Shown here one piece after another: positions 1 to 64,000 of a stretch of 64,000 nucleotides of DNA (its first letter is position 1; each line of letters begins with the position of its first letter). Location of the stretch: contig JAPDRO010000001.1 in the NCBI GenBank assembly GCA_030247885.1, positions 930,001-994,000 of the forward strand. Reading direction: 5' to 3'. This DNA is from Taxawa tesnikishii (nom. ined.) (taxonomy: Eukaryota; Ascomycota; Dothideomycetes; Dothideales). The notes below the pieces were generated by a model. The model was not told the DNA's origin and did not search any database. It worked only from the letters and a program-made list of their open reading frames with translations. Position numbers and translations under genes: made by a program.

Positions 1-19
1 TCCTCCTCAAAGCCTCATC

Positions 20-1273
20 ATGGACAGCTCCTACAAACGCCTCACCACAACTCTCTTCCGATTGGGTGCTAGCCAGGAGATAGTCCTTCCTCGGACGCTT
101 CTAACTTCCGTCAGGCGCGGCAAGTATGGCCGCCGCTGGGCCTCATCCGCAGCAGCAAAGAAGCGACCACGAACTGCCCTTTTCTTCCCAGGCCAAGGCG
201 TACAACGCGTAGGCATGACCGAAGACTGGCTATCTGCCTTTCCCCGAACCGTCAAGCCAATCCTCGATGAGATTGACGACACCCTTCAACTCCCACTCAG
301 TAAGATCATTGCAGAGGGCCCGAGCTCGACCCTTACGGCGACCGAGAACGCGCAGCCGGCGATCATGGCGACGAGCATCCTGATATTACGCGTCCTGGAG
401 CAGGAGTTCGGGTTCAAGACTACGGAACGAGTGGACGTGACGCTGGGACATTCCCTGGGTGAATTCGCGGCCCTAGTCGCGGGAGGCTACCTGCGCTGGC
501 ACGACGCTCTCACAATGGTTCGCAAGCGTGCCGAAGTGATGGCGCGCATCTCGAAAGAGGCTTCCGAGCAATCAGGTGGTGAGGTGGGGATGGTAGCTGT
601 GATTTGCGAGGTCGGCGACCGGGACCGGATGATCAGTGAGATACACGAATTTCTGGGTCATGGATCTCCCGGCCACAAGTCCGACAGTGGTCAAGACAGC
701 GACCTACCCAGTGTAGAGCAAGTTCTCATTGCGAACATCAACAGCAAGAATCAGATCGTCTTGAGCGGGAATATCGAGAGGATCAAGACGCTGTTGACAC
801 ATTTGGCGCAGTTTGGCGGGCACGATCCCCGGGCTGTAAGGCTCAAGGCAGACAGTCCATTTCACAGTCCCTTGATGCGGCCAGCTGCAGAGGTGATGGC
901 ACAGATACTGGATCGTCCTAGTCAGGTCGCCAAGGACGAAGACGTGGTTACCTTCCCAGGTCTCATGCCGTGTATAAGCAATGTCAGCGCAAGACCTTTT
1001 GAGAGCAGAGCGCAGCTGAAGGACCTGCTCGCGCGGTCTTGCGTTGAAACCGTGCTGTGGCACAGCAGTATACAATATTTGCACCAGGAAGAAAAGGTCA
1101 GACGATGGATCGGAATCGGACCGGGGAAGGTGGGCAGGAATCTTGTGGGCAAAGAGGTCGGCATGAAGGGCGCTGTAAAGGGTGGAGGTGTCTGGGGAAT
1201 TTCGCATCCGAAGGAAGTTGAAGACTTTCTCAAGGCATTGAACGAGACGGAGAACATCGAAGAAGACGAGTGA
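20..1273 (+). CDS. MCT1: Mitochondrial malonyl-CoA:ACP transacylase
   Basis: Single-exon 417-residue protein. It transfers malonyl from CoA to the mitochondrial acyl carrier protein in type II fatty acid synthesis, the pathway that supplies octanoate for lipoic acid. Residues 1-50 are rich in Arg, Ser and Thr and look like a matrix-targeting peptide. The acyltransferase fold starts at FFPGQG (residues 55-60). The nucleophilic Ser145 sits in GHSLGEF, and the partner His lies in the SPFHSPLM motif about 140 residues later. The length fits the fungal family. The start used is the first ATG, with only 19 bases of upstream sequence in the window. The 3' neighbour is the tRNA-like stretch, then a convergent dynein light chain gene. 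The assignment to the mitochondrial enzyme rather than a polyketide synthase domain rests on the free-standing size and the leader. Confidence 0.93.
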   Translation: MDSSYKRLTTTLFRLGASQEIVLPRTLLTSVRRGKYGRRWASSAAAKKRPRTALFFPGQGVQRVGMTEDWLSAFPRTVKPILDEIDDTLQLPLSKIIAEGPSSTLTATENAQPAIMATSILILRVLEQEFGFKTTERVDVTLGHSLGEFAALVAGGYLRWHDALTMVRKRAEVMARISKEASEQSGGEVGMVAVICEVGDRDRMISEIHEFLGHGSPGHKSDSGQDSDLPSVEQVLIANINSKNQIVLSGNIERIKTLLTHLAQFGGHDPRAVRLKADSPFHSPLMRPAAEVMAQILDRPSQVAKDEDVVTFPGLMPCISNVSARPFESRAQLKDLLARSCVETVLWHSSIQYLHQEEKVRRWIGIGPGKVGRNLVGKEVGMKGAVKGGGVWGISHPKEVEDFLKALNETENIEEDE

Positions 1274-1468
1274 CGAGGTCAGAATGGATGCGAAAGCAGG
1301 ACTGTTCACCTTTCCCTTCATGGAAGATAACCCTCAAACCGTTCACGTTTGCAACTGTCCCTGGTCAAACGTACAAGCTGGGTTCGGCTACACTTTGGTA
1401 GCGCCGAAAGAGTATAAGCTGTCGACTTTGCAGATTGCTTCAACAGCAGCTGACCAATCAGCTTTCAT

Positions 1469-1669
1469 GACGAGATGGCCGTAAGTTCACCTTACCACTT
1501 GCATTCTCAGTCATATCCTTACAAACCATCCAGGAGCGGTCCAAGGCGCTGTCTCAAGGTGTCCCGATTTTGAAACCGACAGTCCGAGAGGGGAAGCCAA
1601 GCTGACGTTCGAACTCACATCAAGTTCTAACGTTCTCAACAGGCGTGGGTTCGAATCACACTCTCCTCA
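1469..1669 (+). tRNA. tRNA-Leu(CAA)-like gene with three introns
   Basis: The parts of a leucine tRNA lie in order. The 5' acceptor GACGAGA is at 1469-1475, followed by TGGCC. Next comes a 53-nt insert, 1481-1533, that starts GTAAGT and ends CCATCCAG. The D arm resumes with GAGCGGTCCAAGGC. The anticodon stem CTGTC (1549-1553) pairs with GACAG (1578-1582), and a short intron of about 18 nt contains TTGA, complementary to UCAA. The variable arm TCCGAGAGG (1583-1591) is followed by a second insert, 1592-1642, ending CAACAG and containing TCTAAC. The T arm is GTGGG-TTCGAAT-CACAC and the 3' acceptor is TCTCCTC plus A. The acceptor has one mismatch and the T stem one. One base seems missing between anticodon stem and loop if the anticodon is CAA. 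The second insert begins GG, not GT. It could be functional or a decayed copy. Confidence 0.6.
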
Positions 1670-1814
1670 ACATCTCTTTTATTGTGTGTCTCCTCATACA
1701 ACAGCTTCCTTTATGGATATTTTGCACTTTCATATGATTCCAATCTCCGTAACACATGACAACCAACGCAAAGAAACGCCTGCACCGGCGTTGACTAGCC
1801 TATCATCCGACCTG

Positions 1815-1900
1815 TATGGTCTCCATTGGTTAGGGTACGTGCTTGTGCCCTTCATCTTTCGCGTTCCATGTTAACAAAGGAACAGATTCCTCACTTTCAT
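1815..1900 (+). tRNA. tRNA-Glu(UUC)-like 5' half, interrupted
   Basis: A D-arm sequence close to the eukaryotic tRNA-Glu A box, TGGTCTCCATTGGTTAGG, lies at 1817-1834. It is followed by a 51-nt insert (1835-1885) that starts GTACGT, contains GTTAAC and ends AACAG. Removing the insert joins GGTTAGG to ATTCCTCACTTTCA, which matches the tRNA-Glu anticodon arm with anticodon TTC. I could not identify a matching 3' half: the sequence after 1900 gives no clean anticodon-stem partner, T arm or acceptor strand. This may therefore be a partial or decayed gene. It lies between the Leu and Pro loci on the same strand, which supports the reading. Confidence 0.35.
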
Positions 1901-2035
1901 AGCTCTTCCTGATCCGAAGCGGCCGGCGTCCAATTACCCACCACGGAAATCGATTTTTCCTTTTCTGGACTAGGTGTTATGAAGTGTTTCTACGGTGGAA
2001 CAAGTTCTGGCAAAACGAATGCTCAGCAACAAGCG

Positions 2036-2242
2036 GTGCTTGTGGTTAGTACATCGGGTCTTACTTCACCGTCAATCGTACTGACTCCCCAGTTAGATCA
2101 AGCGGTATGGTTCTCGCTTAGGGCATACCCTAAGTATAAACTTCATTGCATGCGAGAGGGTACGTTCATATCCTTCTGTAGATTCATCGGTCCAACAACT
2201 AACTGTCCATCATAGTCCCGGATTCGATCTCCGGCAAGGCCC
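2036..2242 (+). tRNA. tRNA-Pro(AGG)-like gene with three introns
   Basis: The 5' acceptor GTGCTTG (2036-2042) and TG are followed by an insert from 2045 that starts GTTAGT, contains ACTGAC and ends CCCCAG or, four bases later, TTAG (2096). The D arm ATCAAGCGGTATGGT follows; ATC pairs with GGT. The anticodon stem CTCGC (2113-2117) pairs with GCGAG (2152-2156), and the loop TTAGGG carries a 27-nt intron (2124-2150) containing CCCTAA, complementary to the anticodon region, as in ordinary tRNA-Pro introns. After AGG comes a 56-nt insert, 2160-2215, starting GTACGT, containing CTAACT and ending CATAG. Removing it gives the standard AGGTC variable loop and a perfect T arm, CCGGA-TTCGATC-TCCGG. The 3' acceptor CAAGGCC pairs at five of seven positions. 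Confidence 0.6.
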
Positions 2243-3258
2243 GAATTTTTGAGTCCTCCATCGTTCATCCGCGCCGATTTTGGTGTGTATAGCGTCGTTG
2301 ACACTGCGCTTGGCACGCGTAACGAAGATTGCAAGGAAAAAGGTGATTTCTGTAACGTACAACTCAACGCCGGCCGCCTCGGATCAACAGGAGCTGTGAA
2401 AGCGAGGAATCTGTTCCTTTATCAATACGGGATCTCCTTTCCCCGTGCGAAGGGGTTGCTAGCATGGCGGTTCATGCTGAAGGGTTCTAAAAGGCTCGTC
2501 GAGTGCTGTGGCGCACCCTTACTATCAGATACCAGAATGCGTTCTGGAAGGTAAACTTCCTGACGATGTCTGCGACGCCCAAGGCTAGAGCAAAAGCTCA
2601 AGTGCCCGAGGAGCCTCGATAGAGAAGGATGCACTTCGTTTTCGTTAGCTTTCCTATACAAAAGGCCAAAAAGAGAACTCGCTCTTGCACAGCTCCATGT
2701 CTCCGATGGTTGGTTCAAGAGTGTTGCGCGCAAGAAACAGTGTCTGCAAGTTTGAACTTCTCCAGTACCGTATTGACGAGTGCTCGGTCGAGCAGCGGGA
2801 ATCTGTAGCCCGGATCGTGCTCGCCCTCCTACGTGAATGGGTTCTGCTGTCGGGATGTGCTCCTCCTTCCTTGCGGATCATGAATGCATTTGTGGCGTTC
2901 GATTGGCGAGGCGCGTCTTGCGCATGATGTGGGTTACGGACGGGCATGCAACTGGAACAGTAGTAGAGCAGGGGACCCTGGGAGTGATTGTAGGATAAAA
3001 AGGTGTCTTCGACTTCTCTGGATTTCTAGCAATGAGTCTTTGGGTGACAGAAGGGGTGAATCGGTGCTTCACTTCACCCAGACCCCTTGTCAATGTTGGC
3101 CAGCCCGCGATCACGTCGAGCAGCGCGCCGATACGGAGCCACCAGCGCCAGCTGGATCCTTCTGGCTCCCCGTGTTCGCCCTCGAGCACCTCCCGTCTCA
3201 TCAAACCCCCGACGACCGAAGATGTTCCCTTGGGATGCTCGACCACTCTTTTCTTCTC
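2243..3258. other. Intergenic, no gene recognised
   Basis: Several open frames cross this kilobase on both strands, but none has a recognisable domain, a good start context or codon use like the neighbouring genes. The right end is the 3' side of the dynein light chain gene. I see no fourth tRNA with any confidence. Confidence 0.5.
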
Positions 3259-3651
3259 CTAGACTGAGAACCAACTGATGGAAACGATAACACCTAGTCC
3301 CTTGCCGGCACCCTCGTATCTCGTGTGCCACACGCCGTCCTTCTCGTTGTCCCAATAACCTCCGGTGGCGCTGTGGATGCCCTGCTGTACCGTGCTCGTG
3401 TCGATGATGGTACTGTTGACGGCGAATCTAAACGGCGGCTGGGAAGTGCCGGTCGGTGTTGTGTCGGAGACGAGGGATTGCAGGACGTTGTTGATGATGG
3501 CCTGGTTCCAGTGCTGGGTCTGGGCGTGGTCGTAGGTTGTAGCGTCTCTGAACGCTGCGTCGCATGCCTCGGTGACGATCTGTTTGAGCCTTTGCTCCGA
3601 TGCGGGCATGTTCGCCGAGGCGGAAGACCTGATCGCTGGGGCGGAAGACAT
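3259..3651 (-). CDS. Dynein light chain, Tctex-type
   Basis: Single-exon protein of 130 residues with a Tctex-1/DYNLT domain over about residues 20-130. These light chains form a dimer on the dynein intermediate chain and help attach cargo to cytoplasmic dynein, which moves nuclei and vesicles along microtubules in hyphae. Family landmarks are the helix around HWNQAIINNVLQSL and the C-terminal beta strands with GGYWDNEKDGVWHTRYE followed by a hydrophobic end, SISWFSV. The length is slightly above the 110-120 usual in animals because of a Ser/Ala-rich N-terminus. The start is the first ATG of the frame. It is transcribed divergently from VTC1 with 1.37 kb between the starts. Confidence 0.85.
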   Translation of the reverse strand: MSSAPAIRSSASANMPASEQRLKQIVTEACDAAFRDATTYDHAQTQHWNQAIINNVLQSLVSDTTPTGTSQPPFRFAVNSTIIDTSTVQQGIHSATGGYWDNEKDGVWHTRYEGAGKGLGVIVSISWFSV

Positions 3652-5016
3652 GGCTGCTGGTGGAGGTAACGATGGTAAACAAGCTCAACGTGGCGCCGGG
3701 GATGGATTAGTGGGTGGTGGGCGAGAGAAGAGGAAGAAGTCGAGAAGGAAGAATATATATCAGGCGAGGCACATGCTACCTGCAGCTTCCGCTTCTACCC
3801 CGTAACAATATGATATGTCCCACTGATGCTAGCAATGACAAAAGTGCGTATACATGTCTCTTGCAGCTGGAACAATGGGTAGGTAGGCGGTAGAACTGCC
3901 AGCGGGACCCGTTTACGACGATGGCTAACTTGCGCTTTCGCGTGTAACGCGCTTCATGCTTCATGCTTCATCCCCGGATTTCTATCGCAAGCCAGTCACA
4001 ATGCTATACAAGTCCTTGATACGTAGTATAATTCTAGAACAGGGCCTTGGTCTTCTGCGCATCTATGCTAAGAGGACCACCAGGAGCGCAGTAGATACGG
4101 CAAGCCAGAGTGACTGCGCTCTACGTAGAAAAGTCTTCGGCTTGCAATAGTAGCTTAGGTAGTTTCGCGTATCCCTCGTTCCTGACGTGATCATGGCTGC
4201 GCGTTACTCTTGCACACGAAAACAGCGTTGACGCGTGGCAACACCGTCCCTTTTGCGTGTAATAATAAGTATGGACTCCTGCATCGTAGCAATAGCATGT
4301 GCGTGTCAGGACACGGTGCCTTGAGACCGCCTTCTGGAATCGACAGTATTGGCCGTATGCTCTCAGGGCTTCTAGAGGTACCGATTTCTTAGCACGCTAC
4401 CCCCCACCACCTCTATGGGCATCCTTCTGGGATCATGTACAACGTGACGCCTCGTCCGGCTTGTTCCTGTCGGAATGAGAGTCTTCTTCAAGTACAAGCG
4501 GACAGCGTGCTGCGGTAAGGGTAAAGGCAGAGGCAGAGGCAGAGGCAGAGGCAGAGGCAGGAGCTGGTTGCTTCAAGCCAATCGCAGCCTGTAAAGGCCG
4601 ATCGGGTAGGCTTTCCTGTCTGTTCCGCTAGAACCTCGGCGGTCGTCCCGAGGCAGTTGGCCAATCAAAGGGCCAAGTAAACGCATGTGCAAGCCAGTGC
4701 GGACAAGAGATGCATTGACGACACTGCTCGTCTTCTGTACTCAAAGTCCTCCAAACTTCCAGTGCAAGCAAGAACTGCATTTGCATTGGTATTGACGACA
4801 ACCCTCGACTGCTCTTGGTCAAATCTTCCCCGTCTGGCAAGCTCCAAGTTGCTCCGGTAGACGCCCAGTCCTTGTCCCGCGAATTGGCTTGTCGCTAACC
4901 TCCAGCTCACTCCAATTCAGTCCTGGAGACATTGAGCCTTCGATCCGGAACCACAAACTCCGTCGCTAAGAGGCGGGCTTTCTTGCAGTTTGCCATCAAT
5001 CCCACATCCACCCACC
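3652..5016. promoter_or_regulatory. Divergent promoter region, dynein light chain / VTC1
   Basis: No coding frame here looks real. The stretch separates two divergent starts and must hold both promoters. It includes a hexanucleotide tandem repeat at 4525-4560. I see no other distinct motif. Confidence 0.5.
4525..4560 (+). repeat. (AGGCAG)6 microsatellite
   Basis: Six perfect tandem copies of AGGCAG lie in the divergent dynein light chain/VTC1 promoter region, 457 bases before the VTC1 start codon. Confidence 0.95.
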
Positions 5017-5081
5017 ATGTCTTCCCGACCTCTTCTTCAGACCGCACCAGGTGTGACACTCTCTCTCTCTTCCGATCTCTC

Positions 5082-5112
<31 letters not shown>

Positions 5113-5497
5113 ACTATTCCCATTGACCTTCCTCGCAGGCAAACGCATAGCCCTGCCTACGCGCGTGGAGCCCAAAGTGTTTTTCGCCAACGAGCGTACC
5201 TTTCTCAGCTGGCTAAACTTTACCGTGATCCTGGGCGGTCTCGCCGTTGGTCTTTTGAACTTTGGAGACCGGGTTGGCCAGATCTCCGCCGGCTTGTTCA
5301 CGCTGGTGGCTATGGCAGCGATGGTGTATGCGCTCGTGACCTACCACTGGCGCGCCAAGAGCATTCGCATGAGGGGGCAGAGTGGCTTCGATGATCGGTT
5401 TGGACCCAGCGTGTTGGCGGTTGCGCTGCTGGCGGCTGTCGTCGTGAACTTTGTGCTGAGGATAACGGGAACGGGGACCGACAACCACAAGAACTGA
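5017..5497 (+). CDS. VTC1: Vacuolar transporter chaperone subunit 1
   Basis: Two exons, 5017-5050 and 5139-5497, give 130 residues, almost exactly the size of yeast Vtc1 (129). Vtc1 (Nrf1 in fission yeast) is the small membrane subunit of the VTC complex, which makes polyphosphate and moves it into the vacuole. The junction restores the conserved start [14 protein letters not shown], followed by [20 protein letters not shown], the signature of the DUF202/VTC1 family. Three membrane segments follow, near residues 40-60, 65-85 and 105-125. The intron (5051-5138) begins GTGTGA, ends CGCAG and is filled with a long CT repeat. Arg and Glu at the membrane edge match residues that line the polyphosphate channel in the family. 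Confidence 0.93.
5059..5112 (+). repeat. (CT)n microsatellite inside the VTC1 intron
   Basis: Imperfect CT/TC repeat of about 54 bases filling most of the 88-nt VTC1 intron, between the 5' splice site and the CATTGACC stretch that may hold the branch point. It forms an unusually long pyrimidine tract. Confidence 0.9.
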
Positions 5498-6416
5498 AGC
5501 TCGGATTCCGAGGTATGGATTTGGAGGATGAGGAGGAGGAGGAGGAGGAGGAGGATGATGATGGAGTCCAGAGGGCCAATAGATTGAAGGGCTCGATGAG
5601 ACAGCATATTGGTCGGACTTTCTGCGGTAAAGAAACGCAGGGACATGCGCAGAGACGCAACAGCGGCAATGTATAAGATATCTACGCGGGATGTTTTCTC
5701 TTTGCAGGATAGAATTATTCGGGGTCGAGGCGGCATGGTTTTCTTGAGATGATGCACAAGAGAAGGAAAACCGAAAGCGAACGTCGAGGATTCATGTGAA
5801 TGTATATATGATTAGCCTGAAAGCAGAAGAAACGATACACGTCCTCCACGAGTGCTGCTGACTGCGGTACACTCCTAAGGATGTGACATGTGGGCAAAGG
5901 ATGACCTCGCGAAGCGCGCAGACGTCCTCTCCGGACAAGAGGAAGCTAGATGTGTTTCAATGACTGGACGTTTGGGTTGACAAACTTGTGTGTTGCAGGC
6001 CGTATTAGAGTAGGTATCAGCGGGCCTGAATTCTTGGTTGGACGGAAGCGCAACAACGCGTCTCAAACGGTACGAAGCACTGGTGCAGTCTCATCGACAG
6101 GCACGTTGGTATAGCCAGGCAAGCAAGTATTGGTTGTTGATATACACACTTCACTTTGGACTTTCTCGGGTCGCTGATTGTCGGCGGTTCTCGGCGGCTC
6201 GGGGCAAGAGGAAGAGGGAGAGGGAGAGGGAGAGGAGAGGCCCAAGCTCTAGACTAGAGTTGCCCAAGCTCTGGAATTGCTCTTTCCAGAAAACACAAGG
6301 AGACCCTCGCTCTGCACGTCGTTACAACTGACATCAACCCACACCACCCAATCCATACCCACTCTTGTTCTTCCAGTCAAGCTCCAAAGGCTTTCTCTCC
6401 CATTCCACCCGCAGCA
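5498..6416. other. Intergenic: VTC1 3' region and porin promoter
   Basis: No gene recognised. It holds a GAG/GAT-rich microsatellite at about 5526-5566, just after the VTC1 stop, and a GAGGGA repeat at about 6208-6240, roughly 180 bases before the porin start. The last hundred bases are C/T-rich, as is common upstream of highly expressed fungal genes. Confidence 0.6.
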
Positions 6417-7822
6417 ATGTCCATCCCAGACTTCTCCGACATCTCCAAGCCCTCCGACGGCCGCGCTGTGCCAGCACCAAGGCTCGCGCCAGTCCTCCCA
6501 GTGCCAGCTTTCTCTGACATCGCAAAGCCGGCCAACGACGTGAGTCCTCCTCACTCAATGTTACCAGAAAGGCAAAGGCAAAGGCAAAGCAGGCTGTGTG
6601 CTAACCCCATCGATAGCTGATCAACAAGGACTTCTACCACACCGCCGCAGGTACAGCTCAGTCATGGACACTGTGGACTTGCACGACGGCGCGCTGACTG
6701 CACATGGTAACAGCTACCCTCGACGTTAAGCTGAAGACTCCAAATGGCGCCAACGTCAACGTCAAGGGCAAGCAGGGCTTCGACGGCGCCACCACTGCCT
6801 CTGTACGTGTCTCTCAATCCCTTGGTTCCCCGCCTTCAATTGCTGACGACCACGCCAGGTTGAGGGCAAATATTCTCTGAAGCCACAGGGTACGCTTCCT
6901 TTCCTCCAGCACAGCGGCTTGTTTTTGCATTGCCGGCTCCTGCGCGTCAATCGCTCTACCTCGCCCTGCACGCTGTTCCTGTCAAGACCTCGTCGAAGAA
7001 GGAGGAAAATGCAGACAATACTTCCCGTGACCCCGCGCGCACGTTACAACACAAAATAACCCTCGCTTACCGACCGATTCCAGGCATTACCGTGACCCAG
7101 GGCTGGACCACCGCCGCCCTCCTCGACACCAAGATTGAGTTCGCCCAGCTCCTCTCCCAGCCTGTCAAGGCAGAGTTCCAGAACCTGTGGAACCCCAACG
7201 CACCCAACAAGGCTGCCCAGAAGATCAACTTCACCTTCAAGCAGTCTAACCTGCACGCACGCGCCTTCTTCGACCACGGTGCGGGCGGCAACATCAACGC
7301 TCTCATTGACGCCGTCGTCGGCCACGAGGGTTTCCTCGTCGGCGCTGAGGCTGGCTACGACGTTCAGAAGGCCGCCATCACCCGCTACAGCGCCGGTGCC
7401 GGCTACCAGGGCGCTGGCTTCACCGCCTCCTTGCTCGCCAGCCAAAACTTGAGCGTTGTCGCCGCCAGCTACTACCAGAAGGTCAACGCCAACGTCGAGG
7501 CTGGTGCCAAGGCCACCTACGACCTCCAGGGCGGCAAGAACGTCGGTCTCGAGCTCGCGACCAAGTACAGACTGGACCCTCTGTCCTTTGCCAAGGTGCG
7601 TACCGAACCCGTGGCATTCTTGCCAATGACTTGATTGTCAAGAGTGGAGATTAACAAGGGCGCACTTCGCAGGCCAAGATCAACGACCGCGGTATCGCTG
7701 CCCTCGCCTACAACACCAAGCTCAACGCCGGCACCACCCTTGGCCTCGGTCTTTCGCTCGACACCAACAAGCTCAACGAGGCCGGACACAAGATCGGCAC
7801 CAGCCTTACCTTCGAGGGTTAA
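6417..7822 (+). CDS. POR1: Mitochondrial outer-membrane porin (VDAC)
   Basis: Six exons: 6417-6539, 6617-6650, 6714-6802, 6859-6889, 7084-7595 and 7673-7822. The product is the voltage-dependent anion channel, the 19-strand beta barrel that passes ATP, ADP and metabolites across the outer membrane. Typical landmarks are FSDIAKPANDLINKDFYHT near the N-terminus, VTQGWTTA, the FKQSN motif and the IGTSFTFEG-type C-terminus. All junctions keep the conserved frame. The first exon is odd: it carries two copies of the N-terminal helix motif, PDFSDISKPSD and PAFSDIAKPAND, about 26 residues apart, so the N-terminus is longer than in the usual family. No ATG precedes the second copy, so the start at 6417 is forced. 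Intron 4 (194 nt) is long for this genome. Confidence 0.92.
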
Positions 7823-8616
7823 GCGTGCATCCGTGCGATGCACCTTGTGGAGGACAAGGAATGTCTGCACAGCGGACGAATGTGGCGAGAAGGGGAGGGA
7901 GAAGGAGAGGAGACAATAGATCTCATAGATCTGCCAAAAAGGGTCGGCATGCGGGCCGGATCTCTTTTGTATAATTTGTATAAGAAGTACCGTTTTCTCT
8001 GTTGCATGGCACTGCCTCACTATGTGCCGTTGTTTCGTTTTTGCATCGATTTCTGCCTTGTCGTGTGAGCCATTCGCCACCTGCGAGTGGTTCCTTCGTC
8101 GGATCTGCATACTCCAGTGTTCGTTTGCTGAGACACCCTTGGTTCATGTGTGCGCTCGTTCGTATCGCTCCCATCCTTGTTGTCAGGCTGGCTTGCTTCA
8201 AATGGGAGAACACGCATAGCAGTAGCAACCGATGTCGGACTCTTTGATTGCGATTTGTCTATCTCTGTCTGCGCTTGCTTGCCACTACTTGGGACCATCC
8301 CAAACTAAGGTATGCCCTCGTGCCACGATGAAAAAAAGGGGGGGGGAGGGGGGCTTCGTCATGGAATGTCCCAAAATGTGTGATTTTATCCCACCTCCAT
8401 TTCGCCTGTAGCGCCCCGATGCGCCCGCCGAAAACGCTTCCATGCTTTGCCTCCTTAGGGGAGAACGTGCATCCTGACTGATGAACGGGTCAGGCCACCC
8501 CTTCAGAGCCCATACAGATCCCATCCGTCTAAGCCACCCTCGTTGTGGTCGTTTGCACTGCGCCTCGGATCGAGGGCAGTCTTCGTGCCTCTGCCGAGCT
8601 CGACTTCGGCGTCCAG
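7823..8616. other. Intergenic between convergent POR1 and CRM1
   Basis: Convergent 3' regions of porin and exportin. No gene is recognised. A run of As followed by Gs at about 8332-8353 is the only striking low-complexity tract. Confidence 0.6.
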
Positions 8617-11600
8617 TCACAGCTCATCGTCGTCGATTTCGCTCGGCTTGAGCAGACCGCCGATCTTCATGGCCCGTTCTCTCTCCTGGTCCTTCATCTC
8701 CTGAGCTGCCCTCTCGCGGTCCTCGGCAAAGAGATCTGCGTTGTCGCCCGCGAACTCCTTCAGCTGAATCAGGAAATCGCGTAGCGTCAGCTTGAACCGG
8801 TTGATGTCGTCAGCTTGTGCGAAGAGGTCGGTGATGAACTTTTGAATTTGTGGCCTGCGGCAGTGGTGGTTAGCGCTTTCATACCAAAAACATGACTTGT
8901 TTTGTACGACTTACGCTGTGAGGTTGGGAAATGCGTTGGCGAGGAGATTAGCAACGAAGTTCTGCAGGAAGTCCTTGTTCGAAGTTCCAGCCGCAGCCAT
9001 GTCAGGGGTGTAGATGGGTCCAGCCAGCTTGTTGGTACCTACAAGCCAGAACATACGGGCCAGCAGCATAGACTGATACTTGAATCCGGCCTTGTGATCC
9101 GAGTCCGTAAGAACGAAGAAAACGTCTTGCAGGATAGTGGTGTAGAAGTTCTGAAAGAAGGCGTTGCAGGTCGCTTGGTCGGTGTCGGCCATGTTCGACA
9201 TGAGCTCCAGGCACATGTTCAAGCCTTCACCTTCGACGAGACGGTTGTCGTGCTTGCTGGCCCACATGCACGAATCGATGACGAACTTGAACTGGCGTTG
9301 ATCGAGCTTGAGCAAAGCGGGGAAACAGCGGAGGTTGATCTCGCGAAGAAGCTTGAAGAACTCTACACGATGCTCCGGGTATTCGGAGAAGTCCTTGTTG
9401 ATCATGTCGAGCGTGCACTCAAATACGGCGTCCAAAATGGCAGGTACTTGTTCCGTCATCAGACCCTGTTGTCCTTGGTTAGTGCTTGCTCGTGAGGTAC
9501 AGACAATCATGCCAACCGTGTATCTGCTGCGATTGGGAGTCCAACGTACTTGTAGCTTTCTGATGATGGTAGTCATGACGTTGAGTACCTCAGGCTCTCG
9601 TGCATCAGGCACGTTGTTGCGATAATCAAGCAGTACAGCCTCGAGCAGTTGGGGTACGAGACGGTCATGGATCATTTCCAAGTCATCAGCCTTCTCCACG
9701 TAGACGTTGATCAACTTGAGGATTTCTTTCTTGATCGTCCTCAAGCCTCGGACTTTCGGCATCTTGGTAGCGATGTTTCCTAAGAGAATTAGCATCCAGT
9801 GTGGAAGAGGTCAACACGTAAACATACCATCTCTCTGCACAGCTTCATTAATGAGCTGGCTGCTTGCTCGGTACATTGTGAGCATGTCCAAATATATCCG
9901 GCCAATCTGCGGGTAGAAGTAGCTTCCAATGGAAGAGCAAGCAGAGACGTTGGTCTTCATGATATTGCCAATGATCTTGATTGTGTCTCCATCCTGCAGG
10001 ATATTCGGATCCTGATGTGCAGATTGAATGATTTGGTCCCAAGCTGCATTTGGAAGAGCCATGAGCTCTCCGATCAGCCTCTCCTGCATCGACTTCTGGC
10101 CTTGCGCACTGATCATATAACCACAAGCCTCATAGAAAGTGTGGACTTGTTGAGGAGACAGATCGCAGGTGATCTTGCGCATGTTCCGGACAATCTCGTC
10201 AATGAATGGTTCAGTCTCTCCAGGCTGTGTGAGCACGAAGTGGCGCTTGCACTTGTTAGCAATCTTGATGAACGTGTCACAAGCCATATCCTGAACGCCC
10301 TCGTGGGTCTCGTGCATGAACTCGAAAAGCTTGTTGACGACCGTCTTAAGGAACTTCCAGTGTGCCTTCAAGAACCGAGGATATTGACCGACAATGTACA
10401 TGATGTTGGATGCCACAACAGCTTTGTTGTCTTTACCGCGCTTTTGCTCGGTCAAACCTAGGAGGTCCTTGATTACAGTAACGAGGAAACGCTTCTCGGT
10501 CTCTTCATTCATGGCGCCGGAAATGGATCCAATGGCCCAGCAAAGCGTGTTGCAGTTCGCCCAGGACCATTCAGTACCGTCGACTTGTCGGGCAAGCTTC
10601 TCAGACATTATCTGCTCCGTGTCCACGACGTCCAGGTGGGTAAGGAACACTAAGCACTCTCGAGTAGTCTTGTAAAGCTGAATCGTGTCGCTTTCTTTGA
10701 CGAATTCGCGAACAATTTCGCCCTCGTCGTTTTCGACAATCAAGACTTCTTCTGGACGAACCATCTTCTCAATCATGACTTGACGAAGGTTTGACAGCAC
10801 TTCCGCGTATTTGTGCTTCCGAAGGGGTAGTTGGCCAGAACCGATGGGTGCGCCGCACCGCCGTTAGCGAGACCGCTCACGTTCATGCTGACCAGTGGAT
10901 TGAGGTCGGTAACTGGGAGTTGTTGCATTTCGTCGTACAATTCACAGACGAGCTTCGTCCAATACTCCAGGCAAATCTTGAAGATTTCACGATCGTCGAT
11001 CTGGCTGATCCTGATAAGGTAGAAGTGTCCGTGTAGCAGAAAATCCCGATTTGGTAACGACTCGATTATCTGTTCAAGGGGATTAGCAAAAGAGGATGCT
11101 ATGGAGTGGCGATAACAAGCCACTCACATTCAGATGGTTGGAGAAGAAGTTGCAGAGGAACAGCGCCAGGTTTTGGACGAACTCCTGATCCCTGCTACCG
11201 CTTGAGGCGTACGTGCTCTTGAGATCCAGTGACAGGGGAATGATTTGGGAAATGGTGGTCAGAGTCTCCGTGAACATGGCAACCAATTTCTCATTGTACT
11301 GGCCATCAGTCTGCAAGCTCCCCACTTCGGTCAAACACTTCAGGGTGATGTTGCGGAACTCTGGGGCCTCTAGGAACCTGCTCCGCAAAGTCTCGAGGAG
11401 GCTGACGCCGGTCGGGGGTGTCTCGAAGATGTAGCCTAGAGGTATCCAGTTGAGGAAGCGAAGCAAAGTCTCCAGAGTCGCCTTGATCAGACTGGCAGAG
11501 TCGGCCGTGCGTAGGATCTCGGAGCATAGGTTGTAGATAGATGTGAACTCGTCACACATACTCTGCTTCAGGTGTCTCGTCTTGGTAGAAGTCATCTGTT

Positions 11601-12267
11601 CGGCGGAAAAGTCAAACACTTCCTCGGAAAGCAGACGCAGAATGGCCATGTTGTTTTCGCAGATAGAGAGACTCGTATGACAAGACGAGATTATTTCATT
11701 GATGAAAGTAGGCCAATTATGAGGCCACTCTTGCTTCAGAATGGAGACCAAGACGAGGTTGAGCTTGTTGATGAGAGCACGCTCCTTCTTCAGCTGCTCC
11801 TCGGTGCTCGACATCTGGATGATGAAGTTAACCACGAAGTTCCGGATGCCTTGGCACTGGTCTCGAGGAAGCACTTTCCAGCGGGTCATGATCACGTTGT
11901 CAAGAACCTGCAGACCCAGGTCTTCTGTCTGTCAGCGAAGCCTATCTCCACATTTTCTTCGCCATCCACATACATTTGGTTTGGGCATACTGTGCGTCTT
12001 GCAGGATCTTGTCCACCATCAACCATGCGTCAGGGTTCTCTTTGAACTGTTTTCGCGATCAGTCCGACTGTTTGGAGGTTGGCAGAGGCAAGGGCGCGTA
12101 CCTGGTTGAGTGTGGCTTGGGCTTGCTTTTGCTGTGGATGACTCAGTCAGTATGGGTCCCATATAGATACGGGAGAAGCTGGAGTGAGATGATGATCCTA
12201 CCTGCTCTCCTCTGCCTTCGTAGAAGGCTTGCACCGTGGCATCGAGTTCCTGTATCGACATAGCCAT
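8617..12267 (-). CDS. CRM1: Exportin-1 (Crm1)
   Basis: Multi-exon gene for a protein of about 1,075 residues, the family's size. Crm1 is the karyopherin that, with Ran-GTP, exports proteins carrying leucine-rich signals and many ribonucleoproteins. Recognised in order: the N-terminal helix [31 protein letters not shown]; the CRIME/importin-beta region; the cargo groove region with [23 protein letters not shown] repeats to [11 protein letters not shown]; and an acidic tail ending SEIDDDEL. Early introns break the codons around [17 protein letters not shown] and QTK/YLGLQVLD. The residue in the cargo groove that is Cys in human and fission yeast (leptomycin target) is Thr (codon 10450-10452), as in budding yeast. 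A G4 run at 10824-10827 (C4 on the coding strand) coincides with a one-base frame break between LANYP and [12 protein letters not shown], probably a sequence error. Confidence 0.95.
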
Positions 12268-12868
12268 CTTGAAGGTCTTGCAACGCTAGCAGTCTGTGGC
12301 AGGGACTGTAAAAGACTTGATGCGCGCGCAGACCAGGTGTGTGCCTTCTCAAGCTCTTGTCATGCACCTTCTCGCACAAGATCAACTGCAGTGTTGTTGA
12401 TGTTGAGTGGTTCGATAGGTAGCAGTCGGCGGCTAAGGTGGGGCAGCACGACACGGTTCTGGGAAGGCTGGGGAGAGGTTGCACGTGTCAAGGAGAAATG
12501 TGTACTGGTTCCGGGTTTCAGTTCGGTGTCGCAAGCAAACAAAAGGGTATCTGTGTGGGAAGAGTTTGACGTGTTGGTTGTGCTGTTCTGGTTTGCGTGA
12601 ATGAACTGACCGCAGATCGCAGGCCCACACACGTTAAGGGTACGAGAGACGCGCTAATAGAACGCGGAACTTGCCACGCATCAAAGAGCTGATTCCGTCA
12701 TCTTCCTTAGAGGGGCTGAGGAACGCTTCACGTTCATATTGCTGTTTGCGCAAGCACAATTACACACGCTATTACAAACTGGTGTTACCACCTACACGTT
12801 GAGGGACAAAACACCCCAAGAACCTCGTACCTGCATATCTCTAGTCTTGTTCTCACAATCCAGCCGCC
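12268..12868. promoter_or_regulatory. Divergent promoter, CRM1 / YPI1
   Basis: A 601-base gap between two divergent start codons. No coding frame is credible. I see no distinctive motif beyond ordinary mixed sequence. Confidence 0.5.
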
Positions 12869-13454
12869 ATGATGCCTGCTGGACCCCGGGCGGCCCAGCG
12901 AACCGCAACGCCAACGGGCAGCCATGGCAGTATGACCGTTACTACGACCCCTGCTGAGCCTTCCAACAACCCGCTCTTGAACCTACCATCAGGAACCCTA
13001 CGCTTGCGAGCGGAACCCGTAGAGAGTCGACGCATACAATGGGCAGATGATGTGGTGGACAACGAAGGCATGGGCAGAAAGAGTTCGAAAGGTAATACTC
13101 CTCAGAATTGACCATACAGAAGAAGGATTGATGGGCGCCACAGTGTGCTGTATCTACCACAAACCACGCGAGGCTGGTGAATCCTCATCGGACGAATCCT
13201 CTTCAGACTCATCATCGGACGACAATTCCGGCAGCGAACCGGACACCAGCAGGGCGCAGCCCGCGAACAGGGGTATGCGCAGACACAGACACCATAACCA
13301 CGACCACGACCACAACGAAGATTCAGACCATGGACACGCTGAGCCGGGGAACGGTGACGGGGATCGTCCTAGAGATAAAGGCAAGGGCAGGGCAAGGAAA
13401 CCGAGCCCAAACGCCTACGAGAGGATTCCCAAGAGGAAAGAAGCGGCGAAATGA
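12869..13454 (+). CDS. YPI1: Type 1 protein phosphatase inhibitor Ypi1
   Basis: Two exons (12869-13091, 13144-13454) joined across a 52-nt intron give 177 residues. Ypi1 (PPP1R11/inhibitor-3 family) binds the PP1 catalytic subunit Glc7 in the nucleus and tunes its activity and localisation. The family core spans the splice junction: [21 protein letters not shown] followed by VCCIYHKPR, with the RIQW PP1-binding motif and the paired cysteines. The C-terminal half is disordered: an acidic Ser/Asp tract, a His/Asp-rich stretch that could bind metal, then a basic tail, [21 protein letters not shown]. The start has two adjacent ATGs; the first is used. Neighbours: divergent from CRM1, convergent with DAD2. 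Confidence 0.88.
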
Positions 13455-13845
13455 AGAGAGAATCCATGACTAAACGACTTCGATACCCGTTACTCCGGAC
13501 TGCGCTATGCACATGCGACATGGTATAATACCACCATGTCCCTCCTTCTGCATTTAAGTCTAAAACAACGCTTTACGTTCCTTTAGGTTCGAACTCACGC
13601 TTCCATCCACCAGTCAGCTGGAGCGCACTTGCTGATTCGACCATTGTCTTAGGCTTTCAGCATTGCAGGGTTCAGCACTTGGTCGATCGCAGGACTCGGC
13701 CTTGTTTAGGACCTGGAGAGTAGCGACGTTCGGTGGCGATTGATCACGGACCCACTTGTTCCATGGTAAGAAGTCGAGCAGCGAACGCCTCACGTGGAGA
13801 CGTCCAATCCGTTGGGGTGGAAGTCAAAACGAAATCCACTCGTCC
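13455..13845. other. Intergenic between convergent YPI1 and DAD2
   Basis: Convergent 3' ends. No gene is recognised. A GGTTCGAACTC string at about 13586 resembles a tRNA T loop, but no tRNA can be folded around it. Confidence 0.5.
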
Positions 13846-14425
13846 TCATCTTATTCCAGATTCGTCGTGGTTCGATTCCTGCGCGTTCTGCGCTTCTTCA
13901 GCCTGCTGTATCGGTATGCGGACCAGGGTCTGTGGTAACGGCGTTTCTGCCTCTCCATCCTCATCCTTTGGTCTTGGTATCTTCGCTGTTTGTTCGTTAG
14001 GTTTGTTGTGATAGCCTGGCGTAAAAACGCTGCTAGCTTACCAGAAGCCATGTGAATTGCCCTAAGAACGTTGTGCCAGTTAGACAATACCGCAGCAACG
14101 GCTGTTCAAAGAATCAGCTCCGCACTCGGTGGTGCCAGATTTCTCCATATTTCCCCGTCTCTTGGACGAATTGTAGATGTACTGGCGCGAGGATTGCGCT
14201 AACTGTGTCCATACCTTCGGTGCCATCTGCCAAAGTTGCCAGTTTCTCTTCTAACTGCTCCATTTGCCCTGCAAGCCCCGCGCTTAGATCGCGCAATTGT
14301 TTGAGATTTTCCAGTTCTGCTCTCTTCTCATTGATGCGCTGTTGCAGGGCCGACGACTGTGACGAACCGCCTAGCGAGGACTGTTGTCGGATATGGGACG
14401 GAAGTTGAGTTGTTCGGTAGGACAT
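13846..14425 (-). CDS. DAD2: DASH complex subunit Dad2
   Basis: Three exons. Dad2 is one of ten subunits of the DASH/Dam1 ring that couples kinetochores to microtubule ends in fungi. Exon 1 encodes MSYRTTQLPSHIRQQSSLGG and a coiled coil with LQQRINEKRAELENLKQLRDLS and EEKLATLADGTE. Exon 2 gives AVAAVLSNWHNVLRAIHMAS. Exon 3 gives KIPRPKDEDGEAETPLPQTLVRIP and a Gln/Glu-rich tail. The second intron best runs GTAAGC to AACAG (56 nt), which restores the MASAKIP junction; an earlier CAG would leave only 26 nt. The upstream in-frame codons are rejected because homologous Dad2 proteins start at MSYR. The gene is head to head with shugoshin, 317 bases apart. Confidence 0.9.
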
Positions 14426-14742
14426 GTCGGAGGCACATGTAGCGGGGATAGTGGTGAGTCCGATTGCGATGCAGTGTCCGCAGCTCAACAATGGTGCAAG
14501 TTGTGCCAGTATGGGTTGTACAGTAATGATGATAACAATAGAGGGGCTTCCTGGCTTTCACGCGCGTTTCGGTGTCGGCCATGCAGGGCAGCGCAGCGTA
14601 GCGGGCACGGACCCTGCAGTTGCTCCTTCCGACTGGTGATTGTAAACAAACGGTGTACCGCACCGTACGTACTTCGAGCTTCGCGTCGAGCTTTCCAACA
14701 CCACAAGCATATGAGCATTATTCGACTAGAGAAGCAGCGCAT
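14426..14742. promoter_or_regulatory. Bidirectional promoter, DAD2 / SGO1
   Basis: Only 317 bases separate the divergent start codons of two chromosome-segregation genes, so shared promoter elements are likely. No coding frame is credible. An ACGCGT-type MCB site (G1/S genes in yeasts) is not present exactly; the nearest strings are CACGCGCG and GGCGCG. The link to cell-cycle control is an inference from gene content. Confidence 0.5.
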
Positions 14743-17047
14743 ATGGCGCGTCTAAACGAAGCACCCCTACCCACCGAAAGCGTGGATGCTCGTATGCCTC
14801 ACCACATTGAAATAACGCCGAATAAACACTGAGACATGAACACAGTTAAGCGTAGATTTATTCGCCAGAACCGGGAACTCGCCAAGTAGGCCACTACTGT
14901 GTTCCGGACAGTTTTGATACTGACAGACCATATAGGAACAACTCGAATCAATCCCTCCGTATCCGCGCTCTTGAATGCGACATCTCGCGCCTGGTTGCCG
15001 AAAACTTCAGCTTGAAAGAGCACATCAACGCACTGCAGAACGAACTTACGATCACGCAATCACAAATCAGCATCTCAAATATAGATGGTGTCAAGAGCCA
15101 GCTGGAAGAGAAACTTCGGGAAATTGGCACGTTGGTTGCGGAACTTGGATCGTCTCAGCAAACGGGCAACAATCGGAGACGGGAGTCTCTAGATGCAATC
15201 TACAGTGCAAAGAAGGCGGAATCTGCAGGACAGGCCACCAGAAAACCCAGAATACCGCTGGCGGAAGCGACAGGTCAAGAAGGAAGATTGCCTACTATCG
15301 CCGAGGACAAATATTACCCCCGACGGACCCTGGAGTATGTTGTATCGCAACCATCTTCGAACGAAGCGAAGGCTGACAACAACACAGTGCGGAGGAGATA
15401 CGGCCACTACGACTTTCGAACAACAGCAACGAAAGCCCTGATCTAGGCCCACCACCCGTTGCGCATTTTGAGTATGAAGATCCGATAAAGTTTGATCCTC
15501 ATTCTATGCCCGGTGATCAGCCAGCATCTCTTCCGGCGCAAGAAGACGACGCCCTTCCAACAGATCTATCGGTCAACTTAGAGACGAGGAGGAAGAGGAA
15601 GGACGGTCAGCCGAAGATCACCGTTAGGCGCAGTTCAATCTTCGCAACCGAAGCCGATGAGTCGGCGCAACAACCGGTCCGGACAAGTGCGAAGCGGAAA
15701 CTGAGCGCACGGGAGGCTGAGGATACAGGAAATGCTGGCGTAAAGGACGATTTCAGATTTAGCAGGAAAACCACTGGTCTGAATGAGCCAGACGTTGTCG
15801 AGGCAAAGAAGCGAGACGAGAATACTGCCATAGACAATGCTGGAAAAGAGGAGAACGCGCCTACTGAGTCTGCACGGACAGAAAGAAGGGTCCTTGGAGA
15901 TAGTGAGTATTCGTCCATCCATGCCATTCGATGTATATCCCTAACAAGTCTCTCCTCCCACAGAGAGCATAAATTTGTCCCCGCAAAAGCCAGTCCGGAA
16001 TACCTCAGCAATTTCGAAAGACGGCCTTAAGAAGCCTACCGATCCAGTGAAAGACCTAGAAAAGCCGAGGCCACGAGAACGCCGCCCGCGTGTTGCTCCT
16101 CAACAAGGAGTCCAAATCAAGGCAGAGCCTATCGTCGATATAGTGGAACTACACCTCCTTCCTGACCTTGACGAAGTAGAACCCTACCTTGGCCCTCCCA
16201 AAACTCCGGCTCCGGATCTCTTCTCTCCAACGCCCTCTACCGAACCTTCCGCTGCAAGGTCCGAAGCTAGGGCTGGAACCCCACCCCTACGGGCGCCACA
16301 GACGGTACCGGAAGGCCGTCACGACGAGCCCGTGCAGCGGTCAACTATGCAGAGCCGAATCTGATTAGCAAGATGAGAAGGCCAACGAAGGAATTCATAC
16401 CCGCTGTCATTGGGGATTCTAAACGAGCCGTAAGTACAGACGCCAAGAGTGCAGTCAAAGACAGGCCGATAAGGACCGTAATTATCAAGAGAGAGGAGGG
16501 GACAGAATCATCATGGAAGAACCTGCCGCCCGCAAAGGATGAGGATGAGCCCCAGAGCCCGTCTGCGCAAAAGGCGCACAGTGTGGCTGCTCAGCGGTCC
16601 ACATCAGAAGCCCGGATCGGCGACGACCAAGAAACGATACCCAAGTCATCGGCGTCTGGAGCGGCTATATCGGCGCTCATGAGTTCCAGGCGCGGGACGG
16701 TCAGTCAGGCCACACCGGCCATTCCTTATGAAGCTGATGAGGCCGGGATCGGTCGAGAAGATGAGGACAACGAGCAGGCTATGGCAAAGAGAATGCAAGA
16801 GATGGATCTTTATGACTTCAAAGACTCGTCTCCTGCAGACGGAGGTCAAGCAAAGGCTCCTATCAAGAGCGCGAGACGGCACTCGAGTGTACCAAAGCCC
16901 GAGACAGCCAAGATGGGATCTGCAGCGGAGAAGGAGTCAGCAAGAAGGCATGTGTCTGCTGGGTCTGTTGTGGGTGTGACGACTGGAACCGTTCAGGCGG
17001 GGAGATCAGAAAGAGCGGCGGCGCGGCGGAAGAGTATGATGCTGTAG
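14743..17047 (+). CDS. SGO1: Shugoshin
   Basis: Exons start at 14743, 14846, 14936, 15388 and 15964. Shugoshin recruits PP2A and guards centromeric cohesin, and it supports tension sensing. Exons 1-3 encode the N-terminal start MARLNEAPLPTESVDA and coiled coil: KRRFIRQNRELAK, RIRALECDISRLVAEN, FSLKEHINALQNEL. The middle is disordered, with SPDLGPPPVAHFEYEDPI and PPKTPAPDLFSP typical of fungal shugoshins. The basic SGO motif that reads phosphorylated H2A (RPSRRARAAVNYAEP and KMRRPTKEF) and the tail AARRKSMML lie in another frame: reading breaks once at the C-rich tract 16279-16287, one base short. Everything after the break is open to 17047, so a sequence error is the simplest reading. Otherwise the protein would lose its centromere-targeting motif. 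Confidence 0.88.
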
Positions 17048-17547
17048 ACACAGGGGACAGCAACCAGAGTTGGATAGGCCCACGAACTGGATATCAGTCC
17101 TGTATCGACAGTGACAGTCAGTACAGCCTTTTCACTTTGGCTTCATTTTTAGCAGCTTGAGAGTGAGTGTGAGCGTGTGCATGTGCGCCAACACTTGCAT
17201 GTGGTGAAGTGAATGGACGGCGATGATGGTGCGGGGATGGTTGTAGAGGGTATGCGTAAGCGACAGCCCATCCCCTTTTCGGACTGTTGTAAACAAACAA
17301 CATTGCCTCCGCTTCTTCTCTTAGTACGACTACAACAACAGCACCAACACTCACAACTAATCGCTGACACTTTACAAAGCGCAAATCGACGCAGCAAGGG
17401 CTGGGCCCTTCTACTTGCAAAGTCAATCTTGCGCATAAAGTAGTTTCTTTCGAAGATATAGCGCATAGCACTTGCTTACACTACGGATCCTGCGCTACAG
17501 CAACATCGCATCGCCCACATCTAATTCAGAATCATCACACAATCAAC
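17048..17547. promoter_or_regulatory. Intergenic, promoter of the KEN-box gene
   Basis: A 500-base gap between SGO1 and the next co-directional gene. No coding frame is credible. The last 100 bases are C/A-rich with CAATCAAC just before the ATG, a typical fungal start context. Confidence 0.5.
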
Positions 17548-20065
17548 ATGCGCATGACACGCGCCGCCGCAGCTGCTGCCCAGATCCACGTCGATGAGGT
17601 CGATCCCATCCAAGCCGAAGAGCTCCTGTCGCATTCCGTACAGGGCAAGGAGGAGCGCGCACCACTAGGTGAAATCTCCAGCAACAGCATCGACGGAGAT
17701 TTGGAAACCACTTCCATCGCACCAGAAACAAGCACCGTGAAGAAATCGCGTGGAAGACCGAAGAAGCAGGACGCAAAGAAGAACACGAACTCCGGATCGA
17801 GCGAAGAAGTAGAAGCGACTGGCAGTCAGAACAGCGGCACGGAGGATGCGCTTTCTGACATTGTGCCTGATGAGCACGAGAGTGCGAGCTCAGCAGCTAG
17901 TGATGCGGCTGTTGAGGATCTGAGGGAAGAAGCGGGAATACATGGGATGAAGGAGAACGTCGCTGTTCAGTGGCCTGAGTCATCGCCGTCCAGTGCTTTG
18001 AGGCTGACAAGGGGGCAGCTTGCTGCTATGCAAGAAGCCAGCATATCTGCCATGGACGGTCAAGTAGAGGAGAATGCAAGTGCGGAGGTCCAGCAGGATG
18101 AAGCCCAGGCGCAGGAAGACGAAGAGATGCCGCTCGAGCAGGAAGTCCAGGATCCTGTGAACGACCAGGACGCGGTCAACCAAACGGCCCATGAAGCAAT
18201 TCCATCATCTAGGCGATCCACAATTGCGCCAGTGTCTTCCGACAACATTCAGCAGATGGAAAGCGGGGGTATGGTCTTTGACCCCCAACGCATGTGCTGG
18301 CTAAAGGGCAGCATTAAAGAAGATAAGAACGGCGTCGAGGTGTTGCAAGATGAGGAAGAGGAGGATGTGTTTGCCGGCATTGAAGACCTCAAAGAGGAAC
18401 CTTGCGCGCTGCAAGAAGTTGAGGAGAACGAGGACGCTGGTAAGACTACTCCCGCAGTGGAGGCCGACGAGCCGATTTTGCTTCCCAAGCGTACACCAGC
18501 AGCAACACCTGGGAAGACTCCAGCCAAAAACTTCCAAAGAAAGGAACTTTTCGGAATGCGCTCCACCTCGAACAAGGAAAACGTCGAGCCTCTTTCCCCG
18601 ACCGTGCCCGGAAGTCCCGCTATGCAGTCCGCCCCTCAGGTCACCGTCGCTTCGTCCAGAGATGTGGTCACTTCACCGATGCGAGGCAGTGCGCTAGATT
18701 CGACTACACCGGAGGATCCCATCGAAGCTATTGATGCGCTGGAAGAGGCCATCCAGGAAGTCGACGCGTCCGTTCCCAAAGTCGAAACTATGGTCTCCCC
18801 GGACAAGTCTGACAACACCACTTCTGCACAACGAAAAGCGGCAGCAAGACCTTCGTCTATCATCAAGGGCGCCCCAACTACCAACAGCACAAAGAAGCCC
18901 ACGTCTCGTCCCTCTACTACAACCAGGGCGAGTTCCGTGCGGCGTTCCATCGCACCGCGCGTAGAGACAGTACAGAACACCACTGTCAAGCGCGCCTCGT
19001 CCATCAAGAAACCTGCCGCGCGTCCCAGCGTAGCTGCCGAAAAACAGCCCGTGACGAAGGACAAGGCGCCATCAGGAGGTGCATCCGACACGACAGAGAA
19101 AGCCACAGTGGATATTCCTCACTCGAAACCACGGCCTGTTTCTCTTCCCTTCCCCACGCCACCGCCCCTCCAAAATCCACCAAAGCACCTACAAGGTCCA
19201 CTTTCCAACTGCCCGGAGAAGCCATTGCCGCCAAGCTCAAGGCCGCGAAAGAGGAACGCTTGAAGAAGGAAAGCGAGCAAACCAAGGGCGGAGAACCTGC
19301 CAAGAGAGTCTTCAAAGCGCGTCCCGCGCCGAAGATGGACACGAAACCCGCGGTCCGACAGACGAGCACGAGCCGCGCGAGACAGAGCTTGATGCCGGAG
19401 AAGGAGAAGGAGGACGAGGGGATGGCGAAAAACGCGCGTTCAAGGCCCGTCCGGCGCCGAAGATGGATCAAAAGCCCGTGGTTCGACAGACCAGCGCAAG
19501 CTTGGCAAGGCAAAGTATGATGCTAGGGAAGGACAAGAGCGAAGAGGCCGAAAACCAGAACGAAAACGGGGTCAAGAGAGCGAACAGCGTCGTCAAGAGA
19601 CCTTCAAGCATGATCGTACCGAGCACCACGAAGCGGCTGTCGGCCGTGCCAAAGACAAGCGTTGTAGCGCCAAAACCTACCGTCGGCAAGCCCAACCCCT
19701 CTCGCCCGTCGCTCGCTCAGCGAGACATCAACAGACCCTCGCCCTCAGCGCTCAAGGTCGCGAAACGCTCCTCCGTGGTACCTACTGCAAACACCGGCAT
19801 GAGCCAGAGAGTCCCTTCGGGCCCGGCAAAGGGCACGGCAAAGGGCACGGCAAAGGGCAGGGAAGTCTTCCAACGTGCAGCGCTCGAGAAGGAAAAGGAA
19901 GAGAAGGCGAAGAGGGAGAAGGAGGAAGCGGCTAAGAAGGCGCGTGCCGCTGCATCCGAGAGGAGTAGGCAATTGAGCCGTGAATGGGCGGAAAAGCAAA
20001 AGGCAAAGATGGGTGGCGCGGTCAAAAGGATGCAGGGGTTGGTGTTGGTGGGGCATGAGGTGTGA
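17548..20065 (+). CDS. Uncharacterised fungal Ser/Ala/Lys-rich protein with KEN box
   Basis: A long, mostly disordered protein of about 840 residues; I do not recognise its function. Visible elements in order: APLGEISSNS near the N-terminus; an AT-hook-like basic motif, KKSRGRPKK; a conserved-looking FDPQRMCWLKG followed by an acidic stretch; SNKENVEPLSPT, containing a KEN-box degron; Ser/Arg/Pro-rich low complexity; TFQLPGEAIAAKLKAAKEERL; two tandem copies of a unit of about 40 residues starting KARPAPKMD; and a C-terminal Lys/Glu/Ala coiled coil ending EWAEKQKAKMG. The frame breaks twice, near CCCC/AAAA at 19164-19175 and AAAAA at 19428-19432, each one base short; sequence error is likely. 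It lies beside DAD2 and SGO1. The FDPxxxxW-type motif faintly recalls Bfa1/Byr4 proteins, not enough for a call. Confidence 0.6.
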
Positions 20066-21649
20066 CTGATGGAGTGGTGCAAGTGGTAGGTCGGACAGCG
20101 GCAAAGGTTTCGAGAGGGAAGGATTGAGTAATCAGACCAGGGTGGATGGATGCGTGTTGGGTTCTCAGCGATTGGAGTAAGATTGCTGCTTTGGGTTTGA
20201 CGTTCTGGGCTGGAGGCGGAGTTTGGGTTGGGCTGAAAACGTGTTTGTACGAGAGGCACAGATAGTGATGATATGCATGATTGGACGCTTCAATACTCAA
20301 TCTGTTTCTCCGGCATTCTGTTTCCAGCAGGGAAAAAAATCTCACGCTCGTGGCCATTTCAGCTGTCTTGTTCGACTGCGTTCGTCATGCATGAACGCGA
20401 TGTGGTAGGCTCCACTGTTGCTGAGATCCTCACTGACAGATCCGTCACCACATGTTGTAGGAGGTGAAGAGCACTTGACCGACTGCAGGCTTGCGGGGGC
20501 GATGACAGGGCATTAGGTACCTTGGTCCAAAGCGGAAATATCTGCGGATTTCCATACGCGATAACGAGTAATAAAGCGGAATGCAGACGTCAGATGAAAG
20601 ACAGGAGAAACGTGAAGACGCCCCATAAACTCCCAGTATTTTCTTGACCAAGAGTGTGTCGTTTGCCTGGGATATCAAACCGCAGAGAAGAAGAGGCTCA
20701 CAGGACACGTTCCCGACCCTTTTCCCGCCTACTTCTTCATGACATTAATCTAAGATTGGAAAGCAAGAAATCCTTCTTTTTTTATCGACGGGTACGTCCG
20801 TAGAACGGGTGTTCGCCTTACCAAATCATACAGTTTGTTTGACCTTACTGCTATCTTGTCGCCTTGTTGCGCTTACCACTCGGTGAACCACCTTCTCCGT
20901 CGTTACTGCGACATTCCTTTCCACGCTCGGCGCCAGTCTTTTGAAGAGTCACGAGATTGGAAACCTACCCACCGCTTCAACGAGTCGAGGCGACGTTCAG
21001 ACTAACCAACGATTGAACATCAACGGAACGCTAGATTCTGGGAGAGCCCCTTTCGATGCAGCGCAGGGCTTACCTGGTGACTTGAACGTTGCGAGGTCCA
21101 GTCGTGTGACACGTGGTCAGCGCCAGAGGAGGGACTCTTGCTATCTCGCTTGTGGTCTGAAGTAAGAAAAAAGAAGCCGTGTATAGGTCTTGGCAACAAC
21201 GATACTGTAGGTGTGTAGACGTGAAGGTTTCGCAGGCGGCAAGTGTGGAGATCCGAACGAATGACCACCGCGAAGCCCGTCATGGAGCGTTGCTCGTTGA
21301 CACGTCGTCTCCGTCGGACTACACTCAGGACCACAAAATGGACCCGACACGCAGTGAATCCCCGTTTCTTCACCTGTACCTTTTGATACATCGGATACCG
21401 TCTGCTTGACCCAGGGTCTTCCACCGAGGGACGACAACCAGCAGCATACACCCCAATTCAGCCACATATCAACCCGGGAAGACATTGAACGTCTCACAAC
21501 AAGACGCAAAGTCAGAGAAAAAACCCCACCCCCGTCCCACTCAACGTTCTTCGCAGACAACCTACATCAGAGGGGGCTTCCCCAATCTTCCGTATCCCAT
21601 TCGCAAACAACCTTCGCGAGTATTTTTTTTTTTTTCGAACAAAAAAGAA
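20066..21649. other. Intergenic, no gene recognised
   Basis: About 1.6 kb without a credible gene. Short frames on both strands lack domains. A 12-13 base T run at about 21623-21635 lies 15 bases before the next start codon, probably part of that gene's promoter or leader. Confidence 0.5.
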
Positions 21650-22305
21650 ATGGTCTCCCGGATCCCAAACGACATATTCCAGTTCTCGACGCTGAGCGCT
21701 CTCGGCGCCGGCTTGAACGTCTCGGGCCCGCCCGCCGCACATCTCACCGGCTACGGCAGTCACGGCATCGGGACGTTCGCGGAGCCAAACCCCGGAGACA
21801 TGGTGTTCCTCGACGCGGTGCCCTACCTTCTCACCGCCGAGGGCGTCGCTCGTCGCGCGCCGCCGGACGCCCTTCTGCCTTTCGTCATGGTCACGAAATT
21901 CAGTCCGGAGTACAGCGCCGCGGTCCCCGCCGGCAGCGGACTGACGAAGGAGGACCTGATGAAGGTGTTCGCTTCCGCCGGCCCGGACGCGGGGGCAAGA
22001 ACTCGTTCGTCCCTTTCCGCGTCTCTGGCAGGTTCAAGAGCGTCGTGCTGCAGGAAACGCAAAGGGCTTTGAGCTCCGTCACGGGGACCATGTTTGGGTT
22101 CTCGGGCCCGGTTTGGGCCGCGGGGATGAGCGTGAGTGGCGTGAGGTGTCATTTCGTGAGTGAGCAGGGAGAGGGAGGGCAGATGAGTGGTGGAAACGTG
22201 AAGGATTTTGAAGCCGAGGGAGAGGTCAAGGTTGATTGGGCGGTAACGGGGCGGTATCATCTTGGATTTCCCAGGGGGAGCAATGGGAGGGCCTGGATTT
22301 GGTAG
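21650..22305 (+). CDS. Alpha-acetolactate decarboxylase-like protein
   Basis: About 217 residues. The fold is that of alpha-acetolactate decarboxylase, which turns acetolactate into acetoin. The N-terminal half shows IFQFSTLSALGAG, HGIGTFAEPNPGDMVFLD and LLPFVMVTKF. The C-terminal half shows NSFVPFRVSG, TGTMFGFSGPVWA and the strand SGVRCHFVSE. The halves are in two frames separated at GGGGG (21991-21995), one base short; a sequence error is likely. Bacterial enzymes bind zinc through three histidines in HxH and GGH motifs. Here these read RCH (first His is Arg, 22144-22146) and GGN (Asn codon 22195-22197), so two of three ligands are absent and catalysis as in bacteria is doubtful. It is convergent with the next gene. 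Confidence 0.75.
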
Positions 22306-22670
22306 GGAGTGGAAGTGGGAACGGAAACGTGCCGGCCAAGGACGAGCTGTAGTGCTCTCTCCCAGTCGGCGCGACTGACTCACCGCTGTTGCATGCCGAC
22401 AGAACGAGTATGCAGGGCACCAAGAGAACAAGGTGTTCGGTCCCTTATGTGCCTACAGACGAGCACGACGGGGGTCTGAATCTAATGTTGCCACTGATGT
22501 GCGAGCAGCCGTAGTCACGACGCACATGTTGGGATGACCCGACTCAGCGAACTTCGGTGTATCAATGTGTAGTATTTTGTTTGCCACACGAAGCAACACA
22601 CATACTTGTCGATCCCATCCCCTCGGCTTCAGAACACTACTCCCTCAGCACTGGGCTTAGGGCTGTCGCT
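22306..22670. other. Intergenic between convergent genes
   Basis: Convergent 3' regions of the decarboxylase-like and PHD/CANIN genes. Nothing recognised. Confidence 0.5.
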
Positions 22671-25379
22671 TTACTTCTTCTTCTGCACGAACCTATCCAT
22701 CAGTGCATTCCTTTCATGCACCGCAAACACATCCTTCTTCGGTTTCGGCCGCGTCCTGACAGCCCCTTCCAACCGATAAGCCAGGCGTTCCAGCACACCC
22801 TTGCACTCCGCTCTGGCCAAATGCACCGCACCCGCGTCCTTGATCCGCGCAATGATGACCCGAAGCTGTGACACCAGCGCATCGATGCTGGCATTGAAGG
22901 CCGATTCCTCGGGCGTGGGGGTGGTCTGCGATTGAAGCTCAACCTAGAACCGAATACGCCTTTTGGTGCTGAATCCGCGGCTGTACTTGAATCTACGGGT
23001 ACGTGTGGAGAGGAGGGGATGAAAGCGAAATCAGAGAAACCGGCGCCGAGAGCAACATCTAAAATTTTGCTGAGAGCGCCTGTGGCCACAAAGTCCGTGT
23101 CGTCGTTGAACACAAACAGCTCGCTGCGACGCAGGTGCCGTGTAATGTGGCCGGTCAGAGACGTTGCTGTAAGATCGTCTTGTAGGAAATCGTCAGACCC
23201 TAGGGAGAAGGCGAGGGCCAGCCGGCGCTTGAACACGTATATCCGTTTGTCATCGGAAGGAAGGGAGCAGAGAAGTCGATTCATGAGTACTGCATGATCG
23301 AGGTTTGAAAGAAGCCTTTTCCCCACGCTTTCAGTCTAGAAAAAAGACATGTTATTAGAGGGTTTGTCGCTTCATGTAGTGTGTTTGGAACTCACGGTTT
23401 CCTCTAGCTCGTCTTCAGACACGGAACCCATCAGATTGATCAATGCGTCTTGCAGACAACGCTTGATACTCGCACTTTGTTGTACGTCATGATCGATCAG
23501 CATGAGCATAAGTACATGTAAGCAAACATTGCAAGCTTCGGACCCGAGCCTAGCACACTCGTCAGTCATGTTGCATGTCTCATCGAAGTCATGTATTTTA
23601 CCTCGCGCTCAAACTCCCGATTGCTTCGATAAACCGTTTCAGTCCATGTGGAAGCGCTCGAGCTGTCTTTACGTTTCCGGAAGAGAGAACCGATGGTGGA
23701 GTCCCGGTCATGCTATTCACGACATCTTGACGGCATCCCAGCGTGAGCAAGCACTGTCCCAGACTCTCGGTTCCAAGCAAGCTCGAATCCACCAGCGCCG
23801 CACCGCACGCCTCAAGAATCCCAGTGTACGCATACGCCATGTGGTCTCTTGTTTCGTGCAGTATTTGGTCGAACATCCACTCCAACACCTCCGTTGATGG
23901 TGGGAAGACACTTGCCATATTAGCAGCATAACCCGAAGCCAACACCTGGTCCCTCTTATGCGGATCTTTGAGCAAGCTTGTCCACCCAGATTCTGGCAGC
24001 GAAGACGTAGGAAATTCCTTGCGCTTGACACGGTGACCCTCCTTGAGCTCGAAGAATTGAAAACGAATCTCTTCAATAAGAGCATCTGTCCGCTTCATAG
24101 CAGCAACAACTCTCTCGTCCAGCATATCATCCTCGCCCTCCTCTTGTTCCGCTTCTGCACGTGTCTTCGCCTCCTCCTCTTCCTTCCTGGCATTCTCCTC
24201 AAGCTCGTTTATTCGCGCCTCGGTCGCTGCATCCTTTTTCATCTGCTTCGCCAGGTTGGCAAGGCTGAACTTGTAGGTTTTCTGAGGCTCTGGCACCACT
24301 TGACTAGACCTGACCGTCTCTTTTCTTGTTGAGCTCCTCAAGCTGCTCTTCATGCCCAGGTTTTGTGTCTGGTCCACATATGGTGTTTGGAGTACGGCAG
24401 AGGGTGACGCCTTGCGTCGCTCCCTTGCACGTGCAATCAGGTCATCGATATCGTCAAGGGAACCGGAGTCGGACGACTGTTCAAAATCTTCGATATCAAC
24501 ACTGTCGGAATCAGAGTTGGTCACCATGGGAATGCCATCTTTCGTTATCCTTCGACTTGAGGATTGTGAGCCGGACGGAGCTGAGGCAAAGGACGCGAAC
24601 GAATTTCCCGAGTCTCTGTTTAAAGCCTTCGTCGTGTTTGGCGGTGAAGGAAGCGCCGGTTCCGCGTCTTCAATCGATGATTCCGATTCCAGGGACGTAA
24701 GTGTCGACGCAAAAGAGCCGTGAGACGAGACAGTATCCGGTCGCGCCGTTTCTAGTTCGGTAGATGTATTGTCGTTCGCTGGAATTGCACGGTTGCCTGG
24801 GGCAGGGGAGCACGAGGACAGCGGCGTGAGTGCAGATGTTGCGATCACGTTGAGAACAGTATTCGCATCTCGTGGAGCATGGGGACTGTCCAACTTTTGC
24901 GCACGCTGCGTAAGATGTTGCGCCTCTTTTTACGTTCTTCCCACGGCTTCTTTCCTCGTACGGTTGCGTCTGGGAGCGCTTTGTGAAGCGTCGGCCGGCA
25001 CCTCTCGCAGTAGTACTCCTCCGGAATGGCTTTCACTCCCATGCACTCATTGTGTTGCCAAACGGAACACTCGTCGCAGCATATGAATTCGCGGTCTGGC
25101 ACATCCTCTTTGTGTCTCCGCAGATGCAGCGTATAACACTAAGCTTTTCCTGCTCGATCGGCGCACTCGCTGCTATCATGTTAGCTATAGTTTGGGGTGG
25201 GCAACATGCGCGATTGAAATTACCCTGGCGGCTGGCCACAACTATGTTATCGTAGACAGGTTCTTCAGAGACGCGTCTCCTCTTCACCGGTGAGTTCTTC
25301 CGGACTGGCGAATGTTTTTTGCAGGTGACGCTCTCGAAGGCGCGTTGAGGTAGTCTGCGATGCTCCTCTTCGGCGGCAT
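22671..25379 (-). CDS. PHD-finger and CANIN-domain protein (Nse6-like)
   Basis: I read one gene of about 770 residues. It starts [16 protein letters not shown] (ATG at 25377-25379), then a basic stretch KRRRVSEEP, an intron, and a PHD finger: [42 protein letters not shown] fingers bind histone tails. A Ser/Asp-rich middle and coiled coil ([20 protein letters not shown]) follow. The C-terminal region with [16 protein letters not shown] and [17 protein letters not shown] resembles the CANIN domain, named for SMC6 and NSE5 interaction and present in Nse6-type subunits of SMC5/6. A 77-nt intron near 22900-22985 (GTACCC to CGCAG) joins SSPH to TTPTPEE; the gene ends MDRFVQKKK. Three one-base frame breaks at A runs (about 25318, 25110, 24929) separate segments that otherwise join well. 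The PHD-CANIN link depends on the one at 24929. Confidence 0.55.
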
Positions 25380-25511
25380 CTCTGCAGGCTAGTGTGAGGG
25401 AGCTGCAGTTTTAGACTGGAATAAATTGAACGCGATAGTAGACCGAAGCGATGACTTCACGCGACCCCTCGACGCGATTACACGTGACTGGGAAATTATA
25501 TGAGTGTGGTA

Positions 25512-26858
25512 TGATACCTCGGCAAAAGTCTGCGTACAGATTCGCGCGACGCGTCAGCTAGAATAACACTCTATCAATTCAACCACCACTATGGCGCCAC
25601 AAACTCGTGCTCTTGCTGTGATACCGCGTAATAGACGTCGCAATACTGAGATCTCACTAGCTACAAGAAATCAGATCGTTGGAATGGCTATTGCTAGTGT
25701 ACCACAGCGTCAAATACGCGAGATCTTTAACCTTATAGCTAGTACCATTAGTACTACTATCAAAAGGTCCTCTTAGCGACTACACGGTGTCTCCAAACCT
25801 CGCATGGGCCGTCCACAAGCTTGTACAGAGCGCACAAAGCGTACAATTGTACGTTATGCGCGTAAATATCTATTTCACAACTATGGCTAGCTTTTAAAGG
25901 ATCTCTAGCTAGATTGTAGCCATGCTATAGTCTACCGAGTTCTAAAGGACTAAGGCATCAAGGATTGGATTACTAAGAAGAGACCTTTATTATTAGAAGC
26001 CTTAGCTAAAAGGAGAAGAGAATAGTGTAAATTACACAAAGACTAGAGTGTTAAAGACTAGCTAAAAGTCATCTTTTTAGATAAGTGCTCTATAGAGCGT
26101 AGATCTAGTAAACTAGCTACCTATATATAGCGTGCTACTAGCTAAGTATACTAGAAAGACAAGGTTTAACTATTTAATAAGAGTAAGGACATACGTGTGA
26201 TAGTATAGGCTAGCATATATAGTAACTATAAGACTAAATTGATTATTATGCGTAGGGATATAGAGTTAAAGAGGCAAGGGTACTTAGTAAACTTATATAT
26301 TAATGCTCTTACTATGGGCCTACTTCCTATGTACTATAAGGACCTACTATTCTAGCAAGATAACGCTAGTATATACATAGCTAGAAAGACAGTAGCTTTT
26401 TCAGAAAGGAAGGCATTAAACTAGTAGAAGACTAGCCTATATACTTACTAGATTTAAACCCTATTAAGCATATATAGGCTATGCTCAAAAAGTAGCTCTT
26501 TTAGCTATATCCTAGCATAGATCTATAGAGTAGTAGTAATAACTTTGTATATAAAAGGATAGAAGATGCCCTTGTATATGCTTAGGATCATATTAGTAGT
26601 AATGTAGTATATAACTATGTTATAAGTATAGTAGATAGGATCTAGGCTTACCTTTAGAATGATAGCTAGTATACTAGATACTAAAGAAAATCACTATTCC
26701 TAAGTTGCTATGCAAACCTCTAAGATCTAAACTATTCCATACTTAGTTTGCTAGTTAATTGCTAGTATTATAGGTACAGGGCATAGGGTAGTACATTAGA
26801 GGGTAGGCTTCTAGATTCGGAGGATTCGGGAATTACGCAGACTTTTGCCGAGGTATCA
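25512..26858 (+). mobile_element. Tc1/mariner DNA transposon, RIP-degraded
   Basis: Terminal inverted repeats of about 25 bp (TGATACCTCGGCAAAAGTCT and on) bound a 1,347-bp element with TA duplications at 25510-25511 and 26859-26860. The transposase starts at 25591 (MAPQTRALAVIPRNRRRN) with a helix-turn-helix region (RNQIVGMAIASVPQRQIREI), which stays open only to 25776. Beyond that the frame is full of TAG codons where Trp and Gln codons are expected. Remnants of the catalytic core are legible: LLFQQDNA-like sequence around 26350 and LLDLNPIKH at about 26450. The element sits after the seventh base of the host retrotransposon's 5' LTR. Tc1/mariner elements always duplicate TA, as seen here. 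Confidence 0.9.
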
Positions 26859-26860
26859 TA

Positions 26861-27005
26861 TCCTTGCTCAAAGTTACCTAATCAAGTCTTTAGTCAGCCT
26901 TGGCAAAACTGTAATGTTTGCAGTATTTGCATAGCTAGATTATATAAGTAGACTAGTCACCCTAAGAGGAATAGATCAAGTTACAATCGCGCTTCTGCTA
27001 CAGCA
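26861..27005 (+). repeat. 5' LTR, main part
   Basis: The seven bases 25505-25511 (TGTGGTA) plus 26861-27005 make 152 bp, exactly the length of the 3' LTR. A TATATAAG promoter-like motif is present. It differs from the 3' LTR at four sites. Confidence 0.95.
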
Positions 27006-30000
27006 TCTAGTAGCTAAGAAGAGGTCTCTCCTCTTAGGGGAGCTCCTAAGGAGCTTCTCTAGGAGGAGGGGATTGCAAGGTTTCTAGGCATAAACCCTAA
27101 ACCCTTGCACATTTCTCTTAGCAAGAACTCTCTTCTCAACTTACTTCCTCATCCCCTCTTGCAGCCCTTGCACCCCCTTAGCAAGACGCTCTCTACCTGG
27201 CTAGTAGAAGTAGCAATCCTAGTTAAGAGGGGAAGATTGCAAATAGGACCTTGCAAGGAGGATGAATCTCTATTGTCCAATTACTGTTGCCTTCGGATCT
27301 ATATACCATCTCAAGTCTTAGGATTAGAACTACTTAGCATAGTTGCTAGCTCTTTTAGAAGTCCTTCTACATACTCTTGTTCTTCAATTGAACTTCCTCA
27401 TCCTTCTTATTCCATTATGGACAACCTTCCTTAGCAAGATTACTCCATGCAGGACATTGCACAGCAAATGGACTAGCTGCATGTCTCTAAACTACTTGCA
27501 CCCCTATAGCAACAAGCTACTTCCATTCCAGAAATCCCTCCAGTTGTGCAGCTAGATGCAGCTATCCTTAATGCTGCTATCAATACTCCTGACAGCTCCT
27601 CTGCTAGTGCTCCTAATGCTTCTAGCAATGCTAGACCTCCACCTCCTTCCATTCCTAATGGAGTTCTTAGCCTCTAAACTAGTGATAATGTTAAGGCACT
27701 CATTGCAGCTATCTTTAAGATGGCTTCTAGGAGGAACCAAGTTCAGAAAGATACTAACATCTATCTAGGAACCCATAAGAATCCACCACCTCCTAAGTAT
27801 AAGGGAGAAACTAAGGATGATGCCTGTCATTACTAGATTCTAAGGGTTAAGAGATGGCTCAATGAAGAGCAAAGCGCAGCAAGAAGAGGAGTAGAGATAC
27901 TAGAAAGGGAGAAGATCACAATAGTTAGAGATTACCTAGAAGGAACCCCTACCATTTACTAGCAATTAGAGGAAATGCTCTTAGATGCAAATCATCCAGA
28001 AGCTCGCCATACCTTGGACCAATTCTTTGATGGACTTACATCCAGATATAGTGCTCCAGATAGCAATGAACAAAGACACAAGAAATTTGAAGAATTGCGC
28101 CAAACTAGATTAGCTCAGGAATATGGAAGGAAGCTTCAGGAACTTGGAGCTATCTATTCCCCTTCAAAATCCTCCTATAAGATTATAAGGACCTTTAGAA
28201 GAGGATTAAAGCTAAGGATTTAGGAACAGATGGATATGAAGCTAATGACTCTAGAGTCTGTTTCATAGGAACTCTACTTCACAACTACAGTTCAGATTGA
28301 CACAGTCCTTTTCAAGAAGGAAAGGAGTTAAAGGAGTTACAGTTTTTAGCAGCAAGTCAATGCTATGCTAAAGGATCTCTATAGAGAAATGAATGCCATA
28401 CCTTTAAGATAGTTTGCTCCAAGAGGCAGAGGTAGAGGAAGAGGAGGAAGAGGAGGAGGTAGAGGAGGATTCAAGAAAGAAGCTAGAGACCTAGGACCTA
28501 AGATCTAAGGAAGGACTACTAGCAAGTCCATTCAAGAATGTAGAGAGCAAAATTTGTGTTTCATCTATGGAAAGAAAGGTTGCTTTGCAGCTAACTACAA
28601 GACAAAAAAATAGATGGCAAGGATTCTAATGGAAGTGAGGTACCTTCCTTGCCTATCACAACCTCACTAGAAGAAGTGGAAACAAGTTCCAACTTCTTAG
28701 AAGATGTACCTCAACCTACTCCTCTAGGTTCAGAGGATAGACTAGATATGGATGAAACAGTCTATAGGCTCAATGCTTTGCAAAGCAATCTGTTGACATT
28801 AAAGGGATACATTAGGTTCCCCTCATTTAGGAAAAGGATCAATTTCCTTCTAGATATAGCAGCAAATGAGATCTACATTTCCTCCAAGCTAGCTAGCTTG
28901 TACCCTCTAGCTACTTAGGATCTGAGGCCTAGCAAGGTCAAGCTGCCTAATGGAACTTTCATGCATTCCATATAAGGAGTAAAGATTCCTTACCAGATTG
29001 GAACTTTCTAATCAGAACTAGTAGCCAGAGTTCTGGACCTTTAGGAATATGACATTATCCTTAGACTCTCTTAGTTCAGATATTGGAACCCTCAGATTGA
29101 TTATGCCCAAGGAATTGTCAATTTGGAAGACCTAGCAAGCAACCTTCATACCTGCAAATCTAATTCTAAAGTGTTTCAACTAGCTAAAGACCCCTAAGAG
29201 ATCAATTCCCTTGCAGATCTTCCTAAAGCCTTAAAGTAGTATGATAGGGAGAAATCTTAAGGCCAATTGGAATAACAGCCCTTATTCCTTACTGCAATTA
29301 GGCAGGTAAAGGGAAAGGATGAAGCTAGCCAAATTCTAGTCAGCTCCATCCCTGTTGTATAACAACTCTTAGAGAAGTATAGCAACCTTTTCAAGGATGT
29401 TCTCCCAGAATCTCTACCTAAGGAAAGATCCATCTCCTATGCAATTGATACAAAGAATGCTTCTCCAACTAACACTTAAGCCTATTCCCTTAGTCATTCT
29501 CAATTGGAAGAGCAAAGGAGATAGCTTGAGGACCTTCTAAAGAAAGGTCTTATTAGGCAATTAGCAAGTCCATAGGGAAGCTTAGTCCTCTTTGTCCCTA
29601 AAGCTAATGGCAAATGGAGGATGTGCATTAATTACAGAAGACTTAACAGCCTTACAACAAAGAATAGATACCCCTTCCTAAGATCTAGGACTGTCTTGAT
29701 GCCTTTGCTAAAGCTGTGTATTTCTCTAAGTTAGATCTTACTTTAGGATTCTGGCAGCTCCTCATAGAAGAGGATTCCATTGCAAAGATAGCATTTAACA
29801 CAATTGAAGGGAAATTTGAGTTTCTTGTAATGCTATTTAGTCTCACCAATGCACTAGCTACCTTCCAAACCCTAATGAATGGAATTCTTAGACCCTACCT
29901 TTTAAGGTTATAGTAGTCTATCTAGATGACATTGTCATCTATTCCAAAACTTTGGAGGAACACTTAGAACATTTGGAAACCATTCTGGATCTTCTAGTGC

Positions 30001-32299
30001 TCTATAAGCTATATGCTTCTCCATTAAAGTGCAGCATTGCAGTTATGGAGATTAACTTCTATAGACACAGGGTCAAATACAATCAGATCCTTCTTATAGA
30101 AGACAAGATTGTTATCATCAAGAAGTAGCCTACTCCTAAGACTGTCTATAAAGTGCGCTAGTTTCTGGGACTTGCTAGCTACTACAGAAGATATATTAGA
30201 GGATTTGCCAAAATTGCAGCTCCACTTTCAGACCTTCTTAAGGAGAAAGATAAAGCACTTAGGAAGAAGAAACATCGCCCAATTACTTGGAATGCATAAT
30301 GCATTACTGCTTTCCAGCAACTAAAAGATGTTCTCACTTCCTCAACTATACTGCATGCACCAATCCTAGATGAACCTTTCATAATTGAGACTAATGCTTC
30401 TAAATAGGCCATAGGTGCAGCTTTATACTAATGGAGCCAAAAGGAGCAAAAGTTCAATCCTATTGCATTTGATGGAAGGAAGCTCTAAGGAGCAGAATTG
30501 AACTATCTAGTTCATAAGAAAGAACTCCTTGCTATCAAATATGCTATTCAGAAATGGAACAATTACATTGACAATAGAACTACTACGACAATTCTGACTA
30601 ATCATTAAAGTCTGCAGTACCTTCACACTATAAGCAACCCTACTAAGAGGTTAGCAAGATGGGTTAAAGAGTTTTAGCAGTACAACCTTGCTATTAAGTA
30701 TAGGAAGGGTGCTAAAGCTATAGTTCTAGATGCCATTTCCAGAAGACTTAACTTCATTGAAGAAGGACTAGCCAATATAGCTACACATCTCAATGCAATC
30801 CTTGAAGTCACCCCTAAATACAGAGGCTACCTAGAATCCCAATTCATTAATGCTCTTGTTGAGTATCTATAGAAAGGAAGCTATGCAAAGGACCATAAGC
30901 TAAGGAAGCTTGTTAAGAAAAGGTCTAGTTAGTTTAATTTGCAAGTTAACAAGGATGAACCTTAATTGTACTTCATCCTCCCTAATGGAAAAGGCCTTGC
31001 ACCTTATTTGCAACCAGAATTCAGAGAAGATTTCTTATAGAAGATGCATAACAATTATGGTCATTTTGGATACCTAGGTCTCATGGGAGTTGTTGAACCT
31101 AGAGCTTAGTAGCCATCAATTGCAAAGGATGTCAAGCTCATTCAAAAGCATTACCCCTAGTGCTAAGTTAGTCAAAGGTCATAGAAGGACCTCCAAAAGG
31201 AACAGCTATTTCATCAAGTGCAACCAGATTTGCAGCCCTTTCAGAAGTGGGCTATTAATGTGGTTGGACCCCTACCAGAAACTTTAGCAAGAAACAGGTT
31301 CATCATTATAGCCATTGACTATGCAACTAGATGGCTAATTGCAATTGCTAGTCCAGACTATACAGCTGAAACTGTTGCACAGTTCATCTATGATCACATG
31401 TATTGCATGTATGGAGCTCTAAAGGAGTTGCTATCTAATAATGGTCCAAAATTCCTATTAGATGTCCTTGTAGCCTTATTGGACCTCATGAAAACTAGGC
31501 ATAGGTACACTTCTCCATACCATCTAAGGACTAATAGGAAAGTGGAAAACTTAAATGGAACTCTTGGAAGAATCTTAACTAAGCTTTGTGTCAATTCTAG
31601 TATCCATCTATAAGATGATTTTCTGAATAAAGCCCTGTTTGCAACAAGGATTAGGCAACATTCTAGAATAGCCTTGCAAAAGAAAGGCAAAGATTGAAGG
31701 TCCAGAAGCATCAACAGAAAAAGGATGCATCTCAACTGCCTTAACCTTCTAATGTAGCCCCTTAGCAACCTCCATCCTAGGAAGAACAGAGATCTCAAGA
31801 GGAAGAGATGGAGCAGTTGCAGCAGACAGCCCTACAATCATAGCAACTATCTGATCCTCTAGATGAAGGGGTAGATATAGGACCCCATTCTGAAGACGTT
31901 CAGAAACTAGCAGAAACTAGGAAAGCTAGATCATCAAGAGGAAGAAGAAAGAAGAAGACATCTCAAGAAGCAGTTCCTTCTAGTAAGGATGCTTCTAAAG
32001 ATTATCATCCTAAAGATCCTTCTTCAAGTCTTTAGCCTACAAGGCCTTAAGATCATTATAGGCTAAGACAAAAGGTGAAACCTAAGAAGTTCTTTAAAGA
32101 AGACATTTGAAAGATAGATTGACATTATAGAGAGTGTTGAAAACCTCTCAGATGCTTCATGGAACTTAAGGTTACCATCTTAGCAATGTAGGGCTTATGA
32201 AGTGCCTGTAGCTAAACTTGAAAGAGACAAGAGTAAAGAGAAGGGAAATAGGAGCCATCACCTTCTTACTCCACCAAAGGCTCTTCTACACCTTCTAGC

Positions 32300-33360
32300 C
32301 AGACTAGGATCTTTCCTAGTTAATCCTCATTGTCATCATCCTTACCACCCTTATCATCACCTTCCTTCTTAGACTCTTCACTCATTCCACTCTAGCTGTT
32401 AGCATAGATGGTGATGTCAGAGTCATCACGAGGAAGAGTGCCTTTGCCTGCAATAGCCTTGCTAGTCTTCTCACTAGCCCTCATAGACATGCGCTAGAGA
32501 GAGCTCACCATATTAGAGAGACCCTTAGAAGTTCTTACATCAATGTCCATAGGAACTAGGACCCTAATGTACTTGCTAGTCTTTCTAGGACGAGTAGTAG
32601 CAGCAGAGCTGGTAGAGGGAGCAGTTGAGGAAGCTCTAGAAGCAGCTCTCTTGGAAGAGGCTTTGGATCTGTCCACACCTTCCTAGTGATCTGCAAGCAT
32701 CTGTTAGCAAGACTCTAGCAGTAAACATGAAGAGAAACCCTTACCTTTATGAAAGCTGCAGTAGTTTGGATGTCCAGTCATGTTGCAGTTTCCACATGCT
32801 CCTCTAGCAACAGGCTTGCCATCCTTAGTGATGAGAGTCTTGCAGGACTAGAACTATGGAGACAGCTTGCCTCTAGCATTAATGCAGCGAAAGTAGCGAC
32901 CTTGCTCAGTATGAGCAGCAGCTCCCTTAGCAGCCTAGATCAAAAGGCCTAATAGCTAAGAGGAGTGTGCAAGTCTTACAGCTCCTTGCTTTCTCTTGGA
33001 CTTAGTGTAGTCTAGCTCATTTGCAATCCTAAGGTTGTTGTCACCCTCATCTCCAAACACCATGATTTCACTGGATCCACCCTTTCCTCTCTTCTGCATA
33101 TCAATAATGCCACGGCGGAGCTTGCGAACTTCATCCTTGTCCCAGACAACTAGGGCTTGGACTAGAAGTGCAGGAGTTAGCAAGCATCTTGCAGAGAGGA
33201 TAGGAAGCTTACCTTGCTTCTTAACATCATACTCCCCTCAATATAGTGACCCTTGTGAGCTTCAGGAATTGGCTTTCTTGGAGGCTTGCCTCCACTACCT
33301 CCTCCACGCTTTCTAGTGTTGGTGAGAGATCCAGGAGTTGGAGTCACTGCAGCCATGATG
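32300..33360 (-). other. Antisense coding-like stretch inside the retroelement
   Basis: Between integrase and the 3' LTR the opposite strand carries coding-like sequence. It begins at an ATG near 33356 with a Gly/Lys/Pro-rich start, has a hydrophilic segment at about 32956-33183 rich in Lys, Arg and Asp, and a cysteine/histidine cluster near 32740-32830 spaced like a zinc knuckle (C-x2-C-x4-H-x3-C). It belongs to the same fossil and is broken as well. Some fungal gypsy elements carry extra genes in this position; I do not know this one. Confidence 0.45.
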
Positions 33361-33743
33361 ACTGCTGTTAAAGTGTTTGAGGCAGAGTTGTTAGTGTTAA
33401 TTGAAGCTTCAGAAGAAGCTTATGGATGTTAATGAAGATGAGAGAGTTTTAGAGGAAGAGGGAAGCAGCTCTTATAGGCAGCAGTAGAAGCTTCTAGAGA
33501 AGAAGAGATTGCTATTCACATGAAAGCTTTTATAATGAGCAAACAGTAGTAAAGTTTGCAACTAAACTAAAAGAGCTAACATGTGAAGCTACAGACTGAT
33601 TATAGTGAAGGAAATACTAAAGGATCCTACTAGCTTTGACAGCTATTTCCTATGTATTTGCTTCACTATTTGCACCAACTATCTTTAGTCTTTTAACACT
33701 ACAGGAATTGCTATAGGAGTAGCAATAATCAGAGAGGGGAGGA

Positions 33744-33895
33744 TGTGGTATCCTTGCTCAAAGTTACCTGATCAAGTCTTTAGTCAGCCTTGGCAAAACT
33801 GTAATGTTTGCAGTGTTTGCATAGCTGGATTATATAAGTAGACTAGTCACCCCAAGAGGAATAGATCAAGTTACAATCGCGCTTCTGCTACAGCA
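33744..33895 (+). repeat. 3' LTR
   Basis: 152 bp, from TGTGGTATCC to CTACAGCA, directly preceded by the purine tract AGAGAGGGGAGGA and followed by the TGAG target duplication. Confidence 0.96.
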
Positions 33896-33899
33896 TGAG

Positions 33900-34321
33900 G
33901 GCGGCCACGCCGTTACGCAACCGGGCTCCAACAAAATCTTACAGCACTGTATATTTGTGTTTGTGTGAGTTGACTATGGTTGGCTGTTGACTTCAATGAA
34001 CAAAGCACAACAGCTCCGTTCTAGGATGAGCGACGACAACGACCAAAATCAAGTAATCAGAGCGCTGAAAGTTCGCATCGCTCAGGAGGGTCCAAGATGG
34101 TTTGGCCTCTTCCAGAACACATGCCTTGTATGCGTCCTATAGCGTACCTACCCCACATTGCAATTAGATGGTTGGCCAACCCTGAATAAGAGCGGCAATA
34201 TCTCGACTTCGCGAGATCTCAAAACAGAGCGGACGACGAGAAGGTGAGTATTGTCCGGAAGGAGAAAGAACCCAAATTATGAATCTTCTTCTACAAGAGC
34301 CACACTCTATCCCAGACCCAT
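33900..34321. other. Intergenic, no gene recognised
   Basis: GC content returns to host level directly after the target duplication. No gene seen. The right part is the 3' region of the desaturase gene. Confidence 0.5.
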
Positions 34322-35592
34322 TCAACCCGTGACCTGCACCTCCTCTTCCTTCCACCCACCGACCTTCCTTCCACCCTCCTTCCGCTTGACCCGGCACCAC
34401 ATGCCGACCTCTTTGTCCCAGATGAACTGCCAGATGACGTTGATCCAGCTCTTGTGGTGTGGCAGGTCGGCGTAGAACTCTTTGGCGATTTCGTGCAACG
34501 CAGGCAGCCGGCTCCACGGGATGGCCGGGAAATCGTGGTGCTCGTTGTGCAAGCCAACGTTGTAGGTGAAGAAGTTCAGCGGCCCGTAGTAGGAGAACGT
34601 CTCGGGGACGAGGATGCGTTGCGAGGGGTCTCGCGCCAGTTTGTTCTCCAAGGATGAGCGCTCGAAGAAGTAGTGCTCGGCGATAAAGTGACCAGCACAG
34701 GGGTGGAGAGAGCCGGCGAGGAAGCTGCTGAAGATGAAATACGCCAAAGGTTTGCCTCCCCAGAAGTGCATGATTGCGTAGTCGAAGGCGAGCTGCACGG
34801 CCACGTTGAGTGCGTGGATGCGTGTCAGAGGGATTTGATATATCATCATGGGCCGCAGGGCGTAGAAGAAAATTTGGAAGGTCGCGAAGAAGGCTTTGCC
34901 AAGAACGGAGTCGAGAAACACGGCTTCGAACGCGGTGGGCAGGTCCGTATCGAGACCGTCAACGCCGAGGGATTTGTGGTGTGTAAGGTGATACGGCTAC
35001 AACATTCCCATCAGCGATCCGCCAAATGCAACAACTTGTAGAAGGGTGACCTTACCCTGAATGAGGCCGAGTATGGAATGCCAATGGGCAGGTTGGCGAT
35101 TATTGCAAGGAGGCGATTGGCAATAGGAGATCTAAAGGCCAGGTTGTGTGAGATCTCATGGATGGCCAGGAACAGATTCTGGTTCGCCGTAGCTCCGACA
35201 ATGTAGGATGTGAGGAGGAAGGGCCATGAGAGGAAGGCCGAGTTACGAAGGAGGTATGCACAGGCACATTGGAGTGCGACTACGCCGAGAACGAGAGGGA
35301 TGGTCAGTGGCTCCGGGCCGCATAACTTGAGGACCTGGGAGCACATGGATCAGTACACTGCGGCCAATGGCACAGAAGCTCCGGGAAATCGCACCTCTGG
35401 GTGTGCCTTGATGATGGCCTGCCGCCGTGACCTGTGTGGCTCCTCGGTGTATGTCCAGAAAAAACGATCGTGGTCATTCTGAGGAGTGCTTGAGACCTGC
35501 TCAGCAGCGCCCTCTTTCGTCGTGAACTGGCGGGATGCCGCCGTCCGGGTTGGCACCGTCGTAGTGGTAGCGATTGACGAAGACATTGCCAT
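34322..35592 (-). CDS. Sphingolipid delta-4 desaturase
   Basis: Three exons encode a membrane desaturase that puts the 4,5-trans double bond into dihydroceramide, leading to glucosylceramide in filamentous fungi; it acts in the ER. Exon 1 gives the N-terminal region DRFFWTYTEEPHRSRRQAIIKAHPE. Exon 2 holds membrane helices and the first His box, HEISHNLAFRS. The second box, HLTHHKSLG, follows the second intron (GTAAGG to TGTAG). The third box, HNEHHDFPAIPWSRLP, is in exon 3. YTEEPH and the di-iron boxes are family hallmarks. Two ATGs (35592, 35586) are possible starts. The C-terminus after WDKEVGMWCRVKRKEGGRK is basic and looks lineage-specific. Confidence 0.93.
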
Positions 35593-36309
35593 ATAGGTCT
35601 ATGTCTCTGAGAAAAGAGAGGAGAGGAGGATGTGTGCTTCAAGAAGTTTGCTCCATGACTTTTTGAAAGGAGTTGGGGCTGGGTTCGTCACCTCAGCGCT
35701 GAACGGACCACTTCAAGGCCAGAATCGGCGCATCTCTCTCCACAAAACTTCCCACATAAGAGGGGCGTTCAGGGTCCATCGACACGCAGGGGCCGGCCAA
35801 TCGGGAGCCGCACACAAGAAACGACGTCTCTCGACAGTGCATCAACTCCAACTTGTTTCATGCCCCGTGTAGGCCTCTGAGAGATTGGCAGAAAATCCAA
35901 TAGCAATCTTGGTTGGGTTCAGGTATCTGTGAGAGAAGACCACGAAAGTACAACCACCGTAGCAGTCATGACGAAGCCCTCGGTAATCCAACTCATCGAA
36001 TTCAGACGCTTAACGCGAACACACGATGGAGTGGGAAACTCACAGATAACGACTCGCCAACAAGCAGAAAGAGCAGTTAGTTTCCTTCTATCATGATGAC
36101 CTCTGTAGACTGTAAACTTGGAAAGAAAAAAACCGCAGTGTCGTGGTATCTAGCGAAGTCTCAAAACCGCAAACCCATCCCAAAGGAAGAACGACAGTGC
36201 GAAATCGAACCCAGTGAACGGAAGAGAAAGAAAGACCCCCAAAGATGCAAGCCCGTAACATCGTCAAGCCGCAACTGTTCCAGAGAGCGGGACGATCACG
36301 AGGGTGGTG
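35593..36309. other. Intergenic: desaturase promoter and CRZ1 3' region
   Basis: No gene recognised. Short frames on the plus strand run through it without domains. Confidence 0.5.
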
Positions 36310-38633
36310 CTACCTCCCCTCAAAATCGCTCAAGTAATCGTTACCTCCGTTCCAGCCTCCGACTCCCAGCTGTCCCTGCTGTTGTCTCACCATGCCGCCA
36401 TCACTGTATCCCATCTCACCCTCACTAAGCGCACCCTCCCACTCACCGCCACTGCTGGCATCGAAGCTACTCCTGCCGCTGTATTCCTCCTCGATGCTCG
36501 GCTGGCCGTTGCCCCAGTCCATGCCCGCAAATTCCGGATACATTTGTAGCAGCGCGGCAGGCAGCACACCGCCCACCACCGGACCCTCCGTCATAGGCGG
36601 CGGTGCGACGTAGCCCTGACTGGCACCCATCTGTACGGCCGCCTGCTCATCCAGCCAGTGTCGCCTGCGCTCTTCTGCCTCCTCATCAAGCAAAGGACGG
36701 ATGCAGACGCGTCCCGCTTCGGAGCGGAAATGCCTGCCCAGAGCATCTGCACGCGCAAAGCGCCTTCCACAGCCCCATTGCGTGCCAGTCTTAAGGACGC
36801 CGCGACAGACGAACTTCTTCTCGCCCGAGTGCAAGCCTTCGTGGCGCTTCCGGTCATGCTGACGTGCGAATGCTTTCCCGCACACCGTGCATACGAAAGG
36901 CCGCTCGTCGGTGTGCGTCCGCAAGTGCGACCGCAAATTGTAAGCCCGAGTGAAGCGCTTCGGACACAGGTTACACTGGAAGGTGGCCGGGTGCTTTTGC
37001 ACCCGTTTGTCCGACGCCGACGTCGAAGTGCCAGAGCGCTCAGGATTGGCGAGGTCCAGGACATAATCGCGTTGGGAAGCGTTGCTGGAGCGGCGCGAGC
37101 CAGCAGACGAGTGTGAGGATGGCGAGGGAGAGCGTGATGATGGGGTGAAGGGGAGGGGAGAGAGGGAGTCTTGCTTGGCCATGTCGGGTTGGAGAGAGGG
37201 TGAGCGGCCGCGGTTAGCGATGCCGGGGGATGATGGTCGCGAGCCGCCAGCATACGAGTCGGACTTTGCGCGGATCCGGCTACGTGCTGAGAGCTCATCA
37301 GTATCGTGGCGTCGCCTGTGCAAAGACATTGACTTACTGCGCTCTGGTGGGCTCAATGTGTCCTCGAATTTGATAGGCTTGTCTGGTTCAAAGCTCGGTA
37401 CGCGCGAAGGTGGTGCAAAGATTATGTTGATATCGGGTGGCGACATCTGGTCTGCCTGGCCCTCCGGTGGGCTACCGAGACTGGGGAAGGGCTCTTGGTT
37501 GAGGTCCGGAAACATCTCGTAACCGTTGTTCTGATGTTGGCTCGCAAACTGTCCATTCATACCTGGCGGCAAACCAAAATTGTTCGCTGGCGTGAACTGA
37601 GGAGCGGCTGCTGCAGCGGTGCTAGGCGCGGTGAAGGTTGTGGACTGTGTCCGGGACTTATCTGTTGATCGGACAGCGAGAATTGGTCCAAGCCCAAGGC
37701 ATTGTTGAAGACGGGATCGTGTTGTTGTACGGGTTGGAGCATCGGCGACGAGTGATCAGTCACCTGATCCAACGTGCCCATGTAAGGAGACGCGTGGTTG
37801 GAGTGCGACGAGTATTCAGAATAGGTATCTGACGGCGCTCTTCTATGCGACCTGAAAGCCGCTCCTCCCGCCCAATCGTTCCCATTGTAGCCATGCGGTG
37901 GCATCGCCGCACTCAGAGGGTCAAGCGATTCCGACATGTTTCTGGGTCTCGGCGCTTGTGAAAAGGAGCCCTGTTGAAACGAAGGAGAGGCATGCGGGCT
38001 GTGGCCGGGAGAAGGGTGGCGCAAGCCTGCTTGGAGGAGATGAGGAGGGGTAGGCGAGTTGTGATGCATCGACGCCATGGAATCGAGAGAGATATCCGAA
38101 GGGTTCAGGGTCTGCTGCTGTGATTGCGCGTCGAAGCTGGAATCGAAGAGTAGCTGTGTAGGGTCCAGCGACTGGGCTTGATTGAAGTTTGAATCGAAAC
38201 CAGGAAACGTGGTTGTGGACTCGGCGCCGCTGGTCGTACCATTCAGCTCCAAATCGGCCGGAGATACGTGGTTGCCTTGCGCGCCGTACGATATGCCTGA
38301 GTTGTTGTGAGGCTGCAGGCCTTGGGCCTGGAGGAAAGTGTGGGCGGAGATGTCGATTTGAGGCTGCGACGAGTGACGCTGCGACTGGTCGAAACCGAGG
38401 TATGCGTGGCTGGAATCGACAGGGAACTGCTGGTCCTGCTGGAAGTCGTGGGTGAAGGCAGTGTTGTTGAATGCGCCCGAGAGGTCGCCGACGGCTGCGC
38501 TGTTATTGTTGTTGTTGTTGAAGGTGGGAAAGGCGTCGTTGGGCAGCGGAGGTGGATGTGGTGAGGCGGAGTGATGGTTTCTTAAATGGGAGGCATTGCC
38601 GGCCGAGGGCGACCTGCTCCTGTTCAGGTCCAT
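36310..38633 (-). CDS. CRZ1: Calcineurin-responsive transcription factor Crz1
   Basis: About 775 residues. Crz1 is dephosphorylated by calcineurin and then enters the nucleus to switch on calcium and cell-wall stress genes. The N-terminal half is Gln/Asn/Ser/Pro-rich with poly-Asn. The motif [20 protein letters not shown] fits a calcineurin docking site of the PxIxIT type. Two classic C2H2 fingers, [23 protein letters not shown] and [23 protein letters not shown] (written as motif pieces), are followed by a third atypical one with [16 protein letters not shown] 51-nt stretch, 37287-37337, has full intron signals (GTAAGT to CTCAG) but keeps the frame, so it may be spliced or read through. Between SPRLAP and [10 protein letters not shown] (about 37585-37632) the frame is one base short, again a likely sequence error. 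Confidence 0.9.
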
Positions 38634-40138
38634 TGCGTGCAGGAGGTTCGTGTGCTATTCCGGTGTGTTGTGTAGGGTGTGTATGGCTGCAGCAGCGCAT
38701 GGACCAATAGGTAGGGCGAGTAGGTGGGCGGAGTGGGCGGTGGTTGCTGCTGCGGTAGGATTCCTGATTCACATGCGGCCAGGGGCTCAAAGATGCGCGC
38801 TTGTGTAGGTACGGCAGCAGAAGGTGACGGTGTGTGTGAGAGTCAGGCCACCAGATGATGTCGAAGTTTGTGTTGCGCTGGGCTGAGAGAGCGACAGCGA
38901 CAGCGACGGCGCCTAAGTGTAAGTGTGGGCAATGTGTGTACAAGTAAACTAAACTCTCCGTAGTGGATTTACCCATCAGCTATCAGCTGCGGGACAAAAG
39001 CTCCAACCAAGCGCTTGTGCCCTGCCCTACCCACCACGCTGCCAGATCGAGCTAGAGGGCCTTGATCACACCCGATAGCCCAGAAACAGCTCGTTTCTCT
39101 TGGTCGTGTCGAGTTTAGCATCACCGGGCATACTCTGAAACACAGATATTCACCACTACCCGCCCGGCCTAGCCCCATCCCATACATATGTCATGGCCGA
39201 GTGAAAGCTTCTCTAAAACGTCGTCTAAGCCACACTGCGAACCAGCGAAGTGCTTCGCTAGCACTCTGAACCTCAGGCACCACTGCATCCGCGAACCGTT
39301 CATCAGTCACGGGGTTTTTAGGCCGACCAACCGGCTTTCCTTTACTATTCTTAGCACGCCCCCAACTCCCAACTCCCAACTCCCACCGCCGGGACGCCTT
39401 TTCCATACAAAAAGCCGCCCGCCTGTTCAACAGAGTTTCCGCACCGTTGAATGCGACTACGGCAGAAAGCATTCACCGTCTTACTGTGACGCCTGGGCGT
39501 ACGAGAGTAATGGATGGATGATGCGCGGCCGACATCCCCCGCCATGTACGAGGCGTGCCGGTCCGTTCGGCGCAGCAAAGATACACCCCGTCCGAGCACT
39601 GCCCCTTTGCACTGCCACTGTGGGTTTCCACCAGCTCTAGTGTTAAGAGTAGTCGATGCTCTGGAGGCGACTGAGGCAGCAACGCACAAACAACAATAAT
39701 GAAGTCATGTCTGTTGTTTTGACTGCAAGGTTGCTGCTCGTCATCCATCGCACTATGATTACACGTCGCATGCTGGCGTTCAAGGGACATGTCGGTGCCT
39801 CCTGTGGCGTGCAATAGAGGTTCTTTAATCGTGCACGCGATAGATCTTTGGCCTAATCATCCACCTCGACAAGCATTCACGAGACAATGTCCATGATGGG
39901 CATCCGCATTCAATCATGGAAGGTATGTAGGGATCAAAAACGGATACTTTCTGCACGCAGCATGGCAGACAAGACAAATGGAAAGTGAAGAACAACGGGC
40001 CGTTTCATCATCACCAGAACGCTCGAGCACTTCAAGCGATCCGTAGAGCACTCAACGACCAACAACCTGCGCCACCCCGCGCCACCCCGCGCCAGCAATC
40101 AGTCACGCCCTCGATGAACAGAGCAAAACTCAAGCGAC
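38634..40138. promoter_or_regulatory. CRZ1 upstream region
   Basis: 1.5 kb between the CRZ1 start and the 3' end of the next gene; it holds the CRZ1 promoter. No gene recognised. A short CCCAACT tandem repeat lies at about 39360-39385 and a CGCCACCC repeat at about 40070-40092. Confidence 0.5.
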
Positions 40139-41053
40139 TTAGGCCTTAGACTGCTTAGGACCCAGAAAGTCCTCAACAAGACCGTTCCAGAGCTGCTTCA
40201 TCGTACCGATCTGCTCCTGGACGGGCTCCTGCACCTTCTTGGTCGCGGCGGTGATGCGCTCAGACATGGCGTGAAAGTCGATTGGCATGGCATTGTTGTC
40301 GTGCACCTCGGCCATTGGACTGTAGCTACTGTCTGCTGACATGGAGCTGACTTGGGGTTTCATAACCTCCTGTTGGGACACCGTTAGCAAGAGCAAGAGC
40401 ACAACTGAAGACGGAAAAGGGGGCAATGGAGCATGGGCATAAACGAGGGACATACCGCATCCGGAGTCTCGTACATGACACCACCAGTGCTGCGGGCCTG
40501 GAATGCATCCGGCACTATAGGAACGCGTGGGAGTGGCTGTGAGCTTTCAGGCTCGAAGTCGGGAAGGTAGGCGAAATCAATGGTGGAGCTGTCTTTGACG
40601 GCCTTGAGGGCGCGCGAGGTGTTGAAGTGACGAACTGATTGGGCTGGCTTCTCAACGGAGTCAGGGACGGGACGCTTGGATTGCTCGATTGCGGTGCTGA
40701 AAGCGCGGGAGTGGGTGAGGTCGTCGGCGGAGATGCGGCTCATGAGCTATGAGATGTACGCGTTAGCTCTGATGCTTGCACCGGGGTGTACGGCCGTTTC
40801 TGAAGGTGATGGAGAAAACGGATGTTGATGTGATCGTTACCTCTTGCTTCGAGCCAGTAAAGTCAAGCTTTCTCCTCTTGCACTCGGCCCTCAAGCCCGC
40901 GATGTCCCTAGGGAGGTTGGAGGCCGGTCTCTCGGCGGTAAGCAAAGGAGATGGGAAGGTGGCCGGGCCGGTCATGTGGAGCTGGCGGCATTGGTGAGTG
41001 CCTGCAGCGAGCCTACGAAGGGCGATCCACTGAGTAGCTCTTGGGGCGGCCAT
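40139..41053 (-). CDS. AIM34: Mitochondrial SAP-domain protein, AIM34-like
   Basis: Three exons. The N-terminus is Arg/Ala-rich (MAAPRATQWIALRRLAAG), fitting a mitochondrial leader. A SAP-like helix-linker-helix, LPRDIAGLRAECKRRKLDFTG (pieces), spans the first junction and continues as QELMSRISADDLTHSR. The middle carries RHFNTSRALKAVKDSSTIDFAYLPD, and the C-terminal part, from EVMKPQ to LGPKQSKA, is predicted amphipathic. Both introns (GTAACG and GTATGT starts) keep the frame. Yeast Aim34 is a mitochondrial protein with a SAP domain of unknown precise role. The match here rests on the domain and leader, so the symbol is tentative. Confidence 0.6.
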
Positions 41054-42550
41054 TGCAGTGGTTTCTTATCGGTGAGATTGTGCGGAAGGTGCAGTGGGAA
41101 CACGGGCAGGATGATAGGGTAGAGGAATGATATAGAACGAGGTTTGTGGAGAGAACAGGTTGTCTCGGAAGTTACTGTTGAGGGCCGGGAAGTCACGGGA
41201 GGAGGGAGCGGTGGAAGGGATGGAAGGGATAGAAGGAGAGGATCAGGCGACTCCGGGGCAGCAACCAGCTTCTTGTAATCAGCGCAGCACAACGAGCGGT
41301 ATGCTGGCATGCTGGGGATGCTCACCTGTATTGAGTTTCAACGCTTGACCCCGGACCAATGATCCGCAGTACATATACACTTAGATGAGACTTAGATTTC
41401 TACCCGCAGTCGGTGAGCCTTTGCACCAATAGGAGCGCCTCTACCGCCGCATTAGTTGCGAAGCTAGCTGAGAGATTCTGGAGAGAGTGCTTCGAGCTTT
41501 GAGCTTCCCCGCCCTGTAAGAACGACTATAGCTACACCTACTGCATCTTTGAACGACAAGCACACCATGTCTCGTGAGCCATATACATGTATGTACTTTC
41601 GAGAGTACTACGTTCTGCATCTCACCCCAGCATTGTCGAGCCGCAGACGAGGCCGCGGCCGTGCACCGCCCCGACTGCCCCGAGTCACTCCAGGTACGGA
41701 GTTCCGACAACCCACGGACTCGGCTCTCCTCCCCAAGCGTCCTCCAGTGCTTCACTTCGCACAGCGAACATCTGTTGATATCTAAACATAGCCCAAGTCT
41801 GACGTCGAGGATCGCGGAACGTTTCTCCCAACAGATCGCATGCGCAACTGGAAATCGCGTCCGACCATGGATCACTGACCAGCCTCATGCGGCTCTGCCC
41901 GGATGCGCTGCGCTGTGCTCGTTATCAAGCTTTGCTGGCTTATTATGAACGCCGTGTGCGGCGCGGAATAAGCAATCAGACACTCGTTATATCACCGTTC
42001 CCGCGCTATCAGCTGCAGGGGGACATGCGCGTGTCAGCAGACGCAGGCTAAAGACAATTCCTGTCCGACGGTGTCATCGACGAAGAAAATCACCCTTCCT
42101 TGCTGCGATCGGTGTTCGCGATTCCGTTTGTTTCCCTAGAACCAGACTTGCAGTCATTCCGTGTTGTTTCGATAGAACAGTAGTGGTGAATGTAAGTCCA
42201 AGAGTTCGAGTCTCTGATCGCTGTTGCGAGGCTGCTTCGGTCTTCGAACCCAACGGTCGCAGTTGAAGGGCCTCCAGTCATGGAAACCTTCAGCCGTTCC
42301 CCGACGGCGATACACCTAGTATGCCAACCGTTCTTGTCCTTATCCTAGTGATTGCGAATTTTTACACGGTGCTAGATTTCTGACCAACACCGCATCAATG
42401 CAACCGTCCTAATCCTCCGTCGAGTATGCATCAAAGGATGTCAGCTCACTGGCCATTGCCTTCTCCATATCCGCCGCCCAAGCGCTACTTGATGTAATTC
42501 TCGTTCCGAAGTTGTCGGTGCATCGCGTGGTGACCGGACCTCCCAAAGAC
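41054..42550. other. Intergenic, no gene recognised
   Basis: About 1.5 kb; the left part is the promoter of the SAP-domain gene. Open frames lack domains. A GAGTTCGAGTCTC string near 42202 and TTCGAACCC near 42246 look like T loops, but I could not build tRNAs around them. Confidence 0.5.
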
Positions 42551-43852
42551 TCAGAGCCTGTCCAAGCGCTGCTTTGTGGCCGTAACTCTGACTGGCCTTT
42601 TGCATGCTGTCGGCGCCGGATGGATGGCAAACTGTTTGGCCAATATCGACTGCGTCAACATGTTGATCCAGATATTACTGATCAGATAGATGTGCAGCGC
42701 AGCAGGCATCAGAAGCGCTGGAGCAGGCATGATGAGTAGAATAAACGTCAGGGCGACACGTTGCATGTTGCTGAGCTCGGCAGACAGCATAGGTCCCTTT
42801 TTCGTCTCAGCGGCCGGCACCCCAATCTCGCGCGTTGCCTTGTCTTGTTTGTTGCTTGAAAATTTGATCGCCTCTCTGAGACTTTTGTTGGCATCGTCAA
42901 CCATCGAGTTTGCGAAGCTCTGCTTGGGTGCCCGAGAAAGACGAGGTGCGAGGATGATCAGGGCAGTCCAGCTGCCGATAAGAGTGGCCGGGAGAATCAT
43001 GGTGGGATCGGCCGCGGTCAGGTCGGGACACCATGGCAGGCCCTCAGTGCGGAAGGTTGGATCCATCCAGTCAGGATTACGCAGAGAAGGCCAGTTGGCG
43101 TGACCGTCGGTAGTGCTCGCTAAAGGTTCCGGCAGCTGATCCTCGACGGGGCGAGAGAAGCCTCTTCTCCATGCATCAACTATAGACAGCCCGCCTCCTT
43201 CGGGAAACAACCAGCCTAGCACGCCTGCACGGTACCCAGACAGCTTTCGCAATGCCTCGGTTACGCACAAGAGTACCGCAATGCCTCCAATCTTCAGTGG
43301 CCAATTGAAGGGTGCGCCGAACATGCGCCCAACGTGACGTGTTGTTTGTATACCCAGTATGGGCAGACGGAATCTTCTCCTCATTGCCGACGTCTGAGAT
43401 CTTTTCAACTCCAGTATTCGAACTTGTTGCCGCACGTCGGCTTGAATGAGCGGTCCCAGCATAGATCTTTTGGCAGCAGATTTCCGGGTGGGAAGCTGGA
43501 AGAAGGGGTACACGATGGCAGTCCGGATGACAAGAGCAGCTAGAGGCAGGGCGGCCCACCATGGCAGTCCCGTACTGTGTATTGCGGCCATGATGTTTGC
43601 GGGGATGAAGGCAAGAACGTCTGCTTCGGTGATTGATCGCGCCACAGTCTGCGCAGTTTCTGAGGTTGCGCTGGCATATTGTGGAGTCGAGACCGAGAAG
43701 GCGCGAAGGATGTTACGAGGAGCATGTTGGGATAGCTGGTACTGGTATAAGGTAGATCTTGCGGAGGGCGGGGGACGGAAGAAAGCTCGCTGCACCGAGT
43801 GGGTAAAGGCGGATGGGGAGGGCGTCCTATGGAGTGACTTGATGGCAGACAT
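42551..43852 (-). CDS. COX18: Mitochondrial inner-membrane insertase COX18
   Basis: Single exon, 433 residues. It belongs to the YidC/Oxa1/Alb3 insertases. COX18 exports the C-terminal tail of Cox2 across the inner membrane during cytochrome oxidase assembly. An Arg/Ser-rich leader of about 60 residues precedes the first membrane segment. The region STGLPWWAALPLAALVIRTA with the following FFQLPTRKSAAKRSMLGPLIQ matches the Oxa1-superfamily entry helix. Further segments lie at about residues 185-205, 280-305 and 365-395. COX18 rather than OXA1 is favoured because the C-terminal ribosome-binding coiled coil of Oxa1 is absent. The last 25 basic residues may not be conserved. It is divergent from ALG11. 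Confidence 0.72.
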   Translation of the reverse strand: MSAIKSLHRTPSPSAFTHSVQRAFFRPPPSARSTLYQYQLSQHAPRNILRAFSVSTPQYASATSETAQTVARSITEADVLAFIPANIMAAIHSTGLPWWAALPLAALVIRTAIVYPFFQLPTRKSAAKRSMLGPLIQADVRQQVRILELKRSQTSAMRRRFRLPILGIQTTRHVGRMFGAPFNWPLKIGGIAVLLCVTEALRKLSGYRAGVLGWLFPEGGGLSIVDAWRRGFSRPVEDQLPEPLASTTDGHANWPSLRNPDWMDPTFRTEGLPWCPDLTAADPTMILPATLIGSWTALIILAPRLSRAPKQSFANSMVDDANKSLREAIKFSSNKQDKATREIGVPAAETKKGPMLSAELSNMQRVALTFILLIMPAPALLMPAALHIYLISNIWINMLTQSILAKQFAIHPAPTACKRPVRVTATKQRLDRL

Positions 43853-44328
43853 GCTAGCAGTCTACAGTGCGATGGTAGCAGTCTGCAATGGCCTGGCCTG
43901 GCCTGGTCTGGTCTGGTCTGGTCTGGTCTGGTCTGGTCTGGTCTGGTCTGGTCTGGTCTGGTCTGAGCTGGTGAGAGCCTGTGTAGACGAGTTGAACCGT
44001 AAGAGGAAAGTCCCCGGGAACAGAAAAGGAAGCTACGATCAGAAATCAGAGCTCAGAGCTCAGGGCTCAGGGCTTAGAGCTCCTTGCCTGCTGCGTGCTG
44101 GCCGATGGCTCGGGCCGAGAGTTAATCCTGCCCTGCAGATGACGCGCAACTAAAACAGCGGGGGCCTTCCATGCCTAGTTCTGTCTTCTGTGCTTCTGTG
44201 CTTCTGTAGTTCTGTAGCTGGGCGCCAGCACTGCTGTTGTCTCTCCTGATTCAAGCACGCATACAACACAACTGCATAGCACCTCCTCCGTTGCAATGAG
44301 TGTATAGACAACAGTAGCATCCGTCACC
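43853..44328. promoter_or_regulatory. Divergent promoter, COX18 / ALG11
   Basis: 476 bases between divergent starts. It contains the pentanucleotide repeat at 43891-43965, short GGGCTCA/AGAGCTC repeats at about 44047-44085 and a TGCTTCTG repeat at about 44187-44215. No coding frame is credible; one long plus-strand frame through the repeat is an artefact of the 5-bp unit. Confidence 0.6.
43891..43965 (+). repeat. (GCCTG)3(GTCTG)12 tandem repeat
   Basis: Fifteen perfect 5-bp units, three GCCTG followed by twelve GTCTG, begin 39 bases upstream of the COX18 start codon, so they probably lie in its promoter or leader. Confidence 0.95.
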
Positions 44329-46036
44329 ATGTCTTCCCTTGCCGCCCCACTCACTCTGCTGTCGCTGGTCTTCATCCCACTGCTCATTCGCTTCGTGGGA
44401 AAGGCGGTGGGCTCCAACATCCGCAGCAAGACTGAGCAGAGACGCAACATACTGCTGACCAACGCTGCGAAAGAAGAGTCGGACAGGAAGACGGACATTG
44501 ACGCCGAATGGGAGAAGGTGGAGAAGTCGGGTCCCGGCATTGCCAATGGCGCCGAGGCTGGGAAAGAGTGGGACGGAGTCATTGGTTTCTTCCACCCCTT
44601 CTGGTATGTACATGTCGCTTCGCCGGAAACAGCAAGTTGACCACGCCTCAACAGTAATGCCGGTGGCGGCGGTGAGCGCGTCCTCTGGGCTGCGATCCGT
44701 GCAACGCAGAATCGCTGGCCCAGCGCTCTCTGTGTAGTCTACACGGGCGACCACGATGCCGACAAAGCAGCCATACTCAGGAACGTACAGAACCGTTTCA
44801 ACATTCACCTCAATGCACCCCGGATAGTGTTCCTCTACCTTAGCACCAGACAGTACGTTCTGGCATCGACATGGCCCCGCTTCACGCTGCTTGGCCAGAG
44901 CCTGGGAAGTCTAGCGCTTGCATGGGACGCTTTCAACCTCATCGTCCCCGACATTTTTATCGACACCATGGGATACGCATTCACATTGGCATTCTCCAAG
45001 TTCCTGTTTCCTACCGTTCCGACGGGTGCGTACGTGCATTATCCCACAATATCCACCGACATGCTCGAAAGTTTGGACGATCAGAGCTCGAGTCACGGCG
45101 TCAACGCTGGGTTGGGAAAGGGCTGGAAAGGCACGTTGAAAAGGGTCTACTGGAAGCTATTTGCTTGGCTGTACGGCTGGGTCGGTGGAGAGGTGGATGT
45201 TGTGATGACCAACTCTACATGGACGCAAAATCACGTCAGGCAACTCTGGGGCAAATCACGCCTGAAGAAGGGTCGCACGAGCCCGATAGAGGTCGTGTTC
45301 CCGCCTACCGCAGTCAGAGAGCTGGAAGAAGCAATTGAAGTCAGCTCAGAAAGCGAGAAACAGCGGAAGCCCTACCTGCTGTACATCGCGCAGTTCCGTC
45401 CGGAGAAGAATCACCATACCATCATCACAGCGTTTGCAGAATTCAAACGTAACAACGCAGCCATGTTCAAAGGCGTCGATCCGCCCAAGCTAGTTCTGGT
45501 CGGATCGGTACGTGATGACACGGACAAGATGCTCGTTTACAAGCTACGCGTACTGGCTCGTGAGGAGCATGTCGCAGATGACGTCGAATTCGTAGTCAAT
45601 GCAAAATGGTCGCAGATTCTGGACTGGCTGCGCATGAGCTCTATCGGCGTCAACGGCATGTGGAACGAGCACTTCGGCATCGGCGTCGTTGAATATCAAG
45701 CCGCCGGACTCATCAGCGTCGTGAACGATAGCGGTGGCCCTAAGCTGGATATCGTTGTTGAGATTGATAGCAGGCCAACTGGTGAGTAGCCCAACGATTC
45801 CTTCCGATGTGCTGTAGCACGCGCTTACACTCCCTGCAGGCTTCCATGCCACTAGCTCGAGCGACTTCGCCGCACGCTTCAAAGATGCACTCTCTCTTTC
45901 TCCAGCTGAGACACTTGCTATGCGGCAGCGCGCCCGAAAGAGTGCTCTACGTTTCACAGAAGAGGTGTTCCGCGATAAATGGCTCGCTCAGACGGGAAAA
46001 CTCATCCAGTTGCAAATTAAGCAGAACAGCAAATGA
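44329..46036 (+). CDS. ALG11: ALG11 alpha-1,2-mannosyltransferase
   Basis: Three exons: 44329-44603, 44655-45781 and 45840-46036. Alg11 adds the fourth and fifth mannoses to the dolichol-linked N-glycan precursor on the cytosolic face of the ER, using GDP-mannose. An N-terminal hydrophobic anchor (PLTLLSLVFIPLLIRFV) is followed by FFHPFCNAGGGGERVLW, a family hallmark that spans the first junction. VYTGD and the YVHYPTISTDML motif lie in the N-terminal Rossmann half. The GT4 C-terminal half shows YIAQFRPEKNH, LVGSVRDDTD, GVNGMWNEHFGIGVVEYQAAG and the catalytic Glu residues of the E-x7-E motif. Length, about 530 residues, is normal for fungi. All three exons keep one consistent frame. Confidence 0.95.
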
Positions 46037-48769
46037 TGTCCAAACCAGCCATGTTGACTTGGCCATGCATAATCACAGCGAAGCAGAACACAACACCGCG
46101 CTTCTGGATGATCGGTCTGTTCCAGGATAGTCGGCCAACCTGGAGGTGTCTCGGAATCTGTATCATCTGGCCATGTTGACCGCTTCGCTGGAATATCTCG
46201 CCGCTTACTTCCAAGCTACCTCTCCCCTGCATCGCTATCGCAAAGGGTGCCATAGTCTGCAATGGTACGGCACGGAACACAAAGGTGGGCGTCAGAGGTC
46301 AGGCCCACGGAAAGACGAGCGCTCATGTCTTGACCAGGATGACGAACAACCCAACTGTTGTATCGTGGTCTCTGTGCGCCACAGCGGGGGCCGTACACAA
46401 GCATGTGAGTGGAGGCAAGCATGCTGCGGGTGGCGATTGAGTGCGCATTTATCTGCCGTCAGACTTACAAGCACTACAACCATCAACTAGAGTCACCTTA
46501 TTTGTTCCTTGAGAACCCTACATGTCCCCATTGTTGTTGGCACCCTCGACACTTGCTGGCCAGTACCCGCTATCCTCCATCTATTCCTCTTAGCTTCCTT
46601 GGTAGTATTATGCCTGCGGAACCATGCGATGCAAGCTATCTCTAGTGTTGTAAGTATGCGCTACCGTTACAAGTATCTTGTGATAGGAGTTCAAGTCCAT
46701 TAGACCAATTCGGACGGTACAAAAGACAACGAGGCTCGTTCTAGTAACGACCATCTTGATCCAAGGAGGAAACGCCTGCCTTGTGATAACAGCTACACAC
46801 CTTTTGATATGTGACAACAAGAACATCCGAGGAGATGAATTTAATTGACCTCACAGCAATTGTTCCACCGCCGGCATTCGCACGATGAAATCTACCCCCA
46901 CCGCATCCCTCCAGGGTCGTTGACGAATCTCTCTATAGCTTGAAACAAACACGCAGTGTTGCGCCCAAGCGACCATCTGAACGAAAGGCTGACCCCTTGC
47001 CTTTAACTTCCCCCACCTGAACGCTGCACCGGGATCGACGCGCCAAATCACGCCTACGAGACCAGCGACCCCTTCATTCGATCTCTACTGTTCACGAAGT
47101 TGGGCTTGGAGATGGTTGACGAGACGACTTACTCTAATGCTCAATCGCTGTCACACACCACTATCAGCAGAAGAGATCAGACGCCTTGGGTCCAAGCACC
47201 GCCGCGCCGCGCCGCGCCCCCCACGCCCCCCAACATAAACTCCAAAATGATCCGTCTACGTCGGAGGATAGTATTCCACGCCGCCATCTCAGCATTCCGC
47301 AATGATAGTATTCCCATCAGTAGTTTCCTGGTTGTTGTGGTATATCCAGGAGCGTACGATCGTCCTCGCGCACTCCTTTATTTGTGTCGCGCTGCTCATA
47401 GTGCAATATTCAAACACGAACTTCCTTGCCTTTCTCAATCGCACCTAAAGCGCCACAGGAGGACTTCCCGATATTGAGCCCTGGCGACTCAGGACGTGAA
47501 ACGCTCCGTATGAAAGCTCCCAGACTAGCCTCTGCACAGTGACGACGACCCTGCCAGCCGTGAAGGCATCCAGAGTTCCCTTCAAGAGATTGAACGCACC
47601 AGCTTCATACCTGGTGGCAGACCGTGAATGTGGAGAGGTGTGGGTTAAAACCCAGAGCGCGAAGGGGAAATTAACGATGGGTCTACAGACAAATGAGATT
47701 GAGCAACCGGAGCTCTCTAAGGGGATTACCCGAGAGGAAGACGGGCGACTACTTGGCGTGCTGGGCTACATCTCTGTCTCAGGCTATTTGAGTCAGCATA
47801 CCCGCGGGCCAACAAGATCTGTGTGATATTGAGCGCATGCAGGCCGAGCATGTCGACAGTGACTGGGGAACACGTGGCCTGATATAGAATCAAGTAGATT
47901 GCAAATAAGGAAAGTAGTTTCCGTGACGTAAAGCAATGCCATGATTGGCAGGTGGTGTAAAATGGTGCAAAATATGTGCTTGATGGTGCGATAGTCGTAT
48001 TATCACCATGATGGGTTCATGTATGTCTTCATCGCATCTCAATCTCATTCACGAGAGTACACGTACTTGGATATCGAAATATTGCTTCTTCTCCGTTACC
48101 ATAAAGGCGAGAAAAATTATATCAGAACCGCTCTATGGAACCTATATTGTCATCATGGCTCATGACACGGGTGTGCCTTTCTCTAACCCGTGCAAAACAG
48201 AAAGAAGATCCAACAGAAAGAAGATCCAACAGACGTCTCAGATCCATTGACCACTCGAAGCCCGCCAATGGACGAGGAAGTCGGAACCCATTAGTCCATC
48301 GCCAAATCGGACGGAAAAGGAAAGAGAAGCATGCGGCCTAAGGGAATCATCTCGGGACAAAACACACAAAAATCCGGAATCCGCAAACGAGCACGAAGGT
48401 CATATGCATCTCTCAATGCCGACGTCGCCCTGCAATCAGGCGAGCAGGCACCGGGATTCTGCTGCCATTTCGACAAGGGACCAGCCGAAAACCTTCACCG
48501 AATGGGCATAGTCAAAAGGGGTATAAAGACTCATGAGAATCGAAATTCGAAGCGAGGGGTTGCCGCAGGCATATGATTCGACAATGGTGGTGCATGGTCA
48601 GGAGTTGCATCCGGTCAAGGAGGAAGAAAGAGAGAGAGAGAGAGAGAGAGAGAATACAGCGTACAGAACAGCCGGCAAAAAGCATCGTCAAGATCGAGAG
48701 ATTACGAACGTCGAGCGACGATCGAAATGTGCGGCGCTTGAGCGTGCTGAGAACAAACGCGGTCCAGAA
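46037..48769. other. Intergenic, no gene recognised
   Basis: 2.7 kb between convergent ALG11 and AREA. Short frames show no domain. A (GA)n microsatellite lies at about 48628-48652. The region may hold lineage-specific or noncoding genes that I cannot see from sequence alone. Confidence 0.5.
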
Positions 48770-51634
48770 TCACAAGCTCATGGTCAACCATTCCCATTCC
48801 TGCGGTCCCGTAGGTACCCCGCGAGGCCCAGCATGTGGGGCCATGGATGTCATGCCCGCAGGTATTGCAAGCGGCGGTTGCTGTGGGCCTAGATTCGGTG
48901 CCAGTGGCTGCCCATTGGTGGTCTTCTTCGTGGCAATCGTCTTGCCGCTCGTGTCGTCCGCATCTCCCATCTCAATCTCTTGCGACAACAGGTCTGCCTT
49001 ACTCTGTCTCCTTGTACGTTTTGGCGCAACCATACGAGTAGGCGCAGGCGCGCCTGAGGGAACGGTCGTGGGAGGCTTTGGAGGACCAGGTGCGATGGGT
49101 ATAACGTTGCTTTTGGAGGGGCCGTGGCCGTGGCTGCCGAGGAGCTGGTAGGGGTGTTGGCGGTGGTTGAATTGGCCGTGGTGTTAGCGCCCCCGGTTGT
49201 GGATCCTGCCGTCGATTTTGGAGATTCGGATTCATGTATGGAGTTCTTTCCGGACGTGGGTGTCGTCGCGGGCGTTTGCGCAACAGAGTTCTTTCTGCTG
49301 GCGCCCTTCTTCGACCGCGAAGACAAGCCGCCTACAGGCACAGAAGTGCCACTGCCCCTGTTTCGCTTCTTGATCACGTCAGTCTTCAAGCTGAGAGGTC
49401 GAACAACACCGTGAAGCTTCAGGAAAAGCCCGCAAGCATTGCAAAGAGGATGGCCTTCGGGGTTGCGCCTCCACAAAGGAGTGGTCTGCGTGAAGCAGTT
49501 GGTGCACGTAGTTGGAACGCCGCTGTTCTCGCCAGGCTTTGTGCCTCCAGGACTCGCTGGGCGCGATGGAGCGGCAGAGCTGAAGCCTGACTCGGGCGGC
49601 GATGAAGGCGAGGATTGCGGTCGGATGGAGAACATTCCATGCTGAGCCATTCCTGGAGCGTTGGGTGTGGAACTAGTCCGTGGTATCTTGTTTTGTCTCC
49701 GAAGGTCGTTCCCACGATTCCGGATGTCACTAACGGATGCAGCAGAACCGTGTGTACGCCCCAAGCTGCCAGCGGTCCAATCCTGTGGCGAAGGAATTAG
49801 TTCTGCCCCTCCAATGGTCACTCCTTTGCGTGACTGTGCACCATGGAAGCGCGCCGGCACCGAATTGAATTGGCCTGTAAGATTGTTGTCCCAGTTGAAC
49901 CCTCCATGGAACTCCATGGAAGAGTCCTCCATCGGCGAAAACGCTTGTCGCATCATGCTGTCGTCTCCGAAGTTGGGGCTTTCATCGTCTTCGTTATCCG
50001 AATCGGCCCCAAATGTGAACACGTTCTCATGGCGGTGCATCTGCAGCGGATCATGCATCTGTGGCATGTCAATAGGAAGCACGTGCGAAGGGTCGATGTG
50101 TCCGGACATGCTGAAGGAGGATGGGTGAGTAAATGACGGGGATGGTCCAGACGCCGTGACGGCACTGAACATGCTGTCTCCGCTGGGGTTGAAGATGAAT
50201 TGACCTGGAACAGGTGTTACGGAGTTCTGATGTTGATGTTGTTGGTTAACGTTAAATCCGCCAATATGCGCCTGATGCCGCAGATCAACACTGCTGGGGA
50301 CGCCAAAGAAAATTGAATCGTTTTCGGGTATTGGCTGAGGGGTGGATACTGTTGAAGGGTAGGCGGATCCTGGGGGAGGTATAACTGGACGCCATTGGAG
50401 GAGGCATCGGGGCCGTATGATTGAACATGTACGAGCCGGGGTTCATCATTGGCGAGCCTACTGGGGAAAACGTGAACTGGTGCTGGAAAGGACCAGCTGA
50501 TGAAATGAGGGAGTCGCTGTTCTCAAGGCTGAAGGTGTCGAGACTGAAAGGTATTTGAGGCTGTTGGTGGTGCGTTGGAAAAGGGTGTACGATATCAAGG
50601 GAATAGTCGTCTAAAGCAGCATCTGACGCCAGGTCATGAGGCGCCACAGCGTTGCTAACCGGCGGCACTTGGGGTGAGGCGTCTGCTCGACGTTTGGGTG
50701 GCTTGAACGATTTAGTCTTCTTCAGGACCGGATCGAAAGTAACCGAATAAACGTACCCTTCTCTCGTCAATACTTGTCTTGTGGACGTGTCTCTGAACAT
50801 AACCGAATTCGTCCTTGTTTAGTACTGTAGGTGGAACGGAAGGTGCGGAAGCCCTGGAAACGTGAACATCCTGATCTTGGATCTGTTGTTGCTTCCGAAT
50901 CGGTATCGCAGAGGCGGTGGCGGCAGAAAATGTCGATGTTTCGATGCCTGACGGTGTAGGCGAGACACCAGCTGGCGAACCTATCGAGGAGGGCACGATG
51001 AAGTCGTCAAGGTTCATGAATTCTGTTTGTTGCGTACTCGCGTCCAGAGAGTTGCGCAGCTGCGCAATGCCGCTAGGAGGATTGAGGTTCGTGATCTTGT
51101 TGCGAGCATTTGTGCGTGCGAGTTGTCTGATACATCACGTTGGTAAGTAATCGAGTCCCATACGTTATTCGTATCGCCATCCACGGCCAGAATCTCTGAA
51201 ACTAACCCTTTCCTTTCAAGCTCTTTGCGGCGCAAGTTCATGGACATCATTCTCCAGGTCAGATTTTCCATGCGCTCCTGGTTCGGCAACTGCGTCTTCG
51301 TTCTGCTATACAGCTTCCAGATCTGTGTCCCCAGAGGATCTTGCTTTTGCAGTTTTTCAGGGCTTTGGAAAGAGGCATCACCGACGTCGTCCTTCCATGC
51401 GTCGAAGAAGGAATCTCGGAGCAGGCCCTTGCGAGCCGCGCTTTCGGTGGGTGAGATATCCAGCTTGCTGTCGAGCGTGCTGGCGGAGGTGAGGGATTGT
51501 ATTGTGGAGGAAGTGCCAGAGGAGATGTCGCAGTGATCAGGTCTGAAGTGGACGTGTCGAGGCGATGTAATTGCGTCTGTGGACGACTCAGCTGCAGAGG
51601 CGGTCTCGTCGCTGCCCACCCCACGCTCTCCCAT
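48770..51634 (-). CDS. areA: Nitrogen regulator AreA/NIT2 (GATA factor)
   Basis: Three exons. AreA/NIT2 activates genes for use of poor nitrogen sources. Exon 1 carries the conserved N-terminal block [43 protein letters not shown] (pieces). Exon 2 carries [26 protein letters not shown] and [20 protein letters not shown] 55-nt intron (GTACGT to TTCAAG) leads to [15 protein letters not shown]. The single GATA finger, [19 protein letters not shown] with [14 protein letters not shown] and the basic tail [11 protein letters not shown], is intact. The C-terminus EWEWLTMSL is the NmrA-contact tail. Two frame breaks lie at homopolymers: 49111-49121 (one base short) and C5 at 50372-50376 (one base extra). 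The start is taken at 51634 in an ACCATGG context; the upstream region is very long. Confidence 0.93.
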
Positions 51635-54600
51635 GGTTATGGTGGTTTCCGGGAACAACGTGACCAGGATTCTCGCGGAAGCGTGTAGTTGCTGTGCTCA
51701 ACGTGTGCCAGCTTTGGCCGGAAGAGGTTTGCTTCCTTGGTAGCAACCGAGTCGAGCAATACAGACGCGGCGCACGTGGATTTTGGTGGTAAGGATTACA
51801 CAACAAGGCTTTTTGGATATGTGAGGGAGGGTCAGCAGAATAGGCCAAGAGGACTTGTATGCCAGTCACAAGCAAGACGGTCGTACCGAGGGCTCAGATG
51901 CGCATGCGCTATGAGGCCACTAGGACCGAAGTCTGTGCAGAACCCACGCCGGTGATTCTCTCACGCGTGGCGCACTTCTCGTACTTCTTTTCCTGCAACA
52001 ACCCCCACGGTCCTCGACCGCGCGGGAAAGGTGGTGGGGCGCTATACTGTGCAATTGACCAATCGGCCACTGAGACCTTGCAGCGGCTCGCATCCACGTC
52101 GGGTCGTTGTGCCCTCGTGCTTACCGTGGGCTGGGAATGACTCGTCTATGAGCGCCCCCGCCGGCAGGGAAGAGCTTTTGATGCTTGCAGTGCTTGCAAG
52201 GCACACACGCAGCTGACATTTCCAATTGTTGCCGTCCACTGCGCACGCGCGGCGTGGCCGTCTGCTCATGGCAGCAACAGAGGGGTTTGACAGGCAGGGA
52301 GCCGTGGGTTATTATTGCCTTCAGCGACTAGCGAAGCGTGCAGCACAGCAAAAACTAGCACAGATTCCGGGCATGCACTCGAACTCTCGAGGATTCACCA
52401 TCACGCACAGCAGAGAAGCACGCTGGAAGGAATGGATGGAGGGGCTCACAATGACGACCGCCCGCATATTTGCTACTGCAGCTGGCCATCAGATCCCACG
52501 CATGGCTTGTGGCCTGGCATGGCAAGGCAAGCAGACCACCGCCCGTCCGCGCTCAGGCAACATCAAGTGCCGGATCTGCTTTCTTCCATCTTGCGACGCA
52601 CATATTCTTTTTGGCGGTTGAATCTTGTCCACATCCGTGGTTCGCCCCTATTGATGCTGCAACGTTGGAATGTGGTTCGTTGAGAAGCGTACTATATCTT
52701 GTTGTTGCTGCGCTGTGGGGAAAGGGACCCATCTTCAATAGAGCACTGGCAGTAGTATCCATATCGTGAGCACGCGCGTTCGCAAGTAGCCGACAGTTAC
52801 TATACTAGTGAGACGGAGACTGTCCGTGTCTTCTGTCTGGAGGGGATACCATCGACTACAGTGGGGTGCGAGATCGACCAGGCAGATGTTGCGCGCCGAA
52901 TGTTTCATTTCACTCGCCCGGTCCTCGCAGTCGCTGTGTCTCGAACATGCAGCGACAACACTGGACCATTTGCCTGATTCAAAATGCCAGAAGCTCGCAG
53001 CAAACATTTGAGGGTCTGATGGCTTGTGTCTCTCTCTGTGCGGTTCCCGTCCGTGACTTTGCTCGTATGCTTGTGAACTCCATCGCGTCCTCTAGCGAGC
53101 ATTGACACTCCCGAATTCTTCCGAATGAGAGACCCTGTCTCTATGAGATCAACGTCCACCAGCGCCGGTGCAAGGCTACTTGAACTAGCGGGTGACCCTG
53201 CCTCAAAAACCCGCCACGAAAGTCGCAAACAGGCTGATTTGCGGTGTTGCAAATGGCATCTGTCAGGCTTGACGGCTTCAACCTTCGCACTTGTCTCCCT
53301 GACGCCCTAGACCCAACGAGGCCCCTGCCCTGACAGTTCGGTGCGCCCGCGGTGTATCAAATTACGCTAGAAAGACACCCTAGCCAGAGGAACTCGCACC
53401 AGTAGCAGAGAGTTCGCTACTGGTGACAGGCATTTAAAGAACACTGTAGCAGGCATCCTCACTATCTTACATTGCCTGTCCCTTCCATACTACGGGTTTG
53501 GCCGAAACAGCATTTGTCTAGAACGTATAGGGGTGCAGTGTACATTTCTCTGGGCTCTAGGAAAACGGAAAAGACCGAAGAACATCTGGACGGCAAGTGG
53601 AGAGGTGCCCGATCAAAATGCTGGCCTCGAGACCTGCCATGTAGAGGGTCCCACCGATCACTTCCCACCGCGGTCTGCTATTTCGTGTCGAAGACGCGTG
53701 CGCGTGCATAGGACGACCGCTAGGAACATCTTCCAATTCATCCGCGGTCCCATCGTGGGCCATAAATATGGAGAAACTGAACTCGCCTGCTGAGGTGGAG
53801 ACGGTTCAGCAAAGACAGCATCTGCGGAGATATCAGAGAACACCGCAGGGAGGCAGTAACTAGTATGTGGTGTTTGGAGCTGTGCGTCCGACTCGGCGAT
53901 GCTCTCTTCGCTAGGAACGTTATCTTTCCTGAGCTCAAACGGCGACCTAATGTTTATTGTCATCTCCGTGAGACGGTGAAGGACGAGCCTCTAGCGCGCG
54001 ACCCTGATCAGCCATCTGACGGAGGAGTGCTCCGTACCTCGTCTACTGTTTTGGACGGTCTGTGTCACAACGAGTCAACCTCTGCAGGCTGGTTCGTGAA
54101 TCTCAATAGCGGGAGTAGACAGTGTCTAGACAGCCTGGAGGAATGGTTCAAAATCGTGGAGTAGATGGACGCAATCGCCAAAGGACGACGGTCCATGGCT
54201 CGTCCGCGGCGGCAAGTGCTCCTAAAATTTCGGTCGTGGTCGATGCGGGTAGGGCATCTCTCGAAGGCAGGCCGGCGACATGGGAAGCAGAAGGCTAGAT
54301 GAAGAGCTGTCACGTGCATCTTCCATTCACGGCAATCCGCAGCGGGCAGGGCAGGGTCAGGAAAGTGAGTTGCTGTCGATCATTCGCAAGCGCTGGTCGG
54401 CAGCAATTTTAGACGGAGCCAAACTCGTGGGGACCGTTGGACTGTCGACCATGACTCGGCCACAAACATGCCGCATGCCTTCTTGCCTTGTAAACACAGT
54501 TGTAAAGGTCTAGAATCAGCCTCCTGTGCTGCAAATTTCTTGCACACTTCGTTCTCTAAAACGCTTCTCCGTGCTTCCTGCTCGCTGCCGCCCACGCGCG

Positions 54601-55547
54601 TGTTGCAGCCACCAACACTTCCCGCAGCCACGAAGCGCAGCATCCCACGCTCACAGTCAGGATCTGAGACCTTCGCATCAACGATATCCCGTGTGACGCA
54701 AAGATCAGCAGTGATCCTGACTCGAGCTCTCCAAGTCTGACCTCCCGTCCATTGCCGTCCAAAACCGCACATTATTGTTCCGGAGCCGACTGCGTTAAAG
54801 CGTTTTTGCTTCTTCAAGCCGTCAATTCTGTAGGAGAGCAATCGCGCGGGAACAAACGAACGCACATCGGAGTCAGATCCGTTCATGAGGATGAACCGTC
54901 TTCGATCTCAAAACGTGTCCGCGCGTCTAAGAACCTCTTCTGGTGGTCCTCCCTGCGGTCAATAGGTAAACAAGCACGTGACACCGAGGAAGCGGTGATG
55001 AGAGAGACAGACAACACGCTGTGTCATGTTCTCAACACGCGAAACGCTTCTACGGGCAGCCTTGTTCAAAACAAGGCGCGCACTTGTGTCAGTTCATTGC
55101 GCCCTACCTGCCTACTTTCTTAATATCGAAGCTTGGGTTACGTGCCGCTTTGCGCTATCTTCGTTGTCAGCCGTCAACCGCGTGGCCTCTGCACCAGCGT
55201 GGGAACAACCACAAGACGTCAAGTGAGTCCCTGCAGTCACATCGGGGCATTGCGCCTGCCGCTTTGGGATGCCAGTTTGTCTTTGAGATAGGCAGTTCCC
55301 CAGGATTCTTATCTGGATCGATGAAGCTAGGGACCCGGGGTGACGGGCATTCAAAAATGACCTGCATGGGCACGCAAGAAACGTCCTAGTCATGTAGGGG
55401 TCTAGTTGGACTGAAGTCAATCTCTCGGGACGCAGATATCAAGCGGTCCAGTACAGCTCGACAAGCTGCAACCTTATCCCTGGTCTCGTGGTCCGACACA
55501 GAGTCTCCACGCCCGTTGTCCATCAAGGTCTGTACCTTTCCGCTGCT
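51635..55547. promoter_or_regulatory. Long upstream region of AREA, no gene recognised
   Basis: 3.9 kb, the longest gene-free stretch outside the transposon. No frame has a domain or a fitting start. AreA-type genes are known for long leaders, so part may be transcribed leader and promoter. It contains a perfect 10-bp hairpin at 53397-53425. The right end is the 3' side of the sugar transporter. Confidence 0.5.
53397..53425. repeat. Perfect 10-bp inverted repeat with 9-nt loop
   Basis: CACCAGTAGC at 53397-53406 and GCTACTGGTG at 53416-53425 are exact reverse complements. No T run follows. It lies in the AREA upstream region and is of unknown significance. Confidence 0.8.
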
Positions 55548-57623
55548 TTAAATCGTCTCTCGGACCTCCTCAATTCTTTCCACGTGTTCTCCTTTTCCAA
55601 CCCCCTCGGTTCTTTGTGTCTTCTGGCTGCCGAGGGCGACCTCTCTGAGCTCTTCAATAGCCTCGTCACCATCGAACGTGCGAACGATTTCCTCTAGGGT
55701 AGCACCCTTTGTTTCTGGGAGGGACACAACAATTAGCTTCGGGCTCGGTGGAACATCCTGCGCGAAGAGAAGACTTACCGATGAAGAAGAAATACACGAT
55801 GATGAGCTATCACATGTGTTAGCCAAGCCGGCCGCGTGTGATAGGAAGCGCTTACCCATAGAACCAACAAGCCCTCGTACAAGAGATAGTACTTCCATCC
55901 AGCACGGTCAATGCCAATCGGGTTGACGTACTGGCCAAAAAACAGAGCCAGGTTCGTCGCCAGACTCTGGACCATGACACCGTTGGCACGAATACGATAT
56001 GGCAGGATCTCAACCGGATACGCCAAACTCAACGACACCCTTGAAAACGGTCAGCTGCGTTCACAAACACTATGACAAGAATTGTCACGTACCAGCAGAG
56101 ATTGTAGAAGAAGTTCTGGAAGAAAATCATGCAGATGACTCCTCGGCCGAGTGCGATAGACCCGGTTTTGTTTTGGAGTGCGGTTAGTGCTATCCAGATA
56201 GCGAACGTACACAGCATGCCGGAATTTGAGGCCAGGAACAACGGCCGTCTCCCGATGCGGTCGACAAGCAATGCAAAGACGGAGGCCTCAATCCAGTTGG
56301 TGATTCCAATGATGCCGTTAAGGCGGTTCTGGAACCTTGGGTCGGTGATTCCAACGTCGTCAAGTACTTTGCTGCATAGGATCGGTCAGAGGGAAACATG
56401 ATTGCAGGAATTGGAGGACTTACGTCAGGTAGTAACCCGTCAGACCCGTGCCGCTGAGCTGGGATATAAGGCCACAGCACACGCAGATGAAGAGACGTTT
56501 CCGGTTTCCAGCTGATCAAAGTAGGTTTCAGGTCGGGATACCAGTGCATTGGGAACGAGGTACTCACGTGTGTTGATCAGGTCCACGTATCTTCCTTTCG
56601 ATTTGTCCTTCTCTTTTGTATCGATGCCCTTACCTCAGCAAACTCGAATCGGATAACTTCGTCATTGATATCTCCATTCGCATGATACCTCGCCAAGATC
56701 TTCAACGCTTCGTCCGGTCTATCCTTCGCGATCAACCATCCTGACCCAAGTCAGCGCAAACTTTCATCGGGTACCTACACCATCCTACTTACTGGGCGAC
56801 TCCGGAAGAAACCAGATCAACACCAATTGTATCCCACTTGGAGCGACCTGCAGCAAGCTCGGCAGCCTCCAACTCCAGTTACTTGCGATCTGCAGAGTTC
56901 CGTAGGTGGTCCATGCTGCGATCGTGGACCCGAAATAGTAGAACGTATTGTATATCGCCGTGATTTTGCCTCGCTGGTTTGGATGCGCGAGCTCCGTAAC
57001 CAACAGTGGGCTTGCGATGGCGCAAAGACTGGACCCTAGGCCGACTATCATGCCCCAGCCACGTCAGCCAACATCGCACCACCATGACAACAGAAAACAG
57101 GAGGAAGAAAGAAGGAAGACGAACTGAAGTACCGCCCGGCAATGAACATGCCAACATCCCGTGCGCCGGACTGCAACCCAGCGCCCAGAGCAACGATCAG
57201 ACTTCCGATCAGGATGGTACGCTGGCGGCCGACCCAGTCCGCAAGATTTGGTCCAATTGGCAGCGCGCACATGGAACCTACAGACTGGATGGCGTTTAGC
57301 AGACCTTGTCTGGATCCTGTCGGGTTGCCGAAGTCTAACACGAACGTCAGCTATCGACCCGTCGAGATGACACAGATGACTCCTCACAGGTCTTCCAGTA
57401 CGTCAGGGCCTGCAGGCCATTCATCATGGAGCTGTCCAACCACCGGATCAGTATCTAGTCGTGGAAAGGAATTGGTGGAGGACAGAAACTGGAGGGATAC
57501 TCACCCATCGTAACCGTTGGTCGCAGAACTGAGTATAGCAACGAATATTAGGAAGTACAATTTCCTCAATCCGGCATCCTGGAACCACCACCGGGATTGG
57601 TAACGCAGCTGTGGTGCCTCCAT
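55548..57623 (-). CDS. MFS sugar transporter (sugar porter family)
   Basis: Many short exons (about eight) encode a 12-helix hexose- or lactose/cellodextrin-type permease of the plasma membrane. It starts MEAPQLRYQSRWWFQD, with the first helix LYFLIFVAILSSATNGYDG. Family landmarks follow: SMMNGLQALTYWK, FGNPTGSRQGLLNAIQSVGSM, the loop LADWVGRQRTILIG, LLVTELAHPNQRGKITAIYN, the central PESPRW-type motif, the second-half loop DRIGRRPLFLASN, and the terminal FFIETKGATLEEI. The C-terminus is acidic and cytosolic. GNPTGSRQGLLNAIQS resembles fungal lactose/cellodextrin permeases more than high-affinity glucose carriers, but the substrate cannot be fixed from sequence. No sugar-use cluster lies next to it. 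Confidence 0.9.
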
Positions 57624-58188
57624 GTTGTGTGGGTGCCGCTTCTCTTCTCTTTACTTCCAACGTGATAATGGTAGGGACATGTAGCTTGTTCGAACTTGGA
57701 ATATCTTGGCTCTCATCTTATATGCATCGCTCACAGAACCGTAACCCAGTACAGTCTTTTAGCCGCGAGAATGAAATGGAATTCTTTCCGCACTGCTCGT
57801 GGCTCTGGCCTTCTCTCCGATGCACGAAGAGGATGTTGTGATACGTGACATCTAGCAGATACCGACAGATGACCTTCCCTCTCTGGTCGACGCGGGGAAG
57901 CAAATCTGGAGAGGATGGGGAAGCGGAACAGAGTTGGAGAAGATCTACACGAACTCAACATCCCGGTCGCAAGCTGCTCTCGCATTCAGGCAAAATGCAG
58001 GTATCACGACCGTCAGGCGATCGGGCCATGATATTTGCACCGAGTTATTGTATAATACTTCTGTATACTAGGGATACATGCACGCCCAGAGGGCAAATAT
58101 TTTCTCCGGCAAGCCCCGGAAGGAATAACTGCCCCCACACACACTCGCACTCACCACGTCTTTAGCATTAGCGTCATGCGACGTCCGG
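57624..58188. promoter_or_regulatory. Intergenic, sugar transporter promoter
   Basis: 565 bases between the transporter start and the 3' end of the next gene upstream, both on the minus strand. Nothing else recognised. Confidence 0.5.
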
Positions 58189-60881
58189 TCACTGCTTTCC
58201 CCTTGTGCTGAGGTACATCTCCAGCGCTCCATGTCCGCTGCTTGCGGTACTGCTCCGGCTCGCCACACTGCCCCTACTGCCCTCACTCCCCGACAGCGCA
58301 GGATGTCCAACATGATGGCCCCCTCCATGGCACGGACATCCGTTCAGCGTGCCACCTGTCTTCAACACGGCGACCAACGCCGCTTCCAGCAGCCTGTTGT
58401 GCCGTTCCAAGGCCTCAAGTCTCGCTTCCAAGCGCGTCGGTTTATCACTCTTGTTGCTGCTGGTGGTGTTTTCCTTTGTCAGGAGTTGCGGAGTCCCAAG
58501 GCCGAGCGGCGAGATCTCGCTCTTCACGGACGATGACAGCAGCTGCATCGAGCGCGCGGTCTTCGCACTCGACGGCGGAGACGGAAACATCACTCCATCG
58601 ATCGACTCTCTGTACGGTGGTGTGGGCAAGGCTTTGTTCATCGAGACGGGCTCCATTCCCGGCCGTGGGCAGTACGAGTTCGCCGACGTCGTCGAGTGCG
58701 AAGCGCTGTGGCCAACCTTCTTAGGCGTGGGTGGAAGATCCTTCTTTGGAGGCGGAGAGGGTAGTGAAGGGTCAAGCGTCGAGTTCCGCTTGACCGGACT
58801 GACGGGGCGGGGCGGAGTTTGAAGGCCGCGGAGATTGTGTGGCACCACCTTGGCAGAGCGAGGGCGTGGTGCTGGGCTCTTCCTGCCAACGACAAGGGGT
58901 CGGGGCGCGCGCGGGGCGTGCGTGTTGGATGTCTGATGCGATGAGCGCATTGGGCGAGGACCGTGCAAGCCGCGGCTTAGTGTTTGAACGCTTTGGGCCT
59001 CACTTTCGGCAATCGATGGTGTGTAACTTTGCTCCTTCCCTCCGTTACTTGCACTTTGGATCGCATCTTGGACAGGTCAAGCGGGCGAGGCTCTCCAGGC
59101 CGAGCCCTGCGGAGACGGCGACGTTGTGGCTGGGCGGTCGTTGATGGAGAGGGGGACTTGACCACAGCGTCGATGACGTGAGCCGGCTGTGGCCGACGAA
59201 ACCTGAGTCTGGGAGATGGCGTGATCTTCTGAGGGACGTTTGCTGCATGAGAAGTGATCGTTACTGCGGGTGGTAAGCCGTCTTTCAGTTGCCTGTTCTC
59301 TTTGTATGTGAATTTCTCCAAGATGGCAGTGCTAGAGGTTGAGCGGCCTGAGAGCTTCCTCTGTAGATGGCCATGCCCGTCAAGAAGCGTGTCGATTGAA
59401 CTTGGATTACGCTCAACTCGAAGTGGGCTTCGTGGTGGCGGAGGGCCAGGACTGTCCGAAATAGACCTTGGTGAGCAAGGGATCCTGTGCCAATTCAGAC
59501 CAGAGACGTCACTGGATGACCGCTGTAGGAGAACTGGATGGCTGTGCAACCGGCGAGGACTTGGATGGACGATATCTGTAAGCCCTTCACGCAAGAGGAG
59601 GTCTCCTTTGCATTTTGCGGTAGGAGCGGGAGGAGGAGGTGGTGGCACTGGCACTTGACTCGTGTGCGGAGGGTGGCTTGTGAGTGCAGTCTTTGAATCC
59701 GGTTTTGGCAGTGCAGTGGAGAAACCGGCTTGACCACCAGCCATGACAACGCCACTGTCAGGTAGTGGAGTCGGCGGGTTTGATGCAGCAGGCCGTACAG
59801 GCTGGCAGTCGCTCCGAGTCAGAATGCGTACTGTTGGTTTCTCAGGAAGAACTACAGGAGTACTAGCCTTGCTAATGAGATGCTCCTCCACCGGCAAGTG
59901 CTGGTCACCCAGGGTTTGGATCCAATCATCGAAGTTGTCTGAACTGAACTGGTCTGCGATCAGAACAGAGACACGAGATTCGATAATGTCTGGACTGCGG
60001 TGATGTAAGTGAAAAGCCGATATAAGAGATAGCTGCAAGCGCTTACTTGAGACTGAGAGGGTGATCGAGGAAGTTGATCTGGTCCACAGCAGGTGCGATC
60101 TGTAAATACCTGGTACCTGGAGAAGCATCGTTAGTACACCCTTGCGATGTGGATGAGGGACCACGTACCGTTTTTGGAAACCTTCTGGACTACATTCTGC
60201 GACAGCTTGCGCCGAGAGTCGTCGCTGACATTGTTTTCCTGGCCGTCGGCAGATAGTGCATCATTCAACCTATGCAGGTGAGCTTCGCCGAGTTGTTCTC
60301 AGCCAGCAGCCGTACCTTTCATGAGTTCTCGTCAAATTCTCTGATGGCCGCCTACGCTTTAGAAAACGCAATGGACTTTTAGGCACCGAAGCCATCCTCT
60401 TGGGACTGCCTCCTTTATTTGGTGACCGTGGCTGCGCGGGTCCAGTGGTTTTGAGGAAGAATGCCATATCGTAGGAGGGGTTTGCACGAGGCAGAACAAG
60501 CAGATTGGTGCCGGTCATCATGTTGTCGTTTGTGACAGCCGCAGTGCTTTCGGAGACGGAAACCGTGATGGAGTCCGTCCGTAAGATCTCGTGGGCGTTT
60601 GCGATATGAGACGCATCGACCGAAGAGTTCTTATGGGAGCTGTTATTCGTGTGGTTGGTTTCGTTGGCTTTGCTAACGCTACTCAAAGGATGGCTGGTAG
60701 GACTTGGCTCTGTTGCAGAAGGTAGGACCACAGACCCTACAGCCATACCCATAGGACCGAACATTGCAGGCGGAGATTGCAAGGGCTCGTCCTCTTCGGC
60801 TCCAGGCACCTCAAAGAGTCGTGGCGTGTGATTCGTAAAGGATGGTACAGGTCGGCAACGTCGGGTCGCGGAAAGGTGCAT
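58189..60881 (-). CDS. Uncharacterised fungal Ser/Pro-rich protein
   Basis: I read one multi-exon gene of about 800 residues with no known function. It starts MHLSATRRCRPVPSFT. Exon 1 holds YDMAFFLKTTGPAQPRS and SVPKSPLRFLKRRRPS. Two short introns (GTACGG to GCATAG; GTACGT to CTCCAG) lead to GTRYLQIAPAVDQINF and, after another, PDIIESRVSVLIADQF. The next part is disordered, with a poly-Pro tract, PSPRRLHSHPVLLQR, and a basic region PRPLDLSKMRSKVQVTEGR. Near 58985 the frame shifts by one base (one short) into a last part with KSPAPRPRSAKVVPHN, PVKRNSTLDPSLPSPPPKK and a predicted short coiled coil RLEARLEALERHNRLLEAAL. If that shift is not an error, the last 259 residues are a separate gene. 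Confidence 0.55.
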
Positions 60882-62124
60882 CTGCGACGACAGAGTAAGC
60901 CTATTGGATCATCAGCGAGCGCGTTCGAGTGATACTTGGTATATCTTACCTTCGTGTCAATCCTGAAGAGCGAAAAAGAACGAGCGAATATGGCGCATAG
61001 GAAGCCTGAGCCCACAAAGCGGACAGAAAAGGAGGAGTACAAGTAGCAGAGGCCCTTTCTTTGACTGACACAACAAGAGGGGTAAGAAACAGTAAAGCTA
61101 CGCGACGAGAGTGAGCGCTGCGCAAGGAGGTTCTGTGTAGCGGTTGTTGTGCGACGCAGGCTGCATATCATGCCGTGGACCTCCCGGCCGCAGAACCAGG
61201 ATCCCTGTTCATGCGCTCTGCACAGAAACTCATCTGAACAGTTGATCTGGATGGCTCGCCTGATTTGTTTAATGACTGACAGGTTGTCTGAGGCCTTGAA
61301 ACACGCATGGCCGCTCCAGGCTTGGTGGTGGGCAGTACGAGACTGACCACTGGCAATCAAGTGGGAACGAGAGGCGTCCGTCTTGACATGCAAGGAACCT
61401 ACTGCAGACGGCCCTGCTGTGCTTCACAGCTGAAACAAGGGGCGCAAAAGAGGCAACGGGAAAAGGTTGACGATGCATATGGACGAAGTAGGTTGTTGGC
61501 CGCAAAACAAAGATCAAGCGTCGCACTGCTACAATGGTGTCCTGGTTGGTGCTCTCTGATACGCCATGCGCCGTGTACATGGAACAGCAAGCAAAAGCCC
61601 GCCGTCTGGCTCTGAGCTGTGCGCGGCGTTGTACGAGCCCCTTGGGTGCGCTGTGTAGATGCAGTGACGGCAAGGTCGCAAACATTGAAGACGGTGGCTT
61701 GCCGGGGGAAGAGCGGGAAGCGAGGGTTTGAGATGGACAACGATAGCTTGGCGGCCCCTCGCAAGACACCTGTCCAGCGGTTGGCTGCACATCCCTACCA
61801 CGGTCAGACTGAGTGTTTGACTCGAGGGTATTTGACGGCCGTCTTGACACAGGGAGAGCATTGGTGAACGTGCACAATTCAGGCACGTCACGTCGCACCT
61901 CCGCAGCAACCAGGAGTGTTGGTAACTACCCGGCCACTGCAGTCTACCACTTGAGAACAGCTACATACGACCTAGGGTATATTGACCTGCAAATCCGCTG
62001 GTCCCATACTGAAAAGCCGTTTTCCGTCAACGCCGTGTTCCATGCTTTCGTAATAAACCTGTAACTTGTGATATTCCTCCCTCGCCCTGAACTCGCTTCC
62101 AAATACAAACATGTTGTACAATCG
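60882..62124. other. Intergenic, no gene recognised
   Basis: 1.2 kb between the promoter of the Ser/Pro-rich gene and the 3' end of SEN1. Overlapping frames on both strands show no domain. Confidence 0.5.
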
Positions 62125-64000
62125 TTAAGCTCTCTTCTGCTGTTTCTTCGGCATAAACGGATCGGCCGGCTTCCGCTTGCGCATAATCGCTGGCTGGGCC
62201 GGTTTCGCGGGCATCGAGGCCCGGGGTCTAGTCGCATCTTGTGTCTTAGGCGCAGTCGCAGGCTTGGCTTCACCCGTTTCGGGCTTGACTAATCCGTTCT
62301 GAAGCGTAAGGGTGCCGCTCCGCGACTCGCTGTAGGCATCCTCCATCTCGACATCTTGTTCATCGACATCGATCTTCGGCGGTACTGAGGATCGGCTGCT
62401 TGCGGTGTCAGGCGTCGAACGCATTTTGGCAAGCTTGTCCTCGAGTTTTACGCGCACCCCTCCATCGGTATCGGCGAGCTGCGTTCCTCGTCCTTTATCC
62501 GCGCCTCTTCCTTTACTCGGATTTCTTCTTTTACGCGAGCAGTAGGATCCTGGTAGACAGGTGTTGATCGTCCGCTGCCAGTGCTGCTGATGGATGCGGC
62601 CCTGCCATCTGATACTGCATTGTCTGAACTGAACCCGTTCTGAACAGATTTTGCTGACTTCTTCACCACGTTGCTGGGCTTGGCAGGGAAATTGGATGAA
62701 TGCTGCCGCAACATCGACATCAGGTCTCCAGTGGTGTAAGTACCTCTGTCCTTGGCATCCACCACAAGCTTCTTCCAGTACTCTCCTCGCATCAAGCTCT
62801 CCGAATTTCCAAGCACCCACAGACTGCTCTTGGCACGTGTCAAACCCACGTTCATACGTCGGATGTCTTGCAAGAAACCGATACCACCAGCGGGCGAAGC
62901 ACGCACACACGAGAAGATGATGACCTCACTCTCTCGACCTTGGAAGGCGTCTGTGGTGTTAAATTCAACCTTCTCGATGATGGTGTTGCCAAAGTGACGT
63001 GCGAAACGCTCCTTCAATTCGCGGAGCTGAGACTTGTAGGGAGTAATGATGCCGACCTTGCTCGAAAAGTCGAAGCTGTTGTAATCCTTTACCAGTCTTT
63101 CGTATAGAGCAATGGCCACTTCAATCTCTGCCAGATTAATGAGCGAATGCCCCTTGGGCGCCGCCTGATGTTGGCCTCGCACGTCGAAGAAACGGTATGG
63201 GGCAAGCAGCGAGCTAGAATGCCAAGGCCTCTTGCGCAAACCTGCCATATCGTCGCCATCAAGCAATCTGCCGTCGTAGAATGTCGCACTGGGAAATGCG
63301 CTGATATCTGGGTGCATACGATATTGCGTATCCAGCAGATGCACAGCATCGGGGAAGTTGCTCTGCATACGTACGAACAAACTCTGCTCGTATTGGAAGC
63401 GTGCAGCTTCCTTAGAGAAGACCGTGGGCGGTAGTTGTTTTGGATCTCCGACGAGGATACACTTCGCGCAGCCGTACTTCAACGGAATCAGAGCACTCAT
63501 TTCGACACACTGAGCAGCTTCGTCGACGACTACCGTTTCGAACTCGATGTTCAAACCCTGGAACATTTCGTGACCACTACCGCTCAAGGTGGCACAGATG
63601 ATGTGCGCCTCATCCAGAACGGCCTGTTGCACACGTTTTCTGTTGAGCTCCGCATTACGGCTTGCTGCATTTTCGGCATCTTTGGCGTTGTCTATTTGCG
63701 TCCCGAGTTGGGCTTTGCGCTTCTTGAGCAATTGGAAGTCTTCTTGCAATTTTGAAAGTTCTTCACCCTTAGCTTCTCCAGCATCGAGCTGTGCCCTTGC
63801 AAGTCGTAGCTGTTCTGAGACACCTTGGTGTTCCTTCATGATTTGCTGCGTCTTCTGTCGCGCGTCATTGTCTCCGTTAGTTTGACCAAGCTTCTGATTG
63901 ACGAGTTCATCCATGGTCACATCAACCACGTTCGTGTTGATGGCATCGCTGCGTCCCAGACGAACCACATTGACCTTCTTGTGCACACCCTTCAACGTCT
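62125..64000 (-). CDS. SEN1: Sen1-type RNA/DNA helicase, C-terminal part
   Basis: Partial: the 5' part, including Walker A, lies beyond the right edge. Sen1/senataxin is a superfamily 1B helicase that ends Pol II transcription of short noncoding RNAs and removes R-loops. A coiled-coil prong region (about 63700-63900) comes first. Helicase motifs follow in order: VVVDEAAQ (II), LVGDPKQLPPTV (III), LDTQYRMHPDIS (IV), TTDAFQGRESEVIIFS (V) and RRMNVGLTRAKSSLWVLGN (VI). The C-terminal tail is disordered, with alternating Lys/Glu and a basic end, RKRKPADPFMPKKQQKRA, resembling a nuclear localisation signal. At C4, 62457-62460, the frame is one base short between SSPIPMEG and VRVKLEDKLAKM, a probable sequence error; the tail is open after that. 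Confidence 0.93.

Follow-up and report, generated by a model that had tools for sequence, protein, structure and literature searches.

A probable class of nuclear tRNA genes with spliceosomal introns in addition to the anticodon intron, and its decayed-looking copies in a 64 kb window

Introduction

Three tRNA-like loci for different amino acids lie on the forward strand at positions 1469-2242 of the DNA analyzed here (the window, a single stretch of 64 kb), as originally predicted, and each is interrupted away from the anticodon loop by one or two inserts, measured at 51-56 nt. The locus raises the question of what these inserts are, and whether tRNA genes built in this way are in use or are remnants. 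Nuclear tRNA introns have so far been taken as removed by the tRNA endonuclease alone. From comparison of sequences, it is very likely that the genome holds a class of nuclear tRNA genes with spliceosomal introns plus an anticodon intron, that these would be spliced from RNA polymerase III (Pol III) transcripts, and that the window holds decayed copies of such genes.

Results

The features of the array are listed in Table 1. The anticodon-loop introns of the three forward-strand genes were about 15-27 nt by reading. For the five spliceosomal-type inserts, GT..AG ends with a 5' splice-site consensus were present in 4 (the exception was Leu insert 2), and the branch motif [CT]T[AG]A[CT] was present in 4 (the exception was Leu insert 1, with CTTAC, which this motif does not cover). 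An insert was found at the same position as Leu insert 1 in two intact genes elsewhere in the genome (L051 and L053). Leu insert 2 starts with GGAAGC where its counterpart in intact L051 has GTAAGT, and it is not spliceable under the GT-AG rule, because it starts with GG. The 3' end of Pro insert 1 was best set at TTAG, and the resulting exon matched the intact copies base for base. At the start of this insert (window 2043-2057), 15 bases (TGGTTAGTACATCGG) were the same as the tRNA-Met D arm in L039 and L041, possibly by chance.

Table 1. Coordinates of tRNA-like genes, inserts and anticodon-loop introns in the window.
Feature	Position	Strand	Remarks
Apparently decayed tRNA-Leu(AAG-type) gene, two spliceosomal-type inserts and anticodon intron	1469..1669	+	Intact paralogue L051 (contig C31)
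Leu-like insert 1, GTAAGT..CAG, 53 nt, after tRNA position 12	1481..1533	+	
Leu-like anticodon-loop intron, 18 nt	1560..1577	+	Aligned by eye with paralogues
Leu-like insert 2, variable arm, 51 nt, branch motif CTAAC retained	1592..1642	+	
Apparently decayed tRNA-Glu(TTC)-like gene, one insert and anticodon intron	about 1814..1948	+	
Glu-like insert, GTACGT..TTAAC..CAG, 51 nt, near D loop	1835..1885	+	
Apparently decayed tRNA-Pro(AGG)-like gene, two spliceosomal-type inserts and anticodon intron	2035..2242	+	Intact paralogues L060, L061, L062
Pro-like insert 1, GTTAGT..CTGAC..TAG, 52 nt, after tRNA position 9	2045..2096	+	
Pro-like anticodon-loop intron, 27 nt	2124..2150	+	
Pro-like insert 2, variable loop, GTACGT..CTAAC..TAG, 56 nt	2160..2215	+	
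Second apparently decayed tRNA-Glu-like copy, inverted	2367..2420	-	89% identity to forward-strand copy over 54 nt

ARAGORN, and Rfam at the gathering score, reported no tRNA in the 64 kb window; with a lax Rfam threshold, one weak tRNA match was obtained (16.8 bits, 1588-1669). When the inserts were left out, ARAGORN gave tRNA-like folds for the Leu and Pro copies and no tRNA for the forward-strand Glu copy. The anticodons printed by ARAGORN were CAA for the Leu copy and TAA for its intact relative; by D-stem register, the anticodon of the Leu copy was read as AAG, with C at position 33. The mature tRNA of the Leu copy differed from that of L051 at 7 sites, vs. a single difference between intact L051 and L053, and the changes included one acceptor mismatch, one T-stem mismatch and the loss of U33. 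The Pro copy had an extra G in the acceptor stem and five substitutions, and it scored 36.5 bits with an insert-tolerant covariance model, vs. 56.1-57.6 bits for the intact Pro genes, which were part of the training set of that model.

The window loci are not chance resemblances, because Leu and Pro relatives with the same insert positions were found on other contigs. Judged by their substitutions and the lost splice site, the copies look decayed, and most of the array would be a graveyard of recent date; it is conceivable that the Pro copy still works. A graveyard of tRNA pseudogenes had been named as the alternative to the original prediction, and it fits the window array (stem mismatches, lost splice site) and is improbable for the intact relatives elsewhere. 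A degenerate tRNA-Thr-like fragment was also observed directly 3' of a tRNA-Ser(AGA) gene (L050, about 4620-4680), a further indication that the genome contains tRNA pseudogenes.

Relatives were searched for in the assembly (29.4 Mb, 34 contigs), which is apparently fungal, judging by its size, its introns and the original prediction. A genome-wide DNA search with window 1400-2700 as the query returned 10 matches, namely the query region, the inverted Glu pair within it, and sites on contigs C31 (two loci), C12, C13, C10 (two pieces) and C8; the six matched loci beyond the window were tRNA-Leu or tRNA-Pro genes. Further loci were picked by pattern search using the Leu T arm and the Pro anticodon arm. 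In total, 18 stretches were read, with tRNA genes in 13 and none in 5 (L054-L056, L067 and L068). A tRNA-Gly(CCC) gene (L031), in which an intron of 55 nt separates positions 53 and 54 within the B box, was found untargeted, using a covariance model with learned inserts that was run on 43 nuclear sequence sources.

Among the intact nuclear tRNA genes read, a non-random sample, 7/36 carried a total of 11 spliceosomal-type introns of 52-57 nt, and all seven retained the anticodon intron. The seven comprised three Pro-AGG genes, two Leu-AAG genes, one Leu-CAG gene and one Gly-CCC gene. Of the 36, 20 were obtained in a search that favored uninterrupted tRNAs, in which 63 of 926 candidates were scored, and 13 with the Leu and Pro patterns; the other 3, for Gln, probably Ala, and Gly, turned up by chance. 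The decayed-looking window Leu and Pro genes, the two Glu-like copies and the Thr-like fragment in L050 were left out. The original prediction was supported in part, in that spliceosomal-type introns occur in tRNA genes at several positions and in several families, alongside anticodon introns, and intact versions exist.

By family, the five intact Leu-AAG genes carried two spliceosomal-type introns (L051), one (L053) or none (L052, L057 and L058), and of the three intact Leu-CAG genes read, L059 had an intron after position 15 and L045 and L046 had none. Each of the three intact Pro-AGG genes (L060, L061 and L062) had two introns, at the positions seen in the window copy. All four Pro-TGG genes were without spliceosomal-type introns. 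Ordinary copies for the same anticodons, the existence of which had been raised with the original prediction, were found for Leu-AAG (3/5) and Leu-CAG (2/3) and for none of the Pro-AGG genes read. For the latter, 9 places matched with up to 2 mismatches and 8 were read, comprising 4 AGG with introns (window copy included) and 4 TGG without; no intron-free Pro-AGG was among these 8 of the 9 places, the other being C12:1971172, with 2 mismatches. An intact Glu gene with the intron of the window was not found in a genome search with one exact pattern, which is a weak search. A DNA search with Gly, Pro and Glu pieces in spliced form gave no further matches, but the known Pro genes were missed by it too, so that this result carries no weight. 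Contig C12 holds both an intron-bearing gene (Pro-AGG, L060) and intron-free genes (Leu-AAG, L057; Pro-TGG, L064 and L065); therefore, the difference is not one between two mixed genomes.

Insert boundaries in L051 and L053 were fixed without splice rules, by comparison with the intron-free L052, L057 and L058, and fell on GT..AG with an ambiguity of a base or two. A start of GT[AGT]NG[ACT] with an AG end was present in 11/11 inserts of the intact genes, and the branch motif [CT]T[AG]A[CT] was present in all 11 at 9-13 nt from the 3' end. Both signals occurred together in 15/1925 (0.8%) GT..AG frames of 51-57 nt in the window, and this contrast is descriptive, as the insert motif was settled after the inserts had been read. 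Protein-coding intron candidates of the same genome were found by reading frame, with the branch motif in 108/868 GT-AG pairs vs. 88/1746 (5%) for random AGs. The 80 coding introns kept were chosen on the motif and form an impure set, which serves only for length (median 60 nt) and branch distance (mode 11-12 nt); in this impure set, the branch distance was shared with the tRNA inserts and the lengths overlapped. An iterative splice-site model was dropped (weak sites had accumulated in its training set, and its scores for the tRNA introns lay in the background range).

For the in-silico splicing scan, signal-bearing GT..AG frames of 48-62 nt were removed singly and in near pairs across 39 nuclear sources. 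The 195 signal-bearing candidates gave 213 splices and 9 junction-spanning tRNAs, all of them in the seven genes. The control, 3857 signal-less frames (15% sample), gave 3 junction-spanning tRNAs: L051 spliced out of register, a splice next to the intact gene of L057, and an unexplained case in L036. In the untargeted part of the scan (the window plus twenty 10 kb stretches), the Gly gene alone came up. Removal of the inserts from the intact genes gave complete tRNA structures. Spliced Pro genes were misnamed by ARAGORN with the anticodon intron left in, and were named Pro(AGG) once it was taken out, as was the Gly gene as Gly(CCC).

The motif CTAAC just upstream of a T arm was found at 18 places genome-wide vs. 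21 in the reversed control, i.e., with no excess. At least 7 of the 18 coincided with the listed places that have a T arm plus T-run, and one more was L051. Of these eight, 4 were attributed to the anticodon loop of Val(AAC), an identity that we presume from Val sequences, 2 were the known Gly and Leu genes, and 2 were left undecided. Two further places, C29:1335694-1335725 and C30:248232-248255, have a branch-like CTAAC immediately before a T arm plus T-run.

Conservation was compared among the three intact Pro-AGG genes. After splicing, 60/60 pair cells were standard, and 4 pairs, all in the acceptor stem, were altered on both sides, which was reached by 5/500 shuffles. In the DNA, two spliceosomal introns and the anticodon intron separate the halves of this stem, which are ~190-200 nt apart. 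The 57-nt cores, which exclude the acceptor stem, were 100% identical; the anticodon introns were 93% alike and the spliceosomal introns 61-65% identical. Similarity of insert 2 was no more than that of shuffles (P 0.14-0.53), and that of insert 1 was weakly more (P 0.000-0.023). Identical cores and a compensated acceptor stem, together with introns of near-random similarity, are the pattern expected under purifying selection on the spliced product. In thermodynamic folding, most minimum-energy folds of the Pro forms, spliced or unspliced, were not cloverleaves. The yeast tRNA-Pro(UGG) reads all four codons, so Pro-AGG is not claimed to be essential.

The same comparison bears on the view that every intron-bearing tRNA locus, in the window or elsewhere, is a pseudogene that acquired introns and has gone out of use. 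The decay of the window copies and the presence of intron-free Leu-AAG and Leu-CAG genes would agree with it. However, dead copies would decay like their introns, which the Pro-AGG cores and compensated acceptor stems have not done, and the Pro-AGG places read offered no intron-free gene in their stead; this view is therefore considered improbable.

For transcription, T-runs of ≥4 started 1-8 nt past the 3' end in 6/7 intact intron-bearing genes, with no T-run within 50 nt of the 3' end of the remaining one (L053), and T-runs of ≥4 were present within 12 nt in 27/29 other intact tRNA genes. The original prediction had called for transcription by Pol II, which the T-runs do not support. Sequence at about 20-40 nt upstream was A/T-rich in both intron-bearing and intron-free intact genes. 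In the Pro and Leu genes an intron interrupts the A box region, and in Gly-CCC the B box; both were interrupted together in 0/7, and none of the intron-bearing genes had uninterrupted A and B boxes throughout, as read from their sequence. In these features the intron-bearing genes resemble Pol III genes that have A/T elements upstream. Splicing of a Pol III transcript by the spliceosome has a precedent in fission yeast U6 (PMC10484740), and yeast can excise a lichen spliceosomal intron from Pol I rRNA (PMC8527467).

Discussion

The favored explanation is that of functional tRNA genes with one or two short spliceosomal introns each, in the acceptor/D region, the variable region or the T arm. 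Such genes would be transcribed by Pol III, as the T-runs suggest. The spliceosome would then excise the GT-AG introns, to which the splice signals and selection on the spliced product point. The restored tRNA body would be a substrate of RNase P and RNase Z and of the tRNA splicing endonuclease and ligase, and the endonuclease would take out the anticodon intron after the spliceosomal step, because the tRNA body exists only then. It is also rather likely, if less firmly held, that part of the tRNA set would be made obligately via two splicing machineries, with two spliceosomal excisions and one endonuclease excision needed for every usable tRNA-Pro(AGG). Points against the favored explanation are the intron-free copies present for 2/4 affected families (Leu-AAG and Leu-CAG), the missing T-run of L053, the iterative splice-site model that did not set the tRNA introns apart, the lack of a CTAAC excess upstream of T arms, and the negative exact-pattern search for an intact Glu gene with the intron of the window.

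The original prediction also drew on introner-like elements, by which spliceosomal introns would have been spread into the tRNA genes. Such elements are known in fungi, and the intron positions differ between families, as spread of this kind would have it. Nevertheless, comparison of 120 intron pairs gave one strong similarity (z 5.5), between the paralogous Leu intron 2 of the window and of C31, an inherited pair; the next-best pairs had z of 3.6 and below, in part due to shared signals, and the genome-wide search with the array matched only itself and tRNA-Leu and tRNA-Pro loci. Introner-like spread is thus very improbable. It is also very improbable that the inserts are ectopic bulge-helix-bulge (BHB) introns cut by the tRNA endonuclease, since, although the host genes already hold the usual anticodon intron and ectopic BHB introns exist in other lineages (e.g., the tRNA genes of the red alga Cyanidioschyzon merolae), the inserts of the intact genes have GT..AG ends, the 5' splice motif and a branch motif at a near-fixed distance in 11/11, none of which the tRNA endonuclease needs.

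Spliceosomal excision from Pol III transcripts, the reading retained, was compared with known systems. Eukaryotic anticodon (BHB) introns are present in the same genes at their usual place; the inserts sit elsewhere in the tRNA and bear spliceosomal signals. Red algae have ectopic and permuted nuclear tRNA genes, with introns away from the anticodon loop that are processed at BHB motifs. The present introns share the location outside the anticodon loop and differ in having GT-AG signals in place of BHB motifs.

In fungi, U6 is a Pol III transcript with mRNA-type introns (PMC10484740), and U3 is also termed Pol III-transcribed in PMC5832005, according to which no small structured RNAs other than U3 and U6 were, as of 2017, known to carry introns often. 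The likeness to fungal U6 and U3 lies in normal spliceosomal introns within a short structured RNA; here, in contrast, the host is a tRNA that carries one or two of these introns, and its anticodon intron calls for another splicing system as well. Spliceosomal introns comparable in length (57 bp in one instance) also occur in the nuclear rDNA of lichen fungi (PMC8527467), again in a non-Pol II transcript, but that transcript is a Pol I product, an rRNA, and is without a second, tRNA-type splicing pathway.

No report of spliceosomal introns in tRNA genes was found in the open-access literature, which was the scope of the search (subscription papers fell largely outside it), as far as the text of its articles was available. 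The word stem "spliceosom" was absent from the accessible portion of a review of tRNA introns (PMC4090602), and there was no mention of spliceosomal introns in tRNA in those portions of two papers on unusual introns that were available (PMC11782384 and PMC13149111). The elements are known, i.e., spliceosomal introns and introns in Pol III genes, and their combination in tRNA is new as far as we have seen.

If true, the U6, U3 and rRNA cases would be extended to the most abundant Pol III products. Translation capacity would be tied to the spliceosome, with the supply of decoding tRNA dependent on its acting on Pol III transcripts, and the internal promoter boxes, held to be required by tRNA genes, would be broken by introns. 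Standard tRNA finders would miss tRNA genes in such genomes. As the same tRNA occurs with and without an intron in one genome, intron gain and loss become directly testable.

Additional observations

Three U6 matches were found (C19:390845-390903, C23:1835706-1835764 and C33:874318-874378), and all three span only positions 1-66 of the 105 in the Rfam model. Two pattern searches for the 3' part of U6 found none beside the three matches; an interruption in the internal stem-loop would fit matches that end at model position 66.

Contigs C25, C26 and C28 look mitochondrial, and the tRNA matches of C25 form a mirror repeat. A plastid identity for C25 was rejected, as the open frames of its loci read as mitochondrial. 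The atp9-like product has NPALRGQ in C25 vs. NPSLRGQ in C26 and, because these differ, two mitochondrial types may be present in the assembly.
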